From: Chloroflexota bacterium
Lineage (GTDB): Bacteria > Chloroflexota > Dehalococcoidia > JACPQF01
Direction: 5' to 3'
DNA: 41,438 bases
Assembly: GCA_016190625.1 (NCBI GenBank)
Contig: JACPQF010000109.1
Coordinates: forward strand, 1 to 41,438
In this document: positions 1 through 41,438 of the stretch, in pieces
Numbering within the stretch: the first letter of the stretch is position 1
Layout: each line of letters begins with the position of its first letter
Notes under the pieces: model-generated
What the model was told of the DNA's origin: nothing
What the model saw: only the letters and a program-made list of their open reading frames with translations
Databases searched by the model: none
Program-made: the position numbers and the translations under genes

Positions 1-534
1 ACCTACCCGCTGCCCGAGGCGCAGGTGGACCGGTTCATGATGAAGGTGATCGTGGACTACCCCAGCGAGGTGGAAGAGTTCGTCATCGTCGAGCGGGTGA
101 CGGGCCAAGTGTCGCCCGTACAATCGATCGTAACTACCAAGCAGTTGATCGGGCTGCGGAACGAAACGGACAAGGTCTACGTCGACCCATCGCTCATGCA
201 ACACGCGGTTCGGTTGGCCACCGCTACCCGCGACCCGGCGAGGTTTGGCGTCCCTGAGGTTGCCAAATATGTCACTTTCGGCGCCAGCCCCCGGGCATCG
301 ATCAACCTGATCCTTGGCGGCCGGGCTCTCGCCTTCGTGCGAGGCCGCAACTACGTGCTGCCTCAGGACATCGGCGACCTGGCGCTGGATGTGATGAGAC
401 ATCGCCTGGTTCTCTCTTACGAGGCGCTGTCCGATGGCGTCAACGCCGACATGATCCTTGGCCGAATTCTGGAACAGGTCTCGCCGCCGGTGCGACCGTT
501 GCACGCCTACGCCAATGCCAATGCAGAATCCTGA
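1..534 (+). CDS. MoxR-family AAA+ ATPase, C-terminal part (5' end outside window)
   Basis: The reading frame is already open at base 1 and reads [15 protein letters not shown], the sensor-2-proximal signature of MoxR ATPases (YPLPEAQLDRF). The ORF track begins at an internal GTG (25) that is not the real start. The visible 177 residues cover the end of the AAA core and the C-terminal lid helices ([18 protein letters not shown], then YVLPQDI). Walker A and B lie upstream of the window. MoxR ATPases act as chaperone-like partners of VWA proteins, and here a DUF58 gene overlaps the 3' end and a VWA gene follows, the classic MoxR-DUF58-VWA order. The family is certain; the specific client is not known. 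Confidence 0.93.
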
Positions 535-1414
535 GAGGATACTCCAGCGGCTTGACTGGACGGTCATCCGGCGCCTGGATGGCGCGCTTCAGGGCGACTA
601 TCGGACGTTGTTCCACGGGTTCGGCCTCGACCTGGCCGACCTGCGCGAGTACCAATTGGGCGACGATATTCGCTACATCGATTGGAACGTCACGGCGAGG
701 TTGCAGACGCCCTACGTACGCCAGTACACCGAGGACCGCGAGGTGACGGCGTGGTTCCTGCTGGACCTGAGCCCGTCTCTGGATTTCGGCACGGTGCAGA
801 CGCTCAAACGTAACCTGCTAGTCGACTTCGTGGCCGTGCTGGCACGACTGCTCACCAGGCACGGCAATCGGGTCGGCGCCATTCTCTACAGCGACAAGGT
901 GGATGGCGTGATCCCCGCCCGGGGTGGCAAACTGCAGGTTCTGCGCCTTCTCGACGTTCTGCTCAAGCGGCCGCGACTGGAGCGGGCGTCTCAAACCGAC
1001 CTGGCGGCGCTACTCGAAACGGGGCTTCGCACTTTTCGAAGACGGTCGCTCGTCTTCGTCGTCTCGGATTTCATCAGTTTGCCGGGCTGGGCCAGGCCGC
1101 TCTTGCTGCTGGCCCGGCGGCACGAGGTCCTGGCCATCCGTCTATTCGATCCGCGCGAGCGGGATCTACCCGACCTCGGGCCCTTGGTTTTAGAGGACGC
1201 CGAAACGGGCGAGCAACTCTACGTCGACACCCGCTGCAAGCGCTTCAGAAAAAGGTTTGGCGAAGCTGCCGCCAGGCGCGATCAGGAGATGAAAGCCGCT
1301 TTCTCCAGCGCCGGTGTGGCCGCCTTGAGTCTTTCCACGGAAGACGACATGGCGAAGGAAATCCTGCGATTCGCCCTGCTCAGGAAGAGAATGAGGGTAA
1401 AGAGTAGAGGGTAG
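515..1414 (+). CDS. DUF58 domain protein of the MoxR/VWA operon
   Basis: The protein carries the DUF58 hallmark [15 protein letters not shown] followed by a basic TAR segment. It continues into a VWA-like fold ([13 protein letters not shown], then [12 protein letters not shown]). The ORF track start at 458 lies deep inside the moxR gene. The ATG codons at 515 and 521 overlap moxR by about 15-20 bases and fit translational coupling, so I chose 515; the two are hard to separate. About 300 residues is the normal family length. DUF58 proteins are thought to work with MoxR and VWA membrane proteins in envelope or metal-dependent assembly, but no exact role is known. The last codons (SRG, stop) lie inside a G-rich repeat, so the C-terminus has been shaped by that repeat. 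Confidence 0.9.
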
Positions 1415-1469
1415 AGGGTAGAGGGGATTCCCTCCCCTCTATACCCTATACCCTTTACCCTCTACCCTA
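1394..1469. repeat. GGGTAGAG-type G-rich/C-rich inverted repeat (copy 1)
   Basis: A G-rich arm built of GTAGAGG units is followed after a few bases by a C-rich arm of TACCCTCTACCC units, so the RNA could fold into a long imperfect hairpin. It supplies the stop codon of the DUF58 gene and ends just before the ribosome-binding site of the VWA gene. The same unit recurs at 12010-12165 and 36656-36693, with a looser relative at the window end. Confidence 0.85.
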
Positions 1470-1480
1470 GGGAGGCAACG

Positions 1481-2497
1481 GTGTCCTTTCTTTGGATTGA
1501 GATGTTGTGGGGCGTGCTGGTCGTGCCCGTGCTCGTGCTTGCCTACGTTCTCCTTCAACGGCGAAGGCGGCGATACGTCGTCCGCTATGCCAGCCTATCC
1601 CTGGTCAGGGAAGCGCTGGGACGCGGTCCGGGCATCCGCCGGCACGTTCCGCCGGCCTTTTTCCTTGCCGGCCTGGCGACCATGATCTTCGCCCTGGCGC
1701 GGCCGGCCGCCACCGTGGTGCTGCCATCTCAGGAAGGCACGGTGATCCTCACCGTGGATGTCTCCGGCAGCATGCGAGCGGAAGATCTAAAGCCGAATCG
1801 GCTGGAGGCCGCCAAAGCGGCAGCCCGCCGCTTTGTCGAGAAACAGCCGCGGAACGTCCGCATCGGCGTCGTCTCGTTTAGCAACAGCGCCGCGGTTGTG
1901 CAGGCACCGACCACGGATCGCGAGGCGGTTCTCGCCGCCATAAACCGCCTGAGCACGCAGCGCTCTACCGCCATTGGCAGCGGCATCTTGACGTCTCTGG
2001 AGGCTATCTTCGAGCAGCCGGTAGCCGGACCCACTCCCTTCTCGCGCGGCGTGCTCGGCCAACCCGAGCCGGCGGCGACGCCGACGCCGGTGGCGCGCGG
2101 CGCCTACTCACCGGCTCTGGTCGTCTTGCTCAGCGATGGCCAGAGCAACACAGGAATCCAGCCGTTACAAGCAGCCAGAGAAGCATCGAACCGGGGCGTG
2201 CGCGTCTACACCGTGGGCGTCGGCAGCCCAGAGGGAACGATCCTGTCCTTCGAGGGACGCGCGATGCGGGTGCGGCTGGACGAGGAAACCCTCAAACACG
2301 TAGCCGACGAGACCGGCGGAAGCTACTTCCGGGCAGACAGCGAGGAGAACCTGCGAGAGATCTATGAGAACCTGAGCACTCGTCTCGTGTTCAAGCCAGA
2401 GGAGACCGAGCTCACGGCCGGGTTTACCGGCTTTGCGGTCGTTCTCATGCTCGTCGCCGGCACTCTATCCCTTCTCTGGTTCAACCGCTTGCCCTGA
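1481..2497 (+). CDS. VWA domain membrane protein (BatA/BatB-like)
   Basis: The start is a GTG preceded by AGGGAGGCAAC, a good ribosome-binding site. Two N-terminal membrane segments (about residues 8-25 and 58-76) precede a von Willebrand A domain with a MIDAS motif DVSGS at residues 93-97 and a second acidic motif LSDGQSN. A final membrane segment lies near residues 315-332. This TM-TM-VWA-TM layout and the 338-aa length match Bat-type proteins encoded after MoxR and DUF58. A disordered Pro/Thr-rich stretch (PAATPTPVARG) interrupts the VWA fold. The protein probably sits in the cytoplasmic membrane with the metal-binding VWA as partner of MoxR. Whether it is BatA or BatB cannot be decided. 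Confidence 0.92.
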   Translation: MSFLWIEMLWGVLVVPVLVLAYVLLQRRRRRYVVRYASLSLVREALGRGPGIRRHVPPAFFLAGLATMIFALARPAATVVLPSQEGTVILTVDVSGSMRAEDLKPNRLEAAKAAARRFVEKQPRNVRIGVVSFSNSAAVVQAPTTDREAVLAAINRLSTQRSTAIGSGILTSLEAIFEQPVAGPTPFSRGVLGQPEPAATPTPVARGAYSPALVVLLSDGQSNTGIQPLQAAREASNRGVRVYTVGVGSPEGTILSFEGRAMRVRLDEETLKHVADETGGSYFRADSEENLREIYENLSTRLVFKPEETELTAGFTGFAVVLMLVAGTLSLLWFNRLP

Positions 2498-2708
2498 GTC
2501 GACCTCAGCAGTCAGTCCTTTCGAGAAAGACGAGATGGAGGCTGGCCAGCGCGCAATCGACCCGAGATCAAACACAAAGGCACCAAGGGCTTTTGGAAGA
2601 ATAACAGCAGACCACCTCTTGGTGTCCTTCGTTCACTTTGTGCCTTTGTGTTTCAGTCGCTCTCAGGCTGTTAGTCCTTTCAAAGAAGGACCGATGGCTG
2701 ATAACCAG
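2498..2708. other. Intergenic region between convergent genes, filled with repeats
   Basis: I see no gene between the VWA stop and the RRM stop. The ORF on the track (2433-3008 +) is a shadow. The stretch holds the AAACACAAAGGCACC inverted repeat and two hairpins of the GTCCTT...AAGGAC type (near 2514-2534 and 2672-2694). The second lies just past the RRM stop and could help end its transcript. Confidence 0.7.
2570..2653. repeat. AAACACAAAGGCACCAAG inverted repeat
   Basis: The left arm AAACACAAAGGCACCAAG is mirrored by CTTGGTG and by TGCCTTTGTGTTT on the right, spanning about 84 bases. It resembles the dispersed CTTTGTG...CACAAAG palindromic repeats seen in many bacterial genomes. It may be a small non-autonomous element or a bidirectional terminator for the convergent genes. 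Confidence 0.75.
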
Positions 2709-3071
2709 CTACGCTGCCCAGCGTCCTCCGCGTCCGCCCTCTCGCCGGCCGCGCTCCTGGCGTCCACCGCCGCTAAAGCCAGACCTTCCTTGGCCCGCGG
2801 AGCGGTAACCCGGGCCGCGCTCCTCGCGCTCGCGAGCCATCTCCACGCGGAGCGAGCGATTGTCCATCACGTAACCGTCGAACTTGCGGATGGCCTCCTC
2901 AGCCTCGCTGCTGTTTTCCATCTCTACGAAGCCAAAGCCGCGTGGTCGGCCGGTGAAGCGTTCTTCCGGCAGCGTTACCGAAACCACCGTTCCGGCCTGA
3001 CTGAATAGCTCCGTCAGTTGTTCCTCAGTCGCACTGTAGGGCAGATTGCCCACGTGAAGCCTTGCAGCCAC
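2709..3071 (-). CDS. RRM-type RNA-binding protein with Gly/Arg-rich tail
   Basis: A single RNA recognition motif spans residues 4-80, with RNP2 LHVGNL (5-10) and RNP1 RGFGFVEM (44-51) both intact. A tail rich in Gly, Arg and Ser follows (GRSGFSGGGRQERGRREGG). This is the layout of small bacterial Rbp proteins, known from cyanobacteria and some other phyla and often cold-induced. The GTG start at 3071 is fixed by GGAGG nine bases upstream and gives the canonical MAARLHVGNL beginning. It probably acts in the cytoplasm as an RNA chaperone. It points toward a separate lipoprotein gene with its own start site, so it may have its own promoter. Confidence 0.93.
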   Translation of the reverse strand: MAARLHVGNLPYSATEEQLTELFSQAGTVVSVTLPEERFTGRPRGFGFVEMENSSEAEEAIRKFDGYVMDNRSLRVEMAREREERGPGYRSAGQGRSGFSGGGRQERGRREGGRGGRWAA

Positions 3072-3162
3072 TAGATGTTTCCTCCAATCGATGGGCTTCT
3101 CCGGTGAGGAAAAGCCTCTGGTTCCAACTTCAGGTCTCTCAGCAATAACTGTACCGGAGATG

Positions 3163-3621
3163 TCATGGGCGCAGTATCGTTATCTCTCGGGCGGTCGCCT
3201 GGACGGGATAGGACTCCTTCACCGGACCGGTGAACCACACCTGCACCCGCTCGCCGACCATGATCGCAGAAATATCCGCTGTCTTGCGCTCCCCTCCCCT
3301 CTGGTCGTAGATCTTCGTATCTGTCGTAATGGTAATCGACGCTTTGTCGATCTTGGCCGCACCCCCATCCTTGTTGGCCTCGACGAGGATGGTGGCGATG
3401 CTGCGGCTGCCTTGATTCGCTCCCGGCTTCAGTCGATCGGATATCGGGTCGTTTGGCGCCGCACCGCCGTTCTTCGTGGTCTGATAGCTCGTAATCGCGC
3501 CCGTGATGTCGGGGGTACCCTGCGCCTGCGACTCACGAGACGTGCAGCCGGCGCCGGCGACAAGCCAAACCAGCATGACGACCGCGGCAAGGACTGCCGT
3601 TGACTTGGCTCCGCTCTTCAT
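3163..3621 (-). CDS. Small lipoprotein with DUF3221-like domain
   Basis: The 152-aa protein starts at ATG behind AAAGGAG. A lipoprotein signal peptide covers residues 1-26 and ends in a lipobox (VAGAGC), so the mature N-terminus is a lipidated Cys. The C-terminal half (ITITTDTKIYDQ, then VGERVQVWFTGPVKESYPVQATAREI) fits the DUF3221/YobA-type beta domain, whose signature is an 'ESYPVQA' segment near the end. Function is unknown. It would be anchored on the outer face of the membrane after modification by Lgt, which is encoded further along. Confidence 0.82.
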   Translation of the reverse strand: MKSGAKSTAVLAAVVMLVWLVAGAGCTSRESQAQGTPDITGAITSYQTTKNGGAAPNDPISDRLKPGANQGSRSIATILVEANKDGGAAKIDKASITITTDTKIYDQRGGERKTADISAIMVGERVQVWFTGPVKESYPVQATAREITILRP

Positions 3622-3790
3622 GTCGATCTCCTTTCTTCCCTCTCTGCGACTCAGATTGACTCGGCGGTCTAAGGATTCTCAAATCTACTCTGATAGACGT
3701 TAGGAACTCCGGCCCGGTTCCGTCAATGAGCACCGGATCGAATTCAGCATGACCTTCAAACTTCCGGGCGATATTGATGGCTGATCGTGT

Positions 3791-4594
3791 TCACTCGACA
3801 AACCGAAAGCTCGAGATGATTTCCCCAAAGGCCGACCCCTCGTCACACGTCATGCCACCAGCCGTGAACTGCCAGGCGTAGATCTTTCCCTGCCGTTCGA
3901 TGAATACCGCCGTCCCGTAACGGTTCGTGCCGCCGAACCGGTGATCGACACGCAGCGCCAGGGTTCCGCCGATTGTTTCTGCTTGTCGAGAGTCGACCGT
4001 CCATACGCCAGCCTTTGTCTGCTTCTCTACGAACTGGTTTACGTACTCGGCGAGCTTGAGCCCCCCGGAATCGACAACTGCTAGCTCGATGCGGGCGCCC
4101 ACCGTGAGGGATTGATCGCGCTGGACCACTTTGCAGGCTGGGGGATAGCGGAACTCGTAACCGTTCCCTTTCCAGTTGGCCAGTTGATTTGGCCGAACCG
4201 TAGCTGTGGGCGAGGCTGTCGGCGTCTTGGTGGACGTCGCTCCAATGCCACGGCCTTGATCCGCCGGCGGCGGTGGCTGAAACCCTTGATCGACTATCCC
4301 TCGCTGGAGATCGACGCGGGCCACCCACTCCTTGTCGCCATTCTTCAAGTGTACTTCGGCCCAAAGCTCCGTGAACTCGGTTCCGTCGGTCTTTCGCCCA
4401 CCGACCAGCACGGGCGTAATCCTATCCACTCTGGCTCCCCCGGCCAACAGCTCCTGAACCCGTGGGTCAGCTTTGGCAACGGCCAGGGCCTTAACCAGCA
4501 AATCTCGAGAAAGCTGCGGCCTCGAGTCTACTGCCACTACGCAGGCGGTGTTCAGCAAAGTTAAGGTCACTGCCAACAAGATCAGGCATTTCAC
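3791..4594 (-). CDS. Putative lipoprotein, PsbP-like C-terminal region
   Basis: The ORF track starts at 4678, but a GTG at 4594 is preceded by AGGAG eight bases upstream and begins directly with a signal peptide (VKCLILLAVTLTLLNTAC) ending in a lipobox-like LNTAC, so I take 4594. The first part of the mature protein (SRDLLVKALAVAKADPRVQELL, then WVARVDLQRG) resembles a PepSY-like fold. A Pro/Thr/Ser linker (about residues 98-117) leads to a C-terminal domain beginning with YEFRYPPACKV, reminiscent of PsbP/MOG1-like folds. It lies 68 bases downstream of the GAF histidine kinase on the same strand and may be its extracytoplasmic companion. No specific function can be assigned. Confidence 0.75.
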   Translation of the reverse strand: MKCLILLAVTLTLLNTACVVAVDSRPQLSRDLLVKALAVAKADPRVQELLAGGARVDRITPVLVGGRKTDGTEFTELWAEVHLKNGDKEWVARVDLQRGIVDQGFQPPPPADQGRGIGATSTKTPTASPTATVRPNQLANWKGNGYEFRYPPACKVVQRDQSLTVGARIELAVVDSGGLKLAEYVNQFVEKQTKAGVWTVDSRQAETIGGTLALRVDHRFGGTNRYGTAVFIERQGKIYAWQFTAGGMTCDEGSAFGEIISSFRFVE

Positions 4595-4662
4595 AGCTCC
4601 ATCTCCTGCCAAATTCGTCCGCTTTGTCTTACAATAGAACGTTAGGAAAGGCGGCCAGTATC

Positions 4663-5916
4663 TCAGCTTGGTCGCCATATGACCGCTATCTCCGTGCCCC
4701 GGCCCACCTGACTATCACACTGGAATTTGGCTCCAATCGCTTGTGCGCGCTCGTGCATAATGCCGAGACCGAGACGGCCGGGGGTTACTCTTGCCGGATT
4801 AAAGCCAAGCCCGTCGTCACGGATGCGCAACTCGACATCGACGGGGCGAAGGCGCAAGTTCAGTTGCACTTGTTTTGCTCCGGCGTGTTTAGCCACATTG
4901 TTGAGCGCCTCCTGGGCTATGCGGTAGAAGGCAAACTGGACATCAGGAGGCAGAGCGTACCGCCCCTCGCAATCGAGGCTGACCGGCACCCGCGTTCTAC
5001 CGCTAAAGGCCTCCGCGAGCTGGCGTAGCAGATCGCCAAGAGAGGCTTCCAGAAGGGCCGTCGGGCGCAATTCGACAAGCAATGTACGCATTTCGGCTAG
5101 AGCGCCTCTCGTCAACTGGCGCAGTTCCTCCATCCGTCGCCGACCCTCGTTCACGTCGCGTTCCCAAAGACGCGGCATCACTTCGGCAATGAGGTTCGCC
5201 GAGAAGAGCGTTTGCGTGACCGCATCGTGTAGCTCGCGAGCTAGCCGGCCGCGCTCAGCTGCCACGGCGTTCTCTTCCGCTTGGACACGGAGCCTGGCGT
5301 TCTCGATTGCCACGGCGACGTAGTTGGCTAGAGATTGGAGAACGTGGACATCGCTTTCGTCAAAAGCATTGAGTTGCTCGCTCTCCACCTCTAGCACGCC
5401 AGTTACCTGTCCCTTGAACTTTATTGGTACTACCAACTCTGCCCCAGTTTGGCCGGCGTAGAGGGGAATATGTCGTAGTTCCTTGCTCACGTCGGGTACC
5501 ATCATGGGATCGCCACTGCCAGCCACCAGGCCACAGATTCCCTCCTCCCCCACTTTCAAGGCATACGGCTCGCACCGGTAGCAACAAGGTTCGCCATGCC
5601 ATACACCGGCCGTTGGCTTGAAAGTTACCCTGTCTTTGTGGATGAGGCCGAGATGGATGTGAAAATAACCAAAGCTTTCTCTAATGAGCTTGGCGGTTTG
5701 ACTCATGATCTCGTCTACGTCAAGGATGGAGACGATGCGACTGCCAGTCTCGAGGATGACCCGAAACTGCTCCGCCCGGCGACGCTCGAACTCGATCCAC
5801 TGAGCCGCTCCCGCTATTTCGGAATATTCTCTCTGCCAGATCTGACCGTCGTGTTTTCTGCCGCTTTTTCCTGCCATTGCTTGCTCCATGCTCAGGGACT
5901 GGCCCGATTTCGACAA
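4663..5916 (-). CDS. GAF-domain sensor histidine kinase (NarL/NreB-type, HisKA_3)
   Basis: A GAF domain covers about residues 50-205. It is followed by a HisKA_3 dimerisation segment with the phospho-acceptor His230 in ARELHDAVTQTLF and a HATPase domain with the N-box (QEALNNVAKHA), G1 (RDDGLGFN) and G2 (GLGIMHERA). There is no membrane segment, so the kinase is probably cytoplasmic. The GAF domain carries a Cys cluster, CCYRC, at 111-115 with another Cys at 128, which could bind a metal or Fe-S cluster and act as a redox or oxygen sensor. ATG at 5916 or 5889 could be the start. The matching NarL-type regulator lies upstream on the same strand, but a hairpin terminator separates the two. Confidence 0.92.
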   Translation of the reverse strand: MSKSGQSLSMEQAMAGKSGRKHDGQIWQREYSEIAGAAQWIEFERRRAEQFRVILETGSRIVSILDVDEIMSQTAKLIRESFGYFHIHLGLIHKDRVTFKPTAGVWHGEPCCYRCEPYALKVGEEGICGLVAGSGDPMMVPDVSKELRHIPLYAGQTGAELVVPIKFKGQVTGVLEVESEQLNAFDESDVHVLQSLANYVAVAIENARLRVQAEENAVAAERGRLARELHDAVTQTLFSANLIAEVMPRLWERDVNEGRRRMEELRQLTRGALAEMRTLLVELRPTALLEASLGDLLRQLAEAFSGRTRVPVSLDCEGRYALPPDVQFAFYRIAQEALNNVAKHAGAKQVQLNLRLRPVDVELRIRDDGLGFNPARVTPGRLGLGIMHERAQAIGAKFQCDSQVGRGTEIAVIWRPS

Positions 5917-6238
5917 TCATAGCATACGATCGCAAAGGCTTGAGTTTCTTTTCGGTATACTCGCCGGACCCTGCTAATGAACGACCGGAAATGGCCGCTA
6001 GCTGACAGATCGCTTCTGCCTGCCCCTGCCAGTCTGGCCAATCGCCGTTGCTGTTTCGCGTCCATGAGGTCCCTTCTGTTGTTTTCCGCGATCTGTATCG
6101 CCGTCCACCAGTCTCTCATATCCTTTCCTCCCGGCAGATTCTTTCTGCGTCCAACATCATTGTAGGACGAAAACTCCCCAAGCGCATCGCCTAACTGGGG
6201 AGTTTGGAAGTAGGATAGGTGGCCGGTATTTGCCCTAG
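5917..6238. other. 322-bp spacer between response regulator and kinase
   Basis: A hairpin terminator for the response regulator lies at 6171-6205. The remaining roughly 250 bases hold only short shadow ORFs and presumably the promoter of the histidine kinase gene. I see no convincing -35/-10 pair. Confidence 0.6.
6171..6205 (-). terminator. Rho-independent terminator of the response regulator gene
   Basis: Read on the minus strand, AAACTCCCCA and TGGGGAGTTTT form a ten-base stem around a 15-base loop and end in a T run. It lies about 35 bases past the response regulator stop. The stem is symmetrical enough to work weakly in both directions. Confidence 0.8.
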
Positions 6239-6880
6239 TCAGTTGGCCAGATGATTCTGGAGAGCCACGGCTACGGCCTCAGTTCGGCTGCTAACGCCCA
6301 GCTTGCCGAGAATGCTGCTGACGTGAAACTTGACCGTGGACCGGCTCACCACGAGCCGCTCGGCGATCTCGACGTTGTTCAGTCCCTTCACCATCAAGGC
6401 GAGAACTTCACGTTCGCGTTGGGTCAGGTCGTGTCCGGGAGTCTGGGGACGGCTGGCGGTCTGGAGTAAAACCCGAGCGGCCTCCGGCGCCAGGGTTGGC
6501 AGCCCCGCTTTGGCGGACCTGATGGCCTTGGCTAGCTCGTCGGCCGATACGTTCTTGAGCAAGTAGCCAATCGCTCCAGCCCGCAGCGCCGCCTGTACCA
6601 GTTCCTCCTCCTTGAAACTGGTAAGGGCGATCACCTGGACCTCGGGGTAGGCCTCGCGAATGGCGCGCGTGGCCGCAGCCCCGTCCACGTCGGGCATCAC
6701 CAGGTCCATGAGGACCACGTCTGGCCGCACTTCACCACATATTCTTATAGCGTCTCTGCCGCCTGCCGCCTCGCCGGCGATCTCCATGTCGTCGAAGCCC
6801 AGTAGGAAGGCCGCCAATCCGCTCCGTACTACTGCGTGGTCGTCCACGACCATCACACGAATGGGGGGCGTCCTAGTCAT
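6239..6880 (-). CDS. NarL/FixJ-family response regulator
   Basis: The 213-aa protein has a receiver domain (residues 1-120) with acidic pair D13/D14, phospho-acceptor Asp59 in VVLMDLVMP, Thr/Ser in IALTSF and Lys in YLLKN. A LuxR-type helix-turn-helix follows (LTQREREVLALMVKGLNNVEIAERLVVSRSTVKFHVSSIL). The ATG start is supported by AGGAGGAG upstream. It is the natural partner of the HisKA_3 kinase encoded downstream. Its targets are not evident, but the kinase and lipoprotein genes are plausible ones. Confidence 0.95.
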   Translation of the reverse strand: MTRTPPIRVMVVDDHAVVRSGLAAFLLGFDDMEIAGEAAGGRDAIRICGEVRPDVVLMDLVMPDVDGAAATRAIREAYPEVQVIALTSFKEEELVQAALRAGAIGYLLKNVSADELAKAIRSAKAGLPTLAPEAARVLLQTASRPQTPGHDLTQREREVLALMVKGLNNVEIAERLVVSRSTVKFHVSSILGKLGVSSRTEAVAVALQNHLAN

Positions 6881-7010
6881 CGATGTCTCCTCCTAGCTGC
6901 CGCAGGCTAGTGTCAGCAATGCCGTGAGCTGCTCCATGATTTCGGACCTGACTTGATGCAGCCGATTATGGCACATGTCTTTTCTGTTCGGCCCGATCAA
7001 AGGGTGAGCG

Positions 7011-8117
7011 TCACGAGTTTGGGACATTGGAAACCAAGAGGGGCCAGATAATGCTTGGACCAGCACATAGATTGGAGAAGGGAAGTTTGGTCACGTCGTA
7101 GCCTGCCAGCTCTAGCGGGCACCTTCCCCGGATACGGGGTTGGACATCATCCGAGAAAGGAGTGAACCGGTAGAGCTTCTCGAAGACGCCCGGATAGAGT
7201 CTGGCGCTGTCAATGCTTTCAAAGCCGCAGAAGTTCTGGTAGTGCTGGTCAAAGCGGCGAATCACTAGCTCCACCGTGTTGTTGGTGGCCGGAATCCGGT
7301 CGCTTTCAATGGCGTTGACCAACTTCGGCCAGTGCCGTTCCAGACAGGCGAAGACGACCCCTGCCTCTGGCGTTACTTTCATGTACTCATCTCGCTGCCC
7401 CATTACCTCGCCGTAGCGCTTCTCTGCCGCACGCTTGGTCTTGGCCCCAAAGATGTCGTAGATACTCCGCTTTAGCGATTCCCCCTCCGGATGACTCTCG
7501 GCGTAATCGGCTCCGTAAACTTCCTTGATGTACTTCTCGACTGCAAAGCATGAAAGATACACTCGTGACACTCCGCTGTGGGGAAGACCCGCCCAACCAC
7601 CGGACCGTAGTCCTGACGCAGGTCCGTCACAATCACGCGGGGGCGATATCCCTTCGCCCGCAGGGCGAGAAGGAATGCCTCGGCACTCTCTTGGTCGTTA
7701 TGGGGGTAGATGGCGATATGCAAGAGGTCATGTGTAAACAACCACGGCAAAGTAGACGTACATCCACCGACGCATCTTCCCTTCCGCCTTGTCGTTCTTG
7801 AGCACCAGCACGTACTTCTCGTCGACCCCTACCACCCCGCTGCTTCTCACCAACCCAAACAAGGCGGCCACCAGCAGGAGTTGCTGGCCCCACTCACTCA
7901 CCCACCGCTATGCCGTCATGCTTGTAACCCCTAGGGCTTTCCCCGTTCGCCGATAGTTACTGTAGCTCCACTCGTACATCTGCAAGACCAGAAGACGGCT
8001 ATCGAATGCAACCTTACCTCTGACAAAGCGGTTCGGATTGTGGCAAAATGAAATAGAAGGGTCGTGCATGGGTCCGTACCTCCCAACCGTCTTGTTCCAA
8101 CATCGATTGGGAAGCAA
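7011..8117 (-). pseudogene. Decayed DDE-type transposase (one nonsense, two frameshifts)
   Basis: Three pieces on the minus strand join into one transposase-like protein. Piece 1 (8117-about 7740) carries an N-terminal part and VDEKYVLVLKNDKAEGK, but has an in-frame TAG at 7908-7910 where TAYRWVSEWG would be expected. Piece 2 (7750-about 7550) reads LLHIAIYPHNDQESAEAF and VIVTDLRQDYGP with ECHECIFHALQ. Piece 3 (about 7550-7011) reads VEKYIKEVYGADYAESHPEG to the end. The first shift moves to another frame and the second restores it. Acidic residues in VDEK, TDLRQDYG and the later NNTVELVIRRFD suit a DDE catalytic core. It resembles a transposase type I associate with Chloroflexota, but I cannot name the IS family. 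It cannot make an intact protein. Confidence 0.85.
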
Positions 8118-8667
8118 GCTTCATGCCGTCCCTTCACTTGCATTTCATCACCAGTTACGGATTAAGGGATTGGCGCCGAGGAAAACCGGGGAACACGCGA
8201 ATAGGCTGCATCGGGCCGGGCCTTGAGGTTGGCCCTCTTGATTATGCCCAGCCCTTCCCTCATTTCTCCGCTATGCAACGAAGCAATTCCTTCGGTTTGC
8301 GCTTGCGACCTGATACGATCACAGGTTGGCGTGAGCGCATCACGTTGGGGACATGCCTTGCGTGAATAATCGAGCATGGCCCAACGATTATGCCCACGCG
8401 AGTCCGCCGTCTTAGACCCTCTAGGGAACATTGGCTACTCAGTGAAGCGTGAAATCAGTCACCAGCGCGATACGCTCGCGAACGAGCCGCGAATTTGGAC
8501 AAGTTTCCTCAGATATACTATACTACTTCCGGTAAAGCTCTAAAAGATCTCGGAAACTGTCGTCAGGCGGTCAAGCATATATCGATCTGGTTACCACTAT
8601 CCTTGCTGGACTGGCAGCTGATACCTGACCGCTGATAGCTACTTAGATCGCGAGGAAAGACAGCACT
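8118..8667. other. Intergenic region between transposase remnant and lgt
   Basis: No gene is recognised. A minus-strand ORF (8431-8162, containing MREGLGIIKRANLKARPD) matches nothing I know and may be a remnant. At 8331-8354 GTGAGCGCATCACGTTGGGG resembles GTGAGCGTCACGAGTTTGGG at 7004-7023 next to the transposase end, in direct orientation; it may be a second IS end. Just before lgt the text CTGATACCTGACCGCTGATAG is a short internal repeat. Confidence 0.5.
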
Positions 8668-9519
8668 ATGAATGGTATTCCCATCGGAATCGATCCCGTC
8701 TTGATTCATTTTGGCGGCGTGGAGATCCGCTGGTACGGACTGGCCATCGCCCTGGGGGTCATCGCTGCAGTTTGGGTGGCGACGCGCGAGGCCAGGCGCA
8801 AGGGCCTGTCCGAGGATAGCATCCAGACGCTGGCCCTCGTCGGGGTCATCGGCGGCATCGTCGGCTCGCGTCTGTTCCACGTCATCGACAAGCTAGGCTA
8901 CTACATGGACCATCCGGCGCAGATCTTCGCCTTCCAGCAGGGCGGCCTGGCCATCTGGGGCGGCGTGGCCGGCGGCCTTATCGCGGGAAGCGCCTACGTG
9001 CTCATCAAGCGAATTCCCTTGGGGGCAGCGGCAGACCTGGCCGCCCCGGCCCTGCTCACGGGACAGATCATCGGCCGGATCGGTTGCACCATCAATGGCG
9101 ACGCCTGGGGCGGTCCGACCAGCCTTCCCTGGGGCTTCATCTACCAGCGTACCGACACCCTTATCAACGATCTCTACAAGCCCGTCTATGACAAGGTAAC
9201 CGGCGCCATAATTCAACCCGGGGTACCGACCCATCCCTATCCGATTTACGAGATGCTCTGGAACCTGGTCCTGCTCGCCGGGATTTGGCTGCTGCGCAAG
9301 CGCCTGCGCCGCAACGGGGTGCTGTTCGCCCTCTACGTTGGCGGTTATTCCCTCGGCCGGTTCCTTCTCACCTTCGTGCGGGAGGAGCAGATCATTGGCT
9401 GGGGCCTCCAACAAGCCCAGGTCGTCGCCCTCGCCGGTATGGTTCTCGCTACACTGCTGGGGCTCTACCTTCTGGTCATCCGTCCGGTTCCGGTTCCTGC
9501 GACCAAGGCGAAGGCGTAG
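8668..9519 (+). CDS. lgt: Prolipoprotein diacylglyceryl transferase
   Basis: Lgt transfers diacylglycerol from phosphatidylglycerol to the lipobox Cys of prolipoproteins in the cytoplasmic membrane. The 283-aa length is typical. Motifs in order are IRWYGLAIALG at the N-terminus, QQGGLAIWGGVAGG (the second GG region, with Trp where E. coli has His, a variant seen in other phyla), the signature GRIGCTINGDAWG keeping the essential Arg, HPYPIYEMLWN, and GYSLGRFLLTFVREEQ. About seven membrane segments are visible. ATG lies behind GAGGAAAG. It stands alone between a transposase remnant and the convergent lpdA. Its substrates would include the two lipoproteins encoded at 3-4.6 kb. Confidence 0.96.
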   Translation: MNGIPIGIDPVLIHFGGVEIRWYGLAIALGVIAAVWVATREARRKGLSEDSIQTLALVGVIGGIVGSRLFHVIDKLGYYMDHPAQIFAFQQGGLAIWGGVAGGLIAGSAYVLIKRIPLGAAADLAAPALLTGQIIGRIGCTINGDAWGGPTSLPWGFIYQRTDTLINDLYKPVYDKVTGAIIQPGVPTHPYPIYEMLWNLVLLAGIWLLRKRLRRNGVLFALYVGGYSLGRFLLTFVREEQIIGWGLQQAQVVALAGMVLATLLGLYLLVIRPVPVPATKAKA

Positions 9520-9530
9520 ACGGGGGTATC

Positions 9531-9580
9531 AACGAATAGACAGCGAATACGTGGATGGACTCATCATTCGCTTATTCGTT
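9531..9580. terminator. Palindromic repeat serving as probable bidirectional terminator of lgt and lpdA
   Basis: AACGAATAGACAGCGAAT is mirrored by ATTCGCTTATTCGTT across a short GTGGATGG-containing loop. It lies 12 bases after the lgt stop and 25 bases before the lpdA stop, so both transcripts run into it. It resembles the AACGGATAAACGGATGG element found inside the glycosyltransferase gene at 38183, which suggests one dispersed family. Confidence 0.65.
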
Positions 9581-9604
9581 GCCCCATTAGGTGACACCGT
9601 TCCA

Positions 9605-11017
9605 CTACGCGCTCCGCGCCTTCCTCGGCGCGATATGAATGGCCTGGCCGTTGACGTCGAGCGCCGCTTCCATGCTGACTTCTGACAATGTGGGATGGGC
9701 GTGGATGGCCTGGGCCACGTCCTCCACCGTGCCTTCCATGCTGATGGCCAGCGCCGCCTCGGCGATCAACTCTGTCGCGTGGGGGCCGGCGATGGCGATG
9801 CCGAGAATCTCACCGTACTCCTTGTCGGCGATGACTTTGACGAACCCGTCACGCTCGCCGATACCGAGAGCCTTGCCATTGGCCGAGAATGGAAAGCGGC
9901 CCACGGTGAGGTCCCGGCCCTGCTCGCGAGCCATCGCCTCGGTCAGGCCCACCCCGGCTATCTCCGGCCTGGTGTAAATGCAGCGGGGGACGGCCTTGTA
10001 GTCCATAGTCGCCTCTCGACCAAGGGCGTTCTCCACGGCCACCATCCCCTCGTGGGAGGCCACGTGAGCCAGCATCATCTTGCCGACCACGTCCCCTATA
10101 GCGTATATTCCCGGCACGCTCGTTCGCATTCGCTCGTCGACGATGATCCGCCCGCGCTCGACGCGAATGCCGATCTTGTCTAGGCTCAAGCCCCTGGTGT
10201 TGGGGACGCGTCCCACGCCGACAAGAACCAGATCGGCTCTCACTTCCTGCTGCTTGTCCTTCGGCTGAAGGACGGTGACGACCTTCTCGCCTCCCTCCGT
10301 CCTCACCTCCTTGACCGAGCTGCCGAGGTGCTGCGTAATGCTGCGTCGTCGGAAGCTACGCTGCAAGACCTGGCTCAGGTCGGCGTCCTCCATGGGAATG
10401 AGGCGGTCCATTAGCTCGACAATGGTCACCTGGCTACCGAAGCGGTTGAACATGTCGCCAAACTCCACGCCGATAGCGCCCCCGCCGATAATGAGCAGCC
10501 GCTTGGGCAAACTCTTCAAGGCAACCGCCTGATTGCTGTTGATCACGCCTTCGGCGTCGAGGCCGGGTATGGGCAGAGTTGCCGGGACCGAGCCGGTGGC
10601 GATTACGATGTTCCGGGCCGATATTATTTCTTCTTGCCCGTTGGTGACCTTGACCTGCCCCGGGGCGACGATGTCTCCCGACCCCCTCACCAGGCGCACG
10701 CCATTGGCGACGAAGAGTGATTCCACGCCGCTGCGCAACTGGCGAACCACGCCGTCTTTGCGGCTCATGGCCTGAGAGAGGTCGAAGGTGTATCCCTGAA
10801 CGCTGACGCCAAAATCCTTCGCCTCGCTCAGGTGGGAGAGTATGTCAGCCGAGGCGAGCAGGGACTTGGTGGGAATGCAACCCCAGTTGAGGCAGGTTCC
10901 TCCCACGTCCGCTTTTTCGACCAGCGTGACCGTGGCGCCAAGCCTGGCCGCGTGGATGGCGGCCACGTAGCCCCCGGGCCCGCCGCCGATGATCACGATG
11001 TCTTGAGTCTCAGTCAT
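9605..11017 (-). CDS. lpdA: Dihydrolipoamide dehydrogenase (E3)
   Basis: E3 reoxidises the dihydrolipoyl groups of the E2 core using FAD and NAD+. The start at 11017 is chosen over the longer ORF because GGAGGTAAAACA precedes this ATG and the protein then begins MTETQDIVIIGGGPGG, the FAD-binding Rossmann motif. The redox disulphide is C42/C47 in GGTCLNWGCIPTK. The NAD-binding motif is IIGGGAIGVEFGD, the second FAD motif ends in IYAIGDV, and the catalytic His-Glu pair lies in HAHPTLSE near the C-terminus. At 470 aa it is full length. It is the last gene of the E1 alpha-E1 beta-E2-E3 group and is separated from E2 by about 140 bases containing a perfect palindrome. Confidence 0.96.
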   Translation of the reverse strand: MTETQDIVIIGGGPGGYVAAIHAARLGATVTLVEKADVGGTCLNWGCIPTKSLLASADILSHLSEAKDFGVSVQGYTFDLSQAMSRKDGVVRQLRSGVESLFVANGVRLVRGSGDIVAPGQVKVTNGQEEIISARNIVIATGSVPATLPIPGLDAEGVINSNQAVALKSLPKRLLIIGGGAIGVEFGDMFNRFGSQVTIVELMDRLIPMEDADLSQVLQRSFRRRSITQHLGSSVKEVRTEGGEKVVTVLQPKDKQQEVRADLVLVGVGRVPNTRGLSLDKIGIRVERGRIIVDERMRTSVPGIYAIGDVVGKMMLAHVASHEGMVAVENALGREATMDYKAVPRCIYTRPEIAGVGLTEAMAREQGRDLTVGRFPFSANGKALGIGERDGFVKVIADKEYGEILGIAIAGPHATELIAEAALAISMEGTVEDVAQAIHAHPTLSEVSMEAALDVNGQAIHIAPRKARSA

Positions 11018-11086
11018 TGTTTTACCTCCATCTAAGGATCTATCGTCAGGTCGCCCTATCGTATCAATCGCAAGGGCGCCCAAACC

Positions 11087-11124
11087 GTAGGGGCGAATCC
11101 TTCCGCGGAAGGATTCGCCCCTAC
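11087..11124. repeat. 38-bp perfect palindrome (GTAGGGGCGAA family)
   Basis: The arm GTAGGGGCGAATCCTTCCG is followed immediately by its exact reverse complement. It belongs with the 28-bp palindromes at 25728, 25860 and 37477 by its shared GTAGGGGCGAA end, but has a different core. It lies between the E2 stop and lpdA start and could form a strong hairpin in the mRNA that changes the E2 to E3 expression ratio. Confidence 0.9.
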
Positions 11125-11159
11125 GCGTGTCTAGATGACATCTCTTAGGCCGCTGTTGC

Positions 11160-12422
11160 CTAAACCAGGAGCGCCGAAGGACGCTCCAGCAAATGTTTTA
11201 TGGCCCGCAGGAATTTGGCGGCGGGAACGCCATCGGCGACCCGATGGTCCCAGGTAAGGCTTAGGTAGAACGTCGGTCTGACGGCCAGTTGCCCGCGGAC
11301 GACCGCCGGTCGCTCCTCCATCCCACCGACCCCAAGGATGGCGCTTTGGGGCGGATTGATAATAGGCGTGAAGGCCATCACGTCGAAGGCGCTGAGGTTC
11401 GACAGGGTGAAAGTGCCGCCGGTTACCTCGTCGAGCGTGAGAGTTCCCTCTTGCGCCTTCTCGGCCACGGCGGCAAGCGCTCTGCTAAGCTCGACCAGCG
11501 TGAGCTTGTCCGCCTCGTGAACCACCGGCACGATGAGCCCGTCCTCTAGCGGCACGGCAACGCCGAGGTTCACGCGCTCGAAAACCTTGATATCGTCTCC
11601 CTCAATGGTAGAGTTGAAGATGGGAAAGCTTACCAAGGCCCTGATCAGGGCAGCGACGATAAGATCGTTATGGGAAATCCGGACACCAATGCGCTTCGCC
11701 TCGGCCATGAGTTGGCGATGCAGGTCGGACAGCGCTGTGGCGTCCACATCGGTGATGATCGTGAGCTGAGCGCTGGTCTGGAGGCTCCGCACCATATGGT
11801 CGGCGATGGTCTTGCGCTTGCCGGTGAGAGTAATGGTCTTCGCCGTTTCGTCTCGATCATTACTTAGGCCTCTGGCTGCGTCGGCGAACCCCCGGACATC
11901 GTCCTCGACGATCCGCCCCCCCGGTCCGGTTCCTTTGATCCTCGTTAGATCGACGCCCAGTTCCAGCGCCAGCCGTTTGGCAATGGGCGACGCGATGACC
12001 CTGGCGCTAGGGTAGAGGGTAGAGGGTTGAGGGTTGAGGGACGGGGGATGAGGGAAGGGGGATAAGGGCTCAGGGGCGGGGCTTTCCCCTCTACCCCCTA
12101 CCCTATACCCTATACCCTCTACCCTGTACCCTCTACCCTCTGCCCCATACCCTCTGCCCTCTCCTATTAGTGAGTGGTATTCTTCCTGTGAGGCGGCGAC
12201 GAGGCCGCAGGTGCCGCCGCAGGGGACGACTGTGCCCTCCTGAGAAGCAATGCGGAGGATGCCCGGTCCGGGCGCCTCCACTTCGTAGACGACCTTCTCG
12301 GTCTCTATCTCTAGCACTGGCGTTCCCGCTTCGACCGGCTGCCCCTCTTCTTTGAGCCAGCGCTTGATGGTTCCTTCGACCATGGTCATGCCCAGCTTTG
12401 GCATGGCGATCTTAGCAGCCAT
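11160..12422 (-). CDS. Dihydrolipoamide acyltransferase (E2) of 2-oxoacid/acetoin dehydrogenase complex
   Basis: E2 is the core acyltransferase of the complex. An N-terminal lipoyl domain (residues 1-78) carries the lipoylated Lys43 in EIETEKVVYEVEAP. A peripheral-subunit binding domain follows at about 140-175 (ASPIAKRLALELGVDLTRIKGTGPGGRI in part). The catalytic domain ends with LTWDHRVADG, keeping the active His and Asp. The linker at about residues 86-138 is unusual: instead of a normal Ala/Pro-rich linker it reads GYGAEGRGYRVEGIGYRVGG then a Pro/Ser-rich stretch, and it is encoded by a GGGTAGAG-type inverted repeat. The frame is intact, so the repeat is translated. Context with E1 alpha, E1 beta and E3 is decisive for the family, but the substrate (pyruvate, acetoin or branched 2-oxoacid) is not settled. 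Confidence 0.94.
   Translation of the reverse strand: MAAKIAMPKLGMTMVEGTIKRWLKEEGQPVEAGTPVLEIETEKVVYEVEAPGPGILRIASQEGTVVPCGGTCGLVAASQEEYHSLIGEGRGYGAEGRGYRVEGIGYRVGGRGESPAPEPLSPFPHPPSLNPQPSTLYPSARVIASPIAKRLALELGVDLTRIKGTGPGGRIVEDDVRGFADAARGLSNDRDETAKTITLTGKRKTIADHMVRSLQTSAQLTIITDVDATALSDLHRQLMAEAKRIGVRISHNDLIVAALIRALVSFPIFNSTIEGDDIKVFERVNLGVAVPLEDGLIVPVVHEADKLTLVELSRALAAVAEKAQEGTLTLDEVTGGTFTLSNLSAFDVMAFTPIINPPQSAILGVGGMEERPAVVRGQLAVRPTFYLSLTWDHRVADGVPAAKFLRAIKHLLERPSALLV
12010..12165. repeat. GGGTAGAG-type inverted repeat inside the E2 gene (copy 2)
   Basis: On the plus strand a G-rich arm of GGGTAGAGG and GGGTTGAGG units (12010-12079) is followed by a C-rich arm of TACCCTATACCC and CTCTACCC units (12085-12165). 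Together they could form a long imperfect hairpin. The repeat keeps the E2 reading frame open and encodes its interdomain linker. Confidence 0.9.
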
Positions 12423-12456
12423 TCAGTTGTCTATCTCCCGTCTCATGAGCCAGTCC

Positions 12457-13443
12457 TCATTTTACCCTGACCGGCACGGTCTCTCTGGCCGCCGCCACGA
12501 TCTTGTTCCTGTCAGGCAAATAGGCTTTCTCGAGCACTGGTGCCATCGGCACCGGCGAGAAAGGCGCTCCCACCCTCTTTACCGGAGCATCGAGATAGTC
12601 GAAAGCTTCCTCCATGATGCTGGCGGCCACTTCGCCGCCGAAGCCGCCAAACTTCACGGCCTCGTGAACCACGACGGCCCGATGGGTCTTGGCCACGGAT
12701 CCTATGATGGTGTCGAGGTCGAGGGGAACGAGGGTCCGCAGGTCGACGACCTCGGCGCTGATCCCCGTTTCGGCGAGCATATCGGCGGCGGCCAGAGCCT
12801 CGTGCACCATCATGGAGGTGGCGATGAGGGTGACGTCCCTGCCCTCTCGCTTGACGTCCGCCTTGCCGAGTGGAATGGCATAGGCCTCCTCGGGCACGTC
12901 GCCGCGCAGGCGGTATAGCCGCTTGTGCTCGACGAACACCACGGGGTTGTCGTCGCGAATGGCGGATATGAGCAGACCTTTAGCGTCATAGGGCGTGGCA
13001 GGCATCACCACCTTGAGGCCGGGAACATGGGCAAACCAGGCCTCCACGCTCTGGGAATGCTGGGCGGCTATGCTAAAGCCGGCGCCGCAAGGGGTGCGAA
13101 TGACCAGCGGCACCGTGATGTTCCCCCCAAACATGTATCGCATCTTGGCGGCCTGATTAAAGATCTGGTCGAGGCAACAGCCGACGAAATCCATGAACAT
13201 GATCTCTACCACGGGTCGCAGGCCGGCGGCAGCGGCGCCGACGCCGAGGCCGACGATCGCCGCCTCGCTGATGGGACAGTCCACCGCTCGGTCGGGGCCA
13301 AACTCGCCGAGCAGGCCAGCGGTAACCCTAAAGGCACCATCGTCAAGGGCCACATCTTCCCCGGCTACGAAAACGGAGGAGTCGCGCCGCATCTCCGATC
13401 TTAGCGCTTCGTTTAGGGCCTTCGAGTAGCTCAACTGTCTCAT
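12457..13443 (-). CDS. 2-oxoacid/acetoin dehydrogenase E1 component, beta subunit
   Basis: The 328-aa protein is full length for a TPP-dependent E1 beta. It begins SYSKALNEALRSEM and contains the thiamine-pocket Glu region (VAGEDVALDDGAFRVT), the pyrimidine-domain segment CPISEAAIVGLGVGAA, GAGFSIAAQHSQSVEAWFAHVPGLKVVMPATP and the C-terminal transketolase domain (VVDLRTLVPLDLDTI, HEAVKFGGFGGEVAA). ATG lies behind GGAGGGAG. It forms the alpha2-beta2 decarboxylase with the neighbouring alpha subunit, 61 bases upstream, and feeds acyl groups to E2 encoded next. The chain resembles AcoB and PdhB about equally. Confidence 0.95.
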   Translation of the reverse strand: MRQLSYSKALNEALRSEMRRDSSVFVAGEDVALDDGAFRVTAGLLGEFGPDRAVDCPISEAAIVGLGVGAAAAGLRPVVEIMFMDFVGCCLDQIFNQAAKMRYMFGGNITVPLVIRTPCGAGFSIAAQHSQSVEAWFAHVPGLKVVMPATPYDAKGLLISAIRDDNPVVFVEHKRLYRLRGDVPEEAYAIPLGKADVKREGRDVTLIATSMMVHEALAAADMLAETGISAEVVDLRTLVPLDLDTIIGSVAKTHRAVVVHEAVKFGGFGGEVAASIMEEAFDYLDAPVKRVGAPFSPVPMAPVLEKAYLPDRNKIVAAARETVPVRVK

Positions 13444-13504
13444 TTTCCGCTCCCTCCTTCATTCGTCGACCGCAGAATGGTTCCAGGCGCCCTTCAGGCG
13501 GGTC

Positions 13505-14476
13505 TCAGTTCCCGCTGGGGGCGTAGACGTCCTCCAACAGGGCCTCCAGGGAAGCCGAGGGACTCTCCTCGGCAAATCTGACGGCGCTTTCGATGGCACC
13601 GGCGACTTCCTGATCGATGCTATCTGCCTGCTCGCCGCTCATCACTCCCAATTCGATGAGTCTATCGCGAAGACGCGGGATGGGGTCCTTGAGCTTCCAG
13701 GCATCGACCTCTTCCTGGGTGCGGTAGCGGCCGGGGTCGCCGATCGAGTGTCCGTAATGGCGATAGGTCTTGCACTCGACGAGGCTTGGACCGAGACCGA
13801 CACGCGCCCGACCAATCGCCTCTCTTGCCGCTTTGTATACGGCAAAGACGTCGTTGCCGTCGACGATGGCGCCGGGTATGCCATAGGCTCTGGCGCGATC
13901 GGCGACGTCGACGATGGTCTGGTGGCGGGCCTGGCTGGTGGACACTGCGTAGCCGTTGTTCTCGCAAACGAAGATAACGGGCGCCTTGAGCACTGCGGCC
14001 AGATTGACGGCTTCATGAAAAGTTCCCTGGTTGGAGGCGCCATCGCCAAAAAAGGCCACTGCCACCGCGTCGCTCTTTCTATACTTGGCAGCAAATCCGG
14101 CGCCGACGGCGATCGGTAGCCCGGCGCCGACGATGCCGTTGGCCCCCAGAATACCAACGCCCAGGCTGGCGATGTGCATCGAGCCTCCCTTGCCCTTGCA
14201 GTAGCCGGTGGATTTAGCGAACAGCTCGGCCATCATCTTGTCCAGGTCGCCACCCTTGGCAATTAGGTGGCCGTGGCCACGATGGGTGGAGCTGACGTAG
14301 TCGGCTGGCCCCAAGTTAGCGCAGACGCCACAGGCGACAGCCTCTTCGCCAGCATAGAGATGAACCGTGCCAGGCAGCTTGCCCTCGAGCATCAACCTAG
14401 CTACCCGCGTTTCGAACTGTCTGATGGTCTGCATCTTGGTGTACATCCAGATTAGAGCATCGCGGTCGACGTCCAT
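13505..14476 (-). CDS. TPP-dependent E1 component, alpha subunit (AcoA/PdhA-like)
   Basis: This subunit binds thiamine diphosphate and decarboxylates the 2-oxoacid (or cleaves acetoin). The TPP motif runs from FFGDGASNQGTFHEA to CENNGYAVST. The region STHRGHGHLIAKGGDLDKMMAELF with GYCKGKGGSMHIAS is close to what I recall of acetoin dehydrogenase AcoA, though many pyruvate dehydrogenases share it. The 323-aa length is normal. ATG follows GGGAGGAGAAG. It is the first enzyme gene of the E1 alpha-E1 beta-E2-E3 set. Lack of an acetoin regulator nearby leaves pyruvate as an equally likely substrate. Confidence 0.95.
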   Translation of the reverse strand: MDVDRDALIWMYTKMQTIRQFETRVARLMLEGKLPGTVHLYAGEEAVACGVCANLGPADYVSSTHRGHGHLIAKGGDLDKMMAELFAKSTGYCKGKGGSMHIASLGVGILGANGIVGAGLPIAVGAGFAAKYRKSDAVAVAFFGDGASNQGTFHEAVNLAAVLKAPVIFVCENNGYAVSTSQARHQTIVDVADRARAYGIPGAIVDGNDVFAVYKAAREAIGRARVGLGPSLVECKTYRHYGHSIGDPGRYRTQEEVDAWKLKDPIPRLRDRLIELGVMSGEQADSIDQEVAGAIESAVRFAEESPSASLEALLEDVYAPSGN

Positions 14477-14553
14477 GATCTTCTCCTCCCGTCATCTCAC
14501 TCGCCTGCTCAGAGAATAACCGCTGCTGCGCCGCCGAAGAGGCCCTCGACGGC

Positions 14554-14964
14554 CTAGCCCCCTGGCTTGAACTTGGGTATGGTTACCTCGTCGCTCAGCT
14601 TCTCGAAGGTCACCTCGAGGGGCATGTCCACGCTAAGCGCGGAGTTGGGGCAGTCTACCACATTGCTGACTATTCTGATTCCCTGCTCCAGCTCCACGGT
14701 GGCTACGTTATAGGGCACTTTGTCGGTGAAGCCCGGATGGTAAACCTGATGCATTATGGCGAACGAATAGAGCTTTCCTTTCCCGCTGACCTTGGCCCAT
14801 TCGATGTCGTTGTTGAGGCAGACATCACAGCGCAGCTTTACGGGCCACATGAAGGACCCGCAGGTCTTGCATCGCTGGAGCACCAGCTCGTGTCGCTTCG
14901 CCCCTTCATAGAAGGGCATCGATTTCTCGTCGGGAACCGGCATCGGTAGCTTGGAATCGGCCAT
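14554..14964 (-). CDS. Zn-ribbon OB-fold protein (DUF35 type, thiolase partner)
   Basis: An N-terminal helix is followed by a rubredoxin-like Zn ribbon with CKTCG and CDVC (Cys pairs about 15 apart), then an OB fold (GKLYSFAIMHQVYHPGF, YNVATVELEQGIRI). At 136 aa this is typical of DUF35/ChsH2-like proteins, which act as acyl-CoA-binding partners of SCP-x-type thiolases. A truncated thiolase C-terminus sits directly upstream on the same strand, so this gene has probably lost its partner. ATG lies behind AGAGGTGAT. It is 78 bases from the E1 alpha gene and may be co-transcribed with the dehydrogenase operon. Confidence 0.92.
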   Translation of the reverse strand: MADSKLPMPVPDEKSMPFYEGAKRHELVLQRCKTCGSFMWPVKLRCDVCLNNDIEWAKVSGKGKLYSFAIMHQVYHPGFTDKVPYNVATVELEQGIRIVSNVVDCPNSALSVDMPLEVTFEKLSDEVTIPKFKPGG

Positions 14965-15067
14965 GTTTTATCACCTCTGTAGCGGTTACCTGCGAACAAA
15001 ATTCGCAGGCTAATATTATTGCTATCCTGCGGATCTTAGCGGCAGGCAGCGTTTGCCAGACGAGCCA

Positions 15068-15352
15068 CTAAGACGGCTGGGTGCTTAAAATCAGGGTGGA
15101 ATGATAGGCGAGAACGCCGCCGTTACCGGACACGAGAACAAGGGCGTGTTTGGGCACCTGCCTCTCGCCCCCCTGGCCGCGGGTCTGGATGACGCCCTCC
15201 GATAGAGGCGTCATGCCCATCATGTAATAGGCGGAAAGCTCACCGCCGCCGGTGTTAGTAGGCAGGGACCCGCCGGGGCCGAGCTTGCCATCTTCGACGA
15301 ACGGCCCACCCTCGCCCTTCGGGCAATAGCCATAGTCCTCGAGCGTGACCAG
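15068..15352 (-). pseudogene. C-terminal remnant of an SCP-x-type thiolase
   Basis: From about 15352 the minus strand reads LVTLEDYGYCPKGEGGPFVE, then GSLPTNTGGGELSAYYMMGM and RGQGGERQVPKHALVLVSG. This is the last quarter of an acetyl-CoA acetyltransferase of the lipid-transfer type. Upstream of that point the ORF (to 15550) has no thiolase features, so roughly 300 residues including the nucleophilic Cys domain are missing. The stop codon and the neighbouring DUF35 gene are in the normal order, so this is the residue of a thiolase-DUF35 pair. It cannot be an active enzyme. Confidence 0.88.
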
Positions 15353-15782
15353 ACCTGCTTGCGCGGGTTTTCTTGTCGTCTCGTGTTCTATCGAAACCAT
15401 GCCCCACTGTGCCAGCTTCACGGGCATTGTCAAGGCTTCAGCCAGTTGCAGCCAATTTGTCGGCCACCGCAGTGTTGAAATGATAGCACCAGTGGAGACC
15501 AAAGTCAACGCGTTTCCCCTGGCAGGTGCGAGCCGTCGGCTCCCAGGCAACCTCTTCTAGCAAGGTGCTCCTTGCCATGGTCGGCAGATTGATCTAATCG
15601 GCTTGTTGTGCTATTGTAGTGATGCACCGGCTCGACTAGCCTAGGCAGGGTCCGGCCAGGCGGGACAGGGCGAAAGGCCGGAACGGCCGAGAGGGAACAT
15701 GCTGAGAAAATGGAGCCGCTCGCCCGATAACAAGTTAGCTTCGATTCCCCCTTCTCCTCCTGCCCTGTCCGCATTTAGCAGT
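15353..15782. other. Intergenic region between thiolase remnant and UspA gene
   Basis: No coding signature is visible; ORFs on both strands lack family motifs. Short hairpins are present, for example GCAAGGTGCTCCTTGC near 15559-15574. The missing thiolase N-terminus is not here, so it was deleted rather than shifted out of frame. Confidence 0.5.
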
Positions 15783-16232
15783 CTAGGCGCCGACAGCCCT
15801 TACCAAGAGGACGGGCGTAGTTGCGTGGCGGAGCACCCTTTCGGCAACGCTGCCGTACACCCAGCGGCTGATTCCGGACCGGCCATGAGTTGCCATAGCA
15901 ATGATGCGCACGCCGGCGTCCTTGGCATAGTCGATGATCAACTCCGCCGGACTGCCGATCTGGACTTCCTGGGAGATCCATTTGACTCCCTTAGCCCTAA
16001 GTCTTTCGGCGACCTCGCCAAGATAGGTGTTGGCCTGAGCCAGAGCGCTGTCGATGGCGGCGTCGACCGAAATGATCTGACGACCCATATCGTCGGTCAC
16101 CCCCTGGGGGTGGGCGATCGCCCGGAAGAGAATGACCTCCGAGTCAAACGCATGCGCCAGTAGTTCGACATGGGGAAGGACCACTTCTGCCGTAGAAGAG
16201 CCGTCGAGCGGAACTAACAGCTTGCTATACAC
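15783..16232 (-). CDS. Universal stress protein (UspA family)
   Basis: The 149-aa protein starts at a GTG at 16232 preceded by GGGAGG, giving the usual beginning VYSKLLVPLDGSSTAE. The ORF-track start at 16292 adds 20 residues with no homology. The ATP-binding signature is intact in MATHGRSGISRWVYGSVAERVLRHATTPVLLV (the G-x2-G-x9-GS motif), so this is an ATP-binding Usp. It is a monocistronic gene as far as can be seen. Its role would be a cytoplasmic stress or energy-state response. Confidence 0.92.
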   Translation of the reverse strand: MYSKLLVPLDGSSTAEVVLPHVELLAHAFDSEVILFRAIAHPQGVTDDMGRQIISVDAAIDSALAQANTYLGEVAERLRAKGVKWISQEVQIGSPAELIIDYAKDAGVRIIAMATHGRSGISRWVYGSVAERVLRHATTPVLLVRAVGA

Positions 16233-16565
16233 GTGGCTAACCTCCCTGAAATTGATAGACGCTATACTAGCGCTCGCGGCCCAGGTTGTCAAGCAGATAG
16301 TAGTAGCCGTGAGCGGTCAGCTTTCAGAGGCCAGCGGTCCCACGGACTAGAGAGCCGCAGCTAGTCGACTCCTTGAGTTGGGGCACCCGCCCTGTGGCTG
16401 GAGGGCGGGCAACCTGTGCCGGCGCGCAGGCTACGACAAGGTCATTCGGCGCGTTCGAGAGGTAGCCTGAAGGTCTTGCAGGAGTCGAACAGAACGAAGG
16501 AGGAGGCGAGAGCATGACGGGAGCAGAAGAAAAGGACTCGGCTGTCCTTCCCGGAAGGAACTCAG
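16233..16565. other. Intergenic region upstream of the molybdenum-subunit remnant
   Basis: No gene is recognised. Features are a GCGGTCAGCTTTCAG segment, a GC-rich hairpin (CCGCCCT...AGGGCGG, near 16386-16407) and a short ORF at 16514 with a strong GGAGGAGG site that runs out of frame with the downstream gene after 30 residues. The end of the region holds TCCTTCCCGGAAGGA, exactly where homology to the molybdenum subunit begins. Confidence 0.5.
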
Positions 16566-17884
16566 GATGGGAGGCTGACGGCAGTGGTGGCCGAGACCAT
16601 AGTTGAAGCCGGCGCTTTCCCGGGCGGGTCGCCCGGCATCGCCAGGTGCATGTTCGGCCCCTACGACGTGCCCAACGGGCAGATCGACTTCTATGCGGTA
16701 GTATCAAACAAGCCGAAGTCCGGCGGCTTTCGCGCCCCAGGCTCGACGCAGGCAACCTTCGCACAAGAGATGGTGATCGACGAGATCTGCGCGAGGACCG
16801 GCATGGAGCCGATGGAGTTCCGATTGAAAAACGCGGCCAAAGCGGGCACAAGGAGTCTGCCCGGCCCGGTGTTCGGCAAGATCGGCTTTGTAGAAACCAT
16901 GGAGGCAGCTTTGGCGCACGAGCACTATCGGGCGCCGCTAGGCGGCCCGAACCGGGGACGTGGCGTGGCCGTGGGCCACTGGCCGAACCACGGGGGAGCG
17001 TCGAGTTGCAACCTAAGCGTGAACGGAGACGGGACGGTCTCCCTGGCAACTGGTTCTGTCGACCTGTCCGGTACCCGGCTGACATTAGCCATGGAAGTTG
17101 CCGAGACCTTGGGCATCGACCTGAATGATGTACACTGCGATGTGGCCGACACCAGCTCGGTTGGCTACACCTACCTCGCCGGCGGTAGCCGCACCGTGTT
17201 CGCCACCGGCATCGCGGCGATACAGGCTGCCCAGGAGGCGATTTGCCGGATGAAGGCCCGGGCGGCCCTTGTTTGGCAGGTCGCCGCCGAGACGGTAACC
17301 TATGCCGACGGCGTGTTCACGAGCGCCGACCCTGCCTCAGGAGCGATCAAGCGACTCACCTTCAAAGAGGTAGCCGCCAAGCTGGCCACGACCGGCGGGC
17401 CTATCTCCGTTTCGTCGACCGTCATTCCCCAGGGTGTAGGCCCGACCGTGGGGGCGCATATCGTCGACGTCGAGTGGACCCGGAGACGGGCAAGGTTCAG
17501 ATTCTGCGCTACACGGCGATTCAGGATGCCGGCAAGGCCATCCATCCGAGCCTGGTGGAGAGCCAGATGCACGGCGGCGTAGCGCAGGGGGTCGGCTTCG
17601 CGTTGTGGGAAGGATACCAGTACGACGAGCGGGGCAGACTGCTGAACACGACCTTGCTCGACTGTAAGATGCCCACCGCCTACGACCTACCGCTGATCGA
17701 GACCGTGATGGTCGAAGTGCCAAATCCCGGACATCCTTTCGGCGTGCGCGGCGTGGGTGAGATACCCTTCGTGGTTCCGCCTGCTGCCCTGGCCCTGGCC
17801 ATCCACCGGGCCACCGGCGTGCGGCTGCGAGAGCTACCGATGACGCCAGCCCGGATTCTGCAGGGGATGGGGGCTATCTCTTGA
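16566..17884 (+). pseudogene. Truncated, frameshifted xanthine-dehydrogenase-type molybdopterin subunit
   Basis: Homology starts abruptly with DGRLTAVVAETIVEAGAFPGG and continues through KPKSGGFRAPGSTQATFAQE (moco-binding), the GVAVGHW segment, and GYTYLAGGSRTVFATG. At about 17474 the frame changes: one frame reads HIVDVEWTRRR, the other continues VDPETGKVQILRYTAIQDAG, GGVAQGVGFALWEGYQYD and FGVRGVGEIPFVVPPAALA. One inserted G (GAGGTGGACCC) would restore a continuous frame. The first 300-400 residues of a normal 760-aa subunit are missing. The last segment keeps the catalytic-Glu motif GVGE. Loss of the N-terminus makes it inactive regardless of whether the frameshift is real. It is followed by an XdhC-like gene, confirming the family. 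Confidence 0.88.
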
Positions 17885-18046
17885 TGATACCGGGCCGCTA
17901 TTGTCGGGTCTGGTGTTGCCGCCCAGCATCTGCTGGCCGCAAGCTTGTCCTGCAGGCCGGTGGCGCGATCTACGGCAGCCACAGCTCCCGTCATCCTGCC
18001 TCGATGTCGCAGAGGACCGGCTCACTAATCAGAGGAGGACGTGAAG

Positions 18047-18358
18047 ATGCTTGACCTCTATCGAGAGATCGCCCGCCGGCGCGCTGCGGGCGAAACCGTC
18101 GCCCTGGCCACGGTGATCAAAGTTAGGGGATCAACCCCACGGGAGCCCGGGGCGAAAATGGTGGTCACAGCCGACGGGCGCATCTTCGGCACCATCGGCG
18201 GCGGCTGCGGCGAAGGCGAGGTCCGGCAGGCCGCCCTCGAGGTTATAAGTTCCCGCCAGCCGCGAATGGTGCACGTGGATCTTACCGCCGACACCGAATC
18301 GGTTACCGGCGCCATCTGCGGTGGCACCATGGAAGTCCTCGTCGAGCCCGTCGCCTAG
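18047..18358 (+). CDS. XdhC/CoxI-family N-terminal domain protein
   Basis: The 103-aa protein reads LATVIKVRGSTPREPGAKMVV, GRIFGTIGGGCGEGEV and GTMEVLVEPVA, the whole XdhC_CoxI domain. ATG at 18047 has GGAGGA eight bases upstream; the GTG at 18041 is too close to the site. XdhC-type proteins bind molybdopterin and insert the sulphurated cofactor into xanthine dehydrogenase-family enzymes. The separate C-terminal Rossmann domain is absent, as in many single-domain members. It follows the broken molybdenum subunit by 160 bases, so its original client is gone. It may serve enzymes elsewhere or be decaying. Confidence 0.88.
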   Translation: MLDLYREIARRRAAGETVALATVIKVRGSTPREPGAKMVVTADGRIFGTIGGGCGEGEVRQAALEVISSRQPRMVHVDLTADTESVTGAICGGTMEVLVEPVA

Positions 18359-18360
18359 CC

Positions 18361-19278
18361 CTACCGGTAGTGCCGGTTGAACTCTGAGGCATACCCCGTG
18401 CCGACACAGCCGGCGTTCTGCCGCAGCCATTCGCTCAGACGGGTAGGCGCGGTCGGCGTCCCCCCGGAAACCAGGAGGTTTGCCATCAATCCCCTGGCCT
18501 CATCGTCGGTCAATACCACGTCTCTGACGACATAGCCAATCAGTTTGGCAAAGGCGAGGGCGGGACCAGGCCAAAGGTGGATGATCTGCGGCCGTCTGCC
18601 AACCGCGGCGGCGATAAGTCTAACCAACTCATCGAAGGTGAACACCTCCGGCCCTACGGCATCGAAGACGAGGTTCTCCTTGGTCCGGGCAGCTTCGATG
18701 GCCAGGTCGGCAAGGTCTTCCACGTGAACCGGCTGGAGCCGGTACTGGCCAGATCTGGGCAGGACGAACAGAGGAAACCGGCGGAGAAGCCAGGCGATGT
18801 TGTTGATGAGAATGCTCTCCAAGCCGAAGATAAGGGCCGGGCGGATGATGGCGTAGGAGAGGCCAGATTCCTCGATAGCCTGCTCCACTTGCCCTTTGCC
18901 GCGGAAGTAGGGGAGGGTCGAAGTGGCCCGGGCGTTGGTGATACTGACGTGCACGATTCGGCCAACTCCCGCCCTGTCGGCTGCCCTAATCAGGGTCTTC
19001 GTGTTGTCCACCGCACCCTCGTGGGTAACACGGCCATGGGCGAAGCGGATCCAGTAAGTGTTGAACAGGACGCTGGCCCCGCGCAGCCTCTCAGCCAGAT
19101 CGTCGGGCCGGTCGAAGTGGAAGGGAGCGACGGTCACCCTGTCGCCAAAAGGATTGGGGCGGTCCGGATGGCCGGTAAGGTTCAACACCCTGCCTCCCGC
19201 TGCCAGAAGCCGGCTGGTGATGTATTTGCCGGTAAAGCCAAAGGCGCCGGTAACCACGCTCAGCTCCGAACTACTCAC
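18361..19278 (-). CDS. NAD(P)-binding epimerase/NmrA-like protein (atypical SDR)
   Basis: The start is a GTG at 19278 with GGAGG eight bases upstream, giving SSSELSVVTGAFGFTGKYI, a Rossmann fold with the TGAFGFTG dinucleotide motif. The ORF-track start adds 74 residues that overlap the promoter. The protein is 305 aa and resembles complex I NDUFA9-like and NmrA-like atypical SDRs: segments VHVSITNA, YFRGKGQVEQAIEESGLSYAIIRPALIFG and PVHVEDLADLAIEA. It lacks a classical YxxxK triad, although YFRGK is in the right place. It may be a quinone- or sugar-related oxidoreductase or a regulator. A strong promoter and tandem operator lie upstream. Confidence 0.85.
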   Translation of the reverse strand: MSSSELSVVTGAFGFTGKYITSRLLAAGGRVLNLTGHPDRPNPFGDRVTVAPFHFDRPDDLAERLRGASVLFNTYWIRFAHGRVTHEGAVDNTKTLIRAADRAGVGRIVHVSITNARATSTLPYFRGKGQVEQAIEESGLSYAIIRPALIFGLESILINNIAWLLRRFPLFVLPRSGQYRLQPVHVEDLADLAIEAARTKENLVFDAVGPEVFTFDELVRLIAAAVGRRPQIIHLWPGPALAFAKLIGYVVRDVVLTDDEARGLMANLLVSGGTPTAPTRLSEWLRQNAGCVGTGYASEFNRHYR

Positions 19279-19354
19279 GTTCGCACCTCCCCGACCTTCA
19301 AGGTCGCTCCCGCATGTTTTGTATCGTACGCAACGTTCGATATGTTCTAAACGT

Positions 19355-19383
19355 AGTATACAGCATTCGGGGTGCAAGTGCAA
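19355..19383 (-). promoter_or_regulatory. Sigma-70-type promoter of the epimerase-like gene
   Basis: On the minus strand TTGCAC and TATACT are separated by exactly 17 bases, near consensus. Transcription would start near 19347, about 70 bases before the GTG at 19278. The direction and spacing support the shortened start chosen for the gene. Confidence 0.75.
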
Positions 19384-19422
19384 TGGTGTGATGCCGACTC
19401 CGGCAGGCCCGATCATGTCACC

Positions 19423-19455
19423 AGACCGACTCGGTCTCAGAGACCGAGTCGGTCT
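19423..19455. promoter_or_regulatory. Tandem 15-bp palindromic operator
   Basis: AGACCGACTCGGTCT and AGACCGAGTCGGTCT are separated by CAG; each is itself a palindrome around one central base, and the pair forms an overall inverted repeat. Centres are 18 bp apart. They lie about 40 bp upstream of the -35 box. This form suits a dimeric helix-turn-helix regulator such as a TetR-family protein binding as a pair of dimers, but the regulator is not in this window. Confidence 0.75.
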
Positions 19456-19533
19456 GAACGAGATCGATCGGCCGGATTTGGTAGAATCTGGCGAGTTCAA
19501 CTTGGCCCCGAGATTATCCGGCTGCCTGGCGTT

Positions 19534-20337
19534 TCACCACGGCAGAACGAACACGAAGCGGTCCTCTTTGCCAGCTTCGCTTTGCACCCGGATGTTGCCT
19601 CCGTGGGCGTCGATGATTCCTTTGGCGAGGAATAGGCCAATGCCCAAGCTCTTGGTACGCCTTTCCCGGTGAAAAGGGGAAAACGGCTCGAACACCAGAG
19701 GGAGTAACTCCGGAGGGATGCCGGGGCCCTGATAGGCAACGGTCACCCTAACGCCGCTGTCTTCAGGTGCGAGCGTGACAGTTGCCTGGCGTCCATCGGC
19801 GGAGGACCTGACAGCGTGCTCGATCAGGTGCCCGAGCGCTTGCGCCAGCCGGTTCGGGTCCCAGTTGCCGGCGAGCGGCCGTCTCTCGGCCTTGAGGACG
19901 GGGACGGGGTGCCCGCCTGTTGGTGGGATCCGCTCTATCGCCTTTTGGGCTAGAGCCACAATATCGGTGGGTTCCCTCTCCATCTCGAGCTTCCCCATTT
20001 CGATGAGCGACAGGTCTGCCAGATCGTCCACCATCTGGTTCAAGCGTCTGGCCTCTCTGGAGATCACCTGGATATGCCGGGGATCACAGGGCTTCCCCTG
20101 AGCCAGGGCTCGCTCTACGAGCTGGGAGAAGCCCAGGAGGGAGGTTAGAGGCCCGCGGAAGTCGTGGACCGTCGTGGCAATGAGCTGATTCCGACGCTGC
20201 TCCACCTCCGCCAGCCGCTCCTCGCAGCTTCGCCGCGCCTTGGTCCCTGAAGGCTTCCGGGCGCGCTTTCCGGCCGAATCCTCAGGGAGTTTCCCGCTCC
20301 CGAATGGGAGCGATCTGTCTTCCTGATTCTCATTCAT
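19534..20337 (-). CDS. Sensor histidine kinase (HisKA + HATPase), no input domain
   Basis: The start at 20337 is chosen because GGGGGGAGG lies seven bases upstream and the longer ORF would overlap the promoter and start of surE. The 267-aa protein has a charged N-terminus, a coiled-coil-like helix (EERLAEVEQRRNQLIA), the H-box TTVHDFRGPLTSLLGFSQLV with His followed by Asp, and a HATPase domain ending in GIGLFLAKGIIDAHGGNI. The N box is weakly conserved (ALGHLIEHAVRSS), so ATP binding may be reduced. No sensor domain or membrane segment is seen. It is divergent from surE and upstream of the epimerase-like gene, with no response regulator nearby. Confidence 0.85.
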   Translation of the reverse strand: MNENQEDRSLPFGSGKLPEDSAGKRARKPSGTKARRSCEERLAEVEQRRNQLIATTVHDFRGPLTSLLGFSQLVERALAQGKPCDPRHIQVISREARRLNQMVDDLADLSLIEMGKLEMEREPTDIVALAQKAIERIPPTGGHPVPVLKAERRPLAGNWDPNRLAQALGHLIEHAVRSSADGRQATVTLAPEDSGVRVTVAYQGPGIPPELLPLVFEPFSPFHRERRTKSLGIGLFLAKGIIDAHGGNIRVQSEAGKEDRFVFVLPW

Positions 20338-20456
20338 TGGCAGGCCTCCCCCCAGACCACCAGCAACCGCCGTGCCAGCGTGAGGGGCGGGCGAAAAGGG
20401 GAGTGCGACTCGCCTTTCCGCGTTGCATGCGAGCCATAGCCGCGTGAGGCTTAAGT

Positions 20457-20485
20457 TTGACTTCCCGTCGACTTCAAGGTATCCT
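20457..20485 (+). promoter_or_regulatory. Sigma-70-type promoter of surE
   Basis: TTGACT and TATCCT are separated by exactly 17 bases. The predicted start of transcription is near 20492, which excludes all upstream start codons in the surE frame and leaves CTG at 20522 as the probable initiation codon. Confidence 0.75.
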
Positions 20486-20521
20486 AATAGGGGAACAACA
20501 CATCGTGATGAGGAGAGCATC

Positions 20522-21307
20522 CTGAGGATTCTGGTCACCAACGACGATGGCGTATACGGTGACGGTTTGTGGCAGCTGGTGGGCGAGCTCGGCAAGGCCG
20601 CCGAAATCGTCGTTGTCGCTCCTGATAGAGAACAAAGCGGCGTCGGCACGGCAGTTACTCTCCATCGTCCCCTACGAGTACGCGAACTCAAGCTCTGGCC
20701 CTCGGCGCTCTGCTACGCCACCGATGGTACCCCTGCCGATTGCGTCATTCTCGGTCTGGGTGGCCTATGCGAAGCGAAGGTCGACATGATCTTCTCCGGC
20801 ATCAACGAGGGCGCCAACCTGGGTAACGACATCTTGATCTCCGGCACGGTCGGCGCCGCTCTTCAAGGTTACTTCTACGGCATCCCCTCGGTTGCCATTT
20901 CCGTGGGATCTTTGGAGAAGCCAAGCTTTGCCGTCGCCTCGGCGCTGGCCGCGGCGCTGGTAGAACGATACAAGCAAGGGCAATTGGCCGGCGGCCTCCT
21001 TCTCAACGTCAACGTGCCCAGCTTGCCATTCAAGGACATTCAGGGTATCGAGGTTACCTACCTTGCCGGGCGCAGCTACGTGGATGTGGTAAAAGAGGAA
21101 AAAGACCAGCGGGGACGATCCCTCCACTGGATAACCCGCGGGACCCCGGAATGGGCGGCCGAACAGGGCACGGATATCTGGGCTATGCGGCAAAACAAGA
21201 TTTCCATCACTCCCCTGCAAAGCAACCTGGCGGCTGGCGATAGGATAGGCGAGCTTCGCGACCTCTGTCCAGATCTCCTGGCCAACCTAAGGACTACCGG
21301 TTGCTAG
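20522..21307 (+). CDS. surE: 5'/3'-nucleotidase SurE, apparent CTG start
   Basis: SurE is a metal-dependent nucleotidase acting on nucleoside monophosphates and short polyphosphates. The N-terminus (L/M)RILVTNDDGVYGDGL carries the metal-binding DD pair; later motifs are VVAPDREQSGVG, TDGTPADCVILG and FSGINEGANLGNDILISGTVGAALQG, all intact. At 261 aa it is full length. Family members normally begin MRILVTNDDG; here that position is CTG at 20522, preceded by AGGAG six bases upstream. There is no in-frame ATG, GTG or TTG between the promoter and this codon. The ORF-track start (20423) precedes the -35 box. The gene is divergent from a histidine kinase and followed by the exopolysaccharide operon. 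Confidence 0.94.
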   Translation: MRILVTNDDGVYGDGLWQLVGELGKAAEIVVVAPDREQSGVGTAVTLHRPLRVRELKLWPSALCYATDGTPADCVILGLGGLCEAKVDMIFSGINEGANLGNDILISGTVGAALQGYFYGIPSVAISVGSLEKPSFAVASALAAALVERYKQGQLAGGLLLNVNVPSLPFKDIQGIEVTYLAGRSYVDVVKEEKDQRGRSLHWITRGTPEWAAEQGTDIWAMRQNKISITPLQSNLAAGDRIGELRDLCPDLLANLRTTGC

Positions 21308-21464
21308 ACCCTGGGGGTTTTCGTCAGAGAGCTTCCAAACTTTGTTGCCTGCGTTGCCTTTTTTCCTATTTACTTTTCCTCCTGAGCGTGATAAACTTGC
21401 CCACCGTTGGGGTTGCTCGATAATGCCACTCGTTATGAAGAAAGAAGGCATACTCCGGAACGTC

Positions 21465-21493
21465 TTGACAGGTTAGGGCAGGTTTGGTACTAT
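21465..21493 (+). promoter_or_regulatory. Near-consensus sigma-70 promoter of the exopolysaccharide operon
   Basis: TTGACA (perfect -35) and TACTAT are separated by exactly 17 bases. Transcription would begin near 21500, leaving a leader of about 175 bases before the TTG start of the first gene. Confidence 0.8.
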
Positions 21494-21581
21494 TGGGCCG
21501 GCTTCAGGATGATTCCTTGCCCGGCTTGCGCAGACGCCAGGAGCCCCGACGGATTTCACCCATAGATTTCGGAATTCACTG

Positions 21582-21611
21582 GCCGGGCACCAGAAGCGCC
21601 CGGCACTGTTT
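21582..21611 (+). terminator. Terminator-like hairpin in the exopolysaccharide operon leader
   Basis: GCCGGGC and GCCCGGC form a seven-base GC stem around a nine-base loop, followed by ACTGTTTT. The T run is short, so it would be a weak terminator or pause site, which suits control by the NusG-like protein encoded in the same operon. Confidence 0.5.
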
Positions 21612-21675
21612 TGACTTCTGGGCGGCGAGTCGCTCAGGCTCTTGAGCGTCGTCGTCATGGCGAAAGGAGCTGTCC

Positions 21676-23364
21676 TTGGAACTCCGGCAGTACGTGAATA
21701 TCCTCAAGAACTGGCTATGGCTGATTATTCTTAGCGTGGTGCTCTGCGGTTCGGTTAGCTACGTGGTGAGCCAGAGGCTGCCCAAGATTTATGAGGCATC
21801 CACCACCCTGATCGTGGGCACGGTGACCACCAGCGCCAATCCAGACTACTCCACCATTCTCGCCAGCCAGATGCTGGCCAAGACCTACGGCAAACTGCTG
21901 ACTTCGCGCCCCATTCTGGATGGCGCTATAGAGAGCCTCCATCTCCCGAACCCACCCAGTGCCGACACGGTGGAGAAGATGGTCACCGTGGAGAACGTGC
22001 GCGACACTCAGTTGATGGTTCTTCGCGTCCGGGGCCAGGACCCCGAGCTGATTACCCGCCTTGCCGACAGCATTGCCGCCGAGCTGATCCAGCAGAGCCC
22101 GGCTGCGCCGAAAGGGGCGCTCGGCTCCGTCATGACTTTCGTGCAAAAACAGATGGCCGACCTCGAATCCGAGACGTCGTCACTCCAAACGCAGATCAAA
22201 CAGATCAAGGACAAGCAGGCCGCCGATCCATCGGGACCGTCTGCCACGGCCACGGCCGGTGAGCTACAGTCGCTGGAGAGCAAGCTTCGCTCGGCGCAGG
22301 ACCGGTACAATACGCTTCTCCCCGTTCGGGCGGGCATGAACAGCAACTACGTCAGCGTGATCGAAAAGGCCGAAAAGCCTTCGTTCCCCGTCAGCCCGAA
22401 GGTTACACAGAATGTTCTCCTCGCCGCTATTCTCGGAGTGCTTCTGGCGATAGGCGTTGCCTTCCTTATCGAGTACATGGACGATACCGCCAAGTCGCCA
22501 GACCTGATCAGCCAGACCATGGACGTGCCCACGCTGGGTCTGGTGAGCCGGATTCCCCACCAAGAATACGCACAGGGTCTCATAACTCTGCGGGCGCCCA
22601 AATCGCCGGCGACGGAGGGCTTCCGGGCCCTACGCACCAGCATTCAATTTTCCAGCCCCGACAAGCCCCTTAAATCGCTATTAATCACCAGCGCCGACCC
22701 CGGAGACGGCAAGACGACCACGATGGGGAATTTGGCTGTCAGCATGGCTCAGGCAGGCCTGAAAGTGATTGCCATCGACACCGACTTGCGACGGCCGGCC
22801 CTCCACAAGCTATATGGCCTGTCAAACACGGTTGGGTTGACCAGCCTCTTGTCCGGGCAGGTCACCGAGGTGGCCGATGTGATCAAGCCAACGGAAGAGC
22901 CGAACCTGCGTGTCGTGACGAGCGGTCCGCCCCCGCCTAATCCTTCGGAGCTGTTGGGTTCCCAGCGGCTGCAGGGCATTGTCAGTCGCCTGCAGAATGA
23001 GGCCGATCTGCTCATCTTCGATAGCCCGCCAGCCCTAGTCGTCACCGATTCCGTTCTTATGTCGACCAAAGTGGACGGAGTCGTGGTAGTGGTGGACAGC
23101 GGACGCACGCGAATGGGATCTCTCAAACAGGCAATCGATAGCGTGCGCAACGTGGGAGGAACGGTTATCGGCGTGATTATGAACAAGATCGGGCCAGAAG
23201 ATGGGCGCTACTACTATTACCACTACTACCGCTATTACCACTACTCATCTGAAGGCAGCTCGGGAACCGGGACCAACGGCCACTCCCGCTGGTTTGGCAG
23301 GCTGTTCAACGGGAAGTCCAAGCATAGGGTTGAGAAAACCGAGACCACCGCCCGAGCGGAGTAG
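21676..23364 (+). CDS. Fused Wzz chain-length regulator / BY-kinase (Wzc-like)
   Basis: The 562-aa protein starts at TTG behind AAGGAG. A Wzz domain (residues 1-265) has two membrane segments (WLWLIILSVVLCGSVSYVV and VLLAAILGVLLAIGVAFLIEY) enclosing an extracytoplasmic coiled coil (about 155-215). The cytoplasmic bacterial tyrosine kinase domain has Walker A SADPGDGKTTT (about 339-349), Walker A' AIDTDLRRPA, and Walker B LLIFDSPPALVVTD. The C-terminus carries a Tyr cluster, YYYYHYYRYYHY, at about 512-523: nine Tyr in twelve residues, the autophosphorylation tail. It controls polysaccharide chain length and export by cycles of autophosphorylation. The same operon also encodes the split form of this protein (CpsC- and CpsD-like). 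Confidence 0.95.
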   Translation: MELRQYVNILKNWLWLIILSVVLCGSVSYVVSQRLPKIYEASTTLIVGTVTTSANPDYSTILASQMLAKTYGKLLTSRPILDGAIESLHLPNPPSADTVEKMVTVENVRDTQLMVLRVRGQDPELITRLADSIAAELIQQSPAAPKGALGSVMTFVQKQMADLESETSSLQTQIKQIKDKQAADPSGPSATATAGELQSLESKLRSAQDRYNTLLPVRAGMNSNYVSVIEKAEKPSFPVSPKVTQNVLLAAILGVLLAIGVAFLIEYMDDTAKSPDLISQTMDVPTLGLVSRIPHQEYAQGLITLRAPKSPATEGFRALRTSIQFSSPDKPLKSLLITSADPGDGKTTTMGNLAVSMAQAGLKVIAIDTDLRRPALHKLYGLSNTVGLTSLLSGQVTEVADVIKPTEEPNLRVVTSGPPPPNPSELLGSQRLQGIVSRLQNEADLLIFDSPPALVVTDSVLMSTKVDGVVVVVDSGRTRMGSLKQAIDSVRNVGGTVIGVIMNKIGPEDGRYYYYHYYRYYHYSSEGSSGTGTNGHSRWFGRLFNGKSKHRVEKTETTARAE

Positions 23365-23401
23365 GAGCACAACAAATCCACAGGGGGTTGTATTGGAGAG
23401 C

Positions 23402-23962
23402 ATGAAGGAGCGGCTTGCGGATTCAGGCAACGAAGTCAAGTATCAGCGCCAGTGGTACGTCCTGAAGACGAAGCCTCATGTCGAACGACAGGTATCCCAT
23501 ATCCTCGAGGCGCGCGGACTCGCCGCCTACCTTCCCTTGCTCAACCGGCGGCATATTCCCGAGCCGCTGTTTCCTGGCTACCTGTTCTTGAAGATCGATT
23601 GCAATACGGACGAGTACCTGCGCAGCCGGTCTGCTCCCGGCGTTAGTTACTTCTTGAGCGCCGCCGGCGCTCCCATACCGGTTATGGATGGACTGGTCGA
23701 CGAGATCAAACGCCGAACGGACAAGGAGAACAACCTTGGCCCGGCCGCTCGCTTTTCTCCCGGCGACCGGGTTCTGGTTACCGCCGGTCCTTTTCGCGGT
23801 GTGGAAGCCATCTTCGACCGGGCTCTGTCCTCTCAGGGACGTTGCCTCATTCTCCTGCGGATTCTGGGCCATCTGGCCAACGTTCAGGTCGACGCCGAGC
23901 ACGTAGCCAAGATCACCCCGCTAGCGCCGCGGGTTAGGGAAGACAAAGCTCGTCCTGTTTGA
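23402..23962 (+). CDS. NusG-family antiterminator (RfaH/LoaP/UpxY-like)
   Basis: An NGN domain (WYVLKTKPHVERQVSHILEARG, AYLPLLNRR, LFPGYLFLKID) is followed by a KOW domain (FSPGDRVLVTAGPFRGVEAIFDRAL and LLRILGHLANVQVDAEHV). At about 187 aa it has the length of specialised NusG paralogs. ATG at 23402 or TTG at 23393 may be the start; the track start at 23201 runs inside the kinase gene. RfaH and LoaP let RNA polymerase read through terminators in long polysaccharide operons. Its position between two BY-kinase genes, with a hairpin-bearing leader upstream, suggests that it controls this locus. Its ribosome-binding site is not strong, so coupling to the kinase gene is possible. Confidence 0.92.
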   Translation: MKERLADSGNEVKYQRQWYVLKTKPHVERQVSHILEARGLAAYLPLLNRRHIPEPLFPGYLFLKIDCNTDEYLRSRSAPGVSYFLSAAGAPIPVMDGLVDEIKRRTDKENNLGPAARFSPGDRVLVTAGPFRGVEAIFDRALSSQGRCLILLRILGHLANVQVDAEHVAKITPLAPRVREDKARPV

Positions 23963-24016
23963 CATCCACGGCCAAAAGCGCTATTATTTGCCCCCGGAAA
24001 AGGCAGGGAGGCGTTA

Positions 24017-24694
24017 ATGCAGATCAGGGATTACTGGCTGGTTATTGCCAAGCGCTGGTGGATCTTCCTCTTGGTCGCCGCGGTGGCGGGCGCCAGCGCC
24101 TACGGATACAGCAAGCTACAGCAACCGATGTTCCGGTCTTCCGCGAAACTTTATGTCACCCCCGCTCGTCCTGACTATGGAGTGACTCTGGTCATCTCCA
24201 ACCTTATCAGGCAGTACGGCTTTCAGCTCAAGAGTGACAGGTTCGTCAACAAGATCATCGAACAACTCCATCTCGACCTGGCGCCCGGCGTCTTGCGGGG
24301 GCGAATCGCCGTGGCGTCCACCGCCGACAATTTCGCCATACAAGTCGACGTGGACGACCCCAACCCGGGCAATGCCCAGCGGATCGCCAAGGCCCTGGCG
24401 CAGGAGTTCGTCGACTGGCATCAGGTGCGCATGGCAGCGGTGGACGCGCGCGATAAGATTGACGTAGAAGTTCTGGATGACCCTGAGCCGGCCTTCCTGA
24501 GCAAGCCCAAGACTAGAGTAAACGTCACGGCCGCCCTTGTTCTCGGCCTCTTACTGGCAGGCATCATTGCCTTCGTCCTGGAGTACTTGGACGACACGAT
24601 AAAAAGCGCTGAAGATGTGGAGAGGTATGTAGCCCTTCCGGCCATCGGCAGTATTCCCACCATCACAATGGCCGAGTCCCGGCGGGCGAGGTGA
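24017..24694 (+). CDS. Wzz-family chain-length determinant (CpsC/YveK-like)
   Basis: The 225-aa protein has membrane segments at about 14-32 (WWIFLLVAAVAGASAYGY) and 172-192 (VTAALVLGLLLAGIIAFVLEYLDD) around an extracytoplasmic region. The ending LEYLDDTIKSAEDVERY is the classic Wzz C-terminal motif that precedes a kinase in fused forms. ATG follows GGGAGGCG. It pairs with the stand-alone BY-kinase encoded 13 bases downstream, acting as its membrane activator. Compared with the fused protein upstream, its periplasmic region is shorter. Confidence 0.93.
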   Translation: MQIRDYWLVIAKRWWIFLLVAAVAGASAYGYSKLQQPMFRSSAKLYVTPARPDYGVTLVISNLIRQYGFQLKSDRFVNKIIEQLHLDLAPGVLRGRIAVASTADNFAIQVDVDDPNPGNAQRIAKALAQEFVDWHQVRMAAVDARDKIDVEVLDDPEPAFLSKPKTRVNVTAALVLGLLLAGIIAFVLEYLDDTIKSAEDVERYVALPAIGSIPTITMAESRRAR

Positions 24695-24707
24695 GGAAGG
24701 ACACAGC

Positions 24708-25406
24708 ATGTCAAAGAACGGAATGAACGGGCGAGACAGACTTATTACCTTCTCGAATCCGCGGTCGCCCATCGCCGAAGCCTACCGGCAACTGCGGACC
24801 AATATCCAGTTTTCCAGTTTGGACAAGCCCTTGAGCTCGCTGCTGGTTACCAGCACGAGCCCGGAGGAAGGGAAGAGCACAACCCTCGCCAATCTAGCGG
24901 TCGTCATGGCCCAGACTGGCAGCAAGATAATCCTGGCCGACTGCGATTTGCGCCGGCCATCCATTCACTCTATTTTTGGCCTGGGAAATTCGGCTGGTCT
25001 GACCTCTCTCGTTCTTGATTCCACTAGCCGCCAACTGCCCCTTCAGGAGAGCGGCGTCGACAACCTTTTCGTCCTGCCGAGCGGCCCGCTGCCGCCGAAT
25101 CCCTCCGAGCTTCTCGGATCGAGACGCATGGGCGAGGTGATCGACCTGCTGAAATCCGAAGCGGACCTCGTGTTGTTTGACTCGCCGCCCGTGATCGCCG
25201 TGACGGACGCCGCGATCCTCGCCACACGGGTGGACGGGGTTCTCCTCGTGGTCAACGCAGGCAGGACCAAACGGGAACTGGCCAACAAGGCTAAAGCGCT
25301 GTTGGAGAAGGTAAACGCCAATATCCTTGGCGTCGTCCTAAACAACGTTAAGTTCGATTCGAGCCTCCACCACTACTACGCCGACCAGGGGATCGCCAAG
25401 AAGTGA
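24708..25406 (+). CDS. BY-kinase, stand-alone (CpsD/CapB-like)
   Basis: The 232-aa cytoplasmic protein has Walker A TSPEEGKSTTLANLAVVMA, Walker A' LADCDLRRPS and Walker B LVLFDSPPVIAVTDA. The start of the chain, SPIAEAYRQLRTNIQF, is the usual EAYRxLRTNI oligomerisation motif. The C-terminus has only a short Tyr-bearing tail (HHYYADQ), unlike the long Tyr cluster of the fused kinase. ATG follows AGGAAGG. It would autophosphorylate when bound to the Wzz protein encoded just before it, and may also phosphorylate glycosyltransferases or the other kinase. Confidence 0.95.
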   Translation: MSKNGMNGRDRLITFSNPRSPIAEAYRQLRTNIQFSSLDKPLSSLLVTSTSPEEGKSTTLANLAVVMAQTGSKIILADCDLRRPSIHSIFGLGNSAGLTSLVLDSTSRQLPLQESGVDNLFVLPSGPLPPNPSELLGSRRMGEVIDLLKSEADLVLFDSPPVIAVTDAAILATRVDGVLLVVNAGRTKRELANKAKALLEKVNANILGVVLNNVKFDSSLHHYYADQGIAKK

Positions 25407-25678
25407 AGGAGCGCTACGGTTTCCTGAGAAACGAAGCTCTCGCTCTTGCCGTCTTGTCACCACTGCTGGTGATCTCTGCCCTTGTCGGGCTCGAGGCCGG
25501 CCGGTCCGCCGCCGCTGGCGGTCTGAGCCAATCCCCCATTTCGCCCGTGCCGACTGCCGCACCGCCGGGCGCCGGTGGCTCCTTCCCCCAGGACTATCTC
25601 TGGTTCATCGTTCTCATCGTGATGCTCATCATCCTCTTGGCCGGCACTCTCCTATGGCGGCGCCGGGGGACGGGTTGA
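25403..25678 (+). CDS. Small two-TM protein of the exopolysaccharide operon, unknown function
   Basis: The 91-aa protein starts at a GTG that overlaps the BY-kinase stop by four bases (GTGA), so it is translationally coupled. Residues 11-30 form one hydrophobic segment (ALALAVLSPLLVISALVGLE). A Pro/Gly-rich stretch follows, then a second membrane segment (YLWFIVLIVMLIILLAGTLL) with a basic end WRRRGTG. That gives a short loop on the outer face and a positive inner end. I recognise no family. The coupling suggests it works with the kinase or the Wzz protein, perhaps as a membrane partner. Confidence 0.7.
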   Translation: MKERYGFLRNEALALAVLSPLLVISALVGLEAGRSAAAGGLSQSPISPVPTAAPPGAGGSFPQDYLWFIVLIVMLIILLAGTLLWRRRGTG

Positions 25679-25727
25679 GTCCCAGCAGATAACCGCGAGC
25701 AAGACAACTCCGCGGGTGTGGCATAGC

Positions 25728-25755
25728 GTAGGGGCGAACGGCCGTTCGCCCCTAC
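25728..25755. repeat. 28-bp perfect palindrome (GTAGGGGCGAACGG family, copy 1)
   Basis: The arm GTAGGGGCGAACGG is followed at once by its exact reverse complement CCGTTCGCCCCTAC. It is identical to the copies at 25860 and 37477 and shares its ends with the 38-bp copy at 11087. It may be a mobile palindromic (REP/MITE-like) unit. Confidence 0.95.
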
Positions 25756-25859
25756 GCATATATGAGCCACGCGATCTTCTTGTCGAGCTGGGTTGCTTTC
25801 AACGAGCCGTCTCGCCCCGTGACTTCAAGGGATCGACTACAACGATTCGCACAGCGATC

Positions 25860-25887
25860 GTAGGGGCGAACGGCCGTTCGCCCCTAC
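25860..25887. repeat. 28-bp perfect palindrome (copy 2)
   Basis: Identical in sequence to the unit at 25728, with about 104 bp of unrelated DNA between them. Having two identical copies this close suggests recent duplication or repeated insertion. Confidence 0.95.
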
Positions 25888-25985
25888 GCGTTGGCGGCGC
25901 GGCCCGTGCCTCACCACAAGAAATAAGCTTGCTCGCTTAGTGTCGGTGCGAACTACTACAGACGTAGGCAGAAGAAATTAGATAG

Positions 25986-26006
25986 GGGAGAGGTTAAGCC
26001 TCTCCC
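25986..26006. terminator. Bidirectional terminator between exopolysaccharide operon and giant protein gene
   Basis: GGGAGAGG and CCTCTCCC form an eight-base stem around a five-base loop, with TTTG on the plus-strand side. It lies between two convergent transcription units and suits both. Confidence 0.7.
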
Positions 26007-26045
26007 TTTGTCGTCGATTTCAGGCAATTGCTTTTCAGAAGGATC

Positions 26046-29000
26046 CTACCAACCGCTCGCGTATCCTCTAAGCACCACCGGCAGGTAGACGCTGTAGGGA
26101 GGCGTCGTAGCCGTCGGCGTCGGGCTTGCAGTAGCGGTTGCCGTCGGGCTTGCAGTAGCGGTCGCCGTCTCGGTGGTCGTGGCGGTCGCCGTAGCGGTCG
26201 CCGTGTCCACCGCCGTAGCCGTCGGCGTCGGGCTTGCCGTGGCGGTTGCCGTCTGAGTCGCCGTCGCCGTAGCAGTAGCGGTTGATGTCGGCGTCGGCGT
26301 CGGACTCGGCGTGGCCGTCGGGGAAGACGTAGCTGTCGGCGTTGGCGTTGCCGTGGCAGCTCCGGCAACCGCTATGGTAGCCCAGGGGCTGGTGAGAGTG
26401 CCCGTTCCATCGTTGATGACCGCAGTATTGGTGATGACCGACCCCGCGGTGACGCCCAAGTTCAGGGTCACCCTGAACGTAACTGTCACCGACTGGCTCG
26501 CCGAGATGGTGCCGCTCCAGCGGATCTGCCCCGTCCCCTGGTGGAAGGTAGCGGCTGGGGAGGGGGAGACAGAGCCGGACACGTAGGTCACCTCGCTGGG
26601 CAGGCTATCGGTCAACACGGCGGAAGCGTCGGCGTCGCCGCTATTGGCCATGATCACAGTGTAGGTCACCGTATCGCTCGCCTGCAGGTTGCTGCTCGGG
26701 CTGGCCGCCTTGGTCGAGGTGCCCAGGTCCGGGGCAGTGCCGGCCGTCCCGGCGCTGCCGCCGGTGATGGTCCACTGGCTAAAGTGGTCGGTATAGATAG
26801 TCAGCGTATTTGCCGTCTTGTCCTGAACCACGTTCGTCATGTTCCGCCAGCTACCGGTGGCGCTGTCCCAATAGCTGCCCATGACCTGATCCTCGGTGAT
26901 GCCCAGAGCCGCCAACTGCTCCTCAGTATATTGCAGCACTACAGAGACGTTTTGGCGGAACCTGCTGATCGCCGCATTGTTACTGTCCAAGGCCGACAGG
27001 TCATAGGCCAGGCCGATAGGACGCGCCGACCCATCCATTGCTACGTTGCCCTTCGGCACCGCGTTCACGGTGACCGTGCCAGACACGGCCAGAGAGCCGG
27101 CTGGGATGATGATCTGGGTGCCGTCGCCCAAAGTGATCTGCCTCATGGCCGATGCGTCGAAGCTCGTCGACGACGAATTGGGCATCGAGGTGCCGCCACC
27201 CGCCAGCACCAGATCCTGCTGCGTGGCGCCGCTGCCGACAGGGACGCTGTACACCTGGCTCTGGTACAGCGTAGAGCTGTATTCGCGCACTGCTTGTATG
27301 TGCCAAGTGTCGTCGCCGGTTACGGGCATCGAGTAGGTGCCATCGGACCGGATCTCGGTGTAAGCGCGAGCGCCGCCGTCGGAGAAGGCTCTTACCAGGC
27401 CGTCTGAAACCGCCGTGCCGGACAAAGTCACCGTGCCATAGATCGACGCCCCGGGCTGCCGGAACTGTAGATCCCGCCGAACCACCGGGGTTCCGCTGCT
27501 GACCGTGGCGGTGACTGGCGCCGGCGGCAGATAGCCGGCATCGGGCGGCATGAAAGTGTTGACTTCGTAGGTTCCGTTGGGAACGGTTATGGTATAGACG
27601 CCGCTGGGATTGGTCTCACCGCCGTATGGTGGGCGCGGGTTTCCTGACGCATCCCGCTGCATGGCCCCCACCCAGGCGCCGCCGACCGGATCGCCATTGG
27701 GCTTGCTGACAACACCCCAGATCTTCGAGCTAGCCGAGGTCACCGTGAAATTGAAGGTTGTCGTCAGGTTCTCGGTAGCGATTATCCGATTGTCGCGCGG
27801 CATCTCCAAGACATAGCCGGTGGAGGGGTCGACCCAGGCGTTCACGAACCATTCGCCCGGTGCCACTCTCATGGAATAGCGGCCGGTCTCCGCATCCACC
27901 TGGGTGAAGGAGTGCCCCTGCGGTCCCCCGGCGAACACGTTGGCTTGCAGGCCCGAGCCGGCGGCGCCGACCAAGCTTCCCGCAATCCAGGCCCTGGCCT
28001 GGGTTGCCGTCAGAACGATCGACGTGCTGCTGGTGACCACCACCCCTGTTATTCGGGAGATGCTGTATTCTGAACCGGGAGGCATTCCGCCCTCGACGCT
28101 GTAGGTGCCGGAAGGTAGACGTATGGTGAAGGTGCCGCCGTTGATCGGTGCGCCATAGCCTCGGAAGTTCGGCCCTTCGCCGACGTTAGCATTGGCGAAG
28201 CCGTAGATATCATTCAGCGGTTCACCATCGGCATCGACCACGGATCCGGTCAGCTCGCCATCGGCCGAGGAGACGACGATATTCACGTCAGAGACAGTGG
28301 TGTTCTCGCCGACGTCTACCCGGGTCGGCGGACCGCTTTGGACGTAGCGAGAGTCGGGGCTTGGCATGGCGCTGACTTCCCATGTACCCGACACCACGTA
28401 GAGGCTAAACACGCCATCGGTGATGGTGGTGGTGTGCGACCAATCGCCCGGGCCACCACCGGGACCGCCAATTCCTTTTCGGAGCCAGGCGCCTATCTCG
28501 ACATCGGCAAGACCCCTGCCACTGGCGTCCTTTACGTAGCCGGTGATCAGGGAATTCCGGCCCTGCAGCGTAAGCGTGCCAAGCTGCTTTGTCTCATCTT
28601 CGCCAAGAACGATAGGATCGAGGCGGGGACTGGACAGCGAGGTATCTGGCAGCCAGACGTCGAACATATAAGTTCCAGGGGGCAGGGAGACCCGGAAACT
28701 ACCGTCCTGTTCCACCGGTCCACCGTTGCCGAACCCAGACACACTGTGGAAACCCACGCCCGCCTGAGTTGGGGGATTGCCATCGGGCTTCAGCAGGCGC
28801 CCCATGATTAGCGAGCCAGCGTTGGTAACGGTGAAGTTCACCGTCTTAGTAATCGGATCTGAATTGTCGGCGAATTCGACCCTCACAGGCGGCCTGCCGT
28901 AGGTCCAGTCGGGGATTTGCTCGGGCCTGGCCGGGCCGACCGATACCATCCAGCCACCGGGGCTGACGTCGATGGTGTATCTGCCCTGGTCGTCTACTGT

Positions 29001-31436
29001 GCCGTTGGCCCAGCCGGCGCCGCCCTCCTTGTTGGCAAACACCATGGCGTCGGTTACCGGTTGGCCGTTGCTGCGCGCCACCGTTCCGGCTACGTGCTTG
29101 GAGGCCTTGGTGAATATTATGGTTTCGCTAATGGCCTGGCCGGCGGTGATGGTGATCAGCTTGGAAGCCGGAGGCACCAGGCCGGTGGCTTCCCAGGGCG
29201 TATGAGCCGAAAGCACGTAAACGCCATCATTCAGGCCGCCAAAGGAGAACTCGCCAGCTTCATTGGAGCCGCTGAAGTTGGCCACCGCCGGATTGTCTTT
29301 CAACCTAACGTCCACGCCCGCCCGCGGCACGGGGACGAGAATACCGCCTGCGTCTCTCACCGTGAGGCCGGTCAAACTGGGCGAAGTGAGAGTGACCGTG
29401 TAGTAATGGGTCTCATTGGCCGCCACGTTCACGGTCTTGGGCAGCGACCGGGAATACCTGCTCATGGGCGGCGCGTCGGCCTCGATGAGGTAGTCTCCGG
29501 GATCGATCCCACCGAAGCTGAAGCTGCCGGACTCATTGGTGTTGCTGTGCGACTGCACGTACCAATTGGAGTCGTGCAGCATGACATGGGTCATGCTGAT
29601 CGGCGTACGGCCGTCCGGGGACAGCACCGTGCCGGTGATACTGGCGCCGGTGAGAGGAAGGGTGAACGGTTGAGTAACGTTTACGGCCACGCCGTTCGTG
29701 ACGGTTACCGGCACCGATCTCGACTGCGAGTAGGGTGAGTCTCCGCCAAAGGGAGGCATGGCCTCGATGATGTAGAGACCGTCGTCGACAGAGCCGAAGC
29801 GGAACCTACCGTTCTGGTCGGTCCCCGACCAGTTGGCGAACCGGTAGTCCTTGGAGTGCAGACTAACCCCCGCCCAGGCCACGGGCGTCGTCTGGTCGGG
29901 CGCCGTCACCGTGCCCGTGAGGAAAGGCAAGGTTACCGTGAGCACGACATTAGTTATTGGCGTGCCCCTATATATGACCTCTAGCTCGCGGGAATCGCCG
30001 TAATCCGAGCCGGGTCCCGGTCTTGCTCGCAAAAGATAGGTGTTGGTAACCAGGCTCCCGAACCTGAACGTTCCGTCGTTGCCGGCGAAAGCGAACCTCT
30101 GCGTGGTATGGTCACGCGTGTACAAGTCGATGTTGGCGTTAGCCACCGCCTGCCCTTGCGGATCGTGCACCACGCCGGCGAGGTCGGCGGTGGTGAGAGT
30201 GAGAGTGATGCGGGCCGTGCCGGTGTACATCAAGAGGTAGTCGGCCGATTCGCCGTAGGGCGAGCCACTGGGAGGCCAGGCAGTTAGAACATATGAGCTG
30301 CCGGTGATGAGGCCAGCGAAAGCAAACTGGCCCGTCGCATCGGTGCTCCGCGAATCCTGGGGTGGCCCCCACTGGCCTGTTTTCAGGTCGACCCGAGATC
30401 CCTGCACAGGATTGCCCAGCGGGTCGACTACGGCGCCTGTTAGGTTGGGGGTCCGCAATTGCAGGATAATGGGCGTAGCTTGATTGCCAAAGAAGGGAAC
30501 CTGCGCCGGTTCCGAATCGAAGTAAGAGCTGCTCGGGTCCGCCCTGGCTATCAGCTTGTACATTCCATTAGACAATCCGCCAAACTTGAACACGCCCGCG
30601 CTGTCCGTCGATACGCCTCCCAGAGATGTGCCCTGCGGATTGTTACCGTCCGTAAGGTAGAGATCGACCCAGTTGTTTGCCTGCGGCGTCGCGTCGGGCT
30701 TCGTCACCGTGCCCGAAATAGATATCGTGGTCAGGGTCAGGGTGCCAATGCTGAAAGTCATGCCCTGCGTGTATTGGAACTCCATCGGCAGGGAATTGGC
30801 AAGCATCTCGAAGCCGGGCCTACTAGGAAGTTTGGCAACGGCGCGATATGAACCGTTATCGATGCGCGGAATTCGGAAAACTCCGCTGCCATTGGTCAGA
30901 TAATTGTCATAGTATTGCCAGCTAGGTTTGTCCGGGTCGCCGGCATTCACGTAGAGGCTGACATTGGTGCCGGTGACGATGCCCCCGGGAGGAGCGGGCA
31001 TGACCACGGTGCCGGTGATCGCCGGCGCGCGCAAAGAAAAGTTTACCTGCTGGGGGGTCCCTGCGGAATAGGTGACCGTGACTACCCGGGAATCGGCCGC
31101 GATTGACCCGAAGCCGTACATTGGCGCCCGGGCCTTCATCTGGTAAGTCCCGTTGGGCACGCCGTTCAAGGTCAGGCTATAGGAGCCAGTGCCGTTGAGA
31201 CTGGTATACGTGGCCTGGTCAATGCTGTAGTTGCTGTTAAACAGGCTGACGCGAGAGTTGCCGACCGGCGCTCCGGAGCCCGTAGTCACAGCGCCGGTGA
31301 AGTCCGGCCCAGCGTCTGGGGTAATCGCTTGGCCTGACGCCGCCGCCGGCCCGCCAAAGGGCAGCAATAATATGAACAGCGTGATCGCGATGACGGAACC
31401 AAGACCAACCGCTAATGGCTTCCAGTGGCTCTTCAC
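26046..31436 (-). CDS. Giant secreted protein with about 15 carboxypeptidase-regulatory-like repeats, DUF11 domain and Thr/Pro linker
   Basis: The 1796-aa protein begins at a GTG behind GGGGAGG and has a signal peptide (residues 1-35). It consists of about fifteen beta-sandwich repeats, each with an ITGTV/VxGxV start and an F.FGGL..G.Y.L.A end (for example FGGLSNGMYKLIA, FGSVDDGLYIIEA, LPSGTYSVEG), of the CarboxypepD_reg/Cna-B type. A segment with GTQIIIPAGSL and YTEEQLAALGI follows, then a DUF11 domain (SNLQASDTVTYTVIMANSGDADA in part), a linker of about 100 residues made of Thr/Ala/Pro/Ser repeats, and a final PYSVYLPVVLRGYASGW. It is probably cell-surface or extracellular and adhesive or structural. 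The adjacent glycan genes suggest that it may be glycosylated or sit in the glycan layer. Confidence 0.9.
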   Translation of the reverse strand: MKSHWKPLAVGLGSVIAITLFILLLPFGGPAAASGQAITPDAGPDFTGAVTTGSGAPVGNSRVSLFNSNYSIDQATYTSLNGTGSYSLTLNGVPNGTYQMKARAPMYGFGSIAADSRVVTVTYSAGTPQQVNFSLRAPAITGTVVMPAPPGGIVTGTNVSLYVNAGDPDKPSWQYYDNYLTNGSGVFRIPRIDNGSYRAVAKLPSRPGFEMLANSLPMEFQYTQGMTFSIGTLTLTTISISGTVTKPDATPQANNWVDLYLTDGNNPQGTSLGGVSTDSAGVFKFGGLSNGMYKLIARADPSSSYFDSEPAQVPFFGNQATPIILQLRTPNLTGAVVDPLGNPVQGSRVDLKTGQWGPPQDSRSTDATGQFAFAGLITGSSYVLTAWPPSGSPYGESADYLLMYTGTARITLTLTTADLAGVVHDPQGQAVANANIDLYTRDHTTQRFAFAGNDGTFRFGSLVTNTYLLRARPGPGSDYGDSRELEVIYRGTPITNVVLTVTLPFLTGTVTAPDQTTPVAWAGVSLHSKDYRFANWSGTDQNGRFRFGSVDDGLYIIEAMPPFGGDSPYSQSRSVPVTVTNGVAVNVTQPFTLPLTGASITGTVLSPDGRTPISMTHVMLHDSNWYVQSHSNTNESGSFSFGGIDPGDYLIEADAPPMSRYSRSLPKTVNVAANETHYYTVTLTSPSLTGLTVRDAGGILVPVPRAGVDVRLKDNPAVANFSGSNEAGEFSFGGLNDGVYVLSAHTPWEATGLVPPASKLITITAGQAISETIIFTKASKHVAGTVARSNGQPVTDAMVFANKEGGAGWANGTVDDQGRYTIDVSPGGWMVSVGPARPEQIPDWTYGRPPVRVEFADNSDPITKTVNFTVTNAGSLIMGRLLKPDGNPPTQAGVGFHSVSGFGNGGPVEQDGSFRVSLPPGTYMFDVWLPDTSLSSPRLDPIVLGEDETKQLGTLTLQGRNSLITGYVKDASGRGLADVEIGAWLRKGIGGPGGGPGDWSHTTTITDGVFSLYVVSGTWEVSAMPSPDSRYVQSGPPTRVDVGENTTVSDVNIVVSSADGELTGSVVDADGEPLNDIYGFANANVGEGPNFRGYGAPINGGTFTIRLPSGTYSVEGGMPPGSEYSISRITGVVVTSSTSIVLTATQARAWIAGSLVGAAGSGLQANVFAGGPQGHSFTQVDAETGRYSMRVAPGEWFVNAWVDPSTGYVLEMPRDNRIIATENLTTTFNFTVTSASSKIWGVVSKPNGDPVGGAWVGAMQRDASGNPRPPYGGETNPSGVYTITVPNGTYEVNTFMPPDAGYLPPAPVTATVSSGTPVVRRDLQFRQPGASIYGTVTLSGTAVSDGLVRAFSDGGARAYTEIRSDGTYSMPVTGDDTWHIQAVREYSSTLYQSQVYSVPVGSGATQQDLVLAGGGTSMPNSSSTSFDASAMRQITLGDGTQIIIPAGSLAVSGTVTVNAVPKGNVAMDGSARPIGLAYDLSALDSNNAAISRFRQNVSVVLQYTEEQLAALGITEDQVMGSYWDSATGSWRNMTNVVQDKTANTLTIYTDHFSQWTITGGSAGTAGTAPDLGTSTKAASPSSNLQASDTVTYTVIMANSGDADASAVLTDSLPSEVTYVSGSVSPSPAATFHQGTGQIRWSGTISASQSVTVTFRVTLNLGVTAGSVITNTAVINDGTGTLTSPWATIAVAGAATATPTPTATSSPTATPSPTPTPTSTATATATATQTATATASPTPTATAVDTATATATATTTETATATASPTATATASPTPTATTPPYSVYLPVVLRGYASGW
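26095..26365 (-). repeat. Low-complexity tract encoding the Thr/Ala/Pro linker
   Basis: Short GTCGCCGTAGCGGTC-type units repeat irregularly. On the minus strand they encode TATATAT and SPTPTAT runs. The same-length codon repeats are prone to slippage, so linker length may vary between strains. There are no spacers of fixed size, so it is not a CRISPR array. Confidence 0.85.
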
Positions 31437-31526
31437 AGCACAACCTCCCCAAACGTCCGTTTTCTAGACAGATGACAATGATACCATCGCCGCCCAGGCA
31501 AGAGGCGCCTGGCTCGTAGCGAAGGT

Positions 31527-31555
31527 ATACTACCACTTGACAAGCATGAAATCAA
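31527..31555 (-). promoter_or_regulatory. Promoter of the giant secreted protein gene
   Basis: On the minus strand TTGATT and TAGTAT are separated by 17 bases. The leader of about 85 bases contains a CCAGGC/GCCTGG hairpin before the GGGGAGG ribosome site and GTG start. Confidence 0.6.
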
Positions 31556-31621
31556 GGGGTTAGGTGAGCTTTTTTTGAAAAATACATGAAATCTGGTACC
31601 AGGCGGCGAAATTAGTACTAT

Positions 31622-31649
31622 TTGATGGCGGCGCCAAAAGTGCTAGAAT
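31622..31649 (+). promoter_or_regulatory. Promoter of the glycosyltransferase operon
   Basis: TTGATG and TAGAAT are separated by 16 bases. The -10 ends eight bases before the ATG at 31657 and there is no ribosome-binding site, so the mRNA may start at or next to the A of the ATG (leaderless). Confidence 0.6.
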
Positions 31650-31656
31650 CGCCTGT

Positions 31657-33321
31657 ATGGAGGCAACCTTTGCCAAAAGAAAACGGGACACCAAGGCGGA
31701 CCCGGCGCACCGCCTGGCGCTGGAATTTTTCCTTCTCTTGAAGACGTTTTTCGGTCCGGTCCGCCTCCTATTAGTCGTGGCCTTGTTCGCCGTGGTGGCA
31801 CAGGAGCTCATCATTTCGAGGTACACGGTGGACGACGCCTTCATCTCGTTTCGTTACGCCCGTAATCTGGTCGAAGGGAACGGCCTGGTCTTCAATTCGG
31901 GCGAGCGAGTGGAGGGATACACTAACTTCCTCTGGACCATGACGCTGGCGGGCGCGCTGCTGGTGAAGCTGGATCCCGAGGTGATCGCCAAAGGGCTTGG
32001 CATTCTGGCGAGCCTTGGCACCATCTATCTGGTATACCGTTTGTCGCTGCGCACAAGATCGCAGGGGTCGCCTTGGCTGTTCTCGATCGTAGCCCTCGCG
32101 CTGCTGGCCGCCAACGGCGCCTTCGCCACCTCTGCCATCACGGGGCTGGAGACCAGCCTATTCAGCTTCCTCATCCTCGCCGGCGCCTGTGCTGCCATCC
32201 GTGCCAGTCGCATGACAGCCGACGATCTATCGGCCGGGCGACGATCGACTAGCGACGACGAGAGGGTACCCCTCCCCATCGTTGGCGACCGCTGGCAACA
32301 CCTCACTCCCCTCATCTTCGCCCTCGCAGCCTTGACTCGTCCGGAAGGAGTGGCGGCCTTCGCCACGACCCTTGTTTTCAAAGCCCTTTCCCGCAACTTT
32401 CATCGCGATGATTTCAAGCAATGCGCTTGCTGGCTGGCCGTATTTGCCGCCATCTACTTGCCCTACTTCGCCTGGCGTCTCTGGTACTACGACGAACTCC
32501 TGCCAAACACGTTTTACGCCAAGACCGGCGCCGGCCTGGCCCAGTTCTATGTTGGTCTCCTGGACGTGGGGGATTTCAGCGAAGCCTACGTCGGCATCGT
32601 CTTTCTTCTGGCCCTGGTCGTGCTGGCCCGTCGCAAGGCTCCCTTCTGGCTGACCTACGTTACGGCATTAGCGCTAACCTTCGTCCTTCTCGACATCTAC
32701 GAAGGCGGCGACTGGATCCCCTTCTTCCGCTTTCTCGTTCCCGCGTTGCCCTTCTACTACCTCGTGATTCAGGAGGCGGCGCGGCTTCTCCACAAGAGCG
32801 CTACCTCTCGCCTTCCCCGGCCGGCGGCGAACCTGGGCCTCGGCTTGGCTTGCCTGGCGCTGGTGGTCCTTGCAGTCCGCCCCTCGTTCGAGATGTATGA
32901 GTATTTGACGAGAGCTGAGGGTGGACAGGAGACGGCTCATGCGACGCTGGGCCGGTGGCTGAAGGACAAGACGACGGAGCCAGTCGCCCTTATGGACATC
33001 GGCCGCATCGGCTATTTCTCTCGTCTGCCGGTAATAGACACTAGTGGCCTCACCGACCGAACCATCGCCCATTCCACAGGGGGCATGATCGACAAGGAGT
33101 TCGACCTGGCCTACGTCCTCGGTCGCCAGCCACGGTACTTCGTTCTTGCCAGCACGACCGATTATCTCGGGTCCGGAACGGAACCGACCGATTTCCCCAT
33201 CGAGAAGAGGATCTTCGAGGATCAGAGGTTTCACGAGCGCTACGCCTACCGGTTCACGTTGGATTGGGGGACGGTAGTCGACGGCAAAGGATACTATCTG
33301 ATGGTCTACGAGCGGATATGA
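31657..33321 (+). CDS. GT-C type membrane glycosyltransferase (AftB/ArnT-like)
   Basis: The 554-aa protein has about ten membrane segments. Just after the first it carries YTVDDAFISFRYARNLVEGNGLVFNSGERVEGYTNFLW (read here in pieces), a signature of GT-C enzymes of the mycobacterial AftB/DUF2029 type, with the DD pair as probable catalytic acids. The C-terminal part is extracytoplasmic and ends in RFTLDWGTVVDGKGYYLMVYER. It would transfer a sugar from a polyprenyl-phosphate donor on the outer face of the membrane. It is the first of six genes; the next start overlaps its stop (ATGA). The ATG is not preceded by a ribosome site. Confidence 0.88.
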   Translation: MEATFAKRKRDTKADPAHRLALEFFLLLKTFFGPVRLLLVVALFAVVAQELIISRYTVDDAFISFRYARNLVEGNGLVFNSGERVEGYTNFLWTMTLAGALLVKLDPEVIAKGLGILASLGTIYLVYRLSLRTRSQGSPWLFSIVALALLAANGAFATSAITGLETSLFSFLILAGACAAIRASRMTADDLSAGRRSTSDDERVPLPIVGDRWQHLTPLIFALAALTRPEGVAAFATTLVFKALSRNFHRDDFKQCACWLAVFAAIYLPYFAWRLWYYDELLPNTFYAKTGAGLAQFYVGLLDVGDFSEAYVGIVFLLALVVLARRKAPFWLTYVTALALTFVLLDIYEGGDWIPFFRFLVPALPFYYLVIQEAARLLHKSATSRLPRPAANLGLGLACLALVVLAVRPSFEMYEYLTRAEGGQETAHATLGRWLKDKTTEPVALMDIGRIGYFSRLPVIDTSGLTDRTIAHSTGGMIDKEFDLAYVLGRQPRYFVLASTTDYLGSGTEPTDFPIEKRIFEDQRFHERYAYRFTLDWGTVVDGKGYYLMVYERI

Positions 33322-34904
33322 AGAAGCTAGTCGCTGCCGACGCAACAAGCCTAGCTGTCTGGCTGGCCAGCCTGGCGATCCTCGGTGTAAGCGCGATTCC
33401 CATCACGCAGCCCGGTTATATGGATGCTTACTACTACCAGCACGTGGCGACAAACCTGGCGACTGGCCGGGGATTGGTGGAGGACTACGTCTGGAACTAC
33501 CTTCCTCCGCCGGAGACACTGACTCATCCTAGCAATCTTTATTGGATGCCGCTGACGTCTCTGGCCCTGGCTCCCTTCTTCCAGTTGTTGGGGGACTCGT
33601 TCCGCGTCGCCCAGATGCCCTTTATTCTGTTTGCCTCTCTGTTTGTCCTCTTCACCTTCCGTCTGGCGATCTGGCTGACAGGGAATCGTCGACACGCCCT
33701 GGCGGCCTCCGCCCTGACTCTATTCAGCGGGTTCTACTTCGCCTACTGGACCTCGCCTGATAGCTTCGCCCTCTTTGGCCTGGCGGCCAATATCGCGCTG
33801 GTCGCAGGATTCAAGGCGGCGGGCATGTCACGCAAGTCGATTGGTCTCGCCGCGGGCGCGGGAGCTCTCGCCGCCTTGAGCCATATGGCAAGGGCAGATG
33901 GCGCGCTTGTCCTGGGGGCGATATTGTCAGCGATCGCCTTCCAGGCCTGGCGGGGAAGCGAAGCGGCAGGTGTGCGCCCTCGGCGTGAGAGAGTGATCGG
34001 CGGGGCGTTGGCCATCGGCGCGTGCCTCGCCGCCTACATCATAGTGATGTCTCCCTGGTTCATGCGGAGCTGGCAGCTAGTCGGCAGTTTTCTCCCCGCG
34101 GCCGGACTGAAAACGCTGTTTTTGAGGGAGTACAACGACTTCTTCACTTTCGGCAGGGACTTGACTTGGCAATCATATGCGTCATGGGGACTCTTGCCAG
34201 CATTGAGATCCAAGGTCGAGGCCCTCGGGACCAACATCATGGTCCTTTTCGGCATGGAGTACCATCTGGTTCCCTTCGCCCTTCTAGGGCTGTGGCATTT
34301 TCGCCGAAAAGCGGCGCTCGTGCCGTTTTTCATCTATGCCGCTATGCTCTATTTTACGATGTCGTTGCTGTTCACTTTTCCGAGCGGGAGGGGCAGCATG
34401 CTGCATTCGAGCGTGGTCTTTCTGCCCTGGCTGTCTGTCGCGGTGGTTGCAGGTCTGGACCAGTCGGTAGTCTGGGCAGGGCAGCGCCTTCGCCATTGGA
34501 AGGTGGGGCTGGCGCAGCGCAATCTCACCCTGGTGTTGGTCTTATTCGCCATCTTCTTTAGCGGCTTTCTCCTGATTCGGGAGGCAGGGAAAAGAGACGA
34601 GCGCTATCGCCACTACGGTGAGATCGCCGCCTGGCTCCGGGAGGCTGCTCCTGATAGCGTGATAATGATCGCTGATCCGCCGGGATATTACTACAGCAGC
34701 GGCAAGGGCAGCATCGTAATTCCGAGCGACGAGGTTGACTCCGTTCTCCTCGCCGCTAGGTGCTATGGCGCCTCGTACCTCGTTCTCGAGAAGGTTCATT
34801 CCCGGCCTCTCCATTCCATTTACTCGGGCGAGAGGACCGATCCGCAGCTAAGGAAGGTGGCCGAAATCGAAACGACAAAGATCTACAGGATCGGGGAGCA
34901 ATGA
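33318..34904 (+). CDS. GT-C type membrane glycosyltransferase (PMT/ArnT-like)
   Basis: The 528-aa protein starts at an ATG that overlaps the previous stop (ATGA at 33318), so the longer ORF start is wrong. After the first membrane segment it reads GYMDAYYYQHVATNLATGRGLVEDYVWNYL, with Asp in the usual GT-C loop position. About eleven membrane segments follow, including LTLVLVLFAIFFSGFLLI before the C-terminal extracytoplasmic domain (IAAWLREAAPDSVIMIADPPGYYYSSG). No repeat insertion is seen in it, in contrast to the next gene. Donor and acceptor are unknown; a polyprenyl-phosphate sugar donor is typical. Confidence 0.87.
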   Translation: MKKLVAADATSLAVWLASLAILGVSAIPITQPGYMDAYYYQHVATNLATGRGLVEDYVWNYLPPPETLTHPSNLYWMPLTSLALAPFFQLLGDSFRVAQMPFILFASLFVLFTFRLAIWLTGNRRHALAASALTLFSGFYFAYWTSPDSFALFGLAANIALVAGFKAAGMSRKSIGLAAGAGALAALSHMARADGALVLGAILSAIAFQAWRGSEAAGVRPRRERVIGGALAIGACLAAYIIVMSPWFMRSWQLVGSFLPAAGLKTLFLREYNDFFTFGRDLTWQSYASWGLLPALRSKVEALGTNIMVLFGMEYHLVPFALLGLWHFRRKAALVPFFIYAAMLYFTMSLLFTFPSGRGSMLHSSVVFLPWLSVAVVAGLDQSVVWAGQRLRHWKVGLAQRNLTLVLVLFAIFFSGFLLIREAGKRDERYRHYGEIAAWLREAAPDSVIMIADPPGYYYSSGKGSIVIPSDEVDSVLLAARCYGASYLVLEKVHSRPLHSIYSGERTDPQLRKVAEIETTKIYRIGEQ

Positions 34905-37396
34905 CAGGAAAGCGACGAGGGCTACTGGCCTACATCGCCGTGGTGCTCTGGATCACCGGGGTTTTCGCCGGGTACTATGCCGTTCACAAGCCAGTGGGTG
35001 CGGAATCGTTTCCCCCCATTGCCGCTGAGTTCGGCAGGCTCCTCCACCCCTGGTCGGCGTCCGCGCTTGCCGATGCCGCTTTGAATCTGGCTGCAGCGCT
35101 CTGGATCGGGCTTGTCAGCTTTGGGCTTGGCCGGCTCGCCTTGCGGGCGTTCCGGCTCGGTTTGACCCGGCTCGAAAGCAGGGTTCTGTCCACGTCTCTG
35201 GGCCTCGGCATCATCTCTCTCGTGAGCTTCTTTCTCGGTCTAGCCGGATTGCTTTATCCCTGGGTCTTCTACACTTTATTCGCCTTGGCTGGCGTTGCCA
35301 TGGTGGGAGCCGCGCTGAGGGAGCGCCCTCACCCTAACCCTCTCCGCGCCGGGGTACCCAGCCAGAGGGCTGGGTCAGCACCCGGGCGGGAGAGTGGATC
35401 CCCTCCATCTTCCCCCCAGGGGCGAACTCAGCATCCAAACCCTCGCTCTCCACAGGATGAGGGTGGGATGAGGAAACCGTTACCCTCTCCCTTCGGGAAA
35501 GGAGAGTCTGGGACGAGTAAACCGTTACCCTCTCCCTTCGGGAAGGGAGAGGGTAGGGTGAGGGTTCCCCTCAGTCCTCACCTCTGGAAGCCCAGTGCCA
35601 AAGCCATATGGGGATTCGCCCGGAATGATAAGAGCAGCTTTGCCCTCGCCGTGTTTGTCGCTTTGACGGAAACCCTCGCCCTGCTGGCTGCTCTGGCGCC
35701 GCCCTGGGCCTGGGATAGCCTCGTCTATCATCTCACCGGTCCGGGGCTGTATTTGGAGCAACATCGCATAACCAGTGGCCTGGACGGGATGCACTTCTAC
35801 TTCCCTCCCCTGGTCGAGCTGCTGTTCCTTGCCGGTGCGGCCATGAAGGGGCCGGTGGTGGCCAACCTGATCCATTGGGAGTTTGGTCTCCTTAGCGTGG
35901 GTGCGGTGTTCTGCCTTGCCCGACGATTCTCCGGCGTCAAGGTGGCCTGGCTGGCATCCGCCGTTCTCCTTTCGGCGCCCAGCGTGGTCATGTTATCGAG
36001 CAAAGCCTACGTCGATCTCGCCCTGTTGCTCTACCTGACCCTCGCCTTTGGCTGCGCAGTGGAGGGCCTTCGCTCCGGCGGGCGGAACTGGCTGCTTCTC
36101 GCCGTCGTCTTCGCCGGTTTTGCCGGAGGAATAAAGTATACGGGGCTGGTGGGACTGCTGGCCATCGGGGTGGCGGTTGCCCTCGAAATGGCGCTGGCCC
36201 GCCGTCCGGCTATCCTTCTCAAAAGGACGGCGTCTGCAGTGCGGAGCAAGGACGTGGAGGCTTCAGCAGGGGAGAGTCAGCGCGGTTGCCCGGCTAAAGC
36301 CTCAGCGTCCAGCGTTGGGAAACCGGATGCCGTCCTTCCGAGAAGGATAGCCGGAGACCGCCGCAACAATTGGCGCCTCATTGCCGGCTGCCTCCTCGTG
36401 GCAGCCGTTCTGGCGTCCCCCTGGTACATCAAGAACCTTTTCTTCACCGGGAACCCTTTCTATCCCTTCGTCTTTGGCGGGGAATTCTGGGATTCCTTCC
36501 GAGCCGAATGGGTGGCGCGGGCGGGAAGCGGGCTCGCCGGCCAGCCCTGGCGTCTTATCGTCGCTCCCCTGGAGATGACCGTTCTCGGCGTCGAGGGTGG
36601 GTGGGGATACCAGGCGACCATCGGACCGCTATTCCTCGTTCTGCTGCCTCTGATTAGGGTAGAGGGTAGAGGGTTGAGGGTAGAGGAGAGGGCGGGTCTG
36701 GTGTTTGTGGGGGTTCTTTACGTGGTGTGGTTGGTGGGGGTTGCCCAGTCGGAGCTGCTGCGTCAGACTAGGCTGCTGTTTCCCGCGTTCGGCGTATTGT
36801 CTGTTTTCGTCGCCTCGGGTGTTTGCCGCCTAACTGCAGTCGGCGGGCTGAATCCCCGCCGGTTTGTTGGGGGCGCCATCGCTTTGGCGTTGGTCTTGTC
36901 CCTGACGGCGCAGACCGTCGCTTTTCTGGCCGATTCTCCGCTACCATTTGTCGCAGGAGCGGAGTCTCAGGAGGATTATCTGGCCCGCCACCTAAACGGG
37001 TACTACGAAGCGGCGGAGTTCGTGAACAACAGTCTCGGCGAGGACGCCCGGGTCTACTTCCTCTGGGAGCCGCGGTCCTACTACTTCCGGCGGCCCGTCC
37101 AGCCTGATACCATTCTGGACAACTGGCGCCACCTGCTGTTCCTGTACGGGGATGGCGACGCCATTGCGGCGGCCCTCCGGCGGCAGGGGTACACCCACGT
37201 TCTCGTCAATCTCGACGGCCTGCGCTACTTCGGCGAGGAACCGCATCGAGAGGTGGGGAAGGGCGACCGCGACGCCCTGGTGGCGTTCGAAAAGCGCCAT
37301 TTGAAATTGGTATACGGGAATCAGGTGGAGGCCATTCATTTGACCGGGCAGGCGCAGTCCGGCCCCGGCTTCTATTCGCTGAGCAGATTGGAGTAG
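34901..37396 (+). CDS. GT-C type membrane glycosyltransferase enlarged by three in-frame repeat insertions
   Basis: The 831-aa protein starts at an ATG overlapping the previous stop (ATGA). Catalytic-type loop APPWAWDSLVYHLTGPGLYLEQHR lies near residues 265-290, membrane segments are numerous, and the C-terminal domain reads YLARHLNGYYEAAEFVNNS. Three stretches look foreign: residues about 142-222 (PHPNPLRAGVPSQRAG, LPSPFGKGES), 436-485 (AILLKRTASAVRSKDVEAS) and 585-598 (RVEGRGLRVEERAG). Each lies between membrane segments and is encoded by a different repeat family. Without them the protein would be about 680-690 aa, closer to the family norm. The frame is open throughout, so the insertions are translated unless spliced by an unknown means. 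Confidence 0.87.
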   Translation: MTGKRRGLLAYIAVVLWITGVFAGYYAVHKPVGAESFPPIAAEFGRLLHPWSASALADAALNLAAALWIGLVSFGLGRLALRAFRLGLTRLESRVLSTSLGLGIISLVSFFLGLAGLLYPWVFYTLFALAGVAMVGAALRERPHPNPLRAGVPSQRAGSAPGRESGSPPSSPQGRTQHPNPRSPQDEGGMRKPLPSPFGKGESGTSKPLPSPFGKGEGRVRVPLSPHLWKPSAKAIWGFARNDKSSFALAVFVALTETLALLAALAPPWAWDSLVYHLTGPGLYLEQHRITSGLDGMHFYFPPLVELLFLAGAAMKGPVVANLIHWEFGLLSVGAVFCLARRFSGVKVAWLASAVLLSAPSVVMLSSKAYVDLALLLYLTLAFGCAVEGLRSGGRNWLLLAVVFAGFAGGIKYTGLVGLLAIGVAVALEMALARRPAILLKRTASAVRSKDVEASAGESQRGCPAKASASSVGKPDAVLPRRIAGDRRNNWRLIAGCLLVAAVLASPWYIKNLFFTGNPFYPFVFGGEFWDSFRAEWVARAGSGLAGQPWRLIVAPLEMTVLGVEGGWGYQATIGPLFLVLLPLIRVEGRGLRVEERAGLVFVGVLYVVWLVGVAQSELLRQTRLLFPAFGVLSVFVASGVCRLTAVGGLNPRRFVGGAIALALVLSLTAQTVAFLADSPLPFVAGAESQEDYLARHLNGYYEAAEFVNNSLGEDARVYFLWEPRSYYFRRPVQPDTILDNWRHLLFLYGDGDAIAAALRRQGYTHVLVNLDGLRYFGEEPHREVGKGDRDALVAFEKRHLKLVYGNQVEAIHLTGQAQSGPGFYSLSRLE
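35325..35565. repeat. CCCTCACCCTAACCC-type element inside a glycosyltransferase gene
   Basis: The outer ends CCCTCACCCTAACCCTCTCC and GGAGAGGGTAGGGTGAGGG are inverted repeats. Inside are an ACCCAGCC/GGCTGGGT hairpin and two direct copies of ACCGTTACCCTCTCCCTTCG. It resembles the dispersed CCCTCACCCTAACCC elements of many bacterial genomes. It adds about 80 residues to the protein. Confidence 0.88.
36206..36354. mobile_element. MITE-like element with 29-bp terminal inverted repeats inside a glycosyltransferase gene
   Basis: The left end CCGGCTATCCTTCTCAAAAG is mirrored by the right end ending in CGAGAAGGATAGCCGG, with about three mismatches over 29 bases. An inner pair, GGACGTGGAGGCTT and AAGCCTCAGCGTCC, adds a second stem. 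At 149 bp it cannot encode a transposase. No clear target-site duplication is visible. It is read through in frame. Confidence 0.85.
36656..36693. repeat. GGGTAGAG-type G-rich repeat inside a glycosyltransferase gene (copy 3)
   Basis: TAGGGTAGAGGGTAGAGGG followed by TTGAGGGTAGAGGAGAGGG, the G-rich arm only. It encodes RVEGRGLRVEERAG, much like the YRVEGIGYRV encoded in the E2 linker by the same family. Confidence 0.88.
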
Positions 37397-37400
37397 CCTC

Positions 37401-39239
37401 GTGAGGCAGGCGGCGACTCAAGATTCTTATCTAACGGCATGGTTCAGGAGAGGCAAAGGTGGCGGTAGCGTTCACCGTAGGGGCGAACGGCCGTTCGCCC
37501 CTACTCGTCGTGAGTCAAGGCCGCTGATTTGTCCCACAACTGTAAACCCGTCGCTAAACCGCGACCCTCGAGCAGAAACCGGTCGTTGGCTTGTCGCACC
37601 GGCCCTTGCCCTCGGTCTGGTCCTTCGCCTCCTCGACCTCGGCGGGCGCAACACCTGGTATGACGAGATCAGCAGCATTTTGTTCGCCGAGAAAGATCTG
37701 GCGACGATTGTCAGAGCCACGGCTGCCGACACGATGCCCCCTCTGTACTATTTCCTCCTCCACTTCTGGCTCCTTCTGGGCAACAATCTATGGGTCGCAC
37801 GGTCGCTCTCCGTGCTCCTTAGCGTGGGAACGATTGTCGTGGCCTTCGCCATCGGCCGGCGTTTGTTCGGGGCCAGGGTAGCCCTGATCGCCTCGCTTCT
37901 CGTGGCCCTGAATCCCTTTCAGATCTACTACGGGCAGGAGGTGCGCATGTATTCGCTCCTCGCCCTATCGCAGTTGCTCGCCATCTACTTTCTCCTCCGA
38001 TGCCTGGATAGTAGCAGTTTCGGGAACTGGACGGGCTTCGCCCTCAGCCAGAGCGTGGCCATGTACACCCACAATGCGGCGTTCTTATCGCTGGCCACTC
38101 TGGATGTTCTGGCGCTGGGGATATGGTGGCTCTTCCATGTTCGTCATGCGGCAACCAGATCCGGATTAACCGAACAGGTTACGGCGTCAACGGATATTCA
38201 ACGGATAAACGGATGGATGCAGGCCGGCTATCAGGTTATCCGTTGCTCAAATCCGATGACGCCATCTCCACGTGGCCTATCGAGTCTCGTCGGTCCTTCT
38301 GTGGAAGGACGGTCCGTCCCGCTTATCAAAGACCTGATCCTCGCCAATCTGTCCATCGCGGTGCTCTTCCTGCCCTGGCTTTTCTACTTGCCCGGCCAGT
38401 TGGCGAAGGTGACCCGCGCTTTTTGGACCCAAACGCCGGGGGTAGCCGAGGTTGTCAGGTCGATCGTGGTCTTCACCTTCAACCTTCCCAGCCCCACGCC
38501 CTGGTCCTTTCCTATCCTTCTGGCTGTGAGCCTTCTCTTGTCCGCATTGGTGGTCTACTCCATCGGCAAGGCTGTACGGCCGGCGGGACGGGAGTTCCAG
38601 GCGCTCCTCTTCTTTGCCACAGTCTGCTTCTCAGCCCCGATTGTGCTCGCCGTGCTGGTCTCCCTGGTGAGGCCGATCTACGTGGAGCGGGTCCTCATCG
38701 CGCCTTCGATTCTCTATCTAATCCTCCTGGCCTGGGCAGCGGAGCGACTGCGGCCGCGCTTCATGGCGCCCGTCTTGCTCGTGCCGGTGATACTCGTCTC
38801 CGCCTGGTCCCTCCTGGCCTACTATCAATACGATGGGTTTCCCCGGGTCGCCTTCCCCCGGGTCGTAGATTCCTTGAAGGACAGCGTGCAGGCCGGCGAC
38901 GTTATCGTCCACGACAACAAGCTCACCTTCTTTCCTGCCTATTACCTGAGGCGCGACCTTCCACAGCGGTTCCTTCCCGACCCTGACTGGTCCATGAACG
39001 ATACCCTTGCCGGGCAGACGCAAGACGCGCTGGGATTGAGAGCGAGTGCGCTCGCGGAGGCCGTCGAGGGCAAGTCGAGGGTATGGTTCGTGGTGTTCGA
39101 AAAGTCCCTGACCGAGGCAAGAGAGCAGGGCAGGGCCAACGAGAACGTGGAATGGCTGGACAGCCGGCTCCAGTTGGCGAGCAAACAGAGCTTCGGCGAT
39201 CTATCAGTCTATCTGTACACGAGGATATCCAACCCTTGA
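37401..39239 (+). CDS. GT39/PMT_2-like membrane glycosyltransferase with two in-frame repeat insertions
   Basis: The 612-aa protein begins at a GTG with GGAG seven bases upstream, four bases after the previous stop. There is no other ATG, GTG or TTG in frame before the catalytic loop NTWYDEISSILFAEKDL. Motifs follow the PMT_2 pattern: WYDE, DTMPPLYYFLLHFW, then YYGQEVRMYSL. The N-terminal tail (residues about 26-35, GERPFAPT) is encoded by the 28-bp palindrome. Residues about 261-288 (STDIQRINGWMQAGYQV) are encoded by a second repeat. About twelve membrane segments precede a C-terminal extracytoplasmic domain. It is paralogous to the last gene of the window. Confidence 0.88.
   Translation: MRQAATQDSYLTAWFRRGKGGGSVHRRGERPFAPTRRESRPLICPTTVNPSLNRDPRAETGRWLVAPALALGLVLRLLDLGGRNTWYDEISSILFAEKDLATIVRATAADTMPPLYYFLLHFWLLLGNNLWVARSLSVLLSVGTIVVAFAIGRRLFGARVALIASLLVALNPFQIYYGQEVRMYSLLALSQLLAIYFLLRCLDSSSFGNWTGFALSQSVAMYTHNAAFLSLATLDVLALGIWWLFHVRHAATRSGLTEQVTASTDIQRINGWMQAGYQVIRCSNPMTPSPRGLSSLVGPSVEGRSVPLIKDLILANLSIAVLFLPWLFYLPGQLAKVTRAFWTQTPGVAEVVRSIVVFTFNLPSPTPWSFPILLAVSLLLSALVVYSIGKAVRPAGREFQALLFFATVCFSAPIVLAVLVSLVRPIYVERVLIAPSILYLILLAWAAERLRPRFMAPVLLVPVILVSAWSLLAYYQYDGFPRVAFPRVVDSLKDSVQAGDVIVHDNKLTFFPAYYLRRDLPQRFLPDPDWSMNDTLAGQTQDALGLRASALAEAVEGKSRVWFVVFEKSLTEAREQGRANENVEWLDSRLQLASKQSFGDLSVYLYTRISNP
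37477..37504. repeat. 28-bp perfect palindrome within the N-terminal coding region (copy 3)
   Basis: Identical to the units at 25728 and 25860. It lies 76 bases after the only usable start codon of the glycosyltransferase gene, so it is translated as RRGERPFAPT. A hairpin this strong so near the start could lower translation. Confidence 0.95.
38183..38263. repeat. AACGGATAAACGGATGG-type inverted repeat inside a glycosyltransferase gene
   Basis: The left end GGCGTCAACGGATATTCAAC is mirrored by the right end TTGCTCAAATCCGATGACGCC with small gaps. About 30 bases later a GTCCTTCTGTGGAAGGAC mini-palindrome (38293-38310) follows. Both are read in frame in a loop between membrane segments. It resembles the lgt/lpdA terminator repeat at 9531. 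Confidence 0.8.
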
Positions 39240-40828
39240 TAGCGATGTGGTTGAGGTTCATTCTGGTACTGGCGCTGTCTCTTCCCTTCGGAGTGGTGGG
39301 GTATTTTGCGCCCTCCAGTCTCCTTGAATGGGCGACGAGCCTGCGAGGAAAGCATCCCCGCGCTGTCAGGCTCGGACCGGCAATCGGCTTGGCAGTGGCG
39401 ATAACCGTCTGGGCGGCGACCTTTTCGACCCTGTCGATCTGGCGCCACCTGGCCCTGGGGACCCACGCCTTTGACTTGGGAGTGTACGACCAGGTTATCT
39501 GGAACTCGTCCCAGGGCAGGCTATTCGAGTTCTCCCTATCGGAGGAGCCGCTCGCCGCCAACGCGCTCAACTATCTCGGGTTTCATTTCTCCCCCGGTCT
39601 TCTGGCCCTGACGCCCCTCTACTGGATCGTTCCCGACGTGCGCGCCCTGCTCGTCGTTCAGACTTTGGCCATAGCCTCGACGGCAATTCCCATCTACCTC
39701 GCCGCCAAGCAGACTTTGGGTCGCCGGATGGCTGCCCTCGGCTTGGCCGTGGCCTTTCTCCTGACGCCGGCCACCGGCTACATCAACCTCTTCGACTTCC
39801 ACTCCGTGGCTCTGGCCATGCCATTCATCGCTCTGGCAGTTCACTTCCTCGGCAACAGGATGTACACTGGATGGGGGATCTGCATGGCGCTGGCCATGAG
39901 CTTCAAAGAGGATATTGCCGTCGTGACGCTTGCCCTAGGATTGTATATCGCCCTCAAGCAAAGGAGGTGGACCGTCGGTCTGGGCGGCGTCGCCGGCGGC
40001 CTCCTTTGGCTCTACCTCGCCGTCGAGGTCATCATACCCCACTTCCGTGGGGACTCGTACTATTACCTCACCCAGTACTCGCGTTTTGGTGGAAATCTCG
40101 GCCAGGTCGCCCTGTCGCTGCTGCTCGACCCACGCAATCTCCTAGGGTTGGTGGCGGACCCTGCCCGTCTGGAGTTCGCCCTCCATCTGCTCGTCCCTCT
40201 GGGCCTGACGCCGTTAGTCGGCCTGGAGGGTTTTCTGACCACCGCGCCGGTTTTCGGCTATCTATTTGCCAGCGGCGACCCCCAAAAGTATTCGATAATC
40301 TTTCACTATTCGGCGCCGATTCTGGGGTTGCTGTTCGCTGCCGCCGCCCTGGGAATCCGCAGGCTGGAACGCTTCCTGACGAGATCGACCAGGAGAGAGA
40401 GCCGGCGGGCGAGACCGGTCCTCCTCTCCATCATGTGCTTTCTTCTGGCGACGAGCGCTCTGAGCTACTTTTTCAACGGCCGGGGACTCGCGAGCATCGG
40501 CTACGACGCCTCGTCCTACCGGCCAGCGCCGGGCGCCAGCGCCCTGTTCGCCGCCCTAGCACAGATCCCCCCGGAGGCCACCGTATCGGCTCACCGTGAC
40601 TTGGTTCCTCAACTGACCCATCGCCGTTTTGTCTATCTGTTTCCGGACGTTCACGACGCCGACTTTCTCGTGCTGTGGGAAGGCGACGATGGAGCCGACC
40701 AATCAGACCAGCCGGAGTGGAAACGGCAGGTGTCGGCGGCCCTATCGGACCGGCGTTATGAAGTTCTGTTCCGGGAGCGCGGCTTTGTTCTAATGCGCAG
40801 GCTAGCACGAGGACAAGGATCGACATGA
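39236..40828 (+). CDS. DUF2079 multi-spanning membrane protein
   Basis: The signature THAFDLGVYDQVIWNSSQGRLFE followed by GFHFSPGLLALTPLYWI identifies DUF2079, a family related to GT-C glycosyltransferases. Further conserved text is FHSVALAMPFIALA and MSFKEDIAVVTLALGLY. TTG at 39236 overlaps the previous stop (TTGA); ATG at 39245 is the alternative. About 530 aa with ten or more membrane segments and a C-terminal extracytoplasmic part (PPEATVSAHRDLVPQLTHR). The role is unproven, but the family commonly sits among glycan-assembly genes, as here. The track start at 39083 lies inside the preceding gene. Confidence 0.88.
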   Translation: MIAMWLRFILVLALSLPFGVVGYFAPSSLLEWATSLRGKHPRAVRLGPAIGLAVAITVWAATFSTLSIWRHLALGTHAFDLGVYDQVIWNSSQGRLFEFSLSEEPLAANALNYLGFHFSPGLLALTPLYWIVPDVRALLVVQTLAIASTAIPIYLAAKQTLGRRMAALGLAVAFLLTPATGYINLFDFHSVALAMPFIALAVHFLGNRMYTGWGICMALAMSFKEDIAVVTLALGLYIALKQRRWTVGLGGVAGGLLWLYLAVEVIIPHFRGDSYYYLTQYSRFGGNLGQVALSLLLDPRNLLGLVADPARLEFALHLLVPLGLTPLVGLEGFLTTAPVFGYLFASGDPQKYSIIFHYSAPILGLLFAAAALGIRRLERFLTRSTRRESRRARPVLLSIMCFLLATSALSYFFNGRGLASIGYDASSYRPAPGASALFAALAQIPPEATVSAHRDLVPQLTHRRFVYLFPDVHDADFLVLWEGDDGADQSDQPEWKRQVSAALSDRRYEVLFRERGFVLMRRLARGQGST

Positions 40829-41438
40829 GAGTATTCCAGCGGCGGTTGATCGTAGGCCTGGTCATCGCGGCGGCCCTCCTCAGCCGGTGGTTCCACCTCG
40901 ACGCCCAGTCGGTCTGGTATGATGAGGCCGTGGTAGTCCTCTTCTCCGGTAAGGGCCTGGCCTGGATATTCGCTCATCTTACCCAGGACACCATGCCGCC
41001 CCTTAATTACCTGCTTCTCCATTTCTGGTTGGGACTCGGCCGCCAGGAGGGCGCAATGCGGGTTCTCTCGTTCCTCTTCTCGGCGGGCTCCCTTCCCTTC
41101 GCCTATTTGCTGGCTCGCCGGCTGTTCGGCCGGCGGGTTGCCCTCCTGGCGATTCTCCTGGCCATCTTCTCTCCTTTCCAGATCTACTTCGCCCAGGAAG
41201 CGCGTATGTACGCTCAGTTGTCGTTCTTCAGCCTGGCAGCCGTCTATTTCTTTCTGCTAGCATGGCAGGAAGGGGGCCGCTGGCCTTGGCTTGGCTTCGC
41301 CCTGTCGTCCATCGCCGCCGCCTACACCCACAACCTCGGCCTGCTCACCTTGTTCAGCCTCGACGTTTTCGCCCTGGGCACGGTAGTGGTTAGGGGTCAG
41401 GGATCAGGGGACAGGGGACAGGGGTCAGGGGTGAGGGG
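40825..41438 (+). CDS. GT39/PMT_2-like membrane glycosyltransferase, 3' end outside window
   Basis: This gene is missing from the ORF track because it has no stop in the window. ATG at 40825 overlaps the DUF2079 stop (ATGA). It reads MRVFQRRLIVGLVIAAALLS, then SVWYDEAVVVLFSGKGLAWI, DTMPPLNYLLLHFWLGLG, IYFAQEARMYAQLSFF and AYTHNLGLLTLFSLDVFALG. This parallels the gene at 37401 motif by motif. The final visible residues, VVVRGQGSGDRGQGSGVRG, are encoded by a G-rich repeat at the same loop position where the paralog carries its own, different repeat. About 205 residues are visible of an expected 500 or more. Confidence 0.9.
   Translation, partial: MRVFQRRLIVGLVIAAALLSRWFHLDAQSVWYDEAVVVLFSGKGLAWIFAHLTQDTMPPLNYLLLHFWLGLGRQEGAMRVLSFLFSAGSLPFAYLLARRLFGRRVALLAILLAIFSPFQIYFAQEARMYAQLSFFSLAAVYFFLLAWQEGGRWPWLGFALSSIAAAYTHNLGLLTLFSLDVFALGTVVVRGQGSGDRGQGSGVR
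41389..41438. repeat. GGGTCAGGG/GGGACAGGG G-rich repeat at the window end
   Basis: AGGGGTCAGGGATCAGGGGA and similar units run to the edge of the window. The unit (GGGG-TCA, GGGG-ACA) differs from GGGTAGAGG but has the same G-run spacing. It is translated in frame as RGQGSGDRGQGSG. The right boundary is not visible. Confidence 0.8.

Follow-up and report, generated by a model that had tools for sequence, protein, structure and literature searches.

Palindromic repeats of several families probably add disordered segments to the proteins of a Chloroflexota bacterium at tolerant sites

In-frame palindromic inserts in protein-coding genes are best known in Rickettsia, and also among the REPs of some other bacteria. 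As summarized in a review (PMC10969869, after Ogata et al. 2000, 2002), the RPEs of the Rickettsiales are palindromes of about 150 bp that lie in frame in unrelated genes and are predicted to be compatible with the fold of the host protein; several families occur per genome, similar peptides are found at different sites, and nearly half of the R. conorii copies are in genes. GTAG/CGTC REPs are mostly intergenic, with a minority in ORFs, often those of DNA replication and repair genes, and two Xanthomonas species each have a REP at roughly the same position of recB, but not the same REP (PMC3733652). MITEs with in-frame intragenic copies include ERIC, Coxiella QMITE1, and the Anabaena MITEs (review PMC10969869).

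Here, we analyzed a stretch of 41,438 nucleotides from an uncultured Chloroflexota lineage (hereafter the window) together with further DNA of the same genome, and we conclude that mobile palindromes very probably keep adding floppy segments to the proteins of this bacterium at tolerant sites. This multi-megabase genome resembles the described cases, with in-frame palindromic inserts of several families in genes that include MutS, RecJ, DnaE, and QueA. The starting point was a glycosyltransferase gene (Table 1) in which the first-pass annotation had noticed three unrelated repeat elements within a single open reading frame, each between membrane segments and none introducing a stop. All three were located in one uninterrupted frame of 831 codons without a stop, and all lie between predicted helices. 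Further copies in the genome, a reversed-pattern control for the heptamer, and folding compared with shuffled sequences identify them as true repeats rather than chance. The protein matched the Pfam profile PMT_2 (E 2.5e-6, 28.3 bits, cut-off 26.1) as well as PMT, and an AlphaFold model built with 24 input sequences (mean pLDDT 81.9, pTM 0.84) had ArnT as its best PDB match (5f15, Foldseek E 5.9e-9). The ORF thus combines the profile match and the GT-C fold of ArnT/PMT-like enzymes, whereas its cytoplasmic-loop inserts are not a feature of that family. In the model, pLDDT fell below 50 only at residues 146-232 and 459-478, inside elements 1 and 2. Loop sidedness was assigned by counting helices from an assumed cytoplasmic N terminus; the loop with the conserved D272 was taken to be outside the cell together with the C-terminal domain, as in ArnT and in line with general knowledge of GT-C enzymes. 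With this topology, the three repeat segments probably occupy cytoplasmic loops, away from the catalytic face.

Table 1. Positions of the host gene and of the repeat features (window coordinates unless a locus is named)
Feature	Position	Strand	Remarks
GT-C glycosyltransferase gene (PMT_2/ArnT-like)	34901..37396	+	831 aa, holds three repeat segments
Element 1, CCCTCACCC...GGGTGAGGG palindromic element, 239 bp	35326..35564	+	inverted arms 35326-35339/35551-35564
Two tandem 45-bp units within element 1	35459..35548	+	89% alike (repeat analysis)
Element 2, near-complete palindrome, 151 bp	36205..36355	+	30-bp inverted arms, 90% complementary
Inner palindrome of element 2	36250..36310	+	a shorter member of the GGACGnTGAGGCTTTAGCCGG...CCGGCTAAAGCCTCAnCGTCC family
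Element 3, GGGTAGA GGGTAGA GGGTTGA GGGTAGA	36657..36684	+	four-unit array
Heptamer palindrome in dihydrolipoyl acyltransferase (E2) gene	12008..12141	-	in frame; aa 93-138 of 420
DnaE gene with GGGTAGA palindrome in frame (two inserts)	L195:13570-15501		reads RVEGRGYRVEG...
MutS gene with GGGTAGA palindrome in frame	L194:12651-15368		reads RVEGRGYRVEG...
RecJ gene with GGGTAGA palindrome in frame	L165:9932-11731		reads RVEGRGYRVEG...
QueA gene with GGGTAGA palindrome in frame	L197:14147-15007		reads RVEGRGYRVEG...

Compared with the RPEs, this genome likewise holds palindromic repeats of several families that sit in frame in coding genes without disrupting them, a likeness of description. RPEs belong to the Rickettsiales, and the elements of this Chloroflexota lineage, with its nearest homologs in Chloroflexi MAGs, are not filed as such; moreover, one family here is a heptamer-array palindrome, three families meet in one gene, and only a minority of copies lie in genes, unlike the nearly half given for R. 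conorii. The elements resemble REPs in being mostly intergenic with a minority in ORFs, in the GTAGGGGCGAACGGCCGTTCGCCCCTAC family, which starts with GTAG and has one copy in a UvrD-like gene, and in the occupation of about the same site by different repeats, as in Xanthomonas recB and in the glycosyltransferase loops below. In the copies inspected, however, the GTAG/CGTC end tag of a 20-40 bp palindrome is absent from the GGGTAGA array and from the cores that copies of elements 1 and 2 share, and unlike REPs the three segments are longer or composite, elements 1 and 2 exceeding 20-40 bp; the GTAGGGGCGAAC family, separate from these, does start with GTAG. MITEs are short, non-autonomous, bounded by terminal inverted repeats, and in some cases joined in frame to host genes. 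Elements 1 and 2 share with them the short length and the terminal inverted repeats without a transposase gene; this likeness is one of ends and length.

Element 1 codes for about 80 aa missing from homologs. It is a CCCTCACCCTAACCCTCTCC ... GGGAGAGGGTAGGGTGAGGG palindromic element, translated as PHPNPLRAGVPS...GKGEGRVRV, and its ends or parts gave 73 matches in the genome at E<0.01, the query itself counted. Heads at C96 and C23 are 94% identical, and near-identical heads or tails lie at C96:26992-27177, C23:16142, C142:31203, C140, C74, and elsewhere; the head also occurs within a sulfotransferase-containing gene. A regular-expression search with GGGATAGCCGGACG returned mostly chance sites. 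Its right end here is GGGTAGGGTGAGG, one T less than the commoner GGGTTAGGGTGAGG, which in the glycosyltransferase frame would read GGT TAG. Folded as a single strand, the element scored z -6.73 against shuffles. Element 2, with a fold of -101 kcal/mol (z -8.15 against shuffles), codes for about 50 aa missing from homologs and is a composite in which a GGACG-TGAGGCTTTAGCC palindrome is nested in an outer palindrome built on GCCGTCCTTnnnGAAGGATAGCC. Copies of the family to which the inner palindrome belongs are usually about 80 bp and intergenic, and at least 12 longer intergenic copies of this GGACGTGGAGGCTTCAGC...GCTAAAGCCTCAGCGTCC palindrome were found in the sampled DNA. A UvrD-like gene holds a related copy in frame (L169:7023-7078), which reads DVEASAG as in the glycosyltransferase.

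A scan of GTDB genomes returned glycosyltransferase homologs mostly from Chloroflexi MAGs, with L082 (61% identity) and L085 (58%) aligning over the full length; these and a homolog at 40% identity lack elements 1 and 2. Aligned with L047/L083, L048/L098, L082, and L085, elements 1 and 2 appear as clean indels of about 80 and 50 aa, the pattern that the first-pass annotation had proposed to look for in all three segments. Element 3 does not: its loop, about 12 aa long here, measures about 10 aa in L083, 24 aa in L082, and about 83 aa in L085. The idea that the third repeat adds residues was therefore rejected, on the refuting condition set by the first-pass annotation itself, homologs without the array having loops about as long or longer. 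The total gain is consequently about 130 aa, from elements 1 and 2, and not the 145 residues first proposed. Empty sites for these two elements come from relatives at about 60% protein identity, too distant for a base-level duplication to be read. In a 59-sequence alignment, in which private inserts of at least 25 aa were counted with N-terminal extensions left aside, all 12 such inserts fell in loops that the above topology puts on the cytoplasmic side; the outer loops at 265-303 and 517-576 had none, and the C-terminal domain had short ones only. Several are other repeats. The GGGTAGA loop of L085 carries instead a CACGAAAAA-type array, whose core has 22 matches (at most one mismatch) in that genome; the element-2 loop of L110 holds a nested GTAGTGACGACTTCAGTCG palindrome of the GTAG...CTAC type; and the L090 and L091 homologs contain an (AATCTCC)n array and a CCTCCAAT-type array, respectively. 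The suggestion of insertion-tolerant loops in these enzymes is thus supported.

It is nevertheless too narrow, because members of the same families also occur, in frame, in genes of this genome that encode soluble core proteins, and for that reason an explanation specific to the glycosyltransferase was rejected. The genome search for copies within ORFs, a check proposed at the outset, found element families in frame in a range of proteins. The 19 mid-gene clusters fall in 17 genes, some of which were compared with homologs. Hosts include RecJ (IRVEGRGYRVERGDPSTLYPLPSTHYPLPSTL), MutS, DnaE, QueA, Mfd, two UvrD-like proteins, a GH38 mannosidase, CobD, CysN/C, a SAM hydroxide adenosyltransferase, Cas6, and the E2 acyltransferase. 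DnaE has two inserts, the second directly after the first two codons. Relatives of known structure have fewer residues across the inserts of RecJ (query 218/256, chain 211/220) and DnaE (query 495/549, chain 523/560), and in MutS and QueA the loops that hold the inserts are of variable length in relatives. In the genome of L082, QueA carries an in-frame CCCTCACCCCAGCCC...GGGAGAGAGGG palindrome in the same loop as the GGGTAGA palindrome of QueA here. The E2 element occupies the linker between the lipoyl domain (aa 4-69) and the E3-binding domain (aa 142-177).

The heptamer pair GGGTAGAGGGTAGAG occurs 230 times in the genome (at most one mismatch, overlaps counted) versus 0 for the reversed-pattern control. 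In a perfect GGGTAGA array, each forward frame meets a TAG every 21 nt, and the third unit of element 3 has TTG where GGGTAGA would give an in-frame TAG. Across in-gene arrays on the sense strand, none of the 14 heptamers at the TAG-reading phase is GGGTAGA, their places being taken by GGGTATA (7), GGGTACA (3), GGGTTGA (2), and GGGTGGA (2); GGGTAGA makes up 21/34 heptamers at the other phases of these arrays and 76/162 in intergenic arrays. Among intergenic heptamer palindromes (n=12), 12% of frames are open, compared with 59% for random stretches of equal length. The heptamer element is specific to this lineage: among 294 genomes of the class, the window's own was the only one with the longer array, and the shorter form was absent from all 8 genomes examined that hold homologs. 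A literature search on heptanucleotide repeats with Chloroflexi gave no match. GGGTAGA arrays form the end of one contig (G000:C114) and the start of another (G000:C66), which makes it probable that the assembly breaks at these repeats.

To describe the distribution of the elements, we used the window plus 60 stretches, together 1.01 Mb of the same genome, most of which were picked for element copies, so that the counts are not unbiased per-genome rates. Clusters were built from 12-mers seen at least 12 times (273 in the real sequence vs 0 in third-order random sequence). Of the 206 repeat clusters in the sample, 147 fell between genes, 30 at the edge of a gene, 8 close to a gene end, and 21 in mid-gene; mid-gene copies are thus about 10% of those sampled in DNA that is 83% coding, and elements are depleted in genes. 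Two mid-gene clusters (L187:5608-5675 and window 9747-9796) were set aside as apparent conserved coding sequence. Genes were called with a home-made caller that requires an open frame, so the openness of in-gene copies is partly built in. We therefore searched for genes split by elements; none was seen among the few sites inspected by eye, where 12 non-genic or edge copies with coding flanks lie between separate genes. The data are one draft genome, 64.9% complete in 160 contigs, some of which end in these repeats. One Y1-type transposase gene was found in it, and no link between this gene and the repeat families was established.

We consider it very probable that selfish palindromes have spread widely and survive in genes only where they keep the host frame open and lie in a permissive loop. 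Several unrelated small palindromic non-coding repeat families have multiplied in the genome; they would insert widely, in a spread that would be recent, and in-gene copies would persist only in loops or linkers that tolerate extra residues. Purifying selection would remove most in-gene copies, which would explain why most copies are intergenic. In the glycosyltransferase, three copies would have accumulated in three loops between membrane helices, adding about 130 mostly disordered residues on the predicted cytoplasmic side and leaving the catalytic side untouched. The segments are presumably translated and retained, in a gene that is probably functional. More tentatively, and with some doubt on our part, the families may jointly form a genome-wide source of disordered segments that repeatedly hits the same permissive loops across lineages, with the heptamer's in-frame TAG replaced by TAT, TAC, TTG, or TGG, and their in-gene survival may reveal how well core proteins, including those of replication and repair, tolerate insertions.

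The first-pass annotation had also allowed that the repeats are kept for changing the loops. Such adaptive inserts, acting through regulation, partner binding, or mRNA structure, would fit the presence of three in a single gene, the strong hairpins that elements 1 and 2 would form in mRNA, and the recurrence of replication and repair hosts (RecJ, MutS, DnaE, Mfd, and two UvrD-like proteins, in a plain tally), which is also a feature of published intragenic REPs (PMC3733652). Yet the same loops, length-variable in any case, hold different unrelated repeats or none in other lineages, the inserts are predicted to be disordered and to lie on the non-catalytic side, and elements are depleted in genes, so we regard this as unlikely. 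Strong hairpins, near-complete palindromes, and core genes among the insertion sites might suggest that the mature protein lacks the elements, through self-splicing, protein splicing, or programmed bypassing. Removed elements need not stay open in the host frame, however, whereas every in-gene copy found is open, and where GGGTAGA would give an in-frame TAG the heptamers have been changed; the encoded inserts matched no splicing domain in Pfam, and we give removal or bypassing next to no credence. The draft state of the genome and the array-terminated contigs C114 and C66 would be compatible with unrelated pieces joined by repeats, or with a decaying non-functional pseudogene. Against both, the N-terminal, middle, and C-terminal parts of the glycosyltransferase follow the order seen in single homologs, in one frame free of stops and conserved to the C terminus, and the pattern recurs in many independent genes, including core genes that are normally single-copy, which makes misassembly or decay very improbable.

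With insertion followed by survival at permissive loops as the preferred reading, each in-gene copy that has survived serves as a natural test of insertion tolerance, and relatives, when compared, have the same loops occupied by different repeats. Such segments should not be taken for functional domains, and they can disturb gene calling and assembly.

Several smaller observations were made along the way. On L184 (G000:C12), a Cas6-like gene (14025-15113) has a mid-gene heptamer element, and several neighbouring genes have further copies inside them or at their ends. A further short element is translated as DRLGLRDRVGL, in an identical frame, in two unrelated genes, at L204:17637-17669 (CysN/C) and L177:4568-4599 (a SBBP-repeat protein). 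Lastly, GTAG-tagged, REP-like palindromes of the GTAGGGGCGAA...TTCGCCCCTAC type are intergenic in the window at 37475-37504, 25726-25757, 25856-25889, and 11085-11126, and elsewhere a UvrD-like gene contains one copy of this type in frame, at L169:2305-2336.

Follow-up and report, generated by a model that had tools for sequence, protein, structure and literature searches.

Why do two paralogous glycosyltransferase genes on one contig carry unrelated repeats in the same loop of the encoded membrane enzyme? The window analysed here is a whole contig (C81, 41438 bp) of a metagenome-like assembly (3.18 Mb, 65% complete, a fragmented MAG), and its final base lies inside the G-rich repeat of gene 40825. 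The earlier note on this DNA had taken the repeats in genes 37401 and 40825 as signs of a favoured and tolerant site, perhaps with an adaptive role. The repeats are there, as are the motifs that precede them. The two proteins, both with Pfam PMT_2 matches, exhibit 45-48% identity over their common N-terminal part, and the genes are predicted from these sequences to encode paralogous GT-C glycosyltransferases, each with an unrelated repeat in the TM6-TM7 loop. The genes of the cluster and the repeats within them are listed in Table 1.

Table 1. Predicted glycosyltransferase genes of the cluster and the repeats that they contain (positions in the window)
Feature	Start	End	Strand	Remarks
GT-C-like gene	33264	34904	+	Same cluster; without repeat
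Third GT-C gene of the cluster	34760	37396	+	PF13231, E = 2.7e-6; three different repeat types
Element E (CCCTCTCCC..GGGAGAGGG, peptide PSPFGKGEG), dispersed	35319	35571	+	N-terminal region of 34760, before GT-C TM1
Element D, nested palindrome, TM6-TM7 loop of 34760	36205	36355	+	30-bp arms; fold of 36200-36360, -97 kcal/mol
Heptamer array (AGGGTAG)n, cytoplasmic loop 4 of 34760	36654	36686	+	TTG variant avoids TAG stop
GT-C (PMT_2) glycosyltransferase gene with insert A	37401	39239	+	PF13231, E = 9.5e-13, over cut-off; AF2 model nearest ArnT
Element C, 28-bp GTAG-tagged perfect palindrome GTAGGGGCGAACGGCCGTTCGCCCCTAC	37472	37507	+	About 45 places in genome; N-terminal tail of 37401 ORF
TM6-TM7 loop of 37401 protein	38160	38321	+	Alignment and model; about 65 aa in excess of orthologs
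Element A, dispersed imperfect palindrome	38177	38269	+	Family match; fold of 38177-38290, -43.7 kcal/mol
GT-C-like gene (DUF2079)	39245	40828	+	PF09852, E = 7.8e-73; without repeat
Paralogous GT-C gene, cut by contig end within repeat	40825	41438	+	Pfam PMT_2 match
G-rich heptamer array (GGTCAGG)n, TM6-TM7 loop of 40825	41385	41438	+	TRF period 7, 7.3 copies, 41388-41438

In gene 37401 the motif MYTHNAAFLSLATLDVLALG ends at 38120 and element A begins about 57 bases further on. The repeat is a single palindromic element of about 90 bp with flanking extra sequence, and there is no tandem array. Its 31 genome matches (E<=0.01) include the self-match and the both-strand matches of one palindromic copy, and reduce to about 20 places. 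The 16-nt arms are 88% complementary, which gives element A the terminal inverted repeats of a MITE; the GTAG tag is absent from it (38177-38290), leaving a dispersed palindrome only. In gene 40825 the motif AYTHNLGLLTLFSLDVFALG ends at 41379. The heptamer array that follows it reads, in this orientation, without a stop in any of the three frames and has many partial matches elsewhere in the genome. Neither repeat is a product of chance. Element A and the G-rich array share no common sequence family, and Rfam gave no matches in 33000-41438. In an alignment with its orthologs from G073, G022 and G088, the extra residues of the 37401 protein fall between two helices, one that follows YTHN and one that ends in LPW; in the orthologs this interval comprises about 8 residues. 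The idea of one shared position holds for the TM6-TM7 loop but not for the residue: element A starts about 19 residues past the LALG motif, the G-rich array about 2 residues past it.

Further repeats lie in the ORF of 37401 and in the neighbouring gene 34760. Two of the three frames of the element C palindrome are open; the conserved part of gene 37401 begins near 37590, the real start of the gene may lie downstream of 37401, and element C may lie upstream of that start. In gene 34760, element D has 30-nt arms, 90% complementary, again with the terminal inverted repeats of a MITE, and in the alignment it is missing from the 34760 orthologs of G073 and G022. The (AGGGTAG)n array is open on one of its strands only; the copy in 34760 is in the closed orientation, and a T removes the stop. 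Three repeat types in one gene of a fragmented MAG could point to decaying pseudogenes that accumulate repeats. This is very unlikely, as the reading frames run uninterrupted for 600-880 codons, the DE motif is retained along with other near-invariant GT-C residues, the structural model described below is confident outside the insert, and the neighbouring genes have conserved orthologs in G073 and G022.

A search of relatives for the remainder of gene 40825 yielded no close ortholog; contig C73 surfaced instead, its end having been matched in the homology search with 37401. Read from that end, C73 (L177) exhibits first a G-rich repeat of the same kind as in 40825 (GGGGGACAGAGGACAGGG), next other short repeats, and then an open frame that covers a GT-C protein from TM7 onwards, its C-terminal half. 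Since other places in the genome (C58, C26, C51 and others) match across both contig ends (C81 and C73) as one block, with about 73% identity, C73 is likely to be the continuation of 40825 beyond the end of C81, a join read from these matches. As C81, C73 and C89 all terminate in repeats, one could also imagine that the repeats are chimeric contig joins. Such an artefact is very unlikely: elements A, D and C are contig-internal and in frame, both gene halves align to the same ortholog, and the same pattern is found in other assemblies (G007, G022, G073, G026).

On which side of the membrane does the loop lie? An AlphaFold2 model of the 37401 protein built with 73 sequences (pLDDT 85.2, pTM 0.89) places TM6 at residues 174-200 and TM7 at residues 255-274 of the translation of window:37560-39236; a model with 4 sequences (pLDDT 56) was set aside as too poor. 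The insert lies between the two helices, is modelled as disordered, and includes a low-confidence stretch at 229-249. The top Foldseek matches to the model are ArnT 5ezm (E-value = 2.5e-8) and 5f15, and VIA Z is about 26-28 to Pmt4, ALG12 and ArnT. On this model the protein has the GT-C fold, and glycosyl transfer is its predicted activity. The fold, the topology and the DE motif in the first periplasmic loop are common to the 37401 protein, ArnT and other GT-C glycosyltransferases (5ezm, 5f15), whereas the repeat-derived insert is without aligned counterpart in ArnT. D35 and E36, the acidic DE motif after TM1, are nearly invariant in the 73 sequences. In GT-C enzymes the catalytic acid is periplasmic, as is the acceptor/donor site, and conservation extends over the first seven helices (PMC12041525). 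Because of the position of the catalytic acid and the conservation of these helices, the TM6-TM7 loop probably faces the cytoplasm, as the positive-inside rule also suggests. A cytoplasm-facing loop had been put up for structure prediction by the earlier note; the insert is indeed placed between TM6 and TM7, on the cytoplasmic side by GT-C homology. Inserted peptides were net positive in 12 of the 12 cases tested, and none of the 12 is hydrophobic enough for a TM.

The TM6-TM7 loop also contains repeats in other genes, all different in sequence from each other and from element A, element D and the G-rich array. In the fourth paralog (C140) the loop holds a TAGGGGCG..CGCCCCTA hairpin, and G007_C5, a homolog from another family, has a 92-nt hairpin there with about 45 copies in G007. 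The loop elements of G022_C55 and G073_C17 are dispersed in their own genomes, and G040_C409 has a short hairpin. At least eight independent repeats, unrelated in sequence, are thus found in this loop in five genomes, those of this bacterium and of several relatives. Together with the cytoplasmic position of the loop and the modelled disorder of the insert, this agrees well with the view of a tolerant site.

For a count of insertions per loop we aligned 136 PMT_2 (GT-C) proteins from nine genomes and drew the loops by hydropathy and arginine content; an insertion was accepted on the basis of genome copy number or of an exact-arm inverted repeat inside it. Median lengths hardly differ among the five cytoplasmic loops (14-15), and the periplasmic loops make up about two thirds of the loop length. 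Of the 16 repeat insertions found in the 136 proteins, eight are in CL3 (TM6-TM7), eight in other cytoplasmic loops and none in periplasmic loops. Outside CL3 there is one insertion in CL1 (G040_C250), one in CL2 (G026_C32), two in CL4 (C96 and the heptamer of 34760) and four in CL5 (G022_C55, C89, G040_C250 and, weakly, G026_C38), C89, with its badly aligned cut end, being assigned to CL5 by reading the sequence. Long CL3/PL4 segments in TIGR03663-like proteins (C60_38960 and relatives) are common to several genomes and represent family architecture rather than insertions. Nine other long loops (G007_C199, G007_C60, G007_C225, G007_C134, G040_C367, G040_C359, G054_C1, G088_C191 and G022_C18) gave only the self-match in their own genome and were not taken as repeats; the one of G088_C191 contains a palindrome and was left out of the count. 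Inverted repeats in TM and PL2 regions had no accompanying insertion in the alignment and were dropped.

The share of CL3, 8/16 against an expectation of 1/5, corresponds to a binomial p = 0.007, or to p = 0.044 (6/14) once the two seed cases are left out. Both tests were made post hoc, and three of the CL3 insertions come from neighbouring genes of a single genome. Another 101 proteins served as a replication set; with the inverted-repeat criterion fixed beforehand, they gave one insertion in CL3, one in CL4 and none in periplasmic loops, and several more of their long loops, in CL2, CL3 and CL5, look repeat-derived. Having only two insertions, one in CL3 and one in another cytoplasmic loop, this set leaves the CL3 preference undecided. 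The contrast between the cytoplasmic and periplasmic sides (16 to 0, and 2 to 0) is solid. The preference for CL3 over the other cytoplasmic loops is suggestive, and its excess could be partly luck; the notion of a favoured site is upheld to a moderate degree by the first count. An excess of this size in one of five cytoplasmic loops of similar length might also be expected if the loop-encoding DNA were a preferred target of several mobile repeats. We consider such site-specific targeting very unlikely: the insertion points vary within the loop, the element families are unrelated, the loop DNA is not conserved between genes, and GTAG REPs are known from many unrelated genes (PMC3733652).

The elements themselves are of several kinds. 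Element C and a G007 palindrome (CGTAGTGGCGGAC..GTCCGCCACTACG) are GTAG-tagged hairpins with many dispersed copies, mostly intergenic, a bias measured for element C only. Two RAYT-type (Y1_Tnp) genes of G007 (L326, L329) have the same G007 palindrome on both sides, and a REP-associated tyrosine transposase on C67 (NF047646, E-value = 6e-15, 55 bits against a cut-off of 80) has element C at its start, on the 5' side, and inside, though not clearly on both sides. We infer that the GTAG families are mobile through RAYT. The known GTAG REP/REPIN and RAYT systems (PMC3733652, PMC3116915, PMC8266576) likewise comprise short GTAG-starting palindromes in tens of copies, mostly intergenic and some intragenic, and palindrome-flanked RAYT genes as in G007. 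The present case differs from them in that elements A, D and the heptamers are without the GTAG tag, and in that several unrelated families occur in the same homologous loop within a family of membrane enzymes.

Several additional repeats were noted in passing. Two copies of the 28-bp GTAG palindrome (25725-25757 and 25853-25891) lie in the window between a BY-kinase-like gene and the gene of a 1796-aa repeat protein, the Thr-Ala-rich C-terminal tail of which is encoded on the - strand by GC-rich 12/36-bp tandem repeats (26106-26320). A variant palindrome, GTAGGGGCGAATCCTTCCGCGGAAGGATTCGCCCCTAC, is located at 11085-11128, and GGGGCGAATCC copies are found elsewhere in the genome. At L051:1257-1973 (- strand), a REP-associated tyrosine transposase gene has element C within its own coding sequence.

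Short tandemly repeated heptamers (STRR) are known from cyanobacteria. The AGGGTAG and GGTCAGG arrays resemble these dispersed 7-bp arrays in pattern, but are found inside coding loops as well as in intergenic regions.

How do the repeats behave in genes at large? Copies located in ORFs amount to 9/29 for element C, 5/14 for the heptamer and 3/10 for CCGGCTAAAG, against 75% of random positions, which indicates depletion from genes; the 547-kb sample was partly picked around repeat copies, which would inflate the repeat numbers but not bias their position relative to genes, and parts of C102 and C77 in it were overwritten by reversed sequence (L046, L081). The same elements are also present in genes for D-Ala-D-Ala ligase, a UvrD-type helicase, GH38 alpha-mannosidase and SAM-HAT, and in an E2 linker. 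The D-Ala-D-Ala ligase gene (L191:6565-7716) has an in-frame element C in the N-terminal domain, and in the UvrD-type helicase with a PD-(D/E)XK nuclease domain (L190:1423-4749, - strand) element C lies between the two. In a 2-oxoacid dehydrogenase E2 of the window (gene 11163-12422, - strand), a heptamer array at 12005-12162 is inserted in the linker that connects the lipoyl domain with the E3-binding domain. REPs in repair genes, GTAG repeats in Chloroflexi and intragenic REPs have already been reported, and flexible linkers and loops were suggested as tolerated sites (PMC3733652). The Rickettsia palindromic elements (RPE; Ogata 2000, 2002) are inserted in frame in unrelated genes and add residues to the products (PMC10969869). 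In its insertion pattern element C is similar to them, being inserted in frame in the GT-C, D-Ala-D-Ala ligase and UvrD-type helicase genes. In contrast, RPE families represent one peptide in many proteins, whereas here many elements are found in one loop of one protein family.

These observations bear on the suggestion of an adaptive variable loop, in which repeats would be recruited since changes to a cytoplasmic loop shift specificity or the binding of partners. That neighbouring paralogs have repeatedly received insertions in one and the same loop is what such recruitment would produce. However, the inserts are without common sequence or motif and are modelled as disordered; they are found equally in linkers of housekeeping proteins; and zero inserts were found on the periplasmic side, where the acceptor/donor site of GT-C enzymes is located (PMC12041525). 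With the same elements present in unrelated soluble proteins, and depleted from genes overall, an adaptive role is hard to maintain, and no sign of a selected function for the inserts was found in the present analyses. We also consider it very unlikely that the loop is an exploited landing site at which heptamer slippage switches genes such as 40825 on and off and produces phase-variable surface glycans, although gain or loss of a heptamer unit (7 bp, not a multiple of 3) would change the frame.

We favour instead, with a probability of roughly 0.8, the reading that REP/MITE-like elements, some of them RAYT-linked, insert widely, and that selection keeps in-frame copies only where the extra residues are harmless. 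We prefer it because the repeats are under-represented in ORFs, are present also in unrelated genes, and occur in frames and orientations free of stops. Several short non-autonomous repeat families (GTAG-tagged REP/REPIN-type palindromes, larger MITE-like hairpins and heptamer arrays) would spread and insert without visible target site. Gene-breaking copies would be lost, and copies would persist if in frame, stop-free, hydrophilic and located where added residues do no damage. In polytopic GT-C glycosyltransferases, the short cytoplasmic loops, mostly TM6-TM7, and the N-terminal tail would accept such copies, and the periplasmic loops, of which the active site is built, would refuse them. Element A in 37401 and the G-rich array in 40825 would be two independent events of the same filter. 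The inserts are presumably neutral, and the TM6-TM7 loop looks like a place that tolerates junk insertions rather than a variable region by design.

Palindromic repeats inside genes are already well documented for the Rickettsia RPE (PMC10969869) and the GTAG REPs (PMC3733652). The small new part is that insertions recur in a single homologous loop within a family of membrane enzymes, for which we found no report in the literature searched. Intragenic REP and palindromic elements are usually catalogued gene by gene; here, unrelated elements have repeatedly and independently hit the same side, the cytoplasmic one, of one membrane enzyme family. Such repeats represent a natural insertion-scanning experiment, of use for checks of membrane topology and for separating tolerated loops from essential ones in uncultured organisms. 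They also carry a warning for annotators: a long loop in a GT-C enzyme may be repeat DNA rather than a domain.
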